IMG/VR virus record: IMGVR_UViG_3300046642_000470
Location: 1-39,200 of that record
DNA from: a virus
DNA length: 39,200 nt
Reading direction: 5' to 3' (one strand)
Shown: positions 1 to 39,200 of the stretch, one piece after another
Layout: every line of letters begins with the position of its first letter
How positions within the stretch are numbered: position 1 is the stretch's first letter
The notes under the pieces: model-generated
Databases searched by the model: none
What the model was told of the DNA's origin: nothing
What the model saw: only the letters and a program-made list of their open reading frames with translations
Made by a program: the position numbers and the translations under genes

Positions 1-127
1 TCACCAAGACCACCGGCCAGGGCCAGGGCCAGGGCGGACAGCGCGGCCAGCAGCAGCGCCCCCCGCAGCAGAACGGCGGCGGCTGGGGCACCGCGACCGG
101 CGCGACCGGCGGCGACCCCTGGGCCAC
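1..127. repeat. Terminal direct repeat, left copy
   Basis: Bases 1-127 are identical to 39074-39200. An exact 127-bp overlap at both ends is what an assembler leaves when a circular or circularly permuted molecule is closed with a 127-mer. It lies inside an intact ssb reading frame, so it is more likely an assembly overlap than a biological terminal repeat. Confidence 0.97.
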
Positions 128-164
128 CAGCGGACAACAGGCCCGCGACGAACCGCCCTTCTGA
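1..164 (+). CDS. ssb: Single-strand DNA-binding protein, C-terminal part
   Basis: This is the 3' end of the SSB gene that begins at 38728; the window opens inside an ATC codon. When the two 127-bp ends are overlaid the reading frame is continuous, giving a 169-aa protein. This part encodes the flexible Gln/Gly-rich linker and ends in DEPPF, the acidic, Phe-terminated tip through which bacterial SSBs recruit replication and repair proteins. Only the linker and tip are in this piece; the OB fold is at the other end of the window. It is followed by a strong hairpin, consistent with the end of the rightward HNH-SSB operon. Confidence 0.93.
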   Translation, partial: TKTTGQGQGQGGQRGQQQRPPQQNGGGWGTATGATGGDPWATSGQQARDEPPF

Positions 165-192
165 CCAGCCACAACACCCCGCGACCACCCCG

Positions 193-219
193 CGGCGACC
201 GGCGCGCGTCCGGTCGCCG
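193..219 (+). terminator. Hairpin after ssb
   Basis: A perfect 10-bp stem, CGGCGACCGG paired with CCGGTCGCCG, with a 7-nt loop lies 28 nt after the ssb stop codon. There is no U-tract, as is usual for intrinsic terminators of high-GC actinomycetes. It probably ends or attenuates the early transcript before the 256 gene. Confidence 0.6.
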
Positions 220-255
220 AACACCCCGCGCGCCTGACCGAACCAGGAGATCACC

Positions 256-933
256 ATGCCCGACCAGCCTGACGCCGAGCCGACCCCCGAGCCTCTGCCG
301 CAGCGGCTCCGCTACCTGTTCGGCGCCTCCCTGCACGTCAAGTGGGACGCCCTTTCCGCCGAGGATCGCGCCTACTGGGAGCAGCAGGCGGACGCCGTAC
401 GCCGCGCCGCTGCCGCCGAACAGGCCGCGGGCGGTGAGCAGCAGCTCACGCCGCCCGCCGTCGGCAACCGCTACGTGAAGCGCGCCGAGCCCGACGCCGG
501 ACGCGTCGTCACCGTCAACAACGTGTGGGCCGCCGGCGACGACGGGCACACCGCCGTCGCGTACGAGTGGGGCGACCGCGGCCAGTGCGGCAGCGCGTGC
601 CCCCTCGGCGTGTTCCTCGGCACCTACGAGCCGTACGCCGAGCCGGCCGCCGAGGACGACGCGCTGTCGCCGACGCTGCGCCTGCTCCGCGACGCGCTGC
701 TCACCCGCCCCGGCACGACCAGCGCCGAGGCCCTGAGCGCGGCGCGCGAGTTCCTGGGCGCACACGCCCGGGAGCTGGCCGAGCTGATCGAGACCGATAT
801 CCGCGCTGACCGCGAACGCGCCCACACCGGCCGTCAGCACGTCTACGCGCACCGCGGCGGCATGATGTCCGCCCGCCAGCGCATCGACCGCTACGCCGAC
901 GACCTCGACGCCGCCGCCGTGGACGGTGCCTGA
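256..933 (+). CDS. Hypothetical protein, 225 aa
   Basis: The ATG follows AGGAGA at a good distance. I do not recognise the family. The product is acidic and Ala-rich. Residues 75-120 have alternating hydrophobic residues that suggest a small beta domain and carry a CGSAC pair; the C-terminal half looks helical, with a likely amphipathic stretch around residues 150-180. There is no signal peptide or membrane segment. It is the first gene of the left accessory cluster, and its stop codon overlaps the ATG of the next gene by one base, so the two are probably translationally coupled. Confidence 0.75.
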   Translation: MPDQPDAEPTPEPLPQRLRYLFGASLHVKWDALSAEDRAYWEQQADAVRRAAAAEQAAGGEQQLTPPAVGNRYVKRAEPDAGRVVTVNNVWAAGDDGHTAVAYEWGDRGQCGSACPLGVFLGTYEPYAEPAAEDDALSPTLRLLRDALLTRPGTTSAEALSAAREFLGAHARELAELIETDIRADRERAHTGRQHVYAHRGGMMSARQRIDRYADDLDAAAVDGA

Positions 934-1211
934 TGGCCCGCCACCCGCTCCCGCCCCGACTCCCCGACCCGCCCGGCGACCTCACCCCCGCCCAACGCGC
1001 CATGGTCATCGAGACCGCCCGCGGCGGCACCCGCGCCGACATCGCCGCCCGCCTCTACATCAGCGTCAACACCCTGCACTGCACCCGGCAACGCGCCATG
1101 CGCCGCCTCGGCGCGACCAGCCCCGCCCACATGGTCGCCCGCGCAATCGCCCTCGGCCTGATCCCCGCCGACGTGGCCCGCACCCCCGACGACCCGGAGC
1201 CGCAGCCGTGA
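933..1211 (+). CDS. Orphan LuxR/GerE-type HTH DNA-binding protein
   Basis: This 92-aa protein is little more than one LuxR-family (GerE) helix-turn-helix. The LTPAQRAMV opening, GGTRADIAARLYIS and VNTLHCTRQRAMRRLGA follow the order of the four GerE helices, with the typical stretch IAARLYISVNTLHCTRQRAMRRLG split around residues 36-59. There is no receiver or ligand-binding domain. Small stand-alone DNA-binding proteins upstream of terminase often act as late activators; that role here is inferred only from position, about 4.6 kb before the terminase promoter region. The ATG overlaps the preceding TGA by one base. Confidence 0.75.
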   Translation: MARHPLPPRLPDPPGDLTPAQRAMVIETARGGTRADIAARLYISVNTLHCTRQRAMRRLGATSPAHMVARAIALGLIPADVARTPDDPEPQP

Positions 1212-1411
1212 CCGCCATCCTCGCCGACCTCGCGTTCGTCGCCGCCGTCGTCGCCATCAGCACCGCCGCGACCGCGCCCGGCGCCGTCTGGTGGCCCGGC
1301 AAGTACCCGCAGCGCTGCGACACCTGCGGCCGGCGCCACGACGGCGAATGCGACGCCGCCACACCCGCCACCGCACACCGCGTCCCGTCGTGGGCGCGAG
1401 AGGGGCGCTGA
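1208..1411 (+). CDS. Small membrane protein with Cys motif, 67 aa
   Basis: It starts at a GTG that overlaps the preceding stop codon in a GTGA junction. Residues 2-24 form one hydrophobic segment rich in Ala, Val and Ile, probably a membrane anchor. The short remainder has CDTCGRRHDGEC, a CxxC-C set that could bind zinc. Function is unknown. Similar tiny anchored proteins are common in actinophage accessory clusters. The overlaps on both sides support its being a real gene in the same operon. Confidence 0.65.
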   Translation: MTAILADLAFVAAVVAISTAATAPGAVWWPGKYPQRCDTCGRRHDGECDAATPATAHRVPSWAREGR

Positions 1412-1656
1412 TGGCCCGCAACATCGGCGCGGACGGCGCCACCGTCTACCGCGCCGTCATCACCTTCACCAACCCCGACGGCAGCGCCAGCACCCGCCAC
1501 GAGGGCCCGTACAGCAAGCCGGGCGCCGCCCGCGCCCGCGTCTCGTTCTGGCGCAACTACCTCACCGACCCGGACACCGGCGACAGCACCGCCACCGGCC
1601 ACATCGAACGCGCGGTCACCACGTGGGAACGCGTGCAGGACGGAGAGCAGCAGTGA
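1411..1656 (+). CDS. Hypothetical protein, 81 aa
   Basis: The ATG overlaps the preceding TGA by one base, which decides the start over a longer upstream possibility. The protein has a beta-rich N-terminal half (TVYRAVITFTNPDGS) and a helical end. It contains YSKPGAARARVSFWRNY, a pattern seen in small phage proteins of unknown role. No catalytic or metal-binding residues stand out. It is coupled to the next gene by a GTGA overlap. Confidence 0.65.
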   Translation: MARNIGADGATVYRAVITFTNPDGSASTRHEGPYSKPGAARARVSFWRNYLTDPDTGDSTATGHIERAVTTWERVQDGEQQ

Positions 1657-3557
1657 CGACCACCGACCAGGCCGCGCCCGCGGTCGACGACACGCAGACC
1701 GCGCAGCAGGGCCGCGCCGACGCCATCGCGCACCTGCTGTTCCGCGCCGCCTGCGGCGTACTCAAGGCCGAGGAAGGCGCCCTGCTCCGCACCCTCGTGG
1801 AGCAGCAGCGCGACGCTGGCGACAGCCTCGCCGGTGGCGTCAGCGCCTCGGCCGCCGCGTACGCCCGCAGGTACGAGAAGGCCGCTCGCCGGCTGCGCAA
1901 GGCCCGCGCACAGCGCGACGAGGCGCGCGACCGCGCCGACAAGGCCGAGGCCGCCCTCGGTTCGCAACACGGCGAGATCGAGCGTCTGCGCAAGCGGCTC
2001 GTGTTCATCGCTGAGGCGCCGCTCAACGTGGACGTGTGGGCCCGCATCGGCATGGCCCTCGGCTGGACCCCGGAGCAGGCCGGCACCGAGGCCCGCAAGC
2101 GGCGACTGCACGGCGAGCAGCAGCTCGCGGCGACCGCCGACACCCTGCGGCAGCAGCTCACCGCCGCCAAGGCCGAGGCCGAGGGACTGGCCGAGACCAT
2201 GCGCAACACCGACCGGCTCACCACGCAGCAGCTCGCCGACACCCGCGGCGCCCTCCGCGCCGAGCAGGGCCGCGCCGACAACCTCGGCGCGCAGTTCCGC
2301 GACCGCCGCCACGCTCTCTCGCAGGCGCTCGGCCTCGGCACGTCCGCGCCGTGGGACGACATCACCGAGCGGGCCCGCGAGTTGCACGCCCTCACCGAGA
2401 CCGCGGGGACGGCAGTCAGCGCGTCGGACGTGCTGGAGCGGCACGACGTGACCCGCAAGGCCATGTGCGACGCCCTCGGCGCGGGCTATCACCTGAACTG
2501 GCAGCAGATCATCGACGCCGCGCAGCGCTCCCACAACGCCAACGCGGCATGGCAGAACGAGGCCGAACGTCACCGCCGCACTCTCGCCGTTGTGCTCGAC
2601 CTCGACGCGGGCACCGAGTGGTCCACCATCGTCCAGCAGGCGGGCGCTGCGCGCGCCTACCGCGCCGACTGGGCACGCTGCGCCGACGAGGCCGAGCGCT
2701 CGGCCGCCACCGACGTGGCCGCCGCCCGCCAGGCCGAAGAGGTCGCGGCCCGCGAGTACAGCCGGCGTCGCCAGCAGCTCGCCGACGCCCTCGGCTGCGA
2801 TCCGGACACCTCCTGGCCCGACATCGCCGAGACGGCCCGCCGCATGTTCGAGGCCGGACCCGTGCGCCGGTCCGTCGTCGTGGACGCCGAGCAGAACGCG
2901 AGCGCCGCCCGGCAGGCCGAGGCCGAGGCCGTACGCGCCCGCCAGGCCGCCGAAGCGCAGCGCCGCGACGTGGTCGCCCTGCTCAACGACACCGAGAAGC
3001 AGCTCGGCGAGGCCCGACGGAAGGCCGAGGTGTGGCGAGTCGACGCCGCCACGCAGGGGCAGATCGTCGCGCAGCGCACCGAGGAACGCGACCGCCTGCG
3101 CGAGCAGCGCGACTGGTGGAAGACGCGCGCGCATCAGGCCGTCGCCGGACAGCAGGGCGAGCCGGCCGCCGACACGTGCACCTGCGAGCCGCGCGGTGCC
3201 TGCACGGCCTCTTGTGACGCCAAGGTCGCCGAACGCTGCTGCGCCTGCGGCTGCCCCGACGTGACGTACCACAACCACCGCGAGCAGCCGTTCTGCTGCC
3301 GCTGCGCGAAGTGCTGCGAGCCGCCCACCCTGTGCGCGCACGGCTGCCAGCCGCCCGCCGAGACCGAGACCACGTGCCCCGGCTGTGGCCACACGGACGC
3401 CGAGGGCTGCGGCTGCCCGACGAAGCCGACCGAGACCGACGGCGCCGAACTCTGGGCCGCGATCCGCGACCACGCCGCCCGAGACACCGCCTGGTGGGAC
3501 CGCATCGAGCGCGAGCACCGCAGCCGCCCGGGCCGCTTCCCGGTCACGCTCCAGTGA
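1653..3557 (+). CDS. Long coiled-coil protein with four internal repeats and Cys-rich tail
   Basis: This 634-aa product is the longest non-structural protein here. Residues 65-215 and 340-500 are predicted-looking coiled coil, rich in Arg, Ala, Glu and Gln heptads. Interspersed are four copies of a 25-residue unit with the pattern L..ALG......W..I...AR, near residues 219, 269, 309 and 374. Residues 507-590 contain over 20 Cys plus several His, arranged as CxC, CxxC and CCxxC clusters typical of multiple zinc sites. The GTG start at 1653 overlaps the preceding TGA; an upstream frame extension exists but lacks a better start. The function is not known; a scaffold or DNA-interacting role is a guess. 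Confidence 0.8.
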   Translation: MTTTDQAAPAVDDTQTAQQGRADAIAHLLFRAACGVLKAEEGALLRTLVEQQRDAGDSLAGGVSASAAAYARRYEKAARRLRKARAQRDEARDRADKAEAALGSQHGEIERLRKRLVFIAEAPLNVDVWARIGMALGWTPEQAGTEARKRRLHGEQQLAATADTLRQQLTAAKAEAEGLAETMRNTDRLTTQQLADTRGALRAEQGRADNLGAQFRDRRHALSQALGLGTSAPWDDITERARELHALTETAGTAVSASDVLERHDVTRKAMCDALGAGYHLNWQQIIDAAQRSHNANAAWQNEAERHRRTLAVVLDLDAGTEWSTIVQQAGAARAYRADWARCADEAERSAATDVAAARQAEEVAAREYSRRRQQLADALGCDPDTSWPDIAETARRMFEAGPVRRSVVVDAEQNASAARQAEAEAVRARQAAEAQRRDVVALLNDTEKQLGEARRKAEVWRVDAATQGQIVAQRTEERDRLREQRDWWKTRAHQAVAGQQGEPAADTCTCEPRGACTASCDAKVAERCCACGCPDVTYHNHREQPFCCRCAKCCEPPTLCAHGCQPPAETETTCPGCGHTDAEGCGCPTKPTETDGAELWAAIRDHAARDTAWWDRIEREHRSRPGRFPVTLQ

Positions 3558-3748
3558 GCGGCCCCCGCCGCGGGCCCGCGCTCGTCTACATCGACAGCGC
3601 GGGCACCCACCACGACATCGCCCGCACCGCCATCCCCGACCCCGTAGAGCGCGACCTCTGCCGTGCCCTCACCACCCGCGCCGACGACCTCGCCGACAAG
3701 GCCGACACCGAGCCGGCCGACAAGCCGCGCACCGGTCTCTACCTGTGA
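3554..3748 (+). CDS. Hypothetical protein, 64 aa
   Basis: GTG start in a GTGA overlap with the preceding gene. The N-terminal part reads ALVYIDSAGTHHDIARTAI, a short beta hairpin and helix pattern, followed by a charged helix. I do not recognise it. The tight overlaps before and after, and the codon use shared with its neighbours, support its being expressed. Confidence 0.6.
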   Translation: MSGPRRGPALVYIDSAGTHHDIARTAIPDPVERDLCRALTTRADDLADKADTEPADKPRTGLYL

Positions 3749-3927
3749 ACCTCGCCAAGTGGCGCGCTTGCGACGGCAAGAAAGCCCACCGCACGCGCGC
3801 CGCGGCAGCCGTAGCGGTCCGCGTCCAGACCGCCCGAGGCGCACGCCGCCTCGCCCCGTACAAGTGCCCCCACGCCGCGCACTGGCACGTAGGCCACCTG
3901 CCGTACCCCGAGGAGACGACACCGTGA
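3745..3927 (+). CDS. Small basic zinc-ribbon-like protein, 60 aa
   Basis: The GTG start overlaps the preceding stop. The sequence carries C-x2-K near the start and KCPHAAHWHVGH near the end. This Cys/His arrangement, C...C-x-H-x3-H-x-x-x-H, matches the small zinc-binding proteins often found in actinophages and Streptomyces. It is strongly basic between the metal residues, so nucleic-acid binding is possible but not shown. Confidence 0.65.
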   Translation: MNLAKWRACDGKKAHRTRAAAAVAVRVQTARGARRLAPYKCPHAAHWHVGHLPYPEETTP

Positions 3928-4691
3928 CGACGACCCCCGTGCAGCAGCTCGCCGCCATCCGCGAGCAGTGGGGCGACCTGCTCGCCGCCATCGAGCGCCC
4001 GCCGGCCGCCGAGTGGCCGCCCCGCGAAACCCGTGCGTTCCTCGACCTCGGCGCCGCCGACGCCGAGCGCACCGACCGGCCCGCCGTGGGCAGGCTGCCG
4101 CTGACCCTCCGCGAGCACCCTGCGCCCCTCAACCTCGACGCGCTCGACGCCGCGTGCGAGATCGAGGCCGCGCTGTTCGACCTCGCCGACCGGCTCGCCG
4201 CCGCCCACCAGAGCATCACGGCCGACCGCGACTCCGCGGACCGCTGGCACTACGCCGGATTGCGCCACCTCGACCGACGTGCCCCGGTGTCCTCCGCCGG
4301 ATCGCGTGCCAACGGCCTGCACTGGGCCGCGTGCTGGATCGAGGACCGCCTCTCGGCCACCGAGCCGACCGAGCTGCACGGCGTCGTACGCGGCGTGCTG
4401 CGCGAGCACGCCGAGCAGGTCATTGCCGCCGCGCACCGTGCCATGACGCGCGCCCTCGGCCGCGACGGGCGTACCACGGTGCTGCCCGCGCCCTGCCCGT
4501 GGTGCCACGGCGAACTGACGGCGCGTACCACGTCCGGCGACCCCATGGCCGCGACCGTGACATGCGGCACCGGCCCGACGTGCACCGCCCCCGCGCCGTA
4601 CGACGGCGACGCCCGCCGCGTGTGGCGCGGCGCCGACCTCTGCGGCCTGTACGGCGCCATGTCCGCCGCCAACCGGCGTGCCACGGCGTAG
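3924..4691 (+). CDS. Helical protein with C-terminal zinc ribbon, 255 aa
   Basis: The start is a GTG overlapping the preceding TGA. Residues 1-180 are largely helical and acidic. Residues 190-230 contain CPWCHGEL followed about 25 residues later by CGTGPTC, a four-Cys ribbon of the type seen in nucleic-acid-binding proteins. There is no catalytic motif I can name. It is the last gene before an 83-nt gap holding a strong hairpin, so it may end one transcription unit. Confidence 0.7.
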   Translation: MTTTPVQQLAAIREQWGDLLAAIERPPAAEWPPRETRAFLDLGAADAERTDRPAVGRLPLTLREHPAPLNLDALDAACEIEAALFDLADRLAAAHQSITADRDSADRWHYAGLRHLDRRAPVSSAGSRANGLHWAACWIEDRLSATEPTELHGVVRGVLREHAEQVIAAAHRAMTRALGRDGRTTVLPAPCPWCHGELTARTTSGDPMAATVTCGTGPTCTAPAPYDGDARRVWRGADLCGLYGAMSAANRRATA

Positions 4692-4712
4692 CCTTGACCC
4701 CAACAACAACGC

Positions 4713-4748
4713 GGGCCCGCACCGGCGACTGCAACGCCGTACGGGCCC
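4713..4748 (+). promoter_or_regulatory. Strong hairpin just upstream of the RHH-like gene
   Basis: The arms GGGCCCGCACCGGCG (4713-4727) and CGCCGTACGGGCCC (4735-4748) pair over 14 bp with one bulge around the 7-nt loop ACTGCAA. It ends 11 nt before the AGGAG of the next gene and is preceded by CAACAACAAC. It could be a terminator of the cluster behind it or an attenuator of the gene ahead. The closeness to the ribosome-binding site favours a regulatory role. Confidence 0.5.
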
Positions 4749-4774
4749 GACTACCCGGCAGGAGCACACCCGCC

Positions 4775-5059
4775 ATGGCACACGCCACCCTACCCGCACG
4801 CACCGAACCGCCGTCCGTCGGCAAGAACGTCCCCGTCCGCATCACGCCCGACTTCCGCGACGACCTCGCCGAGCTGATGCGCCACGGCCAGACCGCCACC
4901 GACGCCATCCGCACCGCCGTCCGTACCATGGCCGACGCCCACCGCCGCGCCCACGACTACGGCGACGTGCCACACGACACCGCGCCCCGTGTCACGGCCG
5001 CCGTGTACGCCGGCGAACTGCTGCCCTGCGGGCACCGCGTGGGAGGATCGGCCGCATGA
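4775..5059 (+). CDS. Possible ribbon-helix-helix DNA-binding protein, 94 aa
   Basis: ATG with AGGAG 10 nt upstream. Residues 13-50 read KNVPVRITPDFRDDLAELM followed by a TDAIRTAVRTMADAHRRA helix. This is the strand-helix-helix order of MetJ/Arc-like proteins, with NVPVRITPDF as the DNA-contacting strand. The C-terminal part contains an LPCGHR segment. Residue identities fit the fold only loosely. If it is an RHH protein, the hairpin just upstream may be its own control site. The end overlaps the next ATG in an ATGA junction. Confidence 0.55.
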   Translation: MAHATLPARTEPPSVGKNVPVRITPDFRDDLAELMRHGQTATDAIRTAVRTMADAHRRAHDYGDVPHDTAPRVTAAVYAGELLPCGHRVGGSAA

Positions 5060-5316
5060 CCGACAACGCACGCGACCGCCTCGCCGCCGGCATCGAGGCG
5101 GCCCAGACCGAGTATGAACAGGCCGAGGCCCGCGACCGCGCCGCACGCGGCCGCGACTGGGAACAGTTCGACCTCGACTCGTGCACCATCCGTGTCGGCT
5201 CCGCGCACGGACGCGCGGCCCTCGTCATCGACGGCGCCACGTACGACCTGGACCCCGACGAAGCGCAGGAGATCGGCGCCGCACTCATCCGTGCCGCCCA
5301 GACCGCCAGCGCGTAA
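5056..5316 (+). CDS. Hypothetical protein, 86 aa
   Basis: The ATG overlaps the preceding TGA (ATGA). The first half is a charged helix (residues 1-35, many Ala, Arg, Glu). The second half has the pattern IRVGSAHGRAALVIDGATYDLDPDEAQEIG, split here around residue 55, which looks like a small beta sheet. Family unknown. It is the last gene before a strong terminator and so closes this transcription unit. Confidence 0.65.
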   Translation: MTDNARDRLAAGIEAAQTEYEQAEARDRAARGRDWEQFDLDSCTIRVGSAHGRAALVIDGATYDLDPDEAQEIGAALIRAAQTASA

Positions 5317-5325
5317 CGGCCCCGT

Positions 5326-5355
5326 CACGGCGCCCCGCACGATCGGGGCGCCGTG
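5326..5355 (+). terminator. Terminator after the accessory cluster
   Basis: A perfect 12-bp stem, CACGGCGCCCCG with CGGGGCGCCGTG, encloses the 6-nt loop CACGAT and begins 9 nt after a stop codon. No U-tract follows. The length and perfection of the stem make it a good intrinsic terminator for a high-GC host. Confidence 0.75.
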
Positions 5356-5392
5356 CCACACTGCCCCCACACAACCGTCACAAGGGGGGCAC

Positions 5393-5674
5393 ATGCCGAC
5401 GATCAAGACGCGACGGAAGACCGGGCTCATCGCCCTCACGTTCCACTGGACCATGATCATCTGTACGGGTGGCCTGTGGTACTTCGTGTACGCCAGCCGC
5501 CGCCGGTCCCGCGTCACAGTGACCCACGTGCCGCCCGGCTACGCCGCCCCGCCGCCGCAGCCCTACGGCTACGGCCAGCCGCCCGCGTACGGGCCGCCGC
5601 CCGGCCAGTACCCGCCGCAGCAGCAGTACGGCCAGACCCCGCCCGGGCAGTGGGGCCAGCCGCCGCGCCGGTAG
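5393..5674 (+). CDS. Membrane protein with Pro/Gln/Tyr/Gly-rich tail, 93 aa
   Basis: The ATG follows AAGGGGGG. Residues 10-32 (LIALTFHWTMIICTGGLWYF) are one membrane span preceded by the basic KTRRK. From residue 45 the chain is low complexity, almost only Pro, Gln, Tyr and Gly, like the cytoplasmic or surface tails of many actinobacterial membrane proteins. Set between a terminator and the late promoter region, it appears to have its own transcription. Superinfection exclusion or host interaction is possible but unproven. Confidence 0.7.
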   Translation: MPTIKTRRKTGLIALTFHWTMIICTGGLWYFVYASRRRSRVTVTHVPPGYAAPPPQPYGYGQPPAYGPPPGQYPPQQQYGQTPPGQWGQPPRR

Positions 5675-5704
5675 TTGCGCCGTGACTATTCCGTGATCTA
5701 CAGT
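5675..5704 (+). promoter_or_regulatory. Candidate late promoter
   Basis: TTGCGC (5675-5680) and TACAGT (5699-5704) are separated by 18 nt and match the TTGnnn / TAnnnT pattern of vegetative actinomycete promoters. It lies 140 nt before the small terminase gene, at the head of a 19-kb same-strand late operon. A match of this quality can arise by chance. Confidence 0.35.
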
Positions 5705-5709
5705 TCGAG

Positions 5710-5734
5710 GCGTCTCCGGCGTGCCCGGAAACGC
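5710..5734 (+). other. Hairpin in the region before terminase
   Basis: GCGTCTCCGG and CCGGAAACGC pair with one C-A mismatch around the loop CGTGC. With the next hairpin it fills the 170-nt non-coding stretch before the small terminase, the usual place for cos or pac sites in related phages. Which function it has cannot be told from one sequence. Confidence 0.4.
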
Positions 5735-5762
5735 GCAGCCGCCGCGGTGGCCGCACCGCCCT

Positions 5763-5786
5763 AGCCCTCGGCCAACACCGGGGGCT
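5763..5786 (+). terminator. Hairpin with short T-run before terminase
   Basis: AGCCCTCGG and CCGGGGGCT form a 9-bp stem with one G-T pair, loop CCAACA, followed by TTGT. It is the most classical-looking intrinsic terminator in the left half. It may stop read-through into, or attenuate, the late operon. Confidence 0.5.
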
Positions 5787-5844
5787 TTGTGCTGTCCGCC
5801 GCCCGCGCCCGGTCGCGCCGTCGACCGCGCGCAGGAGGTGAGCC

Positions 5845-6372
5845 GTGGGAGCGAACCGCCCGCTGACCGACGCAGACCGCGAGCAGGTGCGCCGGCTGCA
5901 CGCCGAGGGCAAGACGCGCAACGACATCGCGCGGGAGATCGGCCGTTCGCCGTCCACCGTGTCGAAGATCGCCGCCGCGCTTGACCTCACGTTCGACCGC
6001 GAGGCCACCGCAGCCGCCACCGCCGCACGCTCCGCCGACCTCGCCGCACGGCGCACAGCGTTCGCCGCGACCCTGCACGACTCCGCCGAGACCCTGCACG
6101 CGCAGCTCTTCGCCCCCTGCACCGTCGGAGCGTTCGGCGGCAAAGACAACGTCTGGTCGCAGAAGCGCCTCGACCGGCCGATGTTCGCCGATCAACGACA
6201 GATCATGTCGTCCGTCTCCATCGCCCTCGACAAGAGCCTCAAGCTCGTGCCGCCCCGCGACGAACACGGCGCGGCCGACGCCGTGTCGATGCTCGACCAG
6301 CTCGCCGCAGGCATCCGCGCCATCGCCGCTGCCTCCGAGCAGCAGGAGGGGGCAGACAGCGAGGGGGCCTGA
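5845..6372 (+). CDS. terS: Terminase small subunit
   Basis: This 175-aa protein starts at a GTG behind GGAGGTG and directly precedes the large terminase with a one-base TGATG overlap. Residues 8-48 form a helix-turn-helix (DADREQVRRLHAEGKTRNDI then REIGRSPSTVSKIAAAL) like that of Hin-type recombinases and small terminases. The middle is a helical oligomerisation region. The small subunit recognises the packaging site on concatemeric DNA and feeds it to the motor. Function is assigned from the HTH plus the position; the family is not conserved enough for more. Confidence 0.85.
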   Translation: MGANRPLTDADREQVRRLHAEGKTRNDIAREIGRSPSTVSKIAAALDLTFDREATAAATAARSADLAARRTAFAATLHDSAETLHAQLFAPCTVGAFGGKDNVWSQKRLDRPMFADQRQIMSSVSIALDKSLKLVPPRDEHGAADAVSMLDQLAAGIRAIAAASEQQEGADSEGA

Positions 6373-7619
6373 TGCTCGCCACCCTGCCGCTGTCGCCGAA
6401 GCAGATCCGCAGCATCGCCGAGAGCGAGCGGCACCGCCTGTCCATCTGGTCCGGCGCCGTCCGCTCCGGGAAGACCATCGCCAGCCTGTTGGCGTTCCTG
6501 ATCGCTGTGGCCGGCGCACCGTCGCACGGCCTGATCCTCATCTGCGGCCGGTCGTTGCAGACGATCGAGCGAAACATCATCGACCCCCTGCAAGACCGCG
6601 GCCTGTTCGGGCCGCTCGCCGCGATGGTGCAGCACACCCGCGGCGCCACCACCGCCGTAATCCTCGGCCGCACCGTGCACCTGATCGGCGCGTCCGACGC
6701 TCGGGCAGAGGGCCGCATCCGCGGCGCCACCGTCTACCTCGCCTACGCCGACGAGATCACCCTCATGCCCGAGGGCTTTTTCAACCAGCTACTCGCCCGC
6801 CTATCCGTGCCCGGTGCGCGCCTGCTCGGCACGACCAACCCGGACGGGCCCGCGCACTGGCTGCGTAAGAAGTTCCTCCTGCGGCGCGACGAGTTGGACC
6901 TCGGCTCGTGGCACTTCACCCTCGACGACAACCCGTCGCTTGCGCCCGCCTACGTGCAGGCGCTCAAGGCCGAGTACGTGGGCCTGTGGTACCGCCGATT
7001 CATCCTCGGCGAGTGGTGCCTCGCCGAGGGCGTCGTCTACGACATGTGGGACGAGCAGCGCCACGTCGTCACCGAGCTGCCGCCGATACACCGGTGGCTG
7101 GCCGTCGGCATCGACTACGGCACGATCAACCCCTTCGCCGCGGTGCTGCTCGGCCTCGGCTCGGATCGCACCCTGTACGCCGCCGCCGAGTGGCGCCACG
7201 AGTCGCGGACGACCCGCCGGCAGATGACCGACGCCGACTACTCCCGCGAGGTCCGCGGCTGGCTCAACGGGCAGCACATCAGCCCTGAGTGGGTCGTCGT
7301 CGACCCGTCGGCCGCGTCGATGATCGAGCAGCTTCACCGCGACGGCATCACGCCGGTGGGCGCCGACAACGCGGTGATGGACGGCATTCGCACCGTGTCG
7401 AGCCTGCTCGGCGCCGGCCGCCTCAAGGTCCACGCGAGCTGTAGCGGCCTACTTTCCGAGTTCGGCGTGTACGCGTGGGACGAGAAAGCGGCAGGCAACG
7501 GCGACGACAAGCCCGTCAAGCTCGAAGATCACTCCCTCGACGCGTTGCGGTACGCGATCCGGACCACCGAGGCGCTGTGGCGCCCGCACCTACCGACCGG
7601 GCTCGACCTGGCCGCCTGA
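6372..7619 (+). CDS. terL: Terminase large subunit
   Basis: The packaging ATPase/nuclease, 415 aa. Walker A is SGAVRSGKT (residues 27-35), Walker B is VYLAYADE with D127/E128, and GTTNPDGP at 153-160 is the coupling motif. The RNase H-like nuclease domain follows, with GIDYG (D248), VVVDPSA (D311) and DHSLDALRYA (D390) supplying the metal-binding acidic residues. This is the terminase_3/PBSX-like arrangement. It works with the small subunit to cut concatemers and drive DNA through the portal. All the key residues are present. Confidence 0.97.
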   Translation: MLATLPLSPKQIRSIAESERHRLSIWSGAVRSGKTIASLLAFLIAVAGAPSHGLILICGRSLQTIERNIIDPLQDRGLFGPLAAMVQHTRGATTAVILGRTVHLIGASDARAEGRIRGATVYLAYADEITLMPEGFFNQLLARLSVPGARLLGTTNPDGPAHWLRKKFLLRRDELDLGSWHFTLDDNPSLAPAYVQALKAEYVGLWYRRFILGEWCLAEGVVYDMWDEQRHVVTELPPIHRWLAVGIDYGTINPFAAVLLGLGSDRTLYAAAEWRHESRTTRRQMTDADYSREVRGWLNGQHISPEWVVVDPSAASMIEQLHRDGITPVGADNAVMDGIRTVSSLLGAGRLKVHASCSGLLSEFGVYAWDEKAAGNGDDKPVKLEDHSLDALRYAIRTTEALWRPHLPTGLDLAA

Positions 7620-7640
7620 CCCTGCGAGGAGGTGGCCGCC

Positions 7641-9287
7641 GTGCCGCTGCCCGAAACCGGCCCGTGGCCGCCCACCGAGTACGCCCACGTCACGAACCGC
7701 ATGACGATCTGGGACGCCTGGTACTCCGGCGACCCCGACGCCCTGTCCGCCGTCTACACCGGGCAGGTGGCCGGCGGCGACCCGGGCGACACCGGGTTTT
7801 TCGCCTCGCAGCCCGGCGGCTGGGGCCACCGCATCAACCGCGCGTTTCAGCGCTGGTTCTGGGGCCGTCCGACCACCTCGGGCCAGCCGCGCACCAAGCT
7901 GCACGTGCCGCTCGCCTCGGATATCTCCGCGACCTCGGCGAACCTCCTGTTCTCCGAGCCGCCCAAGCTGCTCGTGCCCGACGAGAGCGACGACACGGGC
8001 CCGTCCAAGACGCAGCAGCGCCTCGACGAGCTTTGCGACGACGGCATGTACGCCACGCTGCTGGAAGCCGCGGAGATGTGCGCGGCACTCGGCGGCGTGT
8101 ACCTGCGGGTGTGCTGGGACCGTGACGCCACCGATGCGCCGTGGTTCTCGCCGATCTCCGCCGACCTCGCCGTGCCCGAGTGGCAGTGGGGCCGGCTGTC
8201 CGCGGTGACGTTCTGGCGGACGCTGCCCAGCAGCGAACGCGGCAAGGTGATCCGTCACCTGGAAAGGCACGAGCAGGGGTTCATCCTGCACGGCCTGTAC
8301 GAGGGCGATGTCGACAACCTCGGCCGCCGTATCCCTCTGACCGAGCACCCCGCGACGGCGCCCCTGGTCGACCAGCTCGGGCAGGCCGGCGATGTCATCG
8401 AGACCGGCATCAAGCAGTTGACGGCCGTGTACGTGCCGAACATGAAGCCCAACAGGCTGTGGCGCGGCACGCCCTCGGCGGCGCACCTCGGCCGGCCGGA
8501 CATCGCGGGCGCCGAGCCGCTGCTCGACGCGCTCGACGAGACGTACACCTCCTGGATTCGGGACGTGCGGCTCGCCAAGTCGCGGATCATCGTCCCCAAG
8601 TCGATGTTGCAGTCGGAGGGCCCCGGCATGGGGTCCTCGTGGGACGCCGACAAGGAGGTGTTCGCGCCGCTCACGATGCTGGACCGTGCTGGTGAGGGGC
8701 AGATCACCCTCAACCAGTTCAAGATCCGCGTGGCCGAGCATCGCGACACCGCACAGGACTTGACGGAGCAGATCCTCCGCTCGGCCGGCTACTCGGCGCA
8801 GACGTTCGGATCGATGGGTGACACCGCGGTGACCGCAACCGAGGTCGTCGCGCGTGAGCGGCAGTCATTCACGACCCGCAACCGCAAGATCACGTACTGG
8901 CGGCCCGCGCTGGCCGCGGCGTTCGAGGCACTGCTCGCCATCGACAAGGCCGTGTACCGCTCCGGCGTGGACATCATCGAGCCGCTGATCGAGTTCGCCG
9001 ACTCGGTGTCCGAGGACCCGCAGACCATCGCCACCACGGCGAGCCTGCTGCGGACCGCCGAGGCCGCATCGACCGAGACCCTGGTGCGCATGGTGCATCC
9101 CGACTGGGACGACACCCGCGTACAGGACGAGGTCAACGACATCGCGGGCGAGGCCGGCCGCTCTGTTGAGGACCCGACGACGCTCGGCGTCGGTGGGCGC
9201 GGCCTCATGCCGCCGCTCGGCGGCGTGGTCCAGCCGCCCGAGGACGTGCCGCCGCAGCCGCCAGGGCCCGAGGCGCCGAACATCTGA
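7641..9287 (+). CDS. Portal protein (SPP1 gp6-like)
   Basis: This 548-aa protein forms the ring at one vertex through which DNA enters and leaves the head. The order after TerL, its length and segments such as YTSWIRDVRLAKSRIIVP, AQDLTEQILRSAGYSAQTFG and ERQSFTTRNRKITYW fit the SPP1 gp6 portal family. I place the start at GTG 7641, 8 nt after AGGAGG; the GTG at 7632 lies inside that ribosome-binding site. The C-terminus is Pro/Gly-rich. Confidence 0.93.
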   Translation: MPLPETGPWPPTEYAHVTNRMTIWDAWYSGDPDALSAVYTGQVAGGDPGDTGFFASQPGGWGHRINRAFQRWFWGRPTTSGQPRTKLHVPLASDISATSANLLFSEPPKLLVPDESDDTGPSKTQQRLDELCDDGMYATLLEAAEMCAALGGVYLRVCWDRDATDAPWFSPISADLAVPEWQWGRLSAVTFWRTLPSSERGKVIRHLERHEQGFILHGLYEGDVDNLGRRIPLTEHPATAPLVDQLGQAGDVIETGIKQLTAVYVPNMKPNRLWRGTPSAAHLGRPDIAGAEPLLDALDETYTSWIRDVRLAKSRIIVPKSMLQSEGPGMGSSWDADKEVFAPLTMLDRAGEGQITLNQFKIRVAEHRDTAQDLTEQILRSAGYSAQTFGSMGDTAVTATEVVARERQSFTTRNRKITYWRPALAAAFEALLAIDKAVYRSGVDIIEPLIEFADSVSEDPQTIATTASLLRTAEAASTETLVRMVHPDWDDTRVQDEVNDIAGEAGRSVEDPTTLGVGGRGLMPPLGGVVQPPEDVPPQPPGPEAPNI

Positions 9288-9303
9288 CCCCGGGGGGTGA
9301 GCG

Positions 9304-10452
9304 GTGCCCACCAGTCCGGCGGATGCCGAAGACCTTGCCCGCGCGGTCGCCGTGATCTACGAGGACGCCGAGGCGGCCCTGCTGGGCATCCTCGCGCGTG
9401 CTCTCGCCGAGGGCATCGAGTCGCCGAAGTGGGCCGAACTCAAGCTCGCTGCGATCGGCGACGTGCGGCGCGCAGTCGAGCAGGTCGCCAACGCCTTGCA
9501 GGCCGACGCGTCCGGCGCGATCGGCCGCGCGGTCGCCGAGGCGTACCGCCGCGGCGGACAGTCCGCCGTGGCCGAGCTGGGAGCCCTCGACGAGGGCCGC
9601 AGGGCGTTCGCCGCCCTGCACCTGCCCGGCGCCTCGCAGGCCGAACGCCTCGCCAATGCCGCCGTGGACGAACAGGGCCCGGTGTTCCAACGCATCCTCC
9701 GTGAGCCGCTGGACATCTACCGCAACGTCATCGCCCGCGTGTCCGGCTCCACGCTGCTCGGCGGTCTCACCCGCCGCCAGACCGCGGGGCGCGCCCTCGG
9801 GCAGTTCGCCGCCCGCGGCATCACCGGATTCACCGACACCGCCGGCCGCCGCTGGGAGATGGCCTCATACGCCGAGATGGCCGTGCGCTCGGTGACCGGC
9901 CGCGCCGCGATCGAGGGGCACGTCGACCAGCTCACCGCGCTCGGCGAACAACTCGTCATCGTCTCGGTGGCCGCGCTCGACTGCCCGTTGTGCGAACCGT
10001 GGCAGGGCGAGGTGCTGGCGATCAACGGCGCGTCGGGCCCGCACACCATCCGGGCGCCGCACGCAATCCAGCCCACCGGCCTGCGCGGCGTGTTCCGTGC
10101 CCCAGAGCAGGTGACCGTGCACGTCGCCGGATCACTGACCGAGGCACGTGCCGCCGGCCTGTTCCATCCGAACTGCCGCCACAACATCAGCGTGTACCTG
10201 CCGGGCGTCACGCAGCGCCCCGACACTCCGCCGCACCCGCAGGGCGCGACGTACGCAGACACGCAGCAGCAGCGGTACTACGAGCGCCAGGTGCGCGCGT
10301 GGAAACGCCGTGCCGCTGCGGCACTGGACGACGCCGGCCGCCGGCAGGCGAACGCGCGCGTCCGCGACTACCAGGCCAAGATCCGCGAACTCGTGGACGC
10401 CAAGGGCCTGGCACGCAAACCCCACCGCGAGCAGATCGGCCGCGCGCGGTGA
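9304..10452 (+). CDS. Minor capsid protein (phage_min_cap2-like)
   Basis: 382 aa, GTG start behind GGGGGGTGAG. The C-terminal half has the signature of minor capsid protein 2: DCPLCEPWQGEVLAING around residue 228 and GLFHPNCRHNISVYLPG around residue 285. These motifs, with the paired Cys and His, are characteristic of the family, which sits beside the portal and may enter the head or assist morphogenesis. The long N-terminal half is helical. Position between portal and scaffold agrees. Confidence 0.88.
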   Translation: MPTSPADAEDLARAVAVIYEDAEAALLGILARALAEGIESPKWAELKLAAIGDVRRAVEQVANALQADASGAIGRAVAEAYRRGGQSAVAELGALDEGRRAFAALHLPGASQAERLANAAVDEQGPVFQRILREPLDIYRNVIARVSGSTLLGGLTRRQTAGRALGQFAARGITGFTDTAGRRWEMASYAEMAVRSVTGRAAIEGHVDQLTALGEQLVIVSVAALDCPLCEPWQGEVLAINGASGPHTIRAPHAIQPTGLRGVFRAPEQVTVHVAGSLTEARAAGLFHPNCRHNISVYLPGVTQRPDTPPHPQGATYADTQQQRYYERQVRAWKRRAAAALDDAGRRQANARVRDYQAKIRELVDAKGLARKPHREQIGRAR

Positions 10453-10455
10453 TCT

Positions 10456-10476
10456 CGGGCCGCCAGGCGCGGCCCG
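10456..10476 (+). promoter_or_regulatory. Hairpin between minor capsid and scaffold genes
   Basis: A perfect 8-bp stem, CGGGCCGC with GCGGCCCG, with loop CAGGC, begins 4 nt after the minor capsid stop. It lacks a U-tract. It may be a partial terminator or an RNA end that adjusts scaffold and capsid levels relative to upstream genes. Confidence 0.4.
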
Positions 10477-10506
10477 TATCCGACAAGGCTCCAGGAGGGC
10501 CCCGTC

Positions 10507-11193
10507 ATGTCCACACCCACCCCGCCGCCCGCACCCGCGGCCCCCGCAGGCGACCCCACCCCCGCCGCACCGGCCGCACCCGCGCCGGTACCGGCACCGC
10601 CCGCCACTCCCCCGGCCGCGCCCCAGGCGGGCCAGCCGCAGGACGTAGCGAGCCTGCCCGACTGGGCACAGACGATCATCCGGGACACCCGCGCGGAGGC
10701 CGCAGGCCACCGCACCCGGGCGACCGCCGCCGAGCAGCAGCAGCAGACCGTGTTGCAGGGCATCGCGCAGGCGCTCGGCATCACCCCGCAGGGCGCTCCC
10801 GACCCGGCGCAGCTCCAAGCAAGCCTCACCGCCGCGCAGGAGCAGGCCCGCACCAACGCGGTGCGTGCCGCCCTGTACGAGACCGCCGGCCAGCACGGCG
10901 CCAACCCGACGGCCCTGCGCGACTCCCTCGCGTTCATGGAGGCCGTCAAGGGCATCGACCCGGCCGACACCGCGGCCCTCGTGGCTGCCGCGCAGACCGC
11001 CGTCACCGCGAACCCGGCGCTTGCCGCCGCACCCGCAACACCCCCGGGACCGCCCCGCGGCCCCGCCGACCTGTCCGGCGCCGGCAACAACGGCCCGCAG
11101 CAGGTCACCGAGGACCAGCTCGCATCCATGACCCCCGACGAGATCGTCACCGCACAGGCCGAGGGCCGACTGCGGAACCTGCTCGGGGGCTGA
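10507..11193 (+). CDS. Capsid scaffolding protein
   Basis: 228 aa, ATG with AGGAGG. The first 45 residues are almost only Pro, Ala and Gly, followed by a long helical region rich in Gln, Glu and Ala, then a second Pro-rich linker. The C-terminus, EDQLASMTPDEIVTAQAEGR, is the typical scaffold tail that binds the coat protein. The gene lies directly before the major capsid gene, the standard position. It should guide procapsid assembly and leave before maturation. Confidence 0.9.
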   Translation: MSTPTPPPAPAAPAGDPTPAAPAAPAPVPAPPATPPAAPQAGQPQDVASLPDWAQTIIRDTRAEAAGHRTRATAAEQQQQTVLQGIAQALGITPQGAPDPAQLQASLTAAQEQARTNAVRAALYETAGQHGANPTALRDSLAFMEAVKGIDPADTAALVAAAQTAVTANPALAAAPATPPGPPRGPADLSGAGNNGPQQVTEDQLASMTPDEIVTAQAEGRLRNLLGG

Positions 11194-11212
11194 ACCGTAA
11201 GGAGGGCCCGCC

Positions 11213-12070
11213 GTGGCCATCACTCGTTTCCGGCCGGAAATCTGGTCGGCCAACCTGCTCGTGGCACTGCGGAAGCAGCTCGTCTACGCGGGCCCCCAGA
11301 TCGTCAACCACGACTACGAGGGCGAGATCGCGCAGGCCGGCGACACCGTCCGCATCACCTCGATCAGCCGCCCGACCATCGGCACGTACACGCCGGGCGT
11401 CACCACGATCAACCCCGAACAGCTCACCGACGCGCAGAAGACCCTCGTCGTGGATCAGGCGAAGTACTTCGCGTTCGAGGTCGACGACGTGGACGCTCGG
11501 CAGGCCCGCGGCAACGTCATCCCGCAGGCCATGAGCGAGGCCGCGTACGGCCTGGCCGACGTGATCGACCAGTTCGTAGCGAACCTGTACACGGGCACGC
11601 AGTCCGCGAACGCGCTCGGCTCGATCACCGTGTCGATCGCCAGCCCGGGCCAGTTCTACGACAACGTCCTCGTGCCCCTCAAGATCCGCCTCGACAAGGC
11701 GAACGTCGCCACCGAGGGCCGGTACGTCGTCGTCACCCCCGATCAGCACGGCGTCCTGCTGCGCGACCCGCGGTTCATCAAGGTCAACGAGTCGGGCGAC
11801 GGCGGCACCGCGCTGCGCAACGGCATGGTGGGCCGGGCGGCCGGGTTCGACATCCTGCTGTCCAACAACGCCCCGAACACCTCGGGCTCCGAGTTCGTCG
11901 TGCAGGCCGGCGTGTCCTCCGCCATCTCGATGGCGATGCAGATCAACAAGACCGAGGCGTACCGGCCGCAGGACAGCTTCAGCGACGCCGTGAAGGGTCT
12001 GACCCTGTACGGCGCGAAGGTCATCCGCCCCGACTCGCTCGCCACGGCCCTCGTGACCGTCGGCGCCTGA
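11213..12070 (+). CDS. Major capsid protein
   Basis: 285 aa, starting at a GTG behind AAGGAGG with 8-nt spacing. The pattern (an opening that positions IWSANLL, then GDTVRITSISRPTIGTY, AKYFAFEVDDVDARQ, a central helix and the late VVVTPDQHGVLLRDPRFI segment) matches the P22-coat-like branch of the HK97 fold common in actinophages. It is the shell subunit. No N-terminal protease-cleaved domain is seen, consistent with a separate scaffold gene and no recognisable prohead protease. Confidence 0.93.
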   Translation: MAITRFRPEIWSANLLVALRKQLVYAGPQIVNHDYEGEIAQAGDTVRITSISRPTIGTYTPGVTTINPEQLTDAQKTLVVDQAKYFAFEVDDVDARQARGNVIPQAMSEAAYGLADVIDQFVANLYTGTQSANALGSITVSIASPGQFYDNVLVPLKIRLDKANVATEGRYVVVTPDQHGVLLRDPRFIKVNESGDGGTALRNGMVGRAAGFDILLSNNAPNTSGSEFVVQAGVSSAISMAMQINKTEAYRPQDSFSDAVKGLTLYGAKVIRPDSLATALVTVGA

Positions 12071-12092
12071 CCAGGACTGGAGACCCCTTCTC

Positions 12093-12470
12093 ATGGCTCG
12101 TACCGCTGTCGCATACAGCAACCTCAACACCAACGGCAACCTCGCCGACCCGGCGGGTACCGCGGTGACCTCCGGCGCCGGCAACGGCGCGCAGATCCCC
12201 GCCACGTCCGGCGGCGGCTCCCTTCCGGAGCTGACCGTCATCCGCGTGGCCAACGCCTCGGGCGGCTCGGGCACGGCCACCGTGCTGGCCGGCTCGCAGC
12301 CGCTCGCCACGTCCGGCGGCCAGGGCTCGACCACGGTCACCGTCGCCACCGGCACCGCGGCGTGGCTCGGCCCGTTCGAGTCGGCGCGGTTCATCCAGCC
12401 CGACGGGTCCCTGATCGTCGAAACGTCGGTCGCCATGACCGTGACGGCGTTCAAGGTGCCGCGGCACTGA
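12093..12470 (+). CDS. Probable head decoration or virion protein, 125 aa
   Basis: ATG with a weak GGAG upstream. The chain is rich in Gly, Ala, Thr and Ser with alternating beta strands and no long helix, as in capsid-decorating or head-fibre proteins. The last third, SLIVETSVAMTVTAFKVPR, resembles the end of small beta-sandwich virion proteins. Position right after the major capsid supports a decoration role; homology is not obvious. Confidence 0.65.
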   Translation: MARTAVAYSNLNTNGNLADPAGTAVTSGAGNGAQIPATSGGGSLPELTVIRVANASGGSGTATVLAGSQPLATSGGQGSTTVTVATGTAAWLGPFESARFIQPDGSLIVETSVAMTVTAFKVPRH

Positions 12471-12778
12471 TGGACGCCGCCGACCACGTGTTCGTCCGCG
12501 GGGAGGGCGGGACGATCTTCCGTCTCGCCCTCCCCCTGCACGAGTCGATCACCGATCGGCTCACCCGCGGCCACCTGACGCGCGTCAACGAGGACGGAAC
12601 GGACTGGACCGGCGACGCCGAGCCGTCTGTGCCCGCCCCGCCGACCGAGCGCCCGGCGCAGGCCGCCCCCAAGGCCGAATGGGTCGGATGGGCCGTCGCA
12701 CAGGGCGCTCGCCCGGACGACGCCGAGGCCATGACCAAGTCGGACCTCATCGACAAGTACGGGAAGGGTGACGCCTGA
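12470..12778 (+). CDS. Head-region protein with SAP/Rho-N-like C-terminus, 102 aa
   Basis: The ATG overlaps the preceding TGA by one base. Residues 1-45 form a small beta domain; a Pro/Ala linker follows. Residues 70-100 read EWVGWAVAQGARPDDAEAMT then KSDLIDKYG, the helix-turn-helix of SAP or Rho-N type domains seen in phage head-tail proteins. Such domains bind nucleic acid or partner proteins. The exact role in the head is unknown. Confidence 0.65.
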   Translation: MDAADHVFVRGEGGTIFRLALPLHESITDRLTRGHLTRVNEDGTDWTGDAEPSVPAPPTERPAQAAPKAEWVGWAVAQGARPDDAEAMTKSDLIDKYGKGDA

Positions 12779-13284
12779 TGTCGCTCACATCGTCTCTGCG
12801 CGTCGCCCTGACGGCCGTGCAGTATTCGGCGCTGGACCTCGGAACCTCGCGGTTCCCGGTCACCTACGACAAGACCACCAACATGCCCAGCGGAACCGCC
12901 GCCGGACAGGCCGATCTTCTGTGGACGGACACGCGCACGCTCGCCGCGTCCGCCTCCGAATCGCTGGACCTCTCGGGGACCCTGACCGGCGCGTTCGGCG
13001 CGACCCTGACGTTCGCCCGCGTCAAGGCGCTGCTGATCCGGGCGGCCGACGCCAACGTCAACGACGTGGTAGTCGGGGGCGTCGCCAGCAACGGCTTCGC
13101 GTCGTGGGTCGGCGACCCCACCGACAAGGTGAAGGTCAAGCCGGGCGGCCTGCTGCTGCTGACCGCTCCGGGCGCGACCGCCTACCCCGTCACGGCGGCC
13201 ACCGGCGACCTGTTGCAGGTCGCCAACGGCGGCGCCGGCACCTCGGTCACCTACGACGTGATCGTGATCGGCGCATCCGCCTGA
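12778..13284 (+). CDS. Probable virion protein, 168 aa
   Basis: One-base TGATG overlap with the previous gene. The sequence is beta-rich, with repeated short strands broken by Gly and Ala and hardly any charged helices. It has the appearance of a head fibre or decoration subunit (for example LDLSGTLTGAFGATLTFARV). It is co-translated with the capsid-region genes. No family can be named with confidence. Confidence 0.65.
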   Translation: MSLTSSLRVALTAVQYSALDLGTSRFPVTYDKTTNMPSGTAAGQADLLWTDTRTLAASASESLDLSGTLTGAFGATLTFARVKALLIRAADANVNDVVVGGVASNGFASWVGDPTDKVKVKPGGLLLLTAPGATAYPVTAATGDLLQVANGGAGTSVTYDVIVIGASA

Positions 13285-13304
13285 CCCGGAAGGGGTGACC
13301 GGCC

Positions 13305-13727
13305 ATGGCCAGGGTCTACGCGACCGCGGACGACTACCAGACCTACGCCGGGCAGACTCCGCCGGCGGACATCGGCGTCAAGCTCGCGGACGCCTCGCGG
13401 ATGCTCGACGCCGAGGTGTTCCGGCTCTGCTACTACCAGGCCGACCCGGACACCGGCCAACCCACCGTCACGGCCGTGGCCGAGGCGTTCCGCGACGCCA
13501 CATGCGCGCAGGCACAGTGGTGGATCGGCCTCGGCGACTCCCTCGGTGCGGACGGCGCCGGCTGGAACGAGGTGCGCATCGGCACGGTGATGATGCGCCG
13601 CCCCGATACGGCGATCTCCGGCGCGGACTCCGCAGCCCGCGAGGTCGCGCCGAAGGCGTGGGACGCGCTCCAGTCGCCCGACCTGCACCCGGACGTGTTC
13701 CGGCTCGGCATGGTGGTGGGCTGGTGA
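13305..13727 (+). CDS. Head-tail adaptor (gp6-like connector)
   Basis: 140 aa, ATG after AAGGGGTGA. A four-helix pattern opens with YATADDYQTYAG and KLADASRMLDAEVFRLCYY, matching gp6/gp15-type connector proteins that begin with the Y.T..DY motif. The C-terminal half has a WDALQSPDLHP segment. The protein should form the ring that extends the portal. Position and length agree with the family. Confidence 0.8.
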   Translation: MARVYATADDYQTYAGQTPPADIGVKLADASRMLDAEVFRLCYYQADPDTGQPTVTAVAEAFRDATCAQAQWWIGLGDSLGADGAGWNEVRIGTVMMRRPDTAISGADSAAREVAPKAWDALQSPDLHPDVFRLGMVVGW

Positions 13728-14038
13728 ACATCCCCGGATGGCTACTCCGCCACACGGTCACGATCGAGCCGTACCTCGGCGCCACCGCGTACGGGCCGAA
13801 GTACGGGCCACCGGTCGCCGTTGAGGGCTTCCTCGACGAGCAGACCCGGATGGTACGGGCGGCCGACGGCACACAGGTGTCGTCAACCTCGACGTTCTGG
13901 CCGCGCCTCGACACCACGGCGCCCGCGCAGTCGCGTGTCACGCTGCCGGACGGCCGTGTCACGTCGGTCATCGCCGCGCTACGGCGCGACGGTGGCGGCC
14001 TGCCGGTGCCGTCGCACCTTGAGGTGCAGCTCAAGTAG
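13724..14038 (+). CDS. Head-tail stopper
   Basis: 104 aa from a GTG in a GTGA overlap with the adaptor gene. Short beta-barrel-like protein with LLRHTVTIEPYLGATAYG at the start and LPDGRVTSVIAALRRDGGG near the end, the layout of gp16/SPP1-type stopper proteins (phage_H_T_join). It closes the head until the tail attaches. The neighbours on both sides are other connector genes. Confidence 0.75.
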   Translation: MNIPGWLLRHTVTIEPYLGATAYGPKYGPPVAVEGFLDEQTRMVRAADGTQVSSTSTFWPRLDTTAPAQSRVTLPDGRVTSVIAALRRDGGGLPVPSHLEVQLK

Positions 14039-14047
14039 GGGGCGGCC

Positions 14048-14398
14048 GTGCCGCAGACCGCACGCCTTGACTGGCAGGGCCGCCGGATCTTCGGCGGCCG
14101 CTTTCAGCGCGTCGCAGCCGCGGGCCTGACCAGGGCCCTGGAACACGGCCTCGGCGTCTCCAACCAACACGTGCCACTCGACGAGGGCACCCTCGAACGG
14201 TCCGGCAAGGTCATCGTGAGCGGCCTCAACGGCGCGATCTCCTACGACACCCCGTATGCCCGCCGGCAGCACGAGGAACTGACCTGGAAACACCTGCCGG
14301 GCCGGAACGCGAAGTACCTGGAAAACGCCATGAACACGGAGGCTGACATCATGCTCCAACTCATGGCCGTGAGCTTCCGGGAGTGGCTGCATGGCTGA
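14048..14398 (+). CDS. Tail completion protein (HK97 gp10-like or minor capsid)
   Basis: 116 aa from a GTG. The stretch VPLDEGTLERSGKVIVSG, then ISYDTPYARRQHEE and NAKYLENAMN, is the usual pattern of head-tail joining/tail completion proteins: a PxDTGxLxxS-like loop, YAxxxHE and a final helix. The gene overlaps the next one by 8 nt. Its role is to complete the neck. Confidence 0.8.
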   Translation: MPQTARLDWQGRRIFGGRFQRVAAAGLTRALEHGLGVSNQHVPLDEGTLERSGKVIVSGLNGAISYDTPYARRQHEELTWKHLPGRNAKYLENAMNTEADIMLQLMAVSFREWLHG

Positions 14399-14813
14399 TC
14401 TCGCCGACGGCCTGTTGCGGCGCCTCGCCGCCGCTGACCTGCTTACGTACGACCCGGACGGCGTCACGGGTGATGCGTTCTCCGACCTGATGCCGGCCGC
14501 TCCGGATGAGGCCGTGTGCCTGACCCTGTACGGCGGCGCCCCGATCGACAGCAAGCTTCCCTACGACAGCCCGAACGTCCAGGTCCGCACCCGCGCGGCG
14601 TCGGACCCGCGCATCGCACGCGCCCGCGCGCAGGCGATCTACGAGGAGTTGAACGGCCTCGGGCCGGTCACACTGCCGGACGGAACGTATCTGCTGCTGG
14701 CGGTCGCCAACCAGACGCCGAGCAGCCTCGGGCAGGACGACACGGGCCGCCCCGAGTACGTCGTCAACTTCTCCCTTGAGGTGTACGCGCCGAGCGTCCA
14801 CCGCCCCGCCTGA
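14391..14813 (+). CDS. Tail terminator
   Basis: 140 aa; ATG lies inside the end of the previous gene. Segments VCLTLYGGAPIDSKLPYDSP, RARAQAIYEELNGLG and the beta-strand end EYVVNFSLEVYA follow the layout of tail terminator / minor capsid (PF12691-like) proteins, which cap the tail tube and fix its length. Its position directly before the tube gene is standard. Confidence 0.8.
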   Translation: MADLADGLLRRLAAADLLTYDPDGVTGDAFSDLMPAAPDEAVCLTLYGGAPIDSKLPYDSPNVQVRTRAASDPRIARARAQAIYEELNGLGPVTLPDGTYLLLAVANQTPSSLGQDDTGRPEYVVNFSLEVYAPSVHRPA

Positions 14814-14826
14814 TCGATCATCACCA

Positions 14827-14851
14827 GCCCGCGGCCGTCCGGCCGGCGGGC
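14827..14851 (+). promoter_or_regulatory. Hairpin before the tail tube gene
   Basis: GCCCGC (14827-14832) pairs with GCGGGC (14846-14851), and the inner GGCCG with CGGCC leaves one unpaired G. It lies 31 nt before the tail tube ATG. It could set the 5' end of an abundant tail tube mRNA or attenuate; no U-tract follows. Confidence 0.4.
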
Positions 14852-14881
14852 CACTTCTGCATGCCCGAGGAGGGCCCGCCC

Positions 14882-15337
14882 ATGACCGCCACCAAGTACG
14901 ACTCCCGCGGGTGTGAATTCCAGATCGAGGACCCGGGCGCGCCCGGGACCTGGGTGGACATCGCGCCGACTGGCATCAACAACCACACGATCGGCCACAC
15001 CTCGGCCAACGCCGACACCACCACGTACGGCAGCGATGGCGACTACGAGCAGCAGATCATGCAGCGCGGCCTCACCCTCAAGCTCGCCGGGTTCCGGCTG
15101 GTCGACCCGGACACGGGCGCGCTGGACGCCGGGCAGGCGCTCGTCGAGACTCTGGGCGCGGCCAAGTCGGACGACTCGGTCGGCACGATCCGCTTCGCCG
15201 GCCCGGGCGCGGTCAACTGGACCGTCTGGAACGCCACGTGCGAGCTGGACGACCAGGGCGGCGGCAACAACGACAAGGAAAGCTGGGGCGCCAGCTTCAC
15301 CCGCTCCGGTGCGTCCACCACGGCGGTCAAGTCCTGA
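14882..15337 (+). CDS. Major tail (tube) protein
   Basis: 151 aa. I take ATG 14882, 7 nt after GAGGAGGG, rather than the ATG at 14861, which lies before that site. The protein is beta-rich, with SRGCEFQIEDPGAPGTWVDI at the start and the conserved-looking TTTYGSDGDYEQQIMQRG and KESWGASFTRSG segments, as in actinophage tube proteins. It polymerises around the tape measure. The stop overlaps the ATG of the chaperone gene. Confidence 0.85.
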   Translation: MTATKYDSRGCEFQIEDPGAPGTWVDIAPTGINNHTIGHTSANADTTTYGSDGDYEQQIMQRGLTLKLAGFRLVDPDTGALDAGQALVETLGAAKSDDSVGTIRFAGPGAVNWTVWNATCELDDQGGGNNDKESWGASFTRSGASTTAVKS

Positions 15338-15831
15338 TGGCGGCTGCCCGCGCCGCGAAGGCGCAGAACGACGCGCAGTCGTGGGACGACTTCTGGGCCG
15401 AGGTCAACGCCGCGCGGGTCACCGAGGTGATCCGCGGCGTAGAGGTGCCCGTCCCGTCCGACCTGCCGCTGATCTTCCAGCAGCGCATGAACGAGCTGCG
15501 CGACTCCGACCGTGACGAGGACGTGCGCGAGCTGGTCGCCCTCGTGTTCGGTGACGGCGTGCTCGACCAGTGGCGCGACGCCGGCATGGGCGCGGCCGAA
15601 CTGCGCGTCGTGCTCGCCTGGGGCTTCGCCAACGGCTCGGGCAAGGCCACATCGTTCCGCGAGGCGTACGACATCGTCACGCAGGCCGAGGCCGAGGGAA
15701 AAGCCCCTGGCGGGCCGAACCGAGCGGCCCGCCGAGCCGCTACCAACGCGCGATCGTCCTCCACTGGCAGTGCATCGAGGCCGACTTCGCGCGCGAGTAC
15801 CGCCTCGACCCGCAAGACATCGCGCGCCTGA
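15337..15831 (+). CDS. Tail assembly chaperone G
   Basis: 164 aa, ATG overlapping the preceding TGA by one base. The N-terminal 120 residues are a helical chaperone domain (QSWDDFWAEVNAAR, LPLIFQQRMNELRD, LRVVLAWGFANGSGKA). After the slippery site in codons 120-122 the zero-frame tail is low complexity (Ser, Arg, Thr, Ala), typical of the shorter product. G and the frameshifted GT coat the tape measure during tail assembly. Confidence 0.9.
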   Translation: MAAARAAKAQNDAQSWDDFWAEVNAARVTEVIRGVEVPVPSDLPLIFQQRMNELRDSDRDEDVRELVALVFGDGVLDQWRDAGMGAAELRVVLAWGFANGSGKATSFREAYDIVTQAEAEGKAPGGPNRAARRAATNARSSSTGSASRPTSRASTASTRKTSRA

Positions 15832-15959
15832 CCACGCGCCGCTTCGGCGCGCTGCTCGGCGGCCTGTCGGGCGACTCGCTATGGCAGCAGGTCGCCATGC
15901 CATGGGTGCGGATCGTCGATGACCCGGCCCTGGTGAGGGCATCGCTCGAAAACCTGTAG
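15337..15959 (+). CDS. Tail assembly chaperone GT, made by -1 frameshift
   Basis: The fusion product reads 15337-15702, slips back one base on GGGAAAA and continues in the other frame from 15702 to 15959, giving 207 aa (122 + 85). The T part, beginning SPWRAEPSG and ending VDDPALVRASLENL, contains YQRAIVLHWQCIEADFAREY and LTTRRFGALLGGL, the conserved helical segment of such extensions. There is no good start codon for the T frame alone, and it lies between the tube and tape measure genes as in lambda and the mycobacteriophages. Confidence 0.9.
15696..15733 (+). promoter_or_regulatory. Programmed -1 frameshift signal
   Basis: The heptamer GGGAAAA (15696-15702) is in the zero frame as G GGA AAA. 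It is followed by a 6-nt spacer and a perfect 9-bp stem, GGCGGGCCG with CGGCCCGCC, loop AACCGAG. This is the canonical layout of a -1 ribosomal frameshift site. The downstream open frame is the T reading frame. Confidence 0.92.
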
Positions 15960-15968
15960 GGGGCCGCC

Positions 15969-18900
15969 ATGTCGCTCAACGTCGGCAGCCTGCTCGCCAC
16001 GTTCGACGTGGACCCCACGCCGGCCGTCGCGGGCATCACCCGCGCCGAAGCGATGATGCACGGCTTGGCCGCGGACGCGGAGGTCACCGGCCGCCGTGTC
16101 CGCGCAGGGCTCGACGAGATCCTGTCCGAGCTGCCGCCGATCGACATCACCGCGGACAGCAGCGAGGCAGACCGCGAGGTGGAGGCGCTGCGGCAGCGCC
16201 TCGCCTTGCTGCGCGACATGCGCATCGGCGTGGACATCACGACCGAGCAGGCGCAAGAGCACGTCGCGGCAATCCGCGCAGACCTGGTGCAGCTCGGCGA
16301 GCTGCACCCGGAGCCCGAGGTGGGCGCGCAGGTCGGCAACGCGATCAACGCGCTTGACGAGGTGTTCCGGCGTGCCGAGGTGCTGGGCACCATCGACCCT
16401 GAGGTGTTCGTCCGGGCTGAGGCTGCCTCCGCGCTGCGGCAACTCGGCGAGGTCGACGCGGCCGCACACCACGTGGACAGTCTCGACCCGACGGTCGACG
16501 TGCACGCGGACGACTCCGAGGCGCGCGGCCTGCTGGGCACCCTGTCGTCGCTGTTCGGCGTGGTGTCGGGTGGCATCGGGTCACTCGGCGGTCTGGCGTC
16601 TGCGGTGGCGCTGGTCGGCGCTGGCGTGCCGATCATTGCTGGCCTGGTCGCCACGCTGGCGAACATCGCGCCAGCCGCGCTGGTCGGCGCCACAGCCGTG
16701 GTGTCGCTGGCATCTGCGGTCGCCGCCGTCAAGATCGGCACGGGCGGTATCGGCTCGGCGTTCAAGGCGGCGTTCGCCCCCGCCGTCGGGGGCGGCGGCG
16801 CAGCGGCGGGAGCGGCGAACAAGGCCGCGGACGCGCAGAGGAACTTGCAGCGGGCGACGCAGAACGCTGCCTACGCGAACCAGCAGGCCGTGCAGCAGGT
16901 TGCGCACGCCGAGCGGGATCTCACCGACGCGCAGAAGGCCGCCCTCGCGGCACAGAAGGCCGTCAACGACGCCCGGAAGCAGGCCGCACGCGATCTTGAG
17001 GACCAGAACAACAGCCTGATTGACGCGCAGAACGCCGCCGAGGACGCGCAGAACGCCCTTGAGGACGCTAAGGCGCAGCTCGCGGCCGACGAGGCGCAGG
17101 GCGCCGGTGCCGAGCAGATCGCCCGCGACCAGCTCGCCATCCGCGAGGCCGCGCAGGCACTCAAGGAGCAGCAGCTCCAGGTGTCCCGCCTCAAGGACGA
17201 CACCGACGCGGCCAACAAGGCAGGCGTCAACGGCAGCAAGGCCGTCACGGACGCACAGAACAACGCCGCCAAAGCCACCCGCGACGTAGGCGACAAGGAG
17301 CAGGCCCTCTCGAACGCGCGCGAGCAGCAGGCCCGCACGATGCAGCAGGGCCTTGACGCGATCCGCCAGGCACAGGAGGCCATGGCGCAGTCCGCAGGCG
17401 GCGGCGGCGCTGCTGGCGGCGTGAACGCTCTGGCCGCGGCCATGGCCAAGCTCGCGCCGAACGCCCAAGCGTTCGTCCGGGAGATCATCTCTCTCCAGCC
17501 CGCTTGGGACGCGCTCCGGTTGAGCGTGCAGCAACGGCTCTTCGCCGGGCTCGCTGGCGCGGTGGCGGCGACGGCGGCCGTGGTACTGCCGCAGCTCCGA
17601 CGGTCGCTGACCGACACCGCGGGGGCCCTCAACGGCATGGCGGTCGGCGTGCTGGCTGCTGCTCGGGAGCTGGGCCGGTCGGGCACGCTCGGCACGGCGC
17701 TGGACGGAGCCTCGGCCGGTCTGCACAACCTGTCACGGGTGCCGGCCGAGGTCGTCACAGCGTTCGGCCAGATCGCTGCGGCGGGCGCGCCCGCTTTCGG
17801 CCGGCTGACGGCTGCGGCGGGCCATTCGTTCGACCTGATCGCCGCCTCGCTGAGCAGGTCGTTTGCCTCGGGCGAGATGTCCAAGGCCATCGACACGGCC
17901 ATTGGCCTGATCAAGGAAATCGGCACCATCGGCGGGAACGTCTTCTCGATCCTCGGGTCGATCATGGGCGCGGCGCAGTCAGCGGGCGGCGGCTTCCTCG
18001 GCGTCCTCAAGGACATCACCGGCGCGCTTGCGGGCGCGTTCAAGTCGCCCGCGGTCCAGGGCGCGCTACACGCCCTGTTCGACACGATGGCGGCGATCGG
18101 CCGGACGGCCGCGCCGCTGGTCGTGCAGGCGCTCAAGGTGATCGCGCCGGTGCTGACCGCGCTCGGGCCGCCGGCGCAGCGTCTCGTGCAGGCGCTCGGC
18201 AAGGCGCTCGGTCCGATCATTGCGGCGCTGGGGCCGGTGCTGCTGGCCGCCGCGGTGGCGGTCGGACAGCTCTCGGATGCGGTCGCTCCGCTGCTGCCGG
18301 TCGTGGGGCAGATGATCGCCTCGCTGGGGCCGGTGCTGACGCCGATCCTGACGCTGGTCGGCGACCTGTTCGCCGCTCTGGCGCCGCCGCTGGTGCAGCT
18401 CGGTCGGGTGCTGCTGCCGCCGCTGGTCAAGCTGACCGGGACGCTGGTGGACGTGTTCCACCGGGCGGCGCCGGTGCTCGACAAGGCGCTGTCGCAGCTC
18501 GGTATGGGTCTGGTGCCCGTGATCGACGGCCTCGGCAAGGTGGTTGGGCAGTTCGTCACGCAGTACGCTGACGAATTCCTCGCAGCGTTTATGCAACTGC
18601 TGCCGATCATTCCGCAGCTCGTGCCGATGTTCCTGCAATTCGCTACCTCGGCCGGGCAGATCCTCACGGCAATTGCGCCGCTCCTGCCGCAACTGATGCT
18701 GCTCAGCACGCAGTTCCTGCTGAATCTGCTGCCTGCGCTGATCCCGCTTATTCCGCCGTTGACGCAGCTCACGATTGCGCTGACGATTCTGGCGACTGGC
18801 GTTATCACGCGGGTGGTCATTCCGGCGCTGACTCTGCTGGTGAAGTTTATGCAGGGTTTGCGGCGGGCGTTTCAGCCTGCGATCGATGCGGTGACGTGGC

Positions 18901-19649
18901 TGACGACCACGATTGCGCACACCTTTGAGTGGCTGGCTGATCATCTGGTCGGACACTCGGTCATCCCGGACATGATCAACAGCATCGTCCGTTGGTTCGC
19001 TGGGCTGCCGGGCCGGGCCTGGTCGGCGCTCGCCAACCTCGCCGGGAACATCGCCGGCCGCGCCAGGGATGCTGGCGAGGCGATGGTGCGCGCGATCCGG
19101 CAGGGCCTCGACAACGCCGTGGGGTGGCTGGGAGGTCTCGGCGGCCGGGCGCTGCGGGCGATCGGTGACCTCGGCGGCGTGCTCTGGAACAGCGGGCAAG
19201 CCCTGCTCAAGGGCTTCATTGGCGGCATCAAGAGCATGGGCGGCCTGGTCGACAACGCCGTGTCGTCCGTGCTGTCCGGCGCTAAGTCGTTCTTCCCGAA
19301 CAGCCCGGCCAAGCGCGGGCCCTTCTCGGGCTCGGGCTGGACGCATCACTCCGGGCGGGCGACTGCCCGGGACTACGCGGGCGGCCTGCTCGCCGAGGCC
19401 GACACCGTGGGTGCTGCTGCGGCGGCGTTGATGGGCTCGGCGTCGGACGGCATCGGCGGCCCTGGGCTGGCTGTGCAGGGCCGCGGTATGGCCGGGTACA
19501 GCGCTGGCGGCGGTGCTGCTGCTGGCGGTCGCGTTGATCTGCGGATCACCGTGGACGGGCCCGAGGCCGTGAAGAAGCTCATTCGCACCATCGTGCGGAC
19601 GGACGGCCGCGGCGGCGCCAACAGCGTGCAGACAGTGTTCGGGGGGTGA
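15969..19649 (+). CDS. Tape measure protein
   Basis: 1226 aa, by far the largest gene, directly after the chaperones. Residues 190-260 are hydrophobic (Val/Ala/Gly spans) and residues 280-480 are a long Gln/Ala/Asp coiled coil. The second half has repeated hydrophobic stretches of Leu, Pro, Val and Ile around residues 720-970. The C-terminus has KSFFPNSPAKRGPFSGSGW, a segment common to siphovirus tape measures. The length would fit a tail of roughly 180 nm by the usual 1.5 angstrom per residue rule. No lysozyme or peptidase motif is seen. Confidence 0.93.
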   Translation: MSLNVGSLLATFDVDPTPAVAGITRAEAMMHGLAADAEVTGRRVRAGLDEILSELPPIDITADSSEADREVEALRQRLALLRDMRIGVDITTEQAQEHVAAIRADLVQLGELHPEPEVGAQVGNAINALDEVFRRAEVLGTIDPEVFVRAEAASALRQLGEVDAAAHHVDSLDPTVDVHADDSEARGLLGTLSSLFGVVSGGIGSLGGLASAVALVGAGVPIIAGLVATLANIAPAALVGATAVVSLASAVAAVKIGTGGIGSAFKAAFAPAVGGGGAAAGAANKAADAQRNLQRATQNAAYANQQAVQQVAHAERDLTDAQKAALAAQKAVNDARKQAARDLEDQNNSLIDAQNAAEDAQNALEDAKAQLAADEAQGAGAEQIARDQLAIREAAQALKEQQLQVSRLKDDTDAANKAGVNGSKAVTDAQNNAAKATRDVGDKEQALSNAREQQARTMQQGLDAIRQAQEAMAQSAGGGGAAGGVNALAAAMAKLAPNAQAFVREIISLQPAWDALRLSVQQRLFAGLAGAVAATAAVVLPQLRRSLTDTAGALNGMAVGVLAAARELGRSGTLGTALDGASAGLHNLSRVPAEVVTAFGQIAAAGAPAFGRLTAAAGHSFDLIAASLSRSFASGEMSKAIDTAIGLIKEIGTIGGNVFSILGSIMGAAQSAGGGFLGVLKDITGALAGAFKSPAVQGALHALFDTMAAIGRTAAPLVVQALKVIAPVLTALGPPAQRLVQALGKALGPIIAALGPVLLAAAVAVGQLSDAVAPLLPVVGQMIASLGPVLTPILTLVGDLFAALAPPLVQLGRVLLPPLVKLTGTLVDVFHRAAPVLDKALSQLGMGLVPVIDGLGKVVGQFVTQYADEFLAAFMQLLPIIPQLVPMFLQFATSAGQILTAIAPLLPQLMLLSTQFLLNLLPALIPLIPPLTQLTIALTILATGVITRVVIPALTLLVKFMQGLRRAFQPAIDAVTWLTTTIAHTFEWLADHLVGHSVIPDMINSIVRWFAGLPGRAWSALANLAGNIAGRARDAGEAMVRAIRQGLDNAVGWLGGLGGRALRAIGDLGGVLWNSGQALLKGFIGGIKSMGGLVDNAVSSVLSGAKSFFPNSPAKRGPFSGSGWTHHSGRATARDYAGGLLAEADTVGAAAAALMGSASDGIGGPGLAVQGRGMAGYSAGGGAAAGGRVDLRITVDGPEAVKKLIRTIVRTDGRGGANSVQTVFGG

Positions 19650-19655
19650 TCGTCC

Positions 19656-22600
19656 ATGCCGAAGACCGGTACAGCCGTTGAGCTGCTGCTCGGCGGGGTG
19701 TGGACGGACATCACCTCGCGGACGTACCTGCGCGACCGCATCACCATCGCGCGCGGCCGGCGCGACGAGGGGTCCCGCGTGGACCCCTCGTCGTGCACCC
19801 TGACCCTCAACAACAAGGCGGGGTATTTCTCGCCCCGCAACCCCCTGTCGCCGCTGTACGGGCTGATCGGCCGCAACACGCCGATCCGCGTGTCAACGGC
19901 CGCTGGCTCGCCGTTCCTCGACCTGCCGGCGACCGGCCCCGCCCGCGCCCGGGCGAGCACGCCCACCGCGGCGGCGCTCAACGTCGCCGGTGACCTTGAC
20001 GTGCGGTTCGACGTGCAGCCGGACGACTGGTACGCCACGACCGTCGTAGAACTCGGCGGCAAATGGGGCGCGGCCGGCCAGCGCAGTTGGCACGCCTTCC
20101 TCAACTCCGGGTTCATCGAGATCGGCTGGACAACGGACGGGACGACCGAAGTCCTTGCCGCGGTGTCGCTCGGCTCGGCGGCGCTCACGCCCCGCATGGT
20201 GGTCCGCGTCGTCCTGGACGTGAACAACGGCGCCGGCGGGAAGACGGTCCGGTTCTACTGCGGGCCGAGCATGGCCGGGCCTTGGACGCAGATCGCCAGC
20301 GATCAGACGTTCGCAGGCACGGCGTCGATCTTCGCGTCGACTGCCGCCCTGGAAATCGGCGACGTGACCTCGACCGCCAGCGTGGACGCTGCCGCGCACC
20401 TGTTCGCCGCTCAGGTGCGATCTGGGATCGACGGCACGATCGTTGCCAACCCAGATTTCACCGCGCAGACAGTCGGCGCCACATCGTTCTCCGACAGTGT
20501 GCACGTGCCGTGGACGGTCACGGCCAGCGGCATCGGCAACAAGCGCGTCAGGTTCGTCGGCGAAGTGAGCAGTTGGCCTGCCCGGTGGGACGTGTCCGGC
20601 GGTGACGTGTACGTACCGGTGCAGGCGGCTGGCATCATGCGGCGCCTGGGGCAGGGCGCCGACCCGCTGCAATCCACGCTGCGACGTCGCATCCCATCCG
20701 ACCCGAACCTGATCGCCTATTGGCCGATGGAGGACGGCGCCAACTCGACGCAGGGCTACAGCCCGCTTCCCGGCGTCGCCCCCATGGTCACCAGCGGAAT
20801 GACCTTCTCCAGTGACGCGAGCCTTGCCGGATCCTCGGCGCTGCCCGTGCTGGGGCCCGTGTCGTCGATGTCGGGCGTTGTCCCGTCGTCGTCGACCGGC
20901 TCATGGCGAGTCGAGTTCGTGTACCGGATCGACACGGCGCCAGCCCTTGACTTCAACGCGCAGTTCGTTGTTGTCCAGACCGATCAAGCGCAGTGGCGCG
21001 TCGGGGTCGGCGCAAGCTTCATTCACCTGGATGTGACAGCGCCCGACGGCACGAGTCTGGTGTCAACAGCGATCGTTCCTACCGCGTTCTTCGGCTCGTG
21101 GTCACGTTTCGTCCTACACGCCAAGCCCTCCGGCGGATCCGTGGCATACGAAATTCTGTGGATCACCATTGGCGGCATTGCGCAGGTATCCGGTGGCACC
21201 TTTACAGGAGCGGTCGGGCACATTACGCGCGTCGCCGCCTCTCATGGCAGCGCACTTCAGGGCATGCCGCTCGGCCACATCGGCGTGTTCTCCGCATACG
21301 ACAGCACCATCTTCAACAGCGCCGACAGGGCGTTCGACGGCGACTCGGCGGACGGGCGCATGACACGGCTGGCTGCCGAGGAGAGTACGCCGCTGCTTCG
21401 GCCGTACGGCCCGGCTGGCGATGTGCTGGTGGGTCCGCAGCGGCCTGACACGCTGCTGAACCTCGTGCAGGAGGCTGCCACGGCAGACGTGGGCATCTTG
21501 TACGAGCCACGGCACGTGATCGCCCTCGCAGCCCGGCCGCGCACGTCGCTCTACAACCAGGCGACGGCGCTCGCCCTCGACTACTCGCGGCAGGGCGATG
21601 TTGCGCCGCCGTTGGAGCCGACGGAGGACGACCAGGCGACCCGCAACGACGTGACCCGCTCGCGGCCGTCGGGCAGCTCGGCGCGGGCCACGCTCGACAC
21701 CGGGACGCTGTCCACCGCGGCGCCGCCGCTCGGCGTCGGCCGGTACACGGACAGCAGCAGCGTCAACGTCCACACGGACGACCAACTGCCCGATCAGGCG
21801 GCGTGGTGGCTGCACCTGGGCACGTGGGATGAGGCCCGCTATCCGTCGGTCACGGTGAATCTGGCGGCAGCCGGCCGGCTGATCGACCAGGCGACCGCGG
21901 TGGACATCGGCGACCGTCTCACCATCGGTAACCCACCAGTGTGGGTGGCGCCCGGGGTGATCGACCTGATCGCCGAGGGCTACACCGAGACGATCGGCTG
22001 GGCTGACTGGACTATCACCTACAACTGCACGCCAGCCGGCCCGTGGTCCGTGGCCGTGTCGGATGATCCGGTGCTCGGCCGGGCGGATACGGACGGCTCG
22101 CAGCTCGCTGCCAGCGTCACAGCGACCGCCACCACGCTGAGTGTGGCGGTCACCGCAGGCCCGCTGTGGACGACCGACCCCGCCGAGTACCCGTTCGACC
22201 TCCGGGTGGGCGGCGAGGTCGTCACCGCGCGCGCGGCTGGCACGCCGCTCGACCTCGTTGACGGCACGTTCGAGTCGGGCGTGTCCGGCTGGACTCCGAC
22301 GGGCGGCACGTTCGCGCCGTCCACGGACGCTCACACCGGCACGGGGTCGGGCGTCCTGACCGTGGCCGGGTCGCCGACGCAGGCGTTCGTGCGGCCGGAC
22401 ACCACCCACCAGCCGGCAGCCACCCCGGGCGTGGAATACCGCTACTCGGTGTGGGTCAAGGCCAGTGCGGGATGGACGGCCATGGCCGCTATCGACTGGC
22501 TCAACTCCAGTCACGCCCTGCTGTCGACGGCATCAGGTACCAGCGTCGGCCTCACGGCCGGCGTGTGGACCCTGCTCACGGTCACCGCAACCGCGCCGGC

Positions 22601-22814
22601 CAGCACCGCGTTTGCGCGCCCGGGCCCAACACTCACCGTCAGCCCGCCCAACGGCACCACGCTGACGGTCGACGACTCGGTGACCGTGCGAACAAGTACG
22701 TATCTGACCTCGCCGCAGTCGCTCGCTGTCGTCCGCTCGGTGAACGGCATCAGCAAGGCCCAGGCGTCGGGCGCTGACGTGCGCCTGGCGCAACCGATGA
22801 TCGCATCCCTGTAG
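19656..22814 (+). CDS. Large minor tail protein with LamG-like and carbohydrate-binding modules
   Basis: 1052 aa. The N-terminal 100 residues (VELLLGGVWTDITSRTYLRD, then TLTLNNKAGYFSPRNP) match the opening of actinobacterial tail proteins of the distal-tail/tail-associated type. Around residues 350-520, starting LIAYWPMEDG, there is a LamG/concanavalin-like jelly-roll. Residues 865-1045 (DGTFESGVSGWTPTGG, then EYRYSVWVKASAG) resemble a CBM4/9-like carbohydrate-binding module. It is likely a tail-tip adhesin that binds cell-wall glycan. The combination of two sugar-binding modules in one polypeptide is notable. Confidence 0.8.
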   Translation: MPKTGTAVELLLGGVWTDITSRTYLRDRITIARGRRDEGSRVDPSSCTLTLNNKAGYFSPRNPLSPLYGLIGRNTPIRVSTAAGSPFLDLPATGPARARASTPTAAALNVAGDLDVRFDVQPDDWYATTVVELGGKWGAAGQRSWHAFLNSGFIEIGWTTDGTTEVLAAVSLGSAALTPRMVVRVVLDVNNGAGGKTVRFYCGPSMAGPWTQIASDQTFAGTASIFASTAALEIGDVTSTASVDAAAHLFAAQVRSGIDGTIVANPDFTAQTVGATSFSDSVHVPWTVTASGIGNKRVRFVGEVSSWPARWDVSGGDVYVPVQAAGIMRRLGQGADPLQSTLRRRIPSDPNLIAYWPMEDGANSTQGYSPLPGVAPMVTSGMTFSSDASLAGSSALPVLGPVSSMSGVVPSSSTGSWRVEFVYRIDTAPALDFNAQFVVVQTDQAQWRVGVGASFIHLDVTAPDGTSLVSTAIVPTAFFGSWSRFVLHAKPSGGSVAYEILWITIGGIAQVSGGTFTGAVGHITRVAASHGSALQGMPLGHIGVFSAYDSTIFNSADRAFDGDSADGRMTRLAAEESTPLLRPYGPAGDVLVGPQRPDTLLNLVQEAATADVGILYEPRHVIALAARPRTSLYNQATALALDYSRQGDVAPPLEPTEDDQATRNDVTRSRPSGSSARATLDTGTLSTAAPPLGVGRYTDSSSVNVHTDDQLPDQAAWWLHLGTWDEARYPSVTVNLAAAGRLIDQATAVDIGDRLTIGNPPVWVAPGVIDLIAEGYTETIGWADWTITYNCTPAGPWSVAVSDDPVLGRADTDGSQLAASVTATATTLSVAVTAGPLWTTDPAEYPFDLRVGGEVVTARAAGTPLDLVDGTFESGVSGWTPTGGTFAPSTDAHTGTGSGVLTVAGSPTQAFVRPDTTHQPAATPGVEYRYSVWVKASAGWTAMAAIDWLNSSHALLSTASGTSVGLTAGVWTLLTVTATAPASTAFARPGPTLTVSPPNGTTLTVDDSVTVRTSTYLTSPQSLAVVRSVNGISKAQASGADVRLAQPMIASL

Positions 22815-22823
22815 GAGGGACCC

Positions 22824-23294
22824 GTGGCGGCATTCACGCCGATCAGTGCCGGGCAGCGGGTGACCGCCGGATACCTCCGGCAGATCGCGGGCCCGGCCAC
22901 GCAGTACACGCCCGTCGTCACCAACGGGGGGTCGGCCACTTTCTCGACGCTCACCGGGCTCTGGTTCCAGACCGGCGCCGGCATTTTCGTCAACATCGAC
23001 ATCGTGATCGGCACGGCGGGCAGCGGCAGCGGCATTGTGACGATCACGATGCCGACGGTCGTGGACCGCGGGCAGCGGCAGGCGCTCACGATGCACGCGG
23101 AGTCGATCGGCGCCGGCGGCAACGCCTCGTCGCACATCTCGGGCGGCGAGGCCGTGTTCTTCCCGACCTCGACGGGCTCGACGACTGACCGCCTGCGGAT
23201 CGACGAGGGCGGCGCGGTCAGCCGAGAGAACAACATTCTGGGGAACGACCTGCTCGCGGGCGGTCACATCACGATTCAGGGCACCTACCTCTGA
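22824..23294 (+). CDS. Probable tail tip or fibre protein, 156 aa
   Basis: GTG start behind GTAGGAGGGA. The chain opens AAFTPISAGQRVTAGYLRQI, a motif frequent in small actinophage tail-tip proteins, then is a Gly/Ser/Thr-rich beta structure ending GGHITIQGTYL. It lies between the large tail protein and the endolysin. Receptor binding is possible; no enzymatic motif is present. Confidence 0.7.
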   Translation: MAAFTPISAGQRVTAGYLRQIAGPATQYTPVVTNGGSATFSTLTGLWFQTGAGIFVNIDIVIGTAGSGSGIVTITMPTVVDRGQRQALTMHAESIGAGGNASSHISGGEAVFFPTSTGSTTDRLRIDEGGAVSRENNILGNDLLAGGHITIQGTYL

Positions 23295-23310
23295 CACCCC
23301 GGGAGGGGCT

Positions 23311-24321
23311 ATGGCGGCGACGAGCCGCGGTATCGACGTGTCCGGCTACCAGGGCGCGCAGGACTGGGCGGCCCTGGTGCGGGGCGGCCTCACCTACGCG
23401 GCGGCGAAGGCGTCCGAGGGCGAGCACACCCACGATCCGCACTACCGGTTGCACATGGATGGCATGCGGGGCGCCGCGGTGCTGCCGCAGGCGTACCACT
23501 ACGCCTGGCCGAACCAGGACGCGCACGCCGAGGCGGACAACTACCTGTCGGCCGTCCACGCGGACGCGTCCGAGGTCGCCGGGTTCGTGCACTTCCTCGA
23601 CTTGGAGCGGCGCACGGACGGCGCGAACTACGCGGGCATGTCGGCCGCCGGCATCCGGGCGTACGGCGAGGCGTGGATCGACCGCGTCAAGGCGGCGTGC
23701 CCGCGGCAGCGCGTCGGCTGCTACACCTCGGCGTCCGACATCGCCGCCGGCCACTACCCGCGGAACGCCGACTTCCTGTTCTACCCCGCGTATCCGGCGG
23801 GCCCGCTGAACTGGACGCAGGCCGAGCAGCGCAGCCGGCCGAACCCTGGCGTCACGCCGTTGTTCTGGCAGTTCGCCAGCTCCCCCACGGACCGCTCCAT
23901 CTGCTACATGACCCCGGCCGCGTACAAGACGTGGGCCGGTCACCAGGAGGACGACATGCCCACCGCAGCCGAGTTCGCCGAGGCGGTGTACGCCCGCTTC
24001 ACCAAGCCGGGCGCGCTGTTCGCCGACATCGACAACCCGACCACGACCGACGACAAGACCGTCACGCCGCGCGTCCTGTCCTGGGAGACCGGCAAGGACG
24101 CGTTCCAGGCGAACAACGGCGTGAGGCAGGTTCTCGGCCTGCTCGGCGCCCTGTCGGCGGGCGTGGCCGCGCTGGCCAAGGACAGCAAGCTGACGGCCGA
24201 GCAGATCACCGAGGCGGCGAAGGCGGGCGGCCTGGCCGCGCTCGCCGAGGGCGTCGTGCACGTAGAGGTGACCGGCGCGCCGCCGGCCCCGACCGCGCCG
24301 CCCGCGGCCGCCAAGAGCTGA
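23311..24321 (+). CDS. Endolysin, GH25 muramidase
   Basis: 336 aa, ATG with GGGAGGGG. Residues 6-205 are a glycoside hydrolase family 25 lysozyme: GIDVSGYQG gives the first catalytic Asp (D9), AAKASEG is the conserved loop, and HFLDLER gives D97/E99. The enzyme cuts the N-acetylmuramic acid linkage of peptidoglycan at the end of infection. Residues 215-335 form a helical C-terminal region that opens MPTAAEFAEAVYARF; it is probably a wall-binding or regulatory domain, of a type I do not recognise. No signal peptide, so a holin is needed. Confidence 0.92.
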   Translation: MAATSRGIDVSGYQGAQDWAALVRGGLTYAAAKASEGEHTHDPHYRLHMDGMRGAAVLPQAYHYAWPNQDAHAEADNYLSAVHADASEVAGFVHFLDLERRTDGANYAGMSAAGIRAYGEAWIDRVKAACPRQRVGCYTSASDIAAGHYPRNADFLFYPAYPAGPLNWTQAEQRSRPNPGVTPLFWQFASSPTDRSICYMTPAAYKTWAGHQEDDMPTAAEFAEAVYARFTKPGALFADIDNPTTTDDKTVTPRVLSWETGKDAFQANNGVRQVLGLLGALSAGVAALAKDSKLTAEQITEAAKAGGLAALAEGVVHVEVTGAPPAPTAPPAAAKS

Positions 24322-24339
24322 CCGCACCACAGCACCACC

Positions 24340-24370
24340 CCGCCCCGGGCGCACGTCGCGTCCGGGGCGG
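24340..24370 (+). terminator. Terminator-like hairpin between endolysin and holin
   Basis: CCGCCCCGGGCGC and GCGTCCGGGGCGG form a 13-bp stem with one G-T pair and loop ACGTC, 18 nt after the endolysin stop. It lacks a T-run but is long and GC-rich. It may partly end the tail-endolysin transcript before the holin. Confidence 0.6.
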
Positions 24371-24410
24371 ACTTGTACCACCCACCTCTGACACTCCCCT
24401 GGAGATCCCC

Positions 24411-24677
24411 ATGTCCCTCCCCTCCGTCTCGAACCTCGGCCAGCTCGGCAAGACCGCGGGCGCGTACGCGCTGGACCTCGCCGAGCGCGTCGGCGCCACC
24501 TTCCTCGTCGCCACCGGCGGCGTGCTGACGACCGCGACCGCGGGCAACATCGGCCACGCGAGCTTCTGGCAGGCGGTCGGCGCCGGCGGCGTGGCCGCGG
24601 CCTACTCTCTCGTCAAGGGCGTCGTGGCGAAGTTCCGCGGCGACGGCAACAGCGCCTCGCTGATCAAGGGCGTCTGA
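24411..24677 (+). CDS. Holin (r1t-like)
   Basis: 88 aa, ATG after GGAG. Two hydrophobic segments (residues 27-43 and 50-68, TFLVATGGVLTTATAG and AVGAGGVAAAYSLVKGVV) are joined by a short turn. The opening helix AYALDLAERVGATF and the charged end fit r1t-type holins of Gram-positive phages. It would make the pores through which the endolysin reaches the wall. The position directly after the endolysin supports this. Confidence 0.78.
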   Translation: MSLPSVSNLGQLGKTAGAYALDLAERVGATFLVATGGVLTTATAGNIGHASFWQAVGAGGVAAAYSLVKGVVAKFRGDGNSASLIKGV

Positions 24678-24681
24678 GCCC

Positions 24682-24999
24682 GTGGGGCCCGACACGAGTG
24701 ACCCGGCAGCCGTGGCGGTCGCCCTCGAACAGATCAGGGGGACCATGGAAACCGGGTTCGCCCGCATCGACGGCAAGTTGGCCCTGCTCGCGCAGCGGGG
24801 CGAGCAGACGGAGCGGCGCCTCGACGACCTTGACCGGCGCCTCGACGCCGTGGAGCGGGGCGACACCGAGCGGCAGAAACGCCAGGAGGGCCGCCTCACG
24901 GGCCTGGAATCGGGCCGGTGGCCGCTGCGTACGATCGGCGCCCTGTCGGGCGTCGTGGCCGCCGTGGCGGCCGTCGCTGGCGTCGCCGCGTACCACTGA
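24682..24999 (+). CDS. Membrane protein with coiled coil, probable lysis accessory
   Basis: 105 aa from a GTG. Residues 15-75 form a coiled coil (EQIRGTMETGFARIDGKLAL, then RRLDDLDRRLDAVERG), and residues 82-103 are a single C-terminal membrane span (IGALSGVVAAVAAVAGVAAY). This tail-anchored layout is common next to actinophage holins and may be a second holin, a holin regulator or a tape-like lysis helper. A precise role cannot be read from the sequence. Confidence 0.7.
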   Translation: MGPDTSDPAAVAVALEQIRGTMETGFARIDGKLALLAQRGEQTERRLDDLDRRLDAVERGDTERQKRQEGRLTGLESGRWPLRTIGALSGVVAAVAAVAGVAAYH

Positions 25000-25005
25000 G
25001 CACAT

Positions 25006-25038
25006 GCCCCCCGCCCGGCTACGGCCGCGGCGGGGGGC
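25006..25038. terminator. Bidirectional terminator between convergent units
   Basis: A perfect 10-bp stem, GCCCCCCGCC with GGCGGGGGGC, and then GCTTTCGTC on the + side. It separates the late operon, whose last stop is at 24999, from the leftward GntR gene ending at 25058. It can serve both. Confidence 0.85.
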
Positions 25039-25057
25039 GCTTTCGTCGTGTCTGGGG

Positions 25058-25810
25058 TCAGAGGTCGACGGCGAACTCAACCACGGTCGCGTCACCTCTG
25101 CGGACGATCGGGTGTGCGACCTCGACGACGCGGCCCGCGGCGAGGTGCCGCCGGGTGAATCGGACGACGGGCACGGCGGCGCCGATGTGCAGTGTCTCCG
25201 CCTCGGCCGGCGTGGGCATGCCCACGGTGAACGCCTCGGTGATCCTGTCGACGACGATGCCGAGTGTGGCGAGCTGCGCCCGAGTGCCGCCCGGCCAGGG
25301 CTCATTGATGGGGTCGGCGACGGGCGTGCCGCCCACGTCCGACCAGCGCACGTAGCTGGTGGACATCTGCGAGGGCTGATCGTTGTCGTAGAACACGAAG
25401 TGCCGTGCGAGCAGGGGCAGGCCCGGCTCATCCTCGAACAGCGCGGCCAAGTTGGGGCCCGCCTTGATCTGCTCGAACCGCTTGTCGAGCCGGTACTCGC
25501 TCCATCCGATGCCCTGGTCGCGGGTGAATGCGGTCTGCGGCTGGCCGCCGGGCGGCGTCCGGTAGCGGTCGGCGGCGAGTCGGTGCACGGGCGGTCGCTC
25601 GCGTACGACGGTGCCCGCGCGGGTGCGCGACTCGACCAGGCCCTCACCGCGCAGGAGGCCGACGGCGTTGCGGGCGGTCGTCTCGCTGACGCCGTACGTG
25701 GCGCACAGCTCGGGCAGGGTAGGCAGGCGGTCGCCGGGCCGCAGGGCGCCGCTGGTGATCTGGTCGCGCAACTCGGCCGCGATGCGCAGGTACTCGGGCC
25801 GCTCAGCCAC
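25058..25810 (-). CDS. GntR/HutC-family transcription regulator with UTRA domain
   Basis: 250 aa. Residues 1-72 are a GntR winged helix: PEYLRIAAELRDQITSGAL, RPGDRLPTLPELCATYGVS and ETTARNAVGLLRGEGLVESR contain the expected Pro, Leu and Arg positions. Residues 90-245 are a UTRA ligand-binding domain (APNLAALFEDEPGLPLLARH-like strand, RFTRRHLAAGRVVEVA near the end). I choose GTG 25810 because GGAGGG lies 8 nt upstream; the GTG at 25819 overlaps that site. The gene is divergent from the 25955 cassette, with three 14-bp operators between. GntR regulators of this branch also control conjugative elements in Streptomyces. Confidence 0.92.
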   Translation of the reverse strand: MAERPEYLRIAAELRDQITSGALRPGDRLPTLPELCATYGVSETTARNAVGLLRGEGLVESRTRAGTVVRERPPVHRLAADRYRTPPGGQPQTAFTRDQGIGWSEYRLDKRFEQIKAGPNLAALFEDEPGLPLLARHFVFYDNDQPSQMSTSYVRWSDVGGTPVADPINEPWPGGTRAQLATLGIVVDRITEAFTVGMPTPAEAETLHIGAAVPVVRFTRRHLAAGRVVEVAHPIVRRGDATVVEFAVDL

Positions 25811-25841
25811 GCGCGCCACCCTCCGGAGTGATCGGCTCGGA

Positions 25842-25855
25842 TTCTGTACTCACAT
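25842..25855. promoter_or_regulatory. Operator 1 of the GntR divergent region
   Basis: TTCTGTACTCACAT, 11 of 14 positions matching the consensus TTCTGTACTCAGAA defined by the two other copies. It lies 32 nt upstream of the GntR start, close to where leftward transcription should begin, so binding here would give autoregulation. Confidence 0.65.
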
Positions 25856-25869
25856 ATTGCGTGACGCTC

Positions 25870-25898
25870 TTGACCCACGCCAAGCTGCGCGTGATTCT
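25870..25898 (+). promoter_or_regulatory. Candidate promoter of the ATPase-like cassette
   Basis: TTGACC (25870-25875) and GATTCT (25893-25898) at 17-nt spacing. The -10 overlaps operator 2, as expected for repression by steric exclusion. Matches to the consensus are partial. Confidence 0.45.
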
Positions 25899-25908
25899 GA
25901 GTACAGAA
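25895..25908. promoter_or_regulatory. Operator 2 of the GntR divergent region
   Basis: TTCTGAGTACAGAA, whose reverse complement is exactly TTCTGTACTCAGAA; TTCTG and CAGAA form the symmetrical arms. Its centre is 53 bp from that of operator 1 and 21 bp from that of operator 3, both near whole numbers of helical turns. Confidence 0.75.
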
Positions 25909-25915
25909 CGCAGCT

Positions 25916-25929
25916 TTCCGTACTCAGAA
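25916..25929. promoter_or_regulatory. Operator 3 of the GntR divergent region
   Basis: TTCCGTACTCAGAA, 13 of 14 positions identical to the consensus. It lies 25 nt before the start of the ATPase-like gene, downstream of the presumed promoter, so it could block elongation or loop with operator 1. Confidence 0.7.
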
Positions 25930-25954
25930 CGCTACGCATTCGAGGGACGCCCCC

Positions 25955-26302
25955 ATGCCTGAAACGGTCGGCCAGAGCTGGCAACGCGCCTTCCCTGCGG
26001 AGGCCGCACAGGTCCGTGCCGCCCGCGCATGGGTCCGGACCCACACCCGCCACGAGGACGCCGAACAGATCACGGCCGAGCTGTTCCTCGCTGCGCTCAC
26101 CGGCCGCCCGGCCGCCACCGTGTCGATGACGTTCTCGACCGCGGGGGCCCGCAGCCGCATCGTGGCCGGCGGCGACCGGCCGTTACCCCTGCACGCCCTG
26201 CGCGGCGCCGGCCGCAGCATCATCGCCGGACTGGCGACTGCGTACGGCAGCACCGTGGACGACTGCGGCGTGTGGGCCGAACTCCCCTGGGAGGCACCAT
26301 GA
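25955..26302 (+). CDS. Degenerate GHKL (RsbW-like) ATPase-fold regulator, 115 aa
   Basis: The order SWQRAFPAEAAQVRAARAWV, then EDAEQITAELFLAALTGRP, SMTFSTAGARSRIVAGG, GAGRSIIAGLATAYG and GVWAELPW follows the small anti-sigma-like ATP-binding proteins abundant in Streptomyces (HATPase_c_2). The N box, normally EL..NA..H, is ELFLAALTG, lacking the essential Asn, and the DxGxG motif is replaced by GGDRPLP. ATP binding is therefore doubtful; a protein-binding remnant is more likely. It is the first gene of a four-gene cassette behind the GntR operators, coupled to the next by an ATGA overlap. Confidence 0.65.
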   Translation: MPETVGQSWQRAFPAEAAQVRAARAWVRTHTRHEDAEQITAELFLAALTGRPAATVSMTFSTAGARSRIVAGGDRPLPLHALRGAGRSIIAGLATAYGSTVDDCGVWAELPWEAP

Positions 26303-26553
26303 GAACAGTCCTGCGGTACGCGCAGTGGCTCATCAGCCGCGACACTTCCGAGGGCGCGCCCGCCGAGCCGCTGCACGAGATGCAGTGCACCACCTGCTCG
26401 GAGCGCTCCGCGGCGTCCAGTGACGTGGCTGCCGCGCAGGATTGGGCGCTCCAGCACTCCGGGCGGTACCCGTCGCACACCGGCTACCGCGAGACCGTTA
26501 CGCGGTTCTGGCGGACGCGTCTCACGGACGCGACGCCCGAGCGGGACCACTGA
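26299..26553 (+). CDS. DUF7848-like protein, 84 aa
   Basis: ATG in an ATGA overlap. The pattern MRTVLRYAQWLISRD, then MQCTTCSERS, QDWALQHSGRYPSH and GYRETVTRFWR resembles the DUF7848 proteins common in Streptomyces, which carry a CxxC pair and a conserved W-x6-GR-x-PSH segment. Function is unknown; the Cys and His residues could bind zinc. In Streptomyces chromosomes such genes often sit near GntR and small ATPase genes, the same context as here. Confidence 0.6.
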   Translation: MRTVLRYAQWLISRDTSEGAPAEPLHEMQCTTCSERSAASSDVAAAQDWALQHSGRYPSHTGYRETVTRFWRTRLTDATPERDH

Positions 26554-26927
26554 TGGCCACCCCGGCGCTCACCGTCGCCGACTACCTCGCCGCGCCCCTC
26601 GGTGTGATGCGCGTCCGAGAAGTGGAACGGCTGGCGCGGCGGTGCGCCGCAGCCGACCTTGACGACACGGTCACCGACCTGCGGGCAGCGCTCCGTACGG
26701 GCGTCGACCTCGAGGAGTTCCGGCGGCTGCACATCCTGATCAGCTACCTGTACCACGAGCATGGTGCGGGCATTCCGCTGGTCACCAATCTCCGCGCCGA
26801 GGTGGGCGCAGCGCTCGCCTTGCGCGGTTCCATCGCCCGAGCGACCACGAGGGGAGGTGATCCCGATGTCCTGTCCCACAGAAGGCTGCCGCAAGGGCGG
26901 CTGCACGACCGAGCCGCAGCCGACTGA
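26553..26927 (+). CDS. Hypothetical protein, 124 aa
   Basis: One-base TGATG overlap with the previous gene. Residues 1-95 are helical, with TVTDLRAALRTGVDLEEFRR and LHILISYLYHEHG; the remainder is disordered-looking and basic. The last 62 nt also encode the start of the next small gene in another frame, so the extreme C-terminus (from about residue 105) may be unselected read-through. Family unknown. Confidence 0.6.
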   Translation: MATPALTVADYLAAPLGVMRVREVERLARRCAAADLDDTVTDLRAALRTGVDLEEFRRLHILISYLYHEHGAGIPLVTNLRAEVGAALALRGSIARATTRGGDPDVLSHRRLPQGRLHDRAAAD

Positions 26928-26949
26928 GCGGCCCGCAGCCCGCCGCTGA
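26866..26949 (+). CDS. Very small Cys-rich protein, 27 aa
   Basis: ATG 26866 follows GGGAGGTGATC, complementary over 10 nt to the 3' end of 16S rRNA, at 5-nt spacing. The peptide begins MSCPTEGCRKGGCTT and ends PAARR; three Cys at spacing 4 and 4 are preserved. It overlaps the end of the preceding gene in another frame. The strong ribosome-binding site is the main evidence that it is translated. Confidence 0.55.
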   Translation: MSCPTEGCRKGGCTTEPQPTERPAARR

Positions 26950-26955
26950 GCAAGG

Positions 26956-26992
26956 GGGCCGTCCCGGAGTGGTGAATACTCCGGGACGGCCC
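26956..26992 (+). terminator. Strong terminator after the GntR-linked cassette
   Basis: A perfect 15-bp stem, GGGCCGTCCCGGAGT with ACTCCGGGACGGCCC, and a 7-nt loop, followed by TTGGG. It begins 6 nt after the stop of the 27-aa gene. It also separates this cassette from the leftward XRE gene ending at 27047. Confidence 0.9.
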
Positions 26993-27046
26993 TTGGGCGT
27001 ACGGTACCGGGCGCCGTGCGGCTGGCACATGCCGTTGGGCGTTTCC

Positions 27047-27292
27047 CTACGCACTGCCGTCGGTGACCAGCTCGGCGAGCGGCACCCGGATCTCGTGTGC
27101 GATCAGCATCAGGTCACTGATCCGTGCGTCGGTCGTGCCGCGCTCGATCGCCTGGTACGTGGACCGGGGGATGCCCGTTGCGAGGTACACGGCCTCTTGT
27201 GTCCGGTTCCGGTGCATGCGGGCCGCTCGGATGCGGTCGCCGAGTCGGCGGCGGGCAGGGGGCAGCCAGTCGGGCTGTGGATCACGGGGCAC
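27047..27292 (-). CDS. Small XRE/Cro-CI HTH protein, 81 aa
   Basis: Residues 14-72 are a full HTH_3 domain: RLGDRIRAARMHRNRTQEAVYL, GIPRSTYQAIERGTTDARIS and MLIAHEIRVPLAEL show the usual five-helix pattern with the recognition helix RSTYQAIERG. The start is a GTG without a clear ribosome-binding site, so translation may be leaderless or weak. The gene is leftward and lies on the far side of the attP candidate from the integrase; integration there would separate the two. It may be a host-specific or secondary repressor. Confidence 0.8.
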   Translation of the reverse strand: MPRDPQPDWLPPARRRLGDRIRAARMHRNRTQEAVYLATGIPRSTYQAIERGTTDARISDLMLIAHEIRVPLAELVTDGSA

Positions 27293-27571
27293 CCGCTTGA
27301 CGCTGGGGCGTGGCAGGGCAGGTGTCAGCCCGAGAGGGCAAGCTTTTTTCGATCATGGTTTGACTGGCCGGGCGCGGGGTAATTCTCGGCCACCCCCGCA
27401 ACGGCGGCTCGGCGAGCATGGAGCCGAGCCGCGAGATGATCGTGCGCCGTAATCGAACATCCGTTCACACGAACGGGTGATTTCATGGTACAGATAGTGC
27501 CGCAGCGCACCCGCAATGTAACGATGCAACAGCAGCCACAGACGGCCGCCGGTGGGCAACCGGTGGCCAGG

Positions 27572-27610
27572 CCCGCGCCCCCGGGAGGGCATCCCAGAGG
27601 GGGGCGCGGG
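27572..27610. terminator. Strong GC-rich hairpin
   Basis: CCCGCGCCCCC pairs perfectly with GGGGGCGCGGG; an inner GGGA/TCCC pair gives a branched loop. In the + direction it is followed by TTCCCCCC. It could end leftward or rightward transcripts in the non-coding region. Confidence 0.5.
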
Positions 27611-27625
27611 TTCCCCCCACGGTAA

Positions 27626-27657
27626 GTGCCCCCGCCGCATGGCCGCGACGGGGGCAC
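27626..27657 (-). terminator. Hairpin downstream of the integrase gene
   Basis: Perfect 9-bp stem, GTGCCCCCG with CGGGGGCAC. It is 74 nt past the integrase stop, on the far side of the attP candidate, and could end the leftward repressor-integrase transcript. There is no U-tract. Confidence 0.45.
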
Positions 27658-27660
27658 ACG

Positions 27661-27704
27661 CCTGTTTTAGCGGCACTGTCGAGGGACAACGCCGGTAAAA
27701 CAGG
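27661..27704. other. attP: Candidate attP for the serine integrase
   Basis: A 44-bp imperfect palindrome: outer arms CCTGTTTTA and TAAAACAGG, inner CGGC/GCCG and TGTC/GACA, around the asymmetric centre GAGG (27681-27684). Of the 20 symmetrical pairs outside the centre, 17 match. Serine integrase attP sites are about 50 bp, imperfectly palindromic with an asymmetric central dinucleotide, and usually next to the integrase gene; this one starts 27 bp from its end. A terminator is the main alternative. Confidence 0.55.
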
Positions 27705-27730
27705 TGCGTACGGACAGCAGTAAGCGCAGG

Positions 27731-29359
27731 TCAGGATGGGACGGCCGTCTCCCATGGGTCCGGCTCCCACAGGGGGTGGATCTCGATGTGCACGGTGCGG
27801 CTGCGGTGCGCCTGGCGGGTGCACGTCACCCGGCGGACGAGCTTGCGCAAGATGGCGTTTCGCTCCCCCGGTTCCATGGCGATCCAGCCGTCGGCGATGG
27901 ACAGCAGCAGCGGCGCATAGTCGACGGCCTGCGGTTGCGCTGCCTGCTCGGCCGCAGCGTTGAGCGCGGCCGTCACGGCGGCCTGCTGCTGCCGGATGCG
28001 GTCGCGGGCCGCCTCGTACTCGCCCGGCCCCCAGTCGTCCGGGTCGGTGGCGCGCTGCACACGCAGGTTGGCGAGCGCTGCGGCGTGCCGGGCGGACTCG
28101 GCCTGTAGCCGCTCGACCTCGGCGCGGGCGCGGGCCCGGTCGTCTACAGCCGGCGCGGCCTGCTCGGCGGAGCGCAGCTCGCGGGACGCCTCGGCGTGCT
28201 GCCGTAGCCACGTCTGCACCTCATCCTCGAGGACGGCGCGCTGCACCCACACGCCCGCGGCGCAGACGCTCGTGCCGGCGTGGGCGCGGGCGCCGCACAT
28301 GTAGGCGTAGCCGAGCACCTGCGCGCCGCGGCGGCGGGCGCTGGTTGCGCCCGCGTCGCCGCGGCAGGTTCCGCACCGTACGAGACCGGTGAGCGTATAG
28401 AGGGGTACGCGTGCGCGTGGCGCGCGGGCGCGGTTGTCGGCGCGGTGCTCCTGGTACTGCTCCCACGTCTCCGGGGTGATCAGCGCGTCGTGGGCACCAT
28501 CAATGTGCGTCCACCTCGAGCACCGGCCGCCGGCCGCGGTGTAGTCGCAGCCGCATTCGGGGTCGTGGACGCGCAGGAGGCCGGCGGCAAAGCCGGAGTC
28601 GAGGTACCGGCGCAGGCTGTCTGCCTGGTACAGCTCGTCGCGGCGGGTGCGGAGGCCGAGGGTGTTGATCCGTTCGGCGAGCGCTCCGTACCCGGCTCCG
28701 GCCAGCTTGCGCGTGTAGAGATCGGCGACAACTTCGCCGTGGTCGGGGTGCGGTTCGTACCACTCGCGTTGGAGAATCCACTCCCCCGGGTGTTGGGGGT
28801 CCGGCAGGCGCCGCGGGTGCCAGATGTAGCCGAGGCGTCGGCCGCCGGTGGCTGGCAGGCCGAGCGCGCGTCGCCAGGCGTGTGTGTCTTTCCACTGCTC
28901 GCCGGCGCGGTCCGACTCGAACACCGCGAGGTCGAACAGGATGGCGCGGTTGAACTTGCCGACGGCCGTGGTGGCGTCGAAATCCTCGGTGGCGCTGGCC
29001 AGTTCGCCGCCGGCGTGGCGCAGGCGGCCGAGGTTGACGGCGATGCCGAGGTCGTTGCGGCCGAATCGGCTGTACTTCCAGACGGCGATGCCGCGGGCTT
29101 CGCGCCGCTCGCATGACTCGATGCCGCGCATGATCTTGCGCTTGAAGTTTCGCCCGGTGGCGTCCAGGTCGATGATCCATGCCACGATGCGGCGCCGGGT
29201 GCGGGCGGCCCATGCCTCGATGGCGGACCGCTGTAGCTCGGGGCTGATCTTCTCTTCGCGCCAGGTGGACACCCGGATGTAGCCGATCCAGGGTTCCCAG
29301 TCGTCGTCTGCGCTGTGCAGCGTGGGTCCGCGTAGGGCGGGCGGCACGTCGGTGGTCAC
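27731..29359 (-). CDS. int: Large serine integrase
   Basis: 542 aa. The resolvase domain begins WIGYIRVST with catalytic S31 (R29 adjacent); IDLDATGRNFKR and WKYSRFGRN give the conserved Asp, Gly and Arg residues (R98, R101), and FDLAVFESDRAGE the long helix start. A recombinase domain follows, then a zinc ribbon (LVRCGTCRGDAG, later YMCGARAHAGTSVCAAG) and a coiled-coil C-terminal domain. It inserts phage DNA at attB without host factors. The GTG start overlaps the upstream gene's stop (GTGA on the minus strand), so it is made from the same transcript as the membrane protein and probably the repressor. Confidence 0.95.
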   Translation of the reverse strand: MTTDVPPALRGPTLHSADDDWEPWIGYIRVSTWREEKISPELQRSAIEAWAARTRRRIVAWIIDLDATGRNFKRKIMRGIESCERREARGIAVWKYSRFGRNDLGIAVNLGRLRHAGGELASATEDFDATTAVGKFNRAILFDLAVFESDRAGEQWKDTHAWRRALGLPATGGRRLGYIWHPRRLPDPQHPGEWILQREWYEPHPDHGEVVADLYTRKLAGAGYGALAERINTLGLRTRRDELYQADSLRRYLDSGFAAGLLRVHDPECGCDYTAAGGRCSRWTHIDGAHDALITPETWEQYQEHRADNRARAPRARVPLYTLTGLVRCGTCRGDAGATSARRRGAQVLGYAYMCGARAHAGTSVCAAGVWVQRAVLEDEVQTWLRQHAEASRELRSAEQAAPAVDDRARARAEVERLQAESARHAAALANLRVQRATDPDDWGPGEYEAARDRIRQQQAAVTAALNAAAEQAAQPQAVDYAPLLLSIADGWIAMEPGERNAILRKLVRRVTCTRQAHRSRTVHIEIHPLWEPDPWETAVPS

Positions 29360-29700
29360 TGGTCTGCGGTCCTCTCCGTGTTGCTGATGGATCGGAGGTG
29401 TCCACGCGCGTAGCTGTTGGGCGCGTCGGCGCCCCCGTCGGGCGGGGTGAGGAGGCCGAGGGCGGCGTGTGCGAGGCCCGTGCGGTAGCCGTCGGCGTGT
29501 GCGGCGGCGAGCTGTTCGGGGGTGACGGCCGCTGCACGACGTGTTTGTGAGGCGCAGATGAGGGGGCACGAGGCGAACATCATCACCAGCCCGCCGCGAA
29601 GGATCATCTTCGGTATGGCGGCGTCGAGGCCGGCGACGGTGGCAAGGATGCCTGCGGTTGCCGCGGCAATGCTGATGATGTTGAGCGTGCGGGTGTGCAA
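29356..29700 (-). CDS. Small membrane protein upstream of integrase, 114 aa
   Basis: It starts at a TTG 6 nt after GGAGGG. Residues 8-25 and 31-50 are hydrophobic (ISIAAATAGILATVAG and KMILRGGLVMMFASCPLIC), two likely membrane spans; the remainder, with PEQLAAAHADGYRTGLAHAA, is a soluble helix. The stop overlaps the integrase GTG. It lies between repressor and integrase, where some temperate phages keep superinfection-exclusion genes; that role is only inferred from position. Confidence 0.7.
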   Translation of the reverse strand: MHTRTLNIISIAAATAGILATVAGLDAAIPKMILRGGLVMMFASCPLICASQTRRAAAVTPEQLAAAHADGYRTGLAHAALGLLTPPDGGADAPNSYARGHLRSISNTERTADQ

Positions 29701-29716
29701 GGGGTGCCCTCCGTTG

Positions 29717-30181
29717 TCAGTCGGCCCGCTTTCTGTCGGACCGTTCCTGCTGTACCGCGCGCGCGGCCTCGACTTGGGCGACGAACAGTCGGATCGCGGT
29801 GGGGTCCACGATGCCGAGGTCGCGGGCTGCGTCCTCTGGGGTGATCGGTGGGCGGTCGATCGGGGGCGCTGCCTGTGCGGCGTTGAGTTCGTCTGCGGTG
29901 AGAACGCCGGCTCGTACGAGTAGCTCGGGGAAGGGCAGGCCGAGCGTTTCGGCGATGCGGCGCAGGTTCTCGGGGTCGGGGTTGAGCGCGGTGCCGGTGA
30001 GAATCCGGCTGATGGTGGCCTGGCTGAGGCCGGTTTGTTCAGCGAGTCGGCGTTGGCCGCCGCCTCGTGCGGTGAGGTTGTAATCGCGCTCGATCATGCG
30101 GTCGTAGAGCCAGGCCGCGAAGCGCTGCGCGGTGGCACGGCGGTCGGCGCTGGACAGGCGGGAGGGCTGCGTCTGTTCCAT
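29717..30181 (-). CDS. XRE-family repressor, probable lysogeny regulator
   Basis: 154 aa. Residues 20-85 contain an HTH_3 domain: RFAAWLYDRMIERDYNLTA, then RRLAEQTGLSQATISRILTG and NLRRIAETLGLPFPELLV, with the recognition helix QATISRILTG. The C-terminal half is a separate helical region (PEDAARDLGIVDPTAIRLFV). I choose ATG 30181 rather than an upstream start because the TACATT -10 ends 7 nt before it, so the mRNA is probably leaderless. It heads the leftward operon repressor, membrane protein, integrase, and faces the rightward early genes. Best candidate for the immunity repressor. Confidence 0.85.
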   Translation of the reverse strand: MEQTQPSRLSSADRRATAQRFAAWLYDRMIERDYNLTARGGGQRRLAEQTGLSQATISRILTGTALNPDPENLRRIAETLGLPFPELLVRAGVLTADELNAAQAAPPIDRPPITPEDAARDLGIVDPTAIRLFVAQVEAARAVQQERSDRKRAD

Positions 30182-30185
30182 GCAA

Positions 30186-30206
30186 GAAATGTACCGCTCG
30201 TGGAAC
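30186..30206 (-). promoter_or_regulatory. Promoter/operator motif B, repressor gene
   Basis: On the minus strand this reads GTTCCACGAGCGGTACATTT plus C, with -10 TACATT at 30193-30188. It matches motif A at 18 of 21 positions, and the match extends upstream through ACGGTTG. The -10 lies 7 nt from the repressor ATG, placing the transcript start at or next to that codon. Confidence 0.65.
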
Positions 30207-30218
30207 ATCACCAACCGT

Positions 30219-30230
30219 GCGCGATCGCGC
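30219..30230. repeat. 12-bp perfect palindrome in the divergent region
   Basis: GCGCGATCGCGC is its own reverse complement. A second perfect palindrome, CGACGCGTCG, lies at 30284-30293. Both are in the 256-bp gap between divergent regulator genes and could be protein-binding sites, but GC-rich palindromes of this size also occur by chance here. Confidence 0.35.
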
Positions 30231-30303
30231 CATTGCGTAATCCTGACACTGCATCATCGTCACCCCCCGTCATTGACCTGCGACGACGCGTCGAGGAAAG
30301 CCC

Positions 30304-30332
30304 AGTCTCCGCGTGAAGGTTTTGTGTGTCAA
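30304..30332 (-). promoter_or_regulatory. Second leftward promoter candidate
   Basis: On the minus strand, TTGACA (30332-30327), 17-nt spacer and GAGACT (30309-30304). It would produce a repressor transcript with a leader of about 115 nt, unlike the leaderless one from motif B; that arrangement resembles separate establishment and maintenance promoters. The -10 is a weak match. Confidence 0.35.
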
Positions 30333-30376
30333 CCAGGTACAGCCTGACATTTTCATCGCCGCGAACGGTTGTGCTC

Positions 30377-30397
30377 GTTCCACGTGTGGTACGTTTC
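30377..30397 (+). promoter_or_regulatory. Promoter/operator motif A, early rightward operon
   Basis: GTTCCACGTGTGG then TACGTT (30390-30395) preceded by TGG, an extended -10. The part GTTCCACGTGTGGTAC is nearly symmetrical (GTnCCACnnGTGGnAC), as expected for a dimeric repressor. The transcript should start near 30402, and its first bases contain the hairpin TGCAAG-CAAGC-CTTGCA (30403-30419). Confidence 0.7.
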
Positions 30398-30437
30398 TTT
30401 TGTGCAAGCAAGCCTTGCAGGGAAGGAACGTACTGCC

Positions 30438-30650
30438 ATGTACGACAGAACCAAGCTGCGCGAGGCCGCGGCCCGCTGCGGGGACACCAACAGCAACCGC
30501 GTCGCCATCCGGCTGGGCATCCCCCGGACGACTGCGTTCCGGCTGTGGAAGGGCACGGCCGCCCCGTCCGCCACTGTCGCCGCCGCCGTGCAGCGCGCGT
30601 ACTGCGTGCCCACGGCTGAGCTGCTGATCGCGCTGGAGTCGGCGGCGTGA
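30438..30650 (+). CDS. Cro-like HTH protein, 70 aa
   Basis: ATG behind GGGAAGGA. Residues 5-60 form an HTH: TKLREAAARCGDTNSNRVAI, RLGIPRTTAFRLWKGTAAPS and AVQRAYCVPTAELLIAL have the Cro/C1 helix order with PRTTAFRLWKG as recognition helix. It is the first gene of the rightward early operon and is divergent from the XRE repressor, the classical place of Cro. It probably opposes the repressor at motifs A and B. Confidence 0.75.
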   Translation: MYDRTKLREAAARCGDTNSNRVAIRLGIPRTTAFRLWKGTAAPSATVAAAVQRAYCVPTAELLIALESAA

Positions 30651-30814
30651 GCGGCCACCCGACGCGTGAGGAGTGCTGGACGGCGGCCTACGCGGTCGCC
30701 GAGCGGGCGCTCGCCCGTATCGCCCGGGACCGCGCGACGGGCCGGCTGGCGCCGGCGGTTGCCGCGCACCTCGACCGCATCGCGCCGGTGCAGCGCACCG
30801 CGCAGGCGGCTTGA
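30647..30814 (+). CDS. Hypothetical protein, 55 aa
   Basis: GTG in a GTGA overlap with the Cro-like gene. A single amphipathic helical protein (ECWTAAYAVAERALARIARD, then a GRLAPAVAAHLDRIAP end). No recognisable domain. The overlap and position in the early operon are the evidence for it. A terminator-like hairpin follows. Confidence 0.55.
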   Translation: MSGHPTREECWTAAYAVAERALARIARDRATGRLAPAVAAHLDRIAPVQRTAQAA

Positions 30815-30832
30815 TCCCCCCACACACGACAA

Positions 30833-30860
30833 CGGCCGCCCGGGTGCCACCGGACGGCCG
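30833..30860 (+). terminator. Hairpin in the early operon
   Basis: CGGCCGCCCGG and CCGGACGGCCG pair with one mismatch around GTGCCA, 19 nt after a stop codon. No T-run follows. It may act as an attenuator, limiting expression of the recombination genes relative to the Cro-like gene. Confidence 0.5.
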
Positions 30861-30889
30861 CCAGATCAACCCACAGAGAGGGGCTGAAC

Positions 30890-31327
30890 ATGAACGAGAC
30901 GCAGCCTATCAGCGGGGCGCAGGCCGCCGCGCTGATCCTGGCCCTGGTGCCCGCGGTGGCCCGGGTGGAGACGTACCCGCAGTGGTCGGACGCCACGGGC
31001 CCGGCGGTCCGCCGGCAGCGCGTGATCCTGCACGACGCCGACGGCCGGATCATCGGGGCCGACAGGGCGGCGCACACCGCGGCGCTGCGGTCGCTGCGCC
31101 GGATGGACGGCGGCGACTGGGACCGGCCGCAGTCGTTCGACGTGGCGTCGGGCGTGCTGTCGCTGGCGATGCCGGTGGTGGTGTCGCTGCCCGAGGCGCT
31201 GGCGGACCTGCCGCGGTCCCCGTGGCTGTCGCCGGACGAGGCGTATACGGCGGGCCGCACGGTCGCGGTGGCCGCCCCGGTGTCGGCACTGCCGGCCGCC
31301 CCGGAGATGCCCGGCGGTGCCTGGTGA
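30890..31327 (+). CDS. Hypothetical protein, 145 aa
   Basis: ATG behind GAGAGGGG. Residues 1-75 look like a mixed alpha/beta domain (ALILALVPAVARVETYPQWS, RRQRVILHDADGRIIGADRA); the end is Pro/Ala-rich and less ordered. I do not recognise the family. It is first in the block leading to the ERF gene, with GTGA overlap to the next gene. Confidence 0.65.
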   Translation: MNETQPISGAQAAALILALVPAVARVETYPQWSDATGPAVRRQRVILHDADGRIIGADRAAHTAALRSLRRMDGGDWDRPQSFDVASGVLSLAMPVVVSLPEALADLPRSPWLSPDEAYTAGRTVAVAAPVSALPAAPEMPGGAW

Positions 31328-31629
31328 TCGCCCTGCCGTTCCTGCGCCGCCGCCCGGCCACCGTGCCGACGGCCCTGCCCGACCAGCTCGCCGCGGTGCT
31401 CGACGAGGTCGCCGAGGCGTACGCGGCCGCGCGGCCCCCGGTGTCCTGCCTGCTCGCCAACCACGCGCGGCGCGTCGCCGCGCTCGACGCCGCGGTGATC
31501 GACCCGCACGCCGAGCAGTGGCAGCTCGCGTTCCTCGCCGCCGAGGCCGAGGACACGCGCGCCGCGCTGCTCGACCTCTCCCCCACTGCTCTCGCCATCG
31601 CCCGCACGACCCCGGAGACGACCGAATGA
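31324..31629 (+). CDS. Hypothetical protein, 101 aa
   Basis: GTG start overlapping the preceding stop. Mostly helical, with LPDQLAAVLDEVAEAYAAAR and SCLLANHARRVAALDAAVID. No motif is assigned. The stop overlaps the ERF ATG (ATGA), so it is probably translated together with the annealing protein. Confidence 0.65.
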   Translation: MIALPFLRRRPATVPTALPDQLAAVLDEVAEAYAAARPPVSCLLANHARRVAALDAAVIDPHAEQWQLAFLAAEAEDTRAALLDLSPTALAIARTTPETTE

Positions 31630-32813
31630 CCGTGACGACCCTCCCGAACCGCGCGGAGACCCGCGGGCCCGTCGCCATCGACGTACCCGCGGCCCCCGCT
31701 GCCGATGTCGTGTACGAGCCCGCGCCCGCGGGAACGCCCGCCGACGCCCCGCGGATCTTCGCCGCTATCAACGCCGTGATGCGCGACGCCATGCCGGTCG
31801 GCAAGGACCAGCGCAACGTCTCGCAGAACTACGCGTTCCGCGGCATCGACGACGTGATGTCGGCGATGGCGGGGCCGTTCCGCTCGCACGGCGTGTTCAT
31901 CCTGCCGCAGGTGGCCGAGCAGAAGCAGGACCGCGACGGCAAGATGACGCGGACGCTGATCACGATGCGCTACCGGGTGTACGGCCCGGCGGGTGACTGC
32001 CTGATCGCCGAGGTGCCGGGCGAAGCGTCCGACTTCGCCGACAAGGGGATGAACAAGGCGCAGTCGGCGGCGCTCAAGTACCTCCTGTTCGCGCTGTTCA
32101 TGCTGCCGGTCGACGGCCGCAGCATCGACGACGGCGACCGCGATCACCCGACGGCGCCGGACGAGGAGCGGCCGAAGCGCAGCCGACGACGCCAGGCAGA
32201 GCCCGCCCAGCAGCAGGAGCAGCAGGCTTCCGCGCCGCCGTCGCGCGACTACCTCGCGGAGGCTGTTGCAGCCGCCGGCGAGGAAGCGTTCAAGGTCGTC
32301 GTCGCCGAGGCGCGCGCGGCCGGGGCGCCGGGCCCGTACGTGGCGATGTTGGACGACATCGGCGAGGCGCACCGTGCTCCGGATGCCGCCGCCGTACGGA
32401 AGCTGCACGCGGCGCTCAAGGAGAAGAAGGCGCCGGCCGATCACCTGGCACGGATCGCCGACATCGGCAGCCGCAAGCCGGGCGCTCGGGGCGCGCGGAA
32501 GGCGGCTGCGCGGCCGCCGCAACAGGATGACGCGTCGGGCCGTGAGGCTGGGGGCGCCGACTACACCGAGCCGGTGCAGGGCAGCGCTCGGCCGCCGGAG
32601 CCTGCCACGCTGCCGGGCGCGCCGGCCGGGCAGGGCGACCGCCTCGACGCGATCAAGGCCCTCTACGACGCGGGCGCCGCCAACGGGCTGTCCGAGGTGG
32701 AGACCAGGCAGGCACTGACGGAGCGCACCGGGTGCGCCATCGGTACGGCGGCGTACAGCGCGATCGTGTCCCTGGCGGCCGACCTCCAGCAGGCCGCCCG
32801 GAGCAAGCGGTGA
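31626..32813 (+). CDS. ERF-family single-strand annealing protein
   Basis: 395 aa. Residues 38-160 match the ERF superfamily: APRIFAAINAVMRDAMPVGK, NYAFRGIDDVMSAMAGPF and GMNKAQSAALKYLLFALFML are its conserved segments. ERF proteins anneal complementary strands and support phage recombination and genome circularisation. Residues 175-330 are a disordered Gln/Arg/Ala-rich linker; residues 335-395 are a small helical domain ending AADLQQAARSKR that may bind partners. It sits between small early genes and a possible partner at 32810. Confidence 0.9.
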   Translation: MTVTTLPNRAETRGPVAIDVPAAPAADVVYEPAPAGTPADAPRIFAAINAVMRDAMPVGKDQRNVSQNYAFRGIDDVMSAMAGPFRSHGVFILPQVAEQKQDRDGKMTRTLITMRYRVYGPAGDCLIAEVPGEASDFADKGMNKAQSAALKYLLFALFMLPVDGRSIDDGDRDHPTAPDEERPKRSRRRQAEPAQQQEQQASAPPSRDYLAEAVAAAGEEAFKVVVAEARAAGAPGPYVAMLDDIGEAHRAPDAAAVRKLHAALKEKKAPADHLARIADIGSRKPGARGARKAAARPPQQDDASGREAGGADYTEPVQGSARPPEPATLPGAPAGQGDRLDAIKALYDAGAANGLSEVETRQALTERTGCAIGTAAYSAIVSLAADLQQAARSKR

Positions 32814-33376
32814 GCGCCGAGCGGCCGCAGCCGGCCGCCACCGTCGCCGACGCCATCACCCGCGAGGCCGCGCTCAAGGCCCTGCTCGACGCGATCGACG
32901 GCGAGTACAAGACGGCCCGCGCCGCCGTGCAGCAAGCCCTTGACGAGCAGGCCACGGCGACCGGCGCCAAGAGCTTCGACGCGCTGCTGCCGGGCGGCGT
33001 CAAGGTCGGAACGGTCACCCTGACGGGCGGCGAGACGGCCGCCCGCGTGGTCGACGAGGCCGAGTTCATCGAGTGGGTGCGCGCGTCGTACCCGTCGGAG
33101 ATGACGGTGCGCGTTGTGCGGGAGGTCCGGCCGGCGTGGCTGACGGCGTTCCTCGGTCAGATGACCGCGGCGGGGGCCGCCGTTGACACGGCGACTGGCG
33201 AGGCCGTGCCCGGTGTGGAGATCAAGCCGTCCCGGGCCCGGTCGCACAGTGTGCGGTTCGGCAAGACGGGGCGGGCGGATGTGGCCGAGGCGTGGCGTGC
33301 GGGCGGCCTGGCGTCGCTGGTGCTGCCCGCGCTCGCCCCGCCCGCGCCGGACGCCGAGGGCGGTGAGGCGGCATGA
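32810..33376 (+). CDS. ERF-linked hypothetical protein, 188 aa
   Basis: GTG in a GTGA overlap with the ERF gene. Residues 10-40 are helical (REAALKALLDAIDGEYKTAR), then SFDALLPGGVKVGTVTLTGG and EFIEWVRASYPSEMTVRVVR form an alpha/beta region. Proteins of this layout often follow annealing proteins in actinophages; no nuclease motif is visible, so I do not call it an exonuclease. It ends with a four-base overlap with the next gene. Confidence 0.7.
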   Translation: MSAERPQPAATVADAITREAALKALLDAIDGEYKTARAAVQQALDEQATATGAKSFDALLPGGVKVGTVTLTGGETAARVVDEAEFIEWVRASYPSEMTVRVVREVRPAWLTAFLGQMTAAGAAVDTATGEAVPGVEIKPSRARSHSVRFGKTGRADVAEAWRAGGLASLVLPALAPPAPDAEGGEAA

Positions 33377-33864
33377 GCGTCGCTATCGACCTGTTCGGCG
33401 CCGTGTACACCACGCAGGGCGGCACCCGGTACCACGCGGACCGGGCGTGCTACGCGCTGGCGAACGGCCGTAGCACGCAGGCGTACCGGGCGGGCGAGGG
33501 ACTGTACGGCGAGGGGTTGTACGGCGCGCAGTGCCTCGATGGCCTGTACCCGCTGGTGCGCCGGTCAACGATCAGCGCGCAGCAGTTCAGCTACACGGCG
33601 TGCCTGGTGTGCGTGCCGCCCGCCGAGGCGAACCGGCCGCTGCCGTTCGTGACGTTCACGTACGGGCACGAGCCGGTCGCCGGCTACCTGCCCGACTGGC
33701 TCGGCGAGTTCACCGTGTGCGCTCGCTGCGAGGCCCGGCGGTCGCAGACCTGGTTGGACCCCGAGACCGACGACGTGCACGTGTGGAGGTTCGAGAGCCC
33801 CGTGCCGTGGCCGTGCACGTCGGCCCTGGTACTCGGCCTCGCGCCCCGCCGGGACGCGTCGTGA
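33373..33864 (+). CDS. Cys-containing hypothetical protein, 163 aa
   Basis: ATG in an ATGA overlap. The chain has ACLVC near residue 78 and VCARC near residue 118, two CxxC pairs of the sort that hold one zinc ion between them. The N-terminal part (YTTQGGTRYHADRACYALA) is a short beta/alpha domain. Zinc-dependent nucleic-acid binding is possible. No enzyme motif is seen. Confidence 0.65.
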   Translation: MSVAIDLFGAVYTTQGGTRYHADRACYALANGRSTQAYRAGEGLYGEGLYGAQCLDGLYPLVRRSTISAQQFSYTACLVCVPPAEANRPLPFVTFTYGHEPVAGYLPDWLGEFTVCARCEARRSQTWLDPETDDVHVWRFESPVPWPCTSALVLGLAPRRDAS

Positions 33865-34004
33865 GCGCCCTCGTCTGGGCTGCCGCCTCCGCCGTCGTCT
33901 GCCTCGCGGCAGTCGCGGCGGGGGCCGCCCTCGGCGCCACATACGACCAACTCGCCGACGCCGTCCGCCCCTACATCCGCCCGACGGGAGCACACCGCCG
34001 ATGA
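33861..34004 (+). CDS. Tiny membrane protein, 47 aa
   Basis: GTG overlapping the preceding TGA. Residues 3-27 are one hydrophobic segment rich in Ala and Val (LVWAAASAVVCLAAVAAGAA), followed by a short charged tail. The overlaps on both sides argue for translation. Role unknown. Confidence 0.6.
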   Translation: MSALVWAAASAVVCLAAVAAGAALGATYDQLADAVRPYIRPTGAHRR

Positions 34005-34378
34005 AGCCCATGACGCCCGAGCAGCGCGGCGAGGCCCGGTTCTACGTGCCGCCCGGCCAGAACCCCGCCGCGCCCGAGCTGGTCGCGCACGTCGCCTGCG
34101 GCGCCCGCGCGCTGGAGATCACCACCACCGACCCGGACACGATCAAGCTCGCCCGCGACATGACCGCCGTCATCTGGCGCCTGCTCACCACCGAGCAGCA
34201 GGCCGAGGCCCTGCGGAGCGTGCTCGCCGAGGCCGTCGCCCTCGCCGCCGACCTCCCCGACGACGGACTCACCGCCGGCGACCTGCTGCGACTGCTTACC
34301 GCCCGCGGCCTCGACCTCACGCAGGACATCGCCGACGCCGAGACGCTGCGCGAGGCTCACGCCCTGGCAGGCGTGTGA
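34001..34378 (+). CDS. Hypothetical protein, 125 aa
   Basis: ATG in an ATGA overlap. Beta strands (ELVAHVACGARALEITTTDP) then helices (TEQQAEALRSVLAEAVALAA, AGDLLRLLTARGLDLTQDIA). No recognisable family. Its end overlaps the methyltransferase start. Confidence 0.65.
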   Translation: MKPMTPEQRGEARFYVPPGQNPAAPELVAHVACGARALEITTTDPDTIKLARDMTAVIWRLLTTEQQAEALRSVLAEAVALAADLPDDGLTAGDLLRLLTARGLDLTQDIADAETLREAHALAGV

Positions 34379-35157
34379 TGGGCGCCGCCGCGCTGCTCGC
34401 GCTCGCCGAGCGGCCCGCGCCGCCCGTGACCCCCGGGCAGGCCGCCATCGGCGAGCCCGTGCGGCACAGCACGCTGCCCCTGCCCGAGCGGCCGTGGAAC
34501 GGCGGCACCGTGCTCGATCTGTGCTGCTGCGCCGGCGGCGCGGGCATGGGGTACTGGCTCGCGGGCTGGAACGTCGTGGGCGTCGATATCCGCCCGCAGC
34601 CGAACTACCCGTTCCCGTTCGTCCAGGCCGACGCCATTGAGTACGTGCGGACCTTCGGCGCCGCCTACGACCTGCACCACGGCTCGTGGCCATGCCAGCA
34701 CCGGGCCGCGATCACCAAGGGCACCAACCGGCATCTACAGCACCGCTATCCGGACCTGCTTCCCGCAGGCCGTGAGGCCATGCTCAGCACTGGCCAGCCG
34801 TACGTCATCGAGACCACCGGGTGCCGTCCCGACGTGGTGTTGTGCGGCGCGTCGTTCGGGCTGCCGATCCTGCGGCACCGCCGCATCGAGGTGCGCGGCT
34901 GGTTCCCTCTCGCGCTGCCGCACGCCCCTCACCGCGGTCGAGTCCGCGGCCACCGTCACGGCAAGCGCTACGACGGCCCGTATCTCGCCGCGTACGGCGA
35001 CGGCGGCGGCAAGGCCACCGTGCCCGAGATGCAGGCCGCCATGGGCATCACGTGGACCGACGTGCGCCACGAACTCACCGAGGCCATCCCGCCCGCCTAC
35101 ACACAGTTCCTCGGCGAGCAGGCCGCCGAGCAGATTCTCACCAAGGAGTCATCATGA
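34378..35157 (+). CDS. C5-cytosine DNA methyltransferase-like protein
   Basis: 259 aa; a GTG one codon upstream is equally possible. Motif I is LDLCCCAGGAGMGYWLAG followed by VVGVDIRP. Around residue 103 SWPCQ stands where the family has PPCQ, retaining the catalytic Cys. VIETTG replaces the usual ENV segment, keeping Glu, and CGASFGLPILRHRRIEVRGW matches the conserved FGxxxxRHR region. It lacks a separate long target-recognition domain and resembles short phage-borne enzymes that protect DNA from host restriction. No cognate nuclease is adjacent. Confidence 0.8.
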   Translation: MGAAALLALAERPAPPVTPGQAAIGEPVRHSTLPLPERPWNGGTVLDLCCCAGGAGMGYWLAGWNVVGVDIRPQPNYPFPFVQADAIEYVRTFGAAYDLHHGSWPCQHRAAITKGTNRHLQHRYPDLLPAGREAMLSTGQPYVIETTGCRPDVVLCGASFGLPILRHRRIEVRGWFPLALPHAPHRGRVRGHRHGKRYDGPYLAAYGDGGGKATVPEMQAAMGITWTDVRHELTEAIPPAYTQFLGEQAAEQILTKESS

Positions 35158-35810
35158 CCATGATTGCCGCCCGCCAGTTCCGCACGATGCTCGCGCAGGT
35201 CACCCCGCACATGGGCAGCGACGACACGCTGCCCGTCCTCACCGCCATTCACCTCGAGTGCGGGCGCGGGAACCTGTTCGCCGTCGCCACCGACCAGTAC
35301 ACGATGGGCATCGCCCGCGCCACCGTCGACAGCCGCGACAACTGGACCGGCCGTATCCAGCGCGAGGACATGAAGACCGTCACCGCGTGGCTGCGCACCG
35401 CGCCCGAAACGATCGAGATCACCGGCATCCGCGACGGCGACACCGTGACCGTCACCCTCGCCCACGACGGCAGCACGCTCCGCCTGGCGGCCGGCGCGCA
35501 CGGCGAGCTGCCGAAGTGGCGCGACCTGGTCAAGGGCGCCGTGACCGCCAAGGCCGCCGCCGTCGACCTCAATGCGTTCAACACGGCGTTCCTGGCCCGC
35601 TTCAAGGCCGCCGGGACCGTGCTCCACACGTGGCAGGGCGGACCCGGCAAGCCGCTGCTGTTCACCGACGCCGAGGCGACGTTCGTCGGCATTCAGATGC
35701 CCGTACGCACGGACGAGCGCCAGGTGTCGCGCGACAGCCTCGCCGAGAAGTGGACCCGGCACCTCCCCGCCGCACCCGCCGATCCGGTCGCCGACGCCGC
35801 CGCCGCCTGA
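35154..35810 (+). CDS. Short beta-clamp (DnaN)-like protein
   Basis: 218 aa, ATG overlapping the methyltransferase TGA, AGGAG 5 nt before. FRTMLAQVTPHMGSDDTLPV with LTAIHLECGRGNLFAVATDQ is the characteristic opening of a DNA polymerase III beta domain, and later GELPKWRDLV fits a second clamp domain. Bacterial beta clamps have three such domains in about 370 residues; this has room for two. It may form a trimer or partner with the host clamp. It lies directly before the replication initiator. Confidence 0.75.
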   Translation: MTMIAARQFRTMLAQVTPHMGSDDTLPVLTAIHLECGRGNLFAVATDQYTMGIARATVDSRDNWTGRIQREDMKTVTAWLRTAPETIEITGIRDGDTVTVTLAHDGSTLRLAAGAHGELPKWRDLVKGAVTAKAAAVDLNAFNTAFLARFKAAGTVLHTWQGGPGKPLLFTDAEATFVGIQMPVRTDERQVSRDSLAEKWTRHLPAAPADPVADAAAA

Positions 35811-35821
35811 CCCCCTGATCC

Positions 35822-35858
35822 CCCGCGGCGGGCCCGGCTCCGAGCCGCCCGCCGCGGG
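35822..35858 (+). terminator. Strong hairpin between clamp and initiator genes
   Basis: A perfect 12-bp stem, CCCGCGGCGGGC with GCCCGCCGCGGG, and a loop able to pair internally. It lies 11 nt after the clamp-like gene stop and 18 nt before the initiator ribosome-binding site. It could terminate or attenuate between the clamp and initiator genes. Confidence 0.65.
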
Positions 35859-35888
35859 TGTCCGCACCACCAGACAGGAGAACGACCG

Positions 35889-36794
35889 TTGAGCGTCACC
35901 GCCATGCAGTGGGTGTGGGACAAGGCCAACGCCCGCGGCAACGCGCGGCTCGTGCTGCTCGCCGTCGCCGACAAGGCGCCCGGCCCTGACTGCACCGCCC
36001 GCATCGGCACCACCGAGATGGTGCGGCGCGTCAACGGCGCCCGATCGTCGGTCATCGTCGCCATCGACAAGGCCATCGAGAGCGGCGAACTGACCGTCAT
36101 CGAGGCCGCCGCCGGCAGTCGCGCAGCGCTCTACCAACTGCCCATGGCCGTCGGCTACTCGCGGCTTACCGGTCCGGAAACCGGACCCCTAGGCGGTGAA
36201 CCGGACCGGTCCGGAAACCGGACCCCTAAGCCCTCTCGGTCCGGAAACCGGACCCCTAACCCGGTGCCTACCGGTCCGGAAACCGGACCCCTAGACCGGA
36301 CCCCCGAAATGGCTTTGTGGTCCGAAAACCGGACCCCTAGGGGTCCGGAAACCGGACCCCATCACTCACCCAATGAAGGAGTGAGTGAAGGAGTGGTTGA
36401 GGCGCGCGGCCCCGAACGGCGCACCGCAGTCATTCCCGAGTTCGCCCGCCCCCTGGTCGACACCCTCACCGCTTCCGGCGTCGTCGTGAAGTGGTCGCTC
36501 GGCGAAGGCGAGTGGTTCTCCCTCGACCACCTGATCCAGCGCAGCGGCGCCGACATGCTCGCCGCCGAAGCCGTCAAGGTCGCCGCCCGCACCACCGTCT
36601 CGCACGCCCGGTACTTCCTCCGCGCCTGGCGCGACCTGCCGCCCGCACCCGCCGCCGGAACCGCCCCCGTCATCCCGCAGCACGCCGGCCCCAACGTCGT
36701 GCCGTTCGACGCCACACAGCCGCGCCGCAGCCGCGCCCAACGCACAGCCGACGAACTCGCCCTCATCCTCGCCAGAGAGGCAGCCCAGCAGTGA
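35889..36794 (+). CDS. Replication initiator with internal iteron array
   Basis: 301 aa from a TTG, 8 nt after AGGAG. Residues 1-85 are a winged-helix domain of the phage replisome-organiser type (VTAMQWVWDKANARGNARLV, CTARIGTTEMVRRVNGARSS). The region encoded by 36171-36362 is low complexity (GPETGPL and SGNRTP repeats) because it contains six DNA iterons. A C-terminal domain with EGEWFSLDHLIQRSG follows. Lambda O has the same layout: DNA-binding N-terminus, iterons inside its gene, C-terminal recruitment domain. It probably binds its own gene to start replication. Confidence 0.85.
   Translation: MSVTAMQWVWDKANARGNARLVLLAVADKAPGPDCTARIGTTEMVRRVNGARSSVIVAIDKAIESGELTVIEAAAGSRAALYQLPMAVGYSRLTGPETGPLGGEPDRSGNRTPKPSRSGNRTPNPVPTGPETGPLDRTPEMALWSENRTPRGPETGPHHSPNEGVSEGVVEARGPERRTAVIPEFARPLVDTLTASGVVVKWSLGEGEWFSLDHLIQRSGADMLAAEAVKVAARTTVSHARYFLRAWRDLPPAPAAGTAPVIPQHAGPNVVPFDATQPRRSRAQRTADELALILAREAAQQ
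36171..36362. repeat. ori: Iteron array, probable origin of replication
   Basis: Six near-identical copies, each with the 17-bp palindrome GGTCCGGAAACCGGACC followed by CCTA, begin at 36171, 36208, 36238, 36273, 36319 and 36342. Copy 5 has one changed base (GGTCCGAAAA) and copy 6 ends CCAT. Half-sites CCGGACC occur at 36201 and 36296. Distances between starts are 37, 30, 35, 46 and 23 bp. A flanking 8-bp inverted repeat, TCACTCAC with GTGAGTGA, lies at 36362-36388. Confidence 0.85.
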
Positions 36795-37486
36795 ACCGCC
36801 AACAAATCGCAGCACTCATCGCCTACGCCTCGGGCCTCGACCCGCGCACCGCCAAGACCGGCGACGACCTCGCCGACCAGCTCGACCAGTGGGAAGAGCT
36901 GCTGCGCGACGTGCCGCCCACCGCACCGCACCCCACCGGCCGCCACTGGAACGCCGGCGAGGTCGTACGCCACCACATCGCCACCTCGCCCTACCCGATC
37001 AAGCCGTCAGACGTGAGCCGACCGTGGCACACGTTCAAGGCCGACGTACTCGGCCGCCACACCGGCACGTTCGAGCCCGGCGCACACCCCGAACTCGACC
37101 CCGACGACGAAGCCGGCTACCGCGCCGCACTCGCCGCCGACCGCGCCGCCGTCGCCGCCGGCACCGCCCCGCCCGTCACCGTCCGCGAACTCACCGGCGG
37201 CCCCTCCCCCGAAGTCGCCCGCCGCCTCGCCGCCCTCGGCGAGTACATGCCCCGCACCGTGGCCCGCCAGCTCGCCGAGTACCGGCCCCAGCGCGCCGAG
37301 CGGGAACGCCTCGCCATCGCCGACCTGCCCGACGCCCTCAACGTGCCCTGCCCATACGAGCAGTGCCGACGCCCCGTCAACCGCCCCTGCCAGAACCGCC
37401 GCGGCGCCGACCGCAACACGCCACACCCGAGCCGCATCGACGCAGCCACAGCCCACCACAACGCCCACCGGGAGCAGACCGCATGA
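36791..37486 (+). CDS. Zinc-motif protein coupled to the initiator, 231 aa
   Basis: GTG in a GTGA overlap with the initiator. Residues 185-215 contain CPYEQCRRPVNRPCQNRRGA and then HPSR, the C-x4-C-x7-C...HP.R pattern of small phage zinc fingers. The rest is helical. Phage P-type helicase loaders lie in this position, but no loader motif or Walker box is visible, so that role is only a possibility. Confidence 0.65.
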   Translation: MNRQQIAALIAYASGLDPRTAKTGDDLADQLDQWEELLRDVPPTAPHPTGRHWNAGEVVRHHIATSPYPIKPSDVSRPWHTFKADVLGRHTGTFEPGAHPELDPDDEAGYRAALAADRAAVAAGTAPPVTVRELTGGPSPEVARRLAALGEYMPRTVARQLAEYRPQRAERERLAIADLPDALNVPCPYEQCRRPVNRPCQNRRGADRNTPHPSRIDAATAHHNAHREQTA

Positions 37487-37953
37487 AGCACGCCAAGGCC
37501 AACATCAGGGGCGGCCACAAGCACACCCCCCGCACCAGCGGCGGCAACCACAACTTCCGCGAGTACAAGATCACCGGCACGTGGCCCGGCAGCACCGACC
37601 GCGCCGCCGTCAAGACGATGCGCGACCGCGCCCAAGCCAAGCGCGCCGCCCGCACCATGGCCGAGCAGGGCGCATACGTCGTCGCCGAGATCCACGAACG
37701 CCACGGCCTCTGGCGCGTCCTGTACGAGATCGACGGCCCCGCCCTCGTCGCCAAGCGCGACGCCGAGCAGCGCGCCGCCGAGCTCGCCGAGGACGAGCGC
37801 ATCCGCGCCGAACTCCACCGCCGCGCCGAAGCCCGCCGCGCCGCCGACAAGACGCAGCGCGACCGCGCGCAGGCCGCCGCGCTCATGGTGCAACCGCCCG
37901 TCCCCCGCACCCCGGCGCAGCGCGGCGCACGCCACACCGCAGGCCAGCGATGA
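37483..37953 (+). CDS. Basic helical hypothetical protein, 156 aa
   Basis: ATG in an ATGA overlap. It starts MKHAKANIRGGHKHTPRTSG, strongly basic, with a central strand region (YVVAEIHERHGLWRVLYEID) and a long charged helix from residue 85 (RDAEQRAAELAEDERIRAEL). It resembles DNA- or RNA-binding accessory proteins. No specific family. Confidence 0.6.
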   Translation: MKHAKANIRGGHKHTPRTSGGNHNFREYKITGTWPGSTDRAAVKTMRDRAQAKRAARTMAEQGAYVVAEIHERHGLWRVLYEIDGPALVAKRDAEQRAAELAEDERIRAELHRRAEARRAADKTQRDRAQAAALMVQPPVPRTPAQRGARHTAGQR

Positions 37954-38132
37954 TCCCCCCGGCCGCCGCCGCCGTCATCGAGGCCGTACTCACCGACGCC
38001 CAACGCGCAGGCGTCAACGACCCCGGCGTGATCGCCCGATGGGCCGCTGACGCCCTCGCAGGCGCCGGATGGACGCTCACCCCGTCCCGCACCCCCGGCG
38101 CCCCGCAGACGGCCGCACAGCGCGCCGCATAG
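37950..38132 (+). CDS. Hypothetical protein, 60 aa
   Basis: ATG in an ATGA overlap. A helical, Ala-rich protein (AAAAVIEAVLTDAQRAGVND, then VIARWAADALAGAG). Family unknown. It is the last gene of the replication unit before promoter motif C. Confidence 0.6.
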   Translation: MIPPAAAAVIEAVLTDAQRAGVNDPGVIARWAADALAGAGWTLTPSRTPGAPQTAAQRAA

Positions 38133-38158
38133 ACCCCCGCCGAACAACTCGCAGCGAC

Positions 38159-38179
38159 GTTCCCCGTCTGATACGTTCC
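38159..38179 (+). promoter_or_regulatory. Promoter/operator motif C, HNH-SSB operon
   Basis: GTTCCCCGTCTGA then TACGTT (38172-38177), a TGn-extended -10, then CC. It matches motif A at 16 of 21 positions. The expected mRNA start near 38183 is at a perfect stem, CCGTGCAAG with CTTGCACGG (38182-38207), similar to the smaller hairpin in the leader of motif A. The HNH gene begins at 38255 behind AGGAGG. Confidence 0.6.
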
Positions 38180-38254
38180 ATCCGTGCAAGCAACATTCCT
38201 TGCACGGAACGACCGAGCCGCGCTCAGCCCTACATCCCGCAGGAGGTACGTCCG

Positions 38255-38725
38255 ATGCCCCGAGCTATCACGCCGGCCGCAGAGCGCTTCTGGGCAAAGA
38301 TCAACCTCGACGGCCCGACGCCCACCGAGGGAACGGCCGTCGGAGCCTGCTGGATCTGGACCGCGGGCCTACAGAGTTCCGGGTACGGGGCGTTCCACCC
38401 CGACAAGACGACGACCGTCCTCGCCCACCGCTACGCCTACGAGCAGGCCAACGGGCCCATCGCGGCCGGACTGGTCGTTGACCACCGATGCCGGAACCGC
38501 CAGTGCTGCCGCCCCTCGCACCTGGAGCCGGTGACGAACGAGGTCAACCTCGCGCGTGGCGCCGGATACGCCATCCGAAACGGCATGCGCAACGCGTGCA
38601 AGCACGGCCACGAGTACACGCCGGAGAACACCTACCGCGCCCCCGCGGGCGACATCCGATGCCGGACCTGCGCCCGCGAACGCGACCGCCGCAGGTCCGC
38701 AAAGACCACCACAAAGGCGGCCTGA
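38255..38725 (+). CDS. HNH endonuclease
   Basis: 156 aa, ATG behind [26 protein letters not shown] is the HNH_3 metal finger (D-H, N, H), preceded by [18 protein letters not shown], a common N-terminal element. Near the C-terminus CKHGHEYT and CRTCARER form a second, Cys-based ribbon. Phage HNH enzymes either assist packaging or act as mobile endonucleases. This one is separated from the terminase on the circular map by about 6.7 kb and is co-transcribed with SSB, so a recombination/replication role or a recent mobile insertion are both possible. Confidence 0.88.
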
Positions 38726-38727
38726 CC

Positions 38728-39200
38728 GTGAACGACACCACCATCACCCTGTGCGGCAACGCCGTAGACGACGCTGAGCTTCGTTTCACGCCGTCCGGCG
38801 CCGCCGTCGCCAACGTCCGTGTGGCCAGCACGCCGCGCCGCTTCAACAAGCAGACGAACGAGTGGGAGGACGGCGAGCCGCTGTTCCTCGGCGTCACCTG
38901 CTGGAAGCAGCACGCCGAGAACGTCGCCGAGACCGTGCGCCGCGGCATGCGCCTGATCGTCACCGGCCGCCTGACGCAGCGGCAGTACGAGGCCAAGGAC
39001 GGCACCAAGCGGTCGTCCTACGAGATCGCCGACGCCGAGATCGCCGTCTCGCTGCTGCACGCCACCGCCGCCATCACCAAGACCACCGGCCAGGGCCAGG
39101 GCCAGGGCGGACAGCGCGGCCAGCAGCAGCGCCCCCCGCAGCAGAACGGCGGCGGCTGGGGCACCGCGACCGGCGCGACCGGCGGCGACCCCTGGGCCAC
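38728..39200 (+). CDS. ssb: Single-strand DNA-binding protein, N-terminal part
   Basis: The GTG start, behind AAGG, gives [20 protein letters not shown], then [14 protein letters not shown] and [20 protein letters not shown], and [20 protein letters not shown], the conserved OB-fold strands of bacterial SSB. The tail is a Gly/Gln-rich linker. The frame runs off the window end at 39200 and continues at the beginning, finishing at 164. SSB protects single strands during replication and recombination and is downstream of HNH in the same unit. Confidence 0.95.
39074..39200. repeat. Terminal direct repeat, right copy
   Basis: Identical to 1-127. Removing one copy gives a circular sequence of 39,073 bp with an uninterrupted ssb gene. 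Confidence 0.97.

What the first reader, a model, noticed from the sequence alone, without database searches (positions are those of the whole stretch)
25058..26949. Streptomyces-type regulatory cassette carried by the phage
A GntR regulator, a degenerate RsbW-like protein, a DUF7848-like protein and a Cys-rich micro-protein sit between two strong terminators, outside the usual phage modules. Such sets occur in Streptomyces chromosomes and mobile elements. In this phage it is a self-contained unit, possibly a cargo (moron) altering host sigma or developmental control.
Basis: partly seen in the sequence, partly recalled or inferred. Interest (0 to 1): 0.75.

Follow-up and report, generated by a model that had tools for sequence, protein, structure and literature searches.

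The report
Phage GntR switch with anti-sigma look-alike
Next to its integrase, this Streptomyces phage carries a small self-regulating gene switch: a GntR repressor facing a protein that folds like a bacterial anti-sigma factor but has lost its ATP-handling residue. The pair recurs in many Streptomyces phages and chromosomes and probably lets the phage interfere with its host's developmental or stress programme.

Summary
The cassette is real. Its core is two divergent genes: a GntR/UTRA repressor (25058-25819, -) and a 115-aa protein, P115 (25955-26302, +), with three TCTG-N4-CAGA operators between them. The pair occurs in 28/28 other phage contigs holding the full repressor gene, and in 26/28 such chromosomal loci. 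All 8 P115 loci checked after a search that ignored GntR also had GntR alongside. The operators are conserved in 55 loci, and their centre changes with the GntR recognition helix. P115 is predicted to fold like RsbW/SpoIIAB (Z 13-14), but the N-box asparagine is Ala in 26/27 members and the ATP-lid segment is missing; it matches no Pfam family. Downstream genes (DUF7848, P124, a Cys-rich peptide, XRE) are exchangeable: a 95%-identical relative replaces them from exactly the P115 stop codon. SV1, Picard, Raleigh, Tubberson and Darolandstone carry, in the same slot and orientation, another regulator facing an intact RsbW-like gene. Best reading: an accessory regulatory module whose repressor holds down a non-catalytic anti-sigma-fold effector acting on host development or stress. 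The DNA-level half is well supported; target and phenotype are inferred.

The parts
25006..25038 (.). strong hairpin between lysis genes and GntR; putative bidirectional terminator (no U-tract)
   Evidence: z -4.0 / -3.3; no U-tract terminator
25058..25819 (-). GntR-HTH + UTRA repressor (HutC/KorSA-like architecture), GTG start, recognition helix SETTARNAV
   Evidence: GntR 7.6e-19, UTRA 6.2e-10; 28-member alignment
25842..25855 (+). operator 1, TTCTGTACTCACAT, on the GntR side
   Evidence: conserved at the same place in 54 of 55 aligned loci
25870..25875 (+). -35-like TTGACC of the P115 promoter, invariant in the aligned intergenic regions; the -10 region would overlap operator 2
   Evidence: by inspection, no consensus sigma-70 site called
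25895..25908 (+). operator 2, TTCTGAGTACAGAA, overlapping the expected P115 -10
25916..25929 (+). operator 3, TTCCGTACTCAGAA, 21 bp from operator 2
25955..26302 (+). P115, RsbW/SpoIIAB-fold protein without the N-box Asn and without the ATP-lid segment
   Evidence: dN/dS 0.13-0.39 in six pairs of relatives
26299..26553 (+). DUF7848 protein (84 aa, CxxC), ATGA overlap with P115
   Evidence: E 4.8e-27; same family follows P115 in L015, L093, L117, L118
26553..26927 (+). P124, coupled to DUF7848 (TGATG), no known family
   Evidence: no convincing family; no phage homologue
26866..26949 (+). 27-aa Cys-rich ORF with perfect Shine-Dalgarno; overlaps the P124 end in another frame
   Evidence: conservation not shown
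26954..26994 (.). very strong hairpin ending the P115 operon; putative terminator (no U-tract)
   Evidence: z -7.3
27047..27292 (-). XRE (HTH_3) gene; relatives near the pair in several other loci
   Evidence: 1.1e-11
27451..27636 (.). non-coding stretch 76% conserved with L006 although the DNA to its left is unrelated; candidate attP region next to the integrase
27731..29569 (-). serine integrase (neighbour that fixes the position of the slot)
   Evidence: phrog_95 3.9e-83

Best explanation
The conserved unit is a two-gene switch. (1) The GntR/UTRA protein binds three TCTG-N4-CAGA operators in the shared promoter region; operator 1 limits its own gene, operators 2 and 3 cover the P115 promoter and silence the P115 operon in the lysogen. 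(2) When repression is lifted (an unknown UTRA ligand, or entry into a cell without the repressor), P115 and its coupled small, often Cys-rich, partners are made. (3) P115 keeps the RsbW/SpoIIAB fold but lacks the Mg-binding Asn and the ATP-lid segment, so it would work as a non-phosphorylating binder in the host's partner-switching network: it sequesters a sigma factor or an anti-anti-sigma factor (BldG/RsbV type), or pairs with host RsbW-like proteins, and so shifts development or stress responses in the phage's favour. Shown by computation: gene identities, operators and their coupling to the helix, linkage, predicted fold, loss of the Asn, slot position. Inferred: repression, the inducer, the binding partner, the phenotype.
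For: Linkage: 28/28 complete GntR phage contigs have divergent P115; 26/28 full-length GntR loci in genomes, one more with a P115 remnant; 8/8 checked loci found with the P115 profile alone have GntR. Operators: conserved in 55 loci; helix xTT goes with N4 centres containing G or C (one exception among 116 sites), IT/AP with AT (30/30 sites), PT with TAAT/ATGA/ATGT. Fold: pLDDT 88; RsbW 6m37 Z 14.4, rmsd 2.0 A over 102 residues; UsfX Z 14.1; SpoIIAB Z 13.6, well above the histidine kinases at about 7 or less. Sequence: the P115 profile picks up an intact HATPase_c_2 protein at E 6.9e-8 and P115 aligns with Picard gp26 at E 0.007. N-box N->A in 26/27 with Glu kept 27/27. Purifying selection. 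Same slot in relatives: regulator facing an intact RsbW-like gene. Precedents: KorSA-like SCO3932 has the same divergon plan with one site plus a double site and also binds antibiotic promoters (PMC8584621); over-expression of AbaA6 (HATPase_c) gives a sporulation-deficient phenotype in S. venezuelae (PMC10294661); host development limits phage spread (PMC10117723).
Against: No experiment on any member. No P115 partner or GntR ligand is known. No operators outside the cassette, so no direct link to other phage genes. The helix/operator coupling is strong by count but phylogenetically underpowered: one independent pair on supported branches, seven on the unsupported best tree. The slot analogy with WhiJ/AbaA-type sets is by position and fold, not by common ancestry of the regulators. 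The small Cys-rich partners could be the real effectors.
Confidence: 0.5

Rival explanations
1. Kil-kor-like stabilisation: P115 or a small Cys-rich partner is harmful, GntR is the 'kor' repressor, and loss of the prophage or entry into a naive cell releases it; the module keeps the prophage or favours it over rivals.
For: Same divergon plan as KorSA/Pra, and korSA and SCO3932 could not be deleted (PMC8584621); operators vary in concert like immunity groups; stand-alone chromosomal copies.
Against: P115 has an anti-sigma fold, not a known toxin fold; the repressor is not co-transcribed with its target as in classical toxin-antitoxin pairs; PADLOC finds nothing for GntR, P115, DUF7848 or P124.
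Confidence: 0.2
2. A second lysogeny or excision switch: GntR, like KorSA, controls the phage's own integration/excision programme through P115 in the place of the Pra activator.
For: Adjacent to the integrase side in this and many phages; KorSA/Pra precedent.
Against: Operators only in its own divergon; a separate HTH repressor lies at 29717-30214, where Tubberson and Darolandstone have annotated immunity repressors; the pair stays conserved where the integrase differs (L006 int 47% identical); P115 does not have a DNA-binding fold.
Confidence: 0.15
3. Defence or superinfection exclusion: the small exchangeable Cys-rich proteins are anti-phage effectors and GntR-P115 is the conserved sensor/regulator that launches them.
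For: High turnover of coupled downstream genes with a breakpoint exactly at the P115 stop; location next to the integrase; similar small proteins also follow the XRE-TPR regulator in Piccadilly.
Against: No defence family hit for GntR, P115, DUF7848 or P124; no known nuclease or toxin domain.
Confidence: 0.12
4. Near-neutral cargo: an autoregulated pair captured from chromosomes, kept because phages recombine in this slot.
For: Sporadic distribution, chromosomal and plasmid copies, truncated GntR copies without P115.
Against: dN/dS 0.13-0.39 for P115, operators conserved across distant loci, 83% mean column identity of GntR.
Confidence: 0.08

Closest known systems
KorSA/Pra divergon of pSAM2-type integrative elements; SCO3932/SCO3933 of S. 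coelicolor
   Same: GntR/UTRA-type regulator on a mobile element; in SCO3932/3933 a shared promoter region with a divergent gene, one site near the regulator and a double site on the other gene's promoter (PMC8584621)
   Different: Phage, not conjugative element; the divergent gene has an anti-sigma fold instead of the Pra activator; operator TCTG-N4-CAGA unlike the SCO3932 motif AC[TC]T[AG]TT[GC][TG][GT]ACG
whiJ-type loci of Streptomyces (XRE WhiJ + DUF397 BldB-like + AbaA HATPase) and the phage copies in Picard, Mojorita and Darolandstone
   Same: DNA-binding regulator next to a small RsbW-fold protein; same phage slot and divergent orientation; several chromosomal copies
   Different: GntR instead of XRE-DUF5753, no DUF397, ATPase residues lost in P115
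RsbW / SpoIIAB / UsfX anti-sigma factors (HATPase_c_2)
   Same: Fold over ~100 residues (Z 13-14), N-box Glu and G2 glycines kept
   Different: N-box Asn -> Ala, ATP-lid segment deleted, no Pfam hit
HutC-subfamily GntR regulators (HutC, NagR, DasR)
   Same: GntR HTH + UTRA, ~12-bp palindromes with a 4-bp centre, residue-base coupling (PMC4494728)
   Different: Operator half-site TCTG..CAGA rather than the NyGTMTAKACNy consensus; ligand unknown; no metabolic gene in the divergon

Membership tests
GntR/HutC-type regulator | N-terminal GntR winged HTH | tested here: met
   PF00392 E 7.6e-19
GntR/HutC-type regulator | C-terminal UTRA domain | tested here: met
   PF07702 E 6.2e-10
GntR/HutC-type regulator | palindromic operator with GT-N4-AC centre | tested here: inconclusive
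   12-bp palindrome with 4-bp centre found, but half-sites are TCTG/CAGA; binding not tested
GntR/HutC-type regulator | small-molecule effector | not testable with these tools
   needs ligand binding or induction assay
RsbW/SpoIIAB anti-sigma factor (HATPase_c_2) | GHKL fold of the RsbW type | tested here: met
   AlphaFold model pLDDT 88; 6m37_C Z 14.4, rmsd 2.0, 102 aligned
RsbW/SpoIIAB anti-sigma factor (HATPase_c_2) | sequence family match (PF13581) | tested here: not met
   0 of 27 members hit at E<=1; distant homology only
RsbW/SpoIIAB anti-sigma factor (HATPase_c_2) | N-box Asn for Mg-ATP | tested here: not met
   Ala in 26, Ser in 1 of 27; Asn in 6/6 intact comparators
RsbW/SpoIIAB anti-sigma factor (HATPase_c_2) | binds a sigma factor or anti-anti-sigma factor | not testable with these tools
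   needs two-hybrid or pull-down
whiJ-type locus | XRE-type WhiJ protein and DUF397 partner | tested here: not met
   regulator is GntR/UTRA; no DUF397 in the cassette
whiJ-type locus | adjacent AbaA-type (RsbW-fold) protein | tested here: met
   P115 fold, though without the ATPase residue
kil-kor (KorSA) system | GntR/UTRA repressor with operators in its own promoter region on a mobile element | tested here: met
   architecture and operators; regulation itself inferred
kil-kor (KorSA) system | a harmful gene that the repressor overrides (TraSA in pSAM2) | not testable with these tools
   needs deletion/expression
Known anti-phage defence system | match to a defence model | tested here: not met
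   no PADLOC hit for GntR, P115, DUF7848, P124; XRE hits only generic HTH models

The most novel reading that the evidence does not exclude
An undescribed family of non-catalytic anti-sigma mimics, kept under paired repressors whose operators diversify like immunity groups, that temperate Streptomyces phages use to brake host development or stress responses; chromosomal copies are captured or relic phage switches.
Probability: 0.3. Interest if true: 0.8.

Novelty: new variant of a known kind. Interest (0 to 1): 0.56.

Why it matters
AbaA/RsbW-like proteins are numerous in Streptomyces, and the review read here knows no role for the one in the whiJ locus (PMC4255298), while raising AbaA6 alone gives a sporulation defect (PMC10294661). 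Host development is itself a barrier to phage spread (PMC10117723). A compact phage switch whose only conserved output is a version of this fold without the Mg-ATP residue gives a two-gene, testable handle on whether phages tune Streptomyces development through partner switching, and on what the fold does without kinase activity. It also shows that this phage slot is a place where whole regulator modules are exchanged.

Tried and rejected
Foreign base composition: rejected. GntR as the main immunity repressor: disfavoured, no operators elsewhere in the phage and a separate HTH repressor beyond the integrase. P115 as a decaying pseudogene: rejected by codon pattern and dN/dS. Known defence system: no PADLOC match. 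PHROGs for the P115 family: only scattered weak hits. Profile search of P115 against PDB sequences: only weak hits to unrelated proteins, so the fold search was needed. P124 as a DUF6415 relative: DUF6415 genes follow P115 in L022, L106 and others but P124 itself has no hit. Host regulon: a whole-genome pattern search in six Streptomyces genomes found operator pairs at the cassette plus scattered single sites, above the reversed-pattern control in some genomes and not followed up. Papers on GntR/anti-sigma cassettes in phages, DUF7848 or DUF6415: none relevant found in the open library. A first tree with too strict an anchor lost 20 rows and a second still lost many; one search replaces both.

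Full report
SETTING. The window is a 39.2-kb IMG/VR virus record. Its serine integrase and lysis genes place it near the Streptomyces phages Piccadilly, Eklok, Picard, SV1 and Raleigh, at 70-75% DNA identity over short pieces. Order: lysis genes (GH25 endolysin 23311-24321; p105 at 24682-24999) - cassette - serine integrase (27731-29569, -) - HTH repressor (29717-30214, -) and early genes. A second contig from another sample is 100% identical over 9.9 kb, from 37569 down to 27660.

OBSERVATION. GntR/UTRA, DUF7848 and XRE genes are confirmed by Pfam. P115 has no sequence family, but see below. The + strand genes form one likely operon with overlapping stops and starts: P115/DUF7848 by ATGA at 26299, DUF7848/P124 by TGATG at 26551-26555. 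Hairpins bound the block but lack U-tracts. GC is that of the phage.

THE SWITCH. Between the two divergent genes lie three copies of a palindrome like TTCTGTACTCAGAA, found nowhere else in the window at up to 3 mismatches. The same region was aligned from 55 loci: the three sites, a TTGACC box and the spacing are kept. The half-sites TCTG/CAGA are nearly constant; the 4-bp centre changes at the three sites together. It follows the GntR recognition helix: S-x-T-T (39 loci) has G or C at the centre with one exceptional site; S-E-I-T and S-E-A-P (10 loci) have AT at all 30 sites; S-E-P-T (3 loci) has TAAT or ATGA/ATGT. This is what is expected if these are the operators of this GntR, and agrees with the known residue-base coupling in the HutC subfamily (PMC4494728). 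By count the association is nearly complete; on a tree of the UTRA part alone it needs 7 operator and 10 helix changes, but branch support is weak and only one pair is independent on supported branches, so the sign test has no power.

LINKAGE. A search with GntR gave 28 other phage contigs with a complete gene, all with divergent P115. In these the pair lies next to lysis or tail genes on one side and, where the contig reaches, usually the integrase on the other. In GTDB genomes, 26 of 28 full-length GntR loci have P115; L088 keeps a 30-residue P115 remnant and the Actinomadura locus L098 has none; six truncated GntR copies have none. Starting instead from the P115 profile in 295 Streptomyces genomes gave 13 strong hits; all eight of these that were fetched and checked have GntR alongside. 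Some chromosomal loci show phage genes, others (L072, L081, L091, L092, L096) do not, so the pair also lives as a stand-alone chromosomal or relic locus, and on plasmids, where NCBI calls P115 'hypothetical protein'.

P115. The 27-member alignment has 21 invariant columns. The AlphaFold model (pLDDT 88, pTM 0.83) matches RsbW (Z 14.4, 2.0 A, 102 residues), UsfX (14.1) and SpoIIAB (13.6), with histidine kinases at about 7 or below. Sequence agrees: the P115 profile picks up HATPase_c_2 proteins with intact motifs down to E 6.9e-8; hhalign to the intact phage proteins gives E 1.6e-4 at 51% probability. In the joint alignment the N-box Glu is kept 27/27 and the Asn is replaced by Ala in 26 and Ser in 1; about seven residues of the ATP-lid segment are missing; the G2 glycines stay. 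Codon changes between close relatives are mostly synonymous (dN/dS 0.13-0.39 in six pairs; 12 of 15 changed codons synonymous between window and L006). P115 is thus a maintained protein that should not work as the usual kinase; whether it still binds nucleotide is not known.

DOWNSTREAM GENES ARE EXCHANGEABLE. In other loci the gene coupled to P115 (overlap of 1 to 4 bases) is one of several small Cys-rich proteins, a DUF6415 protein or DUF7848. L006 is 95% identical to the window from 21765 to 26303, the P115 stop codon, and then unrelated up to 27451; its integrase is only 47% identical. Similar small proteins follow an XRE-TPR regulator in Piccadilly, and Vondra has a DUF7848 protein in this slot. 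Hence the core is GntR + operators + P115; the other genes are variable cargo.

SLOT IN NAMED PHAGES. Between lysis genes and integrase, SV1, Picard, Mojorita, Raleigh, Tubberson and Darolandstone carry a regulator (-) facing a RsbW-like gene (+) (Pfam). In Picard and Darolandstone the regulator is XRE-DUF5753 with DUF397, the whiJ-type set. Piccadilly, Ignacio, HFrancette, Vondra, PapayaSalad and Ididsumtinwong have other regulators with small genes. None has GntR or P115 (its best P115 hits are the RsbW-like genes of Picard and Mojorita). Different regulators with the same kind of partner recur at one place, which argues that the RsbW-type partner matters to these phages.

INTERPRETATION. 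Steps shown by computation: a GntR/UTRA regulator; its three operators; their position over both promoters; strict linkage with P115; an anti-sigma fold without the Mg-ATP residue; the slot beside the integrase. Steps inferred: repression in the lysogen; an inducing ligand or zygotic induction; P115 binding a sigma, anti-sigma or anti-anti-sigma protein; a developmental or stress outcome. The inference leans on AbaA6 over-expression causing a sporulation defect, on the promiscuity of anti-sigma networks in Streptomyces (PMC4255298), on development limiting phage spread and on SCO3932, a mobile-element GntR that also binds antibiotic promoters. My estimates: regulatory half 0.9; fold and loss of the ATPase residue 0.85; host sigma or developmental effect about 0.5.

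VERDICT. A real, conserved and, as far as the open library shows, undescribed two-gene module: a new variant of the regulator-plus-AbaA/RsbW-like sets known from Streptomyces and their phages, with a partner that lacks the Mg-ATP residue and with operator specificity that co-varies with the repressor.

Noticed in passing
window 27047-27292 (-): XRE gene between the cassette and the integrase; relatives (42-53% identity) lie near the GntR-P115 pair in L009, L017, L019, L026, L029, L030, L031, L087, L090, L119. Possible further part of the slot or an excision/regulatory gene.
   Followed up: partly
window 27451-27636: Non-coding stretch 76% identical to L006 although the DNA to its left is unrelated; candidate attP region.
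   Followed up: partly
window 36164-36360: Two ~95-bp copies, about 73% alike, side by side (seen as self-similarity in the L036 comparison).
   Followed up: no
L096:8868-9320 (-), L083:8536-8988 (-): In two chromosomal copies an intact RsbW-like ATPase gene lies a few hundred bases downstream of P115, suggesting that P115 may work together with an active paralogue.
   Followed up: partly
G005:C1:1414155-1414187: A second pair of TCTGTGTACGGA sites 21 bp apart in a Streptomyces genome, possibly a further paralogous GntR divergon.
   Followed up: no
L106 (NZ_CP108116.1 plasmid): GntR-P115-DUF6415 next to TfuA/YcaO genes and a second GntR-DUF6415 set on a linear plasmid.
   Followed up: no
L010, L011, L013, L016, L018, L080, L087, L090: A gene with a conserved stretch like 'LVDYGWHAFILHTVDYARFC...FVHHVP' and a C-terminal CxxC (cluster c30) follows P115 in many copies; no Pfam family in the one tested.
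   Followed up: partly
window 34821-35810: Weak similarity to the DNA polymerase III beta clamp middle domain (E 3.5e-5, below Pfam's cut-off).
   Followed up: no

Follow-up and report, generated by a model that had tools for sequence, protein, structure and literature searches.

What is the role of the imperfect palindrome that lies just beyond the integrase gene of this phage? The window (the whole stretch of DNA analysed here, 39,200 nucleotides) is a virus record that begins and ends with the same 127 bases (1–127 and 39074–39200), and is therefore a completely assembled circle of 39,073 bp. The exact 127-bp end repeat has the length of an assembler k-mer, and the record is classed as being without end repeats. 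The terminase gene starts near 6.4 kb and aligns with base 91 of phage SV1; thus, the record is a circular permutation of a linear SV1/Raleigh-type phage genome. We conclude, with a probability of about 95%, that this is a temperate Streptomyces-type phage whose large serine integrase belongs to the SV1 family, and that the palindrome is its attP site; the predicted attB lies in the Walker B codons of yifB/comM.

A single palindrome follows a large serine integrase gene

Three features define the locus:

27731–29359, minus strand: large serine integrase gene (int), 542 aa, with a chosen GTG start (from Pfam, PHROG and identity to the SV1 family)
27661–27704: 44-bp imperfect palindrome, core of the predicted attP (17/20 arm matches; homology to SV1 attP and to the centrally split palindromes of three prophages)
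27626–27657: separate GC-rich hairpin adjoining attP (13-bp arms, 92% complementary; fold z ~−4)

The int product has the domains of large serine integrases: an N-terminal resolvase catalytic domain (Resolvase PF00239, 5.9e-18), a recombinase domain (PF07508, 1.1e-10) and a zinc ribbon (PF13408, 7.4e-5, slightly under the curated Pfam cut-off). It also matches the PHROG integrase family at 2.8e-83. The protein is 50–61% identical to SV1-family integrases (50% to SV1 itself, over 99% of the length), and sequence kinship, its place in the integrase tree and an attP 3′ of int make it a member of that family.

The initial annotation described a 44-bp imperfect palindrome with 17 of 20 symmetrical matches around an asymmetric centre, 27 bp from the integrase stop. 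Both descriptions hold: CCTGTTTTAGCGGCACTGTC-GAGG-GACAACGCCGGTAAAACAGG occupies 27661–27704 with 17/20 arm matches, and 27 bp separate its last base from the int stop codon. The symmetry extends to 25+25 nt (27656–27709, 80%) and reaches 18/24 when scored around the two central bases. No other 44-mer in the 39,073-bp genome attains 17/20 or better. This score was reached in 1 of 15 dinucleotide-preserving shuffles of the whole genome, and 18/24 in none of 500 simple shuffles of the 560 bp at the int 3′ end, where the best score was 17, obtained once. Taken alone, the symmetry is suggestive of a real site; the palindrome becomes convincing because relatives carry the same feature at the same place.

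In 10 of the 11 related Streptomyces phage loci that we read, a palindrome of the same size lies 12–126 bp 3′ of int. The remaining locus, that of Mojorita, has no palindrome 3′ of int, and its integrase reading frame runs into the next gene. In SV1, the same scan places the palindrome ~126 bp beyond the int stop (record base 20651), at a position that coincides with the proven attP, bases 20504–20545. Fayed et al. had predicted that site and then proved it from the sequences of attB, attL and attR obtained in S. coelicolor (PMC4068962). Because the SV1 palindrome is the proven attP, the place and form of attP in the SV1 family are anchored to experiment. Length also agrees: attP sites of serine integrases are imperfect palindromes of ~42–69 bp (PMC4068962), a range that includes the 44–50 bp found here.

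Related prophages break the palindrome at its centre, inside yifB

Integrase relatives were present at E ≤1e-50 in 24 of 393 Streptomyces genomes, with further ones found in the family, and S. montanisoli was the only match when genome contigs were scanned with the integrase. The three closest prophage integrases are those of G001 (S. montanisoli, 61% identity), G335 (59%) and G586 (58%). In each, half of a palindrome lies behind int and, from the centre on, continues in register into the 3′ part of yifB/comM, while the other half-palindrome is fused to the yifB 5′ part. The junctions lie at 58,360 and 96,721 in G001 (contig C222; 38.4 kb apart), at 128,775 and 170,342 in G335 (41.6 kb) and at 183,750 and ~224,100 in G586 (~40 kb), so that the prophages with the closest integrases measure 38–42 kb. 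When the flanks are joined they give an uninterrupted YifB frame, ...HRGVLFLDE[AT]PEF... (Pfam Mg_chelatase, 3.7e-85), and the insertion point falls in the Walker B codons LFLDE.

The initial annotation had named the junctions of Streptomyces prophages as the check on its attP reading. In all three relatives attL and attR break the homologous palindrome at its centre, and this, together with the proven SV1 attP at a homologous place, supports that reading. These prophages resemble the window in their integrases (58–61%) and in the attP motif; they differ in being integrated, not free, and their attP arms diverge at a quarter to 40% of positions.

The conserved features of the site emerged from a gap-free frame:

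27659–27706, minus strand: 48-bp attP frame, CACCTGTTTTACCGGCGTTGTCC-CT-CGACAGTGCCGCTAAAACAGGCG in int orientation, aligned without gaps to the attP of phage Eklok and to those deduced from G001, G335 and G586
27682–27683, minus strand: dinucleotide at which crossover is predicted, AG on the plus strand and CT in int orientation, from the register of the base pair common to attL and attR in G335 and G586

Two properties are shared by the five attP sites: (i) all have a CT centre; and (ii) all ten half-sites carry C at 21, TG at 19–18 and TTT at 16–14 bp from the centre. The half-palindromes in the prophage attL and attR sites bear the same outer motif, CYTGTTTT. A crossover dinucleotide has to be common to attL and attR, and in G335 and G586 this holds for CT. 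The G001 junctions have TT in attL and CT in attR, so that one of the two bases differs; a single later mutation would explain this mismatch, which is still a blemish. GAGG, initially proposed as the centre, thus stands as the centre of the palindrome and is narrowed, by register, to AG at 27682–27683 as the predicted crossover dinucleotide of the window.

In the integrase tree, the window, Eklok and the three yifB prophages form one clade with support 100/100. Outside it are SV1-type integrases, with AMP-binding-enzyme targets, and a clade with an exonuclease-type target. Members of this sister clade (with phage Vondra; loci L027, L044, L055 and L056) are integrated at an exonuclease III-type gene. 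Tree and junctions together seem to show one integrase family that switches targets with attP always 3′ of int.

yifB/comM is the predicted attB

Does the window phage itself use yifB? All three clade members with junctions read are integrated in this gene; the window is unintegrated and its circular genome keeps attP intact. Its core, CCTCGAC, fits the yifB codons TTC CTC GAC in register. Among 21 intact Streptomyces genes read at the insertion place, CCTCGAC occurs in eight (TTCCTCGAC in seven, TTTCTCGAC in one) and TTCCTGGAC in nine. CCTCGAC is therefore one of two common yifB sequences there, and because the window core equals it we take yifB as the predicted attB. The candidate site is predicted to carry GTGCTCTTC-CT-CGACGAGGCGCCC, and its host gene was found in 149 of the 150 Streptomyces genomes searched. 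When viral contigs were searched with the attP arms one by one and with a pattern of attL type, no lysogen of the window phage came up, for which reason attB stays a prediction; the arms recurred only in one contig, G701, 100% identical to the window. From the sequence comparisons, yifB/comM is most likely the integration gene, and we infer that the integrase binds and cleaves this attP and that the window phage itself uses yifB.

Could the palindrome be attP and yet pair with an attB in another gene? Targets do switch in the SV1 family, between SCO4383-type AMP-binding enzymes in SV1 and its relatives and the exonuclease III-type gene of the sister clade. Since SV1-family integrases at 45–57% identity use other genes, transfer of a target at ~60% identity is not automatic, and the window integrase is only ~60% identical to those of the yifB users. 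We nevertheless regard another gene as unlikely: the tree nests the window with Eklok and the three yifB users (support 100/100), half-site motif and CT centre are common to all of them, and the window core agrees in register with the yifB sequence.

The identical contig G701 (L061, 12,723 bp) starts at window position 27660, one base outside the palindrome, and crosses the window ends. We considered its break as a trace of lysogeny but set this aside, since branching due to a lysogen would be expected to start from the centre, 27682; loss of coverage at the adjoining GC hairpin is likelier.

Besides G001, yifB gave two matches, at several positions, in 14 of the 149 genomes (G014, G031, G032, G034, G042, G050, G055, G064, G083, G084, G091, G093, G120 and G131). 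In G014, G055, G064, G131 and G050, yifB stops directly behind LFLD and a TTT(A/T)-type sequence takes over, which would be a different element using the same yifB codons. No close relative of the window integrase was seen in the other split-yifB Streptomyces genomes, viewed on one side.

Terminator and operator as alternative roles

A palindrome 27 bp past a stop codon might instead end transcription of int, and of convergent transcripts, and its single-strand fold is indeed very stable on both strands (~−31 kcal/mol, z ~−6). However, whichever strand is read, the 5′ arm holds the U-rich stretch and the 3′ arm the A-rich one, opposite to the layout of an intrinsic terminator: the T and A runs lie inside the stem and in the wrong order, and a test for a GC stem followed by a T tract called no terminator-like site in the palindrome. 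A better terminator hairpin adjoins at 27626–27657 and, judged by its arms and fold, probably serves int or convergent transcription. Moreover, each of the three prophages has its homologous palindrome divided precisely at the centre; these junctions refute termination as the sole role of the palindrome, and a terminator in place of an attachment site is highly improbable.

The genes that could bear on regulation are:

29356–29700, minus strand: small gene upstream of int, where relatives have a membrane-protein gene (PHROG 12722 and position)
29717–30214, minus strand: immunity repressor, upstream of the small gene and int (PHROG transcriptional repressor, 6.1e-24; homologue in nearly every related locus)
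30369–30650, plus strand: Cro-like gene, divergent from the repressor (PHROG repressor, 1.2e-10; homologues in relatives annotated Cro)
27047–27292, minus strand: small XRE-type gene on the attR side of attP (Pfam HTH_3, 1.1e-11)

That the palindrome is an operator, whether of the small XRE regulator or of the repressor, is scarcely credible. Regulators of this type do bind inverted repeats and the XRE gene is ~370 bp away, but a length of 44–50 bp exceeds that of a single XRE operator, the conserved repressor lies ~2 kb away between the small gene and Cro, and phages without the XRE gene still have the palindrome 3′ of int. The XRE gene has no homologue in the related loci examined, the attR ends of the three prophages included.

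Integration had been expected to part int from the XRE gene. The geometry is correct, with int at one end and XRE ~370 bp inside the other, but this separation has no visible importance: no relative has an XRE homologue near attR, and the conserved repressor stays beside int. The lysogeny control genes are the repressor (29717–30214) and the Cro-like gene (30369–30650), both of which stay with int.

Two further elements were noted. A GntR/UTRA-type regulator gene lies between the lysis genes and attP (25058–25819, minus strand; PHROG 10724), and the early region at 36160–36360 holds a cluster of inverted and direct repeats of the GGTCCGGAAACCGGACC type, possibly binding sites.

A model for integration

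How would the phage integrate? Large serine integrases bind attP and attB as dimers, which come together as a tetramer; all four strands are then cleaved at the central 2 bp and, after rotation, sealed again. In the window phage, an integrase dimer would bind the two half-sites through the outer motif CYTGTTTT, ~14–21 bp from the centre. attP would then pair with the bacterial attB, both would be cut at the central CT (27682–27683), and the ends, rejoined after rotation, would yield a 39.07-kb prophage in the order attL-int-small gene-repressor-Cro-...-structural genes-lysis-XRE-attR. The host yifB would be split in two and truncated after LFLD.

In other bacteria, yifB/comM is tied to DNA uptake and recombination, and comK prophages in Listeria restore their gene by precise excision. 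Insertion into the Walker B codons might likewise act as an on/off switch reversed by precise excision, not as neutral parking, a speculative reading to which we give little credence.

Comparison with known systems

Int and attP of this locus make up a complete pair that can be tested, and the attB predicted for it lies in a widespread Streptomyces gene. With a predicted target other than the one used by the SV1 vector, the pair could be developed into a further integrating vector. The clade shows one integrase family moving between target genes while the attP layout is kept.

SV1 shares with the window its integrase family (50%), an imperfectly palindromic attP of the same length class 3′ of int, and the order repressor-small gene-int. 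In contrast, its attB is SCO4383 (4-coumarate-CoA ligase-like) with a CA core, whereas yifB and a CT core are predicted here. Eklok and its near-identical relatives are like the window in clade, CT centre and CYTGTTTT arms (integrase, 57%); the Eklok palindrome lies 61 bp 3′ of int, and the two attP sites are identical at 33 of 48 positions.

According to Durrant et al. 2022 (PMC10083194), 12.4% of the site-specific serine integrases predicted target the Mg-chelatase-like gene, which is also reported as the target of Wolbachia sr1WO prophages (PMC9203015). Both sets share the target gene family of the window clade but belong to other integrase lineages. A literature search for SV1-family integrases in yifB found none, while other lineages in yifB are known. 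A palindromic attP beside int is the rule for large serine integrases and yifB is an already favoured target: the attP finding is ordinary, expected and solidly supported, and what is new is this particular int/attP pair and the link of an SV1-family branch to yifB.

Follow-up and report, generated by a model that had tools for sequence, protein, structure and literature searches.

The recurrence of one short motif at three promoter regions of a temperate phage, upstream of its Cro-like gene (site A), its repressor gene (site B) and its HNH-SSB operon (site C), raises the question of whether all three answer to the same phage-encoded regulator. The window analysed here is a whole IMG/VR contig of 39,200 bp, linear and probably incomplete, whose end falls within ssb. 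It encodes, in order, a serine integrase, an XRE repressor, a Cro-like protein, an ERF protein, a replication initiator, an HNH protein and an SSB, a content and order matching temperate Streptomyces phages such as PapayaSalad, SV1, ToastyFinz, Tubberson and Darolandstone. Streptomyces phages of the PapayaSalad, SV1 and ToastyFinz type constitute actinophage cluster BC in published papers, and in the open-access literature we found their immunity treated in one genome announcement, where it was inferred solely from gene order (PMC12243558). Our comparison drew on the named phages and on 46 viral contigs encoding a Cro relative. The sequences preceding cro and HNH were taken from the 36 phages having both; anchors for the family alignment were picked by eye using local alignments.

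The sequence GTTCCNCGNNNGRTACRTT has exactly three matches in the window, each with 0 mismatches, at 30377-30395(+), 30188-30206(-) and 38159-38177(+), confirming the single shared motif of the original prediction at the places it gave, that of B being off by no more than 2 bases. All three copies take the general form GTTCC-N6-GRTAC plus a -10 box, C being the weakest of the three dyads (right half GATAC). The proposed match of A and B over about 35 bp also held, with 27 of 35 bases identical from ACGGTTG through TTTCTT when counted by eye. We then scanned the window with a matrix trained on six sites, namely A and B of the window phage and its two nearest relatives, with C excluded. Site C ranked first among untrained places at 21.1 bits, against 12.0 for the next unrelated place in the window and 17.4 for the best of 20 shuffled windows, although part of its score reflects promoter sequence that A and C have in common, the extended -10 TGnTACGTT. 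GTTCC-CG itself sits at a fixed distance of 13 nt upstream of the -10 and is not a promoter element. The upstream ACGGTTG, originally included in the A-B match, is not part of the operator; it is present at A and B but missing at C and is best read as a -35 (GGTTGT/GGTTGG, 17-bp spacer). The extent of the common unit also required revision: the motif stands, but A and C share about 30 bp further downstream, where both, and not B, carry GTGCAAGCAA...CCTTGCA 3' of the -10 (30403-30419 and 38185-38204; 2 found versus 0.00 expected). A sigma-70 consensus scan of 28000-39200 gave no match, as expected for weak GC-rich promoters.

Table 1. Predicted operators, promoters and palindromes at sites A, B and C, with the genes they adjoin (window positions).
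Feature	Position	Strand	Details
Operator O_A, in cro promoter spacer, overlapping -10	30377-30392	+	dyad GTTCC-ACGTGT-GGTAC; sequence, putative
cro promoter A	30367-30395	+	-35 GGTTGT 30367-30372; 17-bp spacer; extended -10 TGgTACGTT, hexamer 30390-30395
Tandem palindromes at A	30397-30425	+	P1 CTTTT-GT-GCAAG, P2 CTTGC-AG-GGAAG; 5-bp spacer, centres 17 bp apart
Cro-like protein, 70 aa, first early-operon gene	30438-30650	+	PHROG 1702 E=1.3e-10
Operator O_B, in repressor promoter	30191-30206	-	dyad GTTCC-ACGAGC-GGTAC; sequence, putative
Repressor promoter B and leaderless start	30176-30193	-	-10 TACATT 30193-30188, six bases, ATG 30181-30179
XRE-family repressor, 154 aa	29717-30181	-	Pfam HTH_3 6.9e-11; PHROG 3949 4.8e-24
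Operator O_C, in HNH-SSB promoter	38159-38174	+	GTTCC-CCGTCT-GATAC; matrix excluding C; putative
HNH-SSB promoter C	38169-38184	+	extended -10 TGaTACGTT, hexamer 38172-38177; no clear -35
Tandem palindromes at C	38179-38210	+	P1 CATCC-GT-GCAAG, P2 CTTGC-AC-GGAAC; 8-bp spacer, centres 20 bp apart
HNH endonuclease, 156 aa, first gene of second lytic operon	38255-38725	+	Pfam HNH_3 5.3e-16; PHROG 826 2.7e-53
Single-stranded DNA-binding protein, runs off contig	38728-39200	+	Pfam SSB 8.6e-25; PHROG 44 2.8e-37

Mapping the motif copies onto the neighbouring genes places each within a candidate promoter (Table 1). In 34 of 35 phages, six bases separate a TANNNT hexamer from the start of the repressor gene, and the repressor mRNA is predicted to be leaderless in all 34, with a start at 30181(-) in the window. 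Calibrated from this leaderless layout, transcription is predicted to start at 30402(+) at A and at 38184(+) at C. Site B additionally holds a second, weaker dyad, TTTC-TTGCAT-GGAA, spanning the -10 and the start codon. Both the 154-aa repressor and the 70-aa Cro-like protein are predicted to adopt HTH/XRE folds: their AlphaFold2 models have a pLDDT of 88 and 83, respectively, and the Cro-like model, of five helices, matched XRE HTH domains in Foldseek. PDB sequence searches returned generic HTH proteins only.

Collectively, this arrangement suggests that the three motifs are likely operators in a lysis-lysogeny switch encoded by the phage itself, placed at the early lytic, repressor and HNH-SSB promoters, and that one phage-made protein probably controls all three. 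The binder would be the 154-aa repressor, and probably the Cro-like protein too, acting as an XRE-type dimer or pair of dimers on the 16-bp dyad GTTCC-N6-GGTAC, whose half-sites lie 11 bp, or one helical turn, apart. Because the dyad overlaps the -10, binding would block polymerase at the cro, leaderless repressor and HNH-SSB promoters. At A and C, two extra 12-bp palindromes across and just 3' of the predicted start, about 17 or 20 bp apart, would probably provide a second, cooperative operator. In a lysogen, both lytic operons would be held off and the repressor would regulate its own level. As in immunity operator sets of the lambda or BPs kind, the putative dyads overlap divergent repressor and cro promoters, an HTH repressor and a Cro-like protein are encoded alongside, and what appears to be the same site recurs at a further lytic promoter, both in the window (C) and in sister phages and partly in SV1-type phages. 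A switch of this kind is already known, and the cluster BC case is undescribed; it would yield a testable regulatory map (promoters, starts and operators) that covers an entire group of temperate Streptomyces phages, place a replication and recombination operon (HNH, SSB) within the immunity circuit, and allow a short sequence to predict which phages share immunity.

Comparison of the cro and HNH upstream regions across the 36 phages revealed a mean alignment score of 41 within a phage versus 24 between phages (p=1e-4), with 0 of 10,000 permutations reaching the observed sum, a type of p-value that phage kinship inflates; the window ranked first of the 36 for this likeness. Sharing extends from the -10 to about +12 and again from +16 to +22, and the elements fall into several unrelated types (TGTCTCGGCAG, ATCCATGGATGG, TCTCGTGAAAC and TTTTGTGCAAG among them), each common to both promoters of one phage. 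A recent duplication or gene conversion, free of functional constraint, would account for a likeness that is local (about 55 bp) and within-phage, but we regard it as extremely unlikely, as the likeness is repeated at these two places, and nowhere else, in nearly all 36 phages, the flanks differ, and spacing is unequal between the two copies in many phages. Sharing could also partly reflect a common promoter type, given the TGnTANNTT at A and C and a -10 that is conserved above all else in the family alignment. That the motif is nothing but such a type, an extended -10 and spacer read by host or phage-modified RNA polymerase and devoid of operator function, nevertheless appears very improbable: the -10 is constant across phages but the other shared elements vary from one phage to another, changing jointly within each, GTTCC-CG occupies the promoter spacer, the repressor promoter belongs to the set, and dyad symmetry is unexpected for a promoter.

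Joint change extends to the repressor promoter within the window's own subclade, consistent with operators of one switch. The A site of relative L005/L027 reads AAACGTTCC-ACATGT-GGTACGTTT, and the sites at the place of B read GTTCC-ATGCGC-GGTAC in L005 and GTCTC-ACGCGC-GGTAC in L006. The left half is thus GTTCC at both A and B in the window and L005 and GTCTC at both in L006, as joint recognition predicts. The L005 and L006 contigs end before HNH, and site C is represented in this subclade by one lineage only, IMGVR_3300046459_000509 being essentially the same phage as the window. When clade matrices were run across the entire genomes of five complete relatives, cro and HNH were the top two places, and the repressor start, on which the matrices had not been trained, scored 29.7 in ToastyFinz and 19.9 in Austintatious. 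Besides the cro-upstream dyad and reverse-strand shadows, no other place in the five genomes approached these scores, and the remaining ToastyFinz matches were reverse-strand shadows of the same sites or scored <8. No further relatives appeared among the matches listed in wider searches: a viral contig search for the GTTCC type returned nine stretches, with Cro or repressor present only in already known relatives; one for GTGCAAGCAA-n-CTTGCA, too loose a pattern, returned at least 120, with Cro or repressor in known relatives only among the matches listed; and scanning genome contigs for the repressor alignment yielded no relative either.

We next considered which of the two HTH proteins might read site C. 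An element close to TTCC-N6-GGA marks the start sites of cro, rep and HNH alike in 16 ToastyFinz-like phages. Among SV1-type phages, a copy of the repressor-promoter dyad, TTTC-N6-GAAA, is present upstream of cro but was not found at HNH; instead, cro and HNH share a start-site element distinct from the repressor dyad, and its right arm is no closer to B (4.8/10) than is that of the other clade (4.9/10). The absence of the repressor dyad at the SV1-type HNH means that control of HNH by the repressor itself should not be assumed to be general in these phages. Such a layout would suit Cro alone reading C and effecting late-lytic shutdown, with lysogen silence arising merely for want of an activator, since the SV1-type HNH site resembles the cro start site and a Cro-like gene lies beside the repressor in the window and related loci. 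We consider this rather unlikely, however, as B has an element in common with A and C in the window and in ToastyFinz-like phages. The repressor regulon put forward at the outset is accordingly retained in part: all three window sites look like operators of one regulator and co-vary, and placing HNH-SSB in the repressor circuit has sequence support in the window phage and one sister group, whereas SV1-type phages share the start-site element between cro and HNH only.

Closer inspection of the downstream element common to A and C showed that it could also act as RNA. The palindromes at A would give a hairpin UGCAAG-CAAGC-CUUGCA at +2 and those at C a hairpin GUGCAAG-CAACAUUC-CUUGCAC at +1, with the predicted 5' end at C paired from +1. 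In nearly all phages, both promoters have a hairpin-forming dyad at this position (mean z -1.9), and duplexes of the right and third arms are stronger with their own partners than with swapped ones (-10.7 versus -6.2 kcal/mol, p=2e-4). There are 52 different 5' arms, varying widely with matched changes, and those of L006 are wholly different (GCCGGA-CAAACA-TCCGGC). These features initially led us to favour A and C as paired early-lytic promoters selected for an RNA hairpin at +1, serving mRNA protection or antitermination like HK022 put, with GTTCC at C incidental. We now consider this unlikely, having lowered our estimate after a strand test, in which the transcribed strand had no folding advantage over its complement and A.C mismatches (29) were at least as frequent as G.U (24), and on account of the spacing of the palindromes. 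Across the family the centres lie 16-17 or 20-22 bp apart with almost none between, a spacing that is not free, and the P2 dyad peaks at a 2-bp gap, with a second peak at 6 bp over the ribosome-binding GGAAGG in the cro sites. Like the A and C elements, put RNA is found near the start of two early transcripts, but it spans about 70 nt with two stem-loops (PMC9378689) as opposed to one short stem-loop here, and Rfam held no match for the hairpin. Two tandem 12-bp palindromes, imperfect and of 5-2-5 form in the window, give the better reading of the element, and a hairpin arises from them automatically. A dual element, serving as tandem DNA operator in the prophage and as 5'-terminal RNA hairpin on both early messages, seems doubtful; if real, one short sequence would be under joint DNA and RNA selection, linking repression to lytic mRNA behaviour through a hairpin that protects early messages or alters termination.

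The tandem-operator reading of A and C has a close geometric parallel in mycobacteriophage BPs (cluster G), whose repressor, as mapped experimentally, recognises a pair of 12-bp palindromes separated by 5 or 8 bp; one BPs operator sits between the PR -35 and -10, and several dispersed promoters are under repressor control (PMC4557955). Like the window sites, the BPs gp33 operators serve divergent repressor and early lytic promoters, and the window spacing equals that of BPs, at 5 bp in A and 8 bp in C. The BPs operator sequence, CGACATATGTCG, differs from that of the window, and unlike BPs the window has a serine integrase and three promoters, including that of HNH-SSB. Integration-dependent immunity is a trait of BPs. 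When the proteins of Angel, which is related to BPs, were used to test for homology to BPs gp33/gp34, none was supported, with hhalign aligning the repressor to Angel gp33 at a probability of 15% over the HTH stretch only. The comparison is therefore one of analogy, in which a BPs-like tandem-operator geometry goes with a repressor that has no specific relationship to gp33.

Like the window phage, phiC31 is a temperate Streptomyces phage, and its one repressor, which belongs to a different family from the window repressor, acts at several places. Cluster A (L5) stoperators are likewise repressor sites outside the immunity region, but they are asymmetric, numerous and block elongation, whereas the window sites are three symmetric dyads on promoters only. 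Dispersed repressor sites number 18-30 in phiC31 and L5 (PMC4557955), and phiC31 thus differs from the window, with its three promoter regions only. The ESAS of cluster K, inverted repeats with a variable spacer of 4-13 bp upstream of early genes (PMC3203893), resemble the A and C elements in form, but occur many times per genome at translation starts rather than twice per genome at transcription starts. Within the cluster BC relatives, infection RNA-seq of Alderaan is publicly deposited (GEO GSE213718, PMC10117723), making the predicted starts testable without new phage work. Alderaan has lost its integrase (PMC7650747), and its repressor reading frame has an intact HTH and a diverged C-terminus; its A, B and C sites are all kept.

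In relatives of the phage, the right half of the putative operator overlaps codons 2-3 of the predicted leaderless repressor, whose ATG lies six bases past the -10 hexamer (overlap sequence ATG GAA C or ATG AAA AAC); changes in the operator are therefore tied to the repressor N-terminus. In ToastyFinz, around 25684-25930, the annotated repressor start (25764) is far upstream of the predicted leaderless start near 25460 and overlaps the predicted promoter of the Cro-like gene cro. Alderaan, which is missing the integrase, carries a repressor frame with an intact HTH and a diverging C-terminus, together with the predicted leaderless start and intact predicted operators.

Immediately 5' of the HNH promoter, SV1-type phages carry an inverted repeat that is perhaps a terminator of the cro operon. 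Of the 71 loci compared, only two, both on Streptomyces-type viral contigs, contain an exact CGACATATGTCG, which is the 12-bp half-site of the mycobacteriophage BPs operator; in each it sits 5' of cro.

Within the window, the iteron stretch contains seven copies of the core ACCGGACCCC and looks like an origin of the lambda O type lying inside its own initiator gene.

Coordinates of features in the window and related loci
Feature	Locus	Position	Remark
Cro-like gene	L020 (ToastyFinz KY676784)	25739-25930	missing from annotation
Repressor frame	L071 (Alderaan MT711975)	about 13300-14060	unannotated
GGGGGGCG...CGCCCCCC inverted repeat	L019, L021, L022, L057, L067, L069		upstream of HNH
Exact CGACATATGTCG	L033	2630-2641	upstream of cro
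Exact CGACATATGTCG	L032	2794-2805	upstream of cro
Replication-initiator gene	window	35889-36794	
Iterons GGTCCGGAAACCGGACCCCTA, n=6	window	36157-36363	within replication-initiator gene

Follow-up and report, generated by a model that had tools for sequence, protein, structure and literature searches.

Does an array of palindromic repeats inside the replication initiator gene of a phage mark the origin at which that phage begins replication? This question is raised by IMG/VR virus record IMGVR_UViG_3300046642_000470, from which we analyzed a stretch of 39,200 nucleotides (positions 1 to 39,200, hereafter the window). Integrase (serine integrase), repressor and ERF genes are present in the window, and thus the virus is a temperate phage, of Streptomyces type. 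An earlier note had proposed that the origin lies inside the initiator gene, and this proposal has gained support from the repeats of homologous genes, codon shuffling, an adjacent low-GC tract and a co-varying DNA-binding helix. Judging from sequence and from analogy with phage lambda, we consider it very probable that positions 36171-36400 constitute a lambda-type intragenic origin that uses an initiator of a non-lambda family.

The initiator gene and its recognizable parts are the following.

35889..36794, plus strand: replication initiator gene, TTG start, 301 aa, assigned from matches to phrog_6643 and phrog_391 and from homologue annotations
35889..36158, plus strand: N-terminal winged-helix DNA-binding domain (residues 1-90), assigned from an AlphaFold2 model and structural matches
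36054..36056, plus strand: codon 56 (Ile), within the recognition helix (residues 52-65), which co-varies with base 3 of the repeat half-sites
36423..36638, plus strand: C-terminal helical domain (residues 179-250), common to initiators with an unrelated N-terminus

In profile searches, nearly the entire protein (residues 2-298) matches phrog_6643, "replication initiation protein", with an E value of 6e-49, and residues 2-130 match the first half of phrog_391, "replication initiation O-like", with an E value of 2e-6. Homologues carry the annotations "replication initiation protein" or "RepA-like replication initiator". The AlphaFold2 model has a pLDDT of about 95 across residues 1-90, places the recognition helix at residues 52-65, and ends in a confidently predicted helical C-terminal domain. 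The linker between them (residues 96-176), which is the portion that the array encodes, is modeled with low confidence and is probably disordered. Fold comparison agrees with the winged-helix assignment, and the structures matched include 4pt7 ("Structure of initiator") and 4pql, which we take to be plasmid RepA_N-type proteins, at Z scores of about 7.8 that are tied with those of unrelated winged helices.

Six 17-bp interrupted palindromes, GGTCCGGAAACCGGACC, occupy positions 36171-36358 within this gene, five of them exact and one with a single change. The array and the shorter elements near it were located as listed here.

36171..36187, plus strand: iteron 1, GGTCCGGAAACCGGACC, found by sequence search, as were iterons 2 to 6
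36208..36224, plus strand: iteron 2
36238..36254, plus strand: iteron 3
36273..36289, plus strand: iteron 4
36319..36335, plus strand: iteron 5, GGTCCGAAAACCGGACC, with one mismatch
36342..36358, plus strand: iteron 6
36200..36210, plus strand: half-site ACCGGACCGGT, abutting iteron 2, seen in the sequence
36295..36304, plus strand: half-site ACCGGACCCC, seen in the sequence
36362-36369 and 36381-36388, no strand: 8-bp inverted repeat TCACTCAC/GTGAGTGA with an 11-nt gap, not generally conserved
36361..36400, no strand: low-GC tract, a proposed DNA unwinding element, 47.5% GC against a mean of 72%

The six start positions (36171, 36208, 36238, 36273, 36319 and 36342) and their start-to-start spacings of 37, 30, 35, 46 and 23 are those reported in the earlier note, and both half-sites that it described are present. 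Its description of six 21-bp repeats, each with a 17-bp inverted repeat, also holds for all copies in outline, but the core is inexact in copy 5, and over the full 21 bp only copies 1-4 are exact, while copy 5 deviates at one position and copy 6 at two. When up to three mismatches are allowed, 11 matches are found in the whole window compared to 0.39 expected by chance, and no shuffle reached 11; no iteron copy occurs in the remainder of the 39,200-base record outside 36171-36358. The irregular spacing of the iterons in the window counts against reading the array as an origin. The 8-bp inverted repeat is present as described, but because only some close relatives have it in exact form it is ruled out as a conserved element and is probably incidental.

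Homologues of the initiator are encoded by the Streptomyces phages ToastyFinz, SoJo, Picard, SV1 and Eklok, with 45-51% identity (47-56% in another comparison). Homologue scans with a six-protein alignment yielded 53 viral loci and 19 genome loci, and we searched 66 distinct genes for near-palindromic 17-mers without reference to the protein. Four to six palindromes are present in 63 of these 66 genes, where they lie in the linker that joins the N- and C-terminal domains. The motif agrees within a gene and differs between genes, forming GGTCC, GGGCC, GGTCG, GGGTCA, GCCCC, GGTAC and other classes. The comparison of homologous initiator genes that the earlier note had recommended is therefore positive in about 65 genes, with both frame switches and concerted changes of motif.

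A second feature of the proposed origin is the low-GC tract at 36361-36400. It is among the lowest 0.13% of 40-bp windows in the record, although its GC content is low only relative to the 72% GC genome, and as the lowest-GC tract of the initiator gene it begins ∼2 bp past the last palindrome. For 65 homologous genes, we determined how far the 40-bp segment with the lowest GC content of the gene begins from the first base of the last iteron. This offset is 2-24 bp in 54 genes (offsets below 17 bp represent overlap with that iteron itself), and in 29 of these it is exactly 19 bp. The GC minimum lies elsewhere in the other 11 genes. Both the sequence of the tract and the peptide that it encodes vary by clade, being GAGTGA-rich in some and AACGCA-rich in others. 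For lambda O, which served as a positive control, the offset is 20 bp with an 18-bp iteron, compared to 19 bp with a 17-bp iteron here, and thus the tract follows the iteron at the same distance, 2 bp, in lambda and here. Cumulative GC skew, which is confounded by gene direction, has no clear inflection at 36.2 kb.

This arrangement bears on whether the palindromes might instead be operators through which the initiator represses its own transcription, with replication starting elsewhere. The winged-helix fold of the protein is close to that of transcriptional regulators, and palindromes fit dimeric regulators. Operators, however, do not readily account for an array situated ∼280-470 nt inside a coding region, for a conserved low-GC tract immediately after it, for the annotation of the family proteins as initiators, or for a layout that equals that of lambda O. 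We consider this explanation unlikely as the sole role of the repeats, even though autoregulation could coexist with origin function.

A further alternative is that selection on the protein maintains a repeated peptide linker and that the repeats in the DNA are a side effect. Such an explanation can draw on the GPxSGP-type peptides that are encoded by frame-0 copies and recur in that one frame in many homologues. In the window, the iterons fall in reading frames 0, 1, 1, 0, 1 and 0 and encode the peptides GPETGP or SGNRTP. Hence the earlier assertion that successive copies lie in different frames is right in that two frames and two peptides are used, but copies 2 and 3 share a frame. Among the homologues, 37 genes have their iterons in two frames and 22 have them in three, so the same DNA has been kept although the encoded peptides differ. 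We also generated protein-preserving codon shuffles of two kinds, 60 of each (120 per gene), for 12 genes. The observed repeat score exceeds that of all 120 shuffles in 11 of the 12, the exception being the locus L063. Frame use and the synonymous shuffles lead us to reject the peptide-repeat explanation, to which we assign very little likelihood. Nonetheless, the earlier statement that the DNA and not the protein is conserved goes too far, given the recurrence of GPxSGP-type linkers in one frame in many homologues.

We consider co-variation between protein and DNA to be the strongest evidence that the initiator reads the repeats of its own gene, as the sequences suggest. Initiator residue 56 is the most informative about the motif, specifically about base 3 of the half-site, and the two agree in 62 of 63 genes. 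Arginine at this position is found with G or A (24 genes), valine, isoleucine, leucine or threonine with T (36 genes), and glutamate with C (2 genes), with one exception. Among all scored pairings of 7 half-site positions with about 95 residues, the 56/base-3 pair ranks best, with a score of 0.93 compared to 0.68 for the next pair. On a tree from which residues 48-62 were left out, each of the six switches in residue-56 class falls together with a switch in base class. Agreement of 62/63 was never reached in 145,255 simulations in which residue and base evolved independently, a result that is not a clean test in that residue 56 was chosen after the ranking had been seen and the residue classes were defined manually; still, the margin is large and chance is thus an unlikely cause of the agreement. 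The sole exception is Eklok (locus L013, 4001-4858), which combines Arg56 with GGTCGGG/GTCCGGG half-sites and may reflect a shifted binding register. The idea that the repeats act as mRNA hairpins in attenuation or translation control, each copy being able to form a 7-bp RNA stem, is extremely improbable and is rejected. The imperfect copies among 136 distinct iteron sequences hold more A-C type mismatches (70) than G-U type (39), whereas the reverse would be tolerated in an RNA stem on this strand, and the coupling of residue 56 to base 3 suggests a protein-DNA contact.

Several phages appear to have exchanged the DNA-binding domain together with the repeats. Raleigh and Darolandstone have kept both the C-terminal domain, with 40% identity across residues 179-280, and the next gene, with 58%, but their N-terminus is unrelated (phrog_30000/2447 for Raleigh) and their in-gene repeats differ, consisting of 11-bp units resembling CGAATCGTCCG. 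In AxeJC and Eastland, the N-terminus is of the same type as in those two phages and the repeats are similar. A third type of N-terminus is found in Austintatious, whose GGGAACA-like repeats lie within its lowest-GC tract. The putative arrays in these phages are short (two or three copies). Because unrelated N-termini carry different repeats, the repeats appear to go with the DNA-binding domain.

A wider search for the initiator family in 396 Actinomycetota genomes gave matches in eight, all weak. Five of these distant actinobacterial loci (L101, L102, L104, L105 and L106) have repeats in the linker as judged by eye. By the same visual inspection, the in-gene repeats of L102, L104 and L105 (for example CCGGAAACCGGCA and CCGCAGAATCTGCGG) are followed by the lowest-GC tract of the gene. 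We regard the apparent occurrence of in-gene repeats in distant Actinomycetota as a lead.

The gene that follows the initiator is a candidate partner in replication.

36791..37486, plus strand: next gene, 231 aa, whose start overlaps the initiator stop by 4 nt (GTGA); proposed helicase loader

Its product belongs to phrog_8924, for which PHROG assigns no function. The counterparts in two records are annotated as "helicase loader" (SoJo) and "DnaC-like helicase loader" (Eastland). Searches with the window protein gave no Foldseek match in PDB better than an E value of 3, no convincing sequence match to solved structures and no profile support for a loader. We infer that this gene is a candidate helicase loader from its position, from gene order and from the annotations of relatives. 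In the Streptomyces phages named above, the order is ERF or RecT annealing protein, other genes, initiator, next gene, HNH endonuclease and SSB. The window likewise holds the start of an SSB-like gene (38728-39200, truncated where the record ends), in line with the relatives, where an HNH gene is followed by SSB. Directly upstream of the initiator, a 218-aa gene at 35154-35810 contains a sliding-clamp-like stretch (Pfam DNA_pol3_beta_2, E value of 1.6e-5, just below the cut-off; phrog_947, DNA polymerase processivity factor, E value of 2e-8), while its best PHROG is labeled RusA-like resolvase. Upstream of this gene lies a DNA methyltransferase-like gene at 34375-35157 (phrog_363, E value of 6e-29).

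The earlier note also held that the phage has no polymerase, primase or helicase. None is present among the annotations of the complete genome of the relative SoJo; for the window the statement extends only to the part of its genes that was scanned. The initiator and origin together might thus serve to recruit the host replisome. In the mechanism that we propose, the winged-helix domain, probably as a dimer, would bind each 17-bp palindrome, with residue 56 of the recognition helix reading half-site base 3, as the co-variation suggests. By analogy with lambda, several bound dimers would wrap the array and strain the adjacent tract at 36361-36400 until it melts. The C-terminal domain and the product of the next gene could then recruit the host replicative helicase and replisome, as gene order and the annotations of relatives imply. 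Binding and its stoichiometry, melting and helicase loading at the predicted origin are steps that we infer.

Origin and initiator might form a self-contained cassette in a single gene, in which one base in each of the twelve half-sites is dictated by residue 56. A lineage would switch origin specificity by changing the residue and the whole array in concert within coding sequence, or by exchanging the domain and its repeats as a unit, which would amount to a readable specificity code for replication compatibility. We lean slightly toward this view. In the literature that we searched, no paper describes such an origin in Streptomyces phages. The predicted origin can be located from sequence in dozens of Streptomyces phages and prophages, with similar in-gene repeats in distant Actinomycetota relatives, and shared origin specificity between phages would become predictable. 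The region is also a compact candidate replicon for vectors, and the family offers a natural series of protein-DNA pairs in which initiator and origin co-evolve while occupying the same bases.

The closest functional parallel is lambda ori, which lies in the middle of the initiator gene O between the DNA-binding and C-terminal domains, as does the array described here. Iterons are hyphenated palindromes in lambda, where there are four, compared to six in Stx phages (PMC7466680); each iteron in the window is likewise a hyphenated inverted repeat. The annotated iterons of lambda O fall at about codons 117-144, and those in the window at codons 95-157. A low-GC tract of 39 bp immediately 3′ of the iterons in lambda (PMC6022878) has its equivalent directly 3′ of the iterons in the window, where the tract is low relative to genome GC only (47.5%, compared to a minimum of 20% in lambda). 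Gene sizes are also similar: lambda O and P have 299 and 233 aa with an ATGA overlap, and the two genes in the window have 301 and 231 aa with a GTGA overlap. However, the iterons in the window are GC-rich 17-mers with wider and irregular spacing, and the next gene is not recognizably P-like. The window initiator has no match to the lambda O family phrog_277 at E≤1, whereas lambda O itself gives 1e-152, and the DNA-binding domain is therefore rejected as a homologue of that of lambda O. Both proteins match phrog_391, but with different halves. The predicted origin would thus work in a lambda-like manner without membership of its initiator in the lambda O family.

SV1, Picard, SoJo, ToastyFinz and Eklok share with the window the protein family (phrog_6643), the gene order and the in-gene palindromes, and differ in their motif variants (GGGCC and GGTCG classes). 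In the stretches of these records that were examined, the initiator gene is listed with no repeat or origin feature. Extrachromosomal mycobacterial prophages encode a helix-turn-helix initiator, RepA, and an origin within repA or just upstream has been suggested by comparison with lambda; no repeats were found, and these prophages are maintained as plasmids with parABS (PMC7157519). The phage in the window also has a helix-turn-helix initiator but, unlike those prophages, carries a serine integrase. As far as the sequences indicate, the origin described here would be a further case of the known lambda-type kind, with an unusually clear link between one protein residue and one base.
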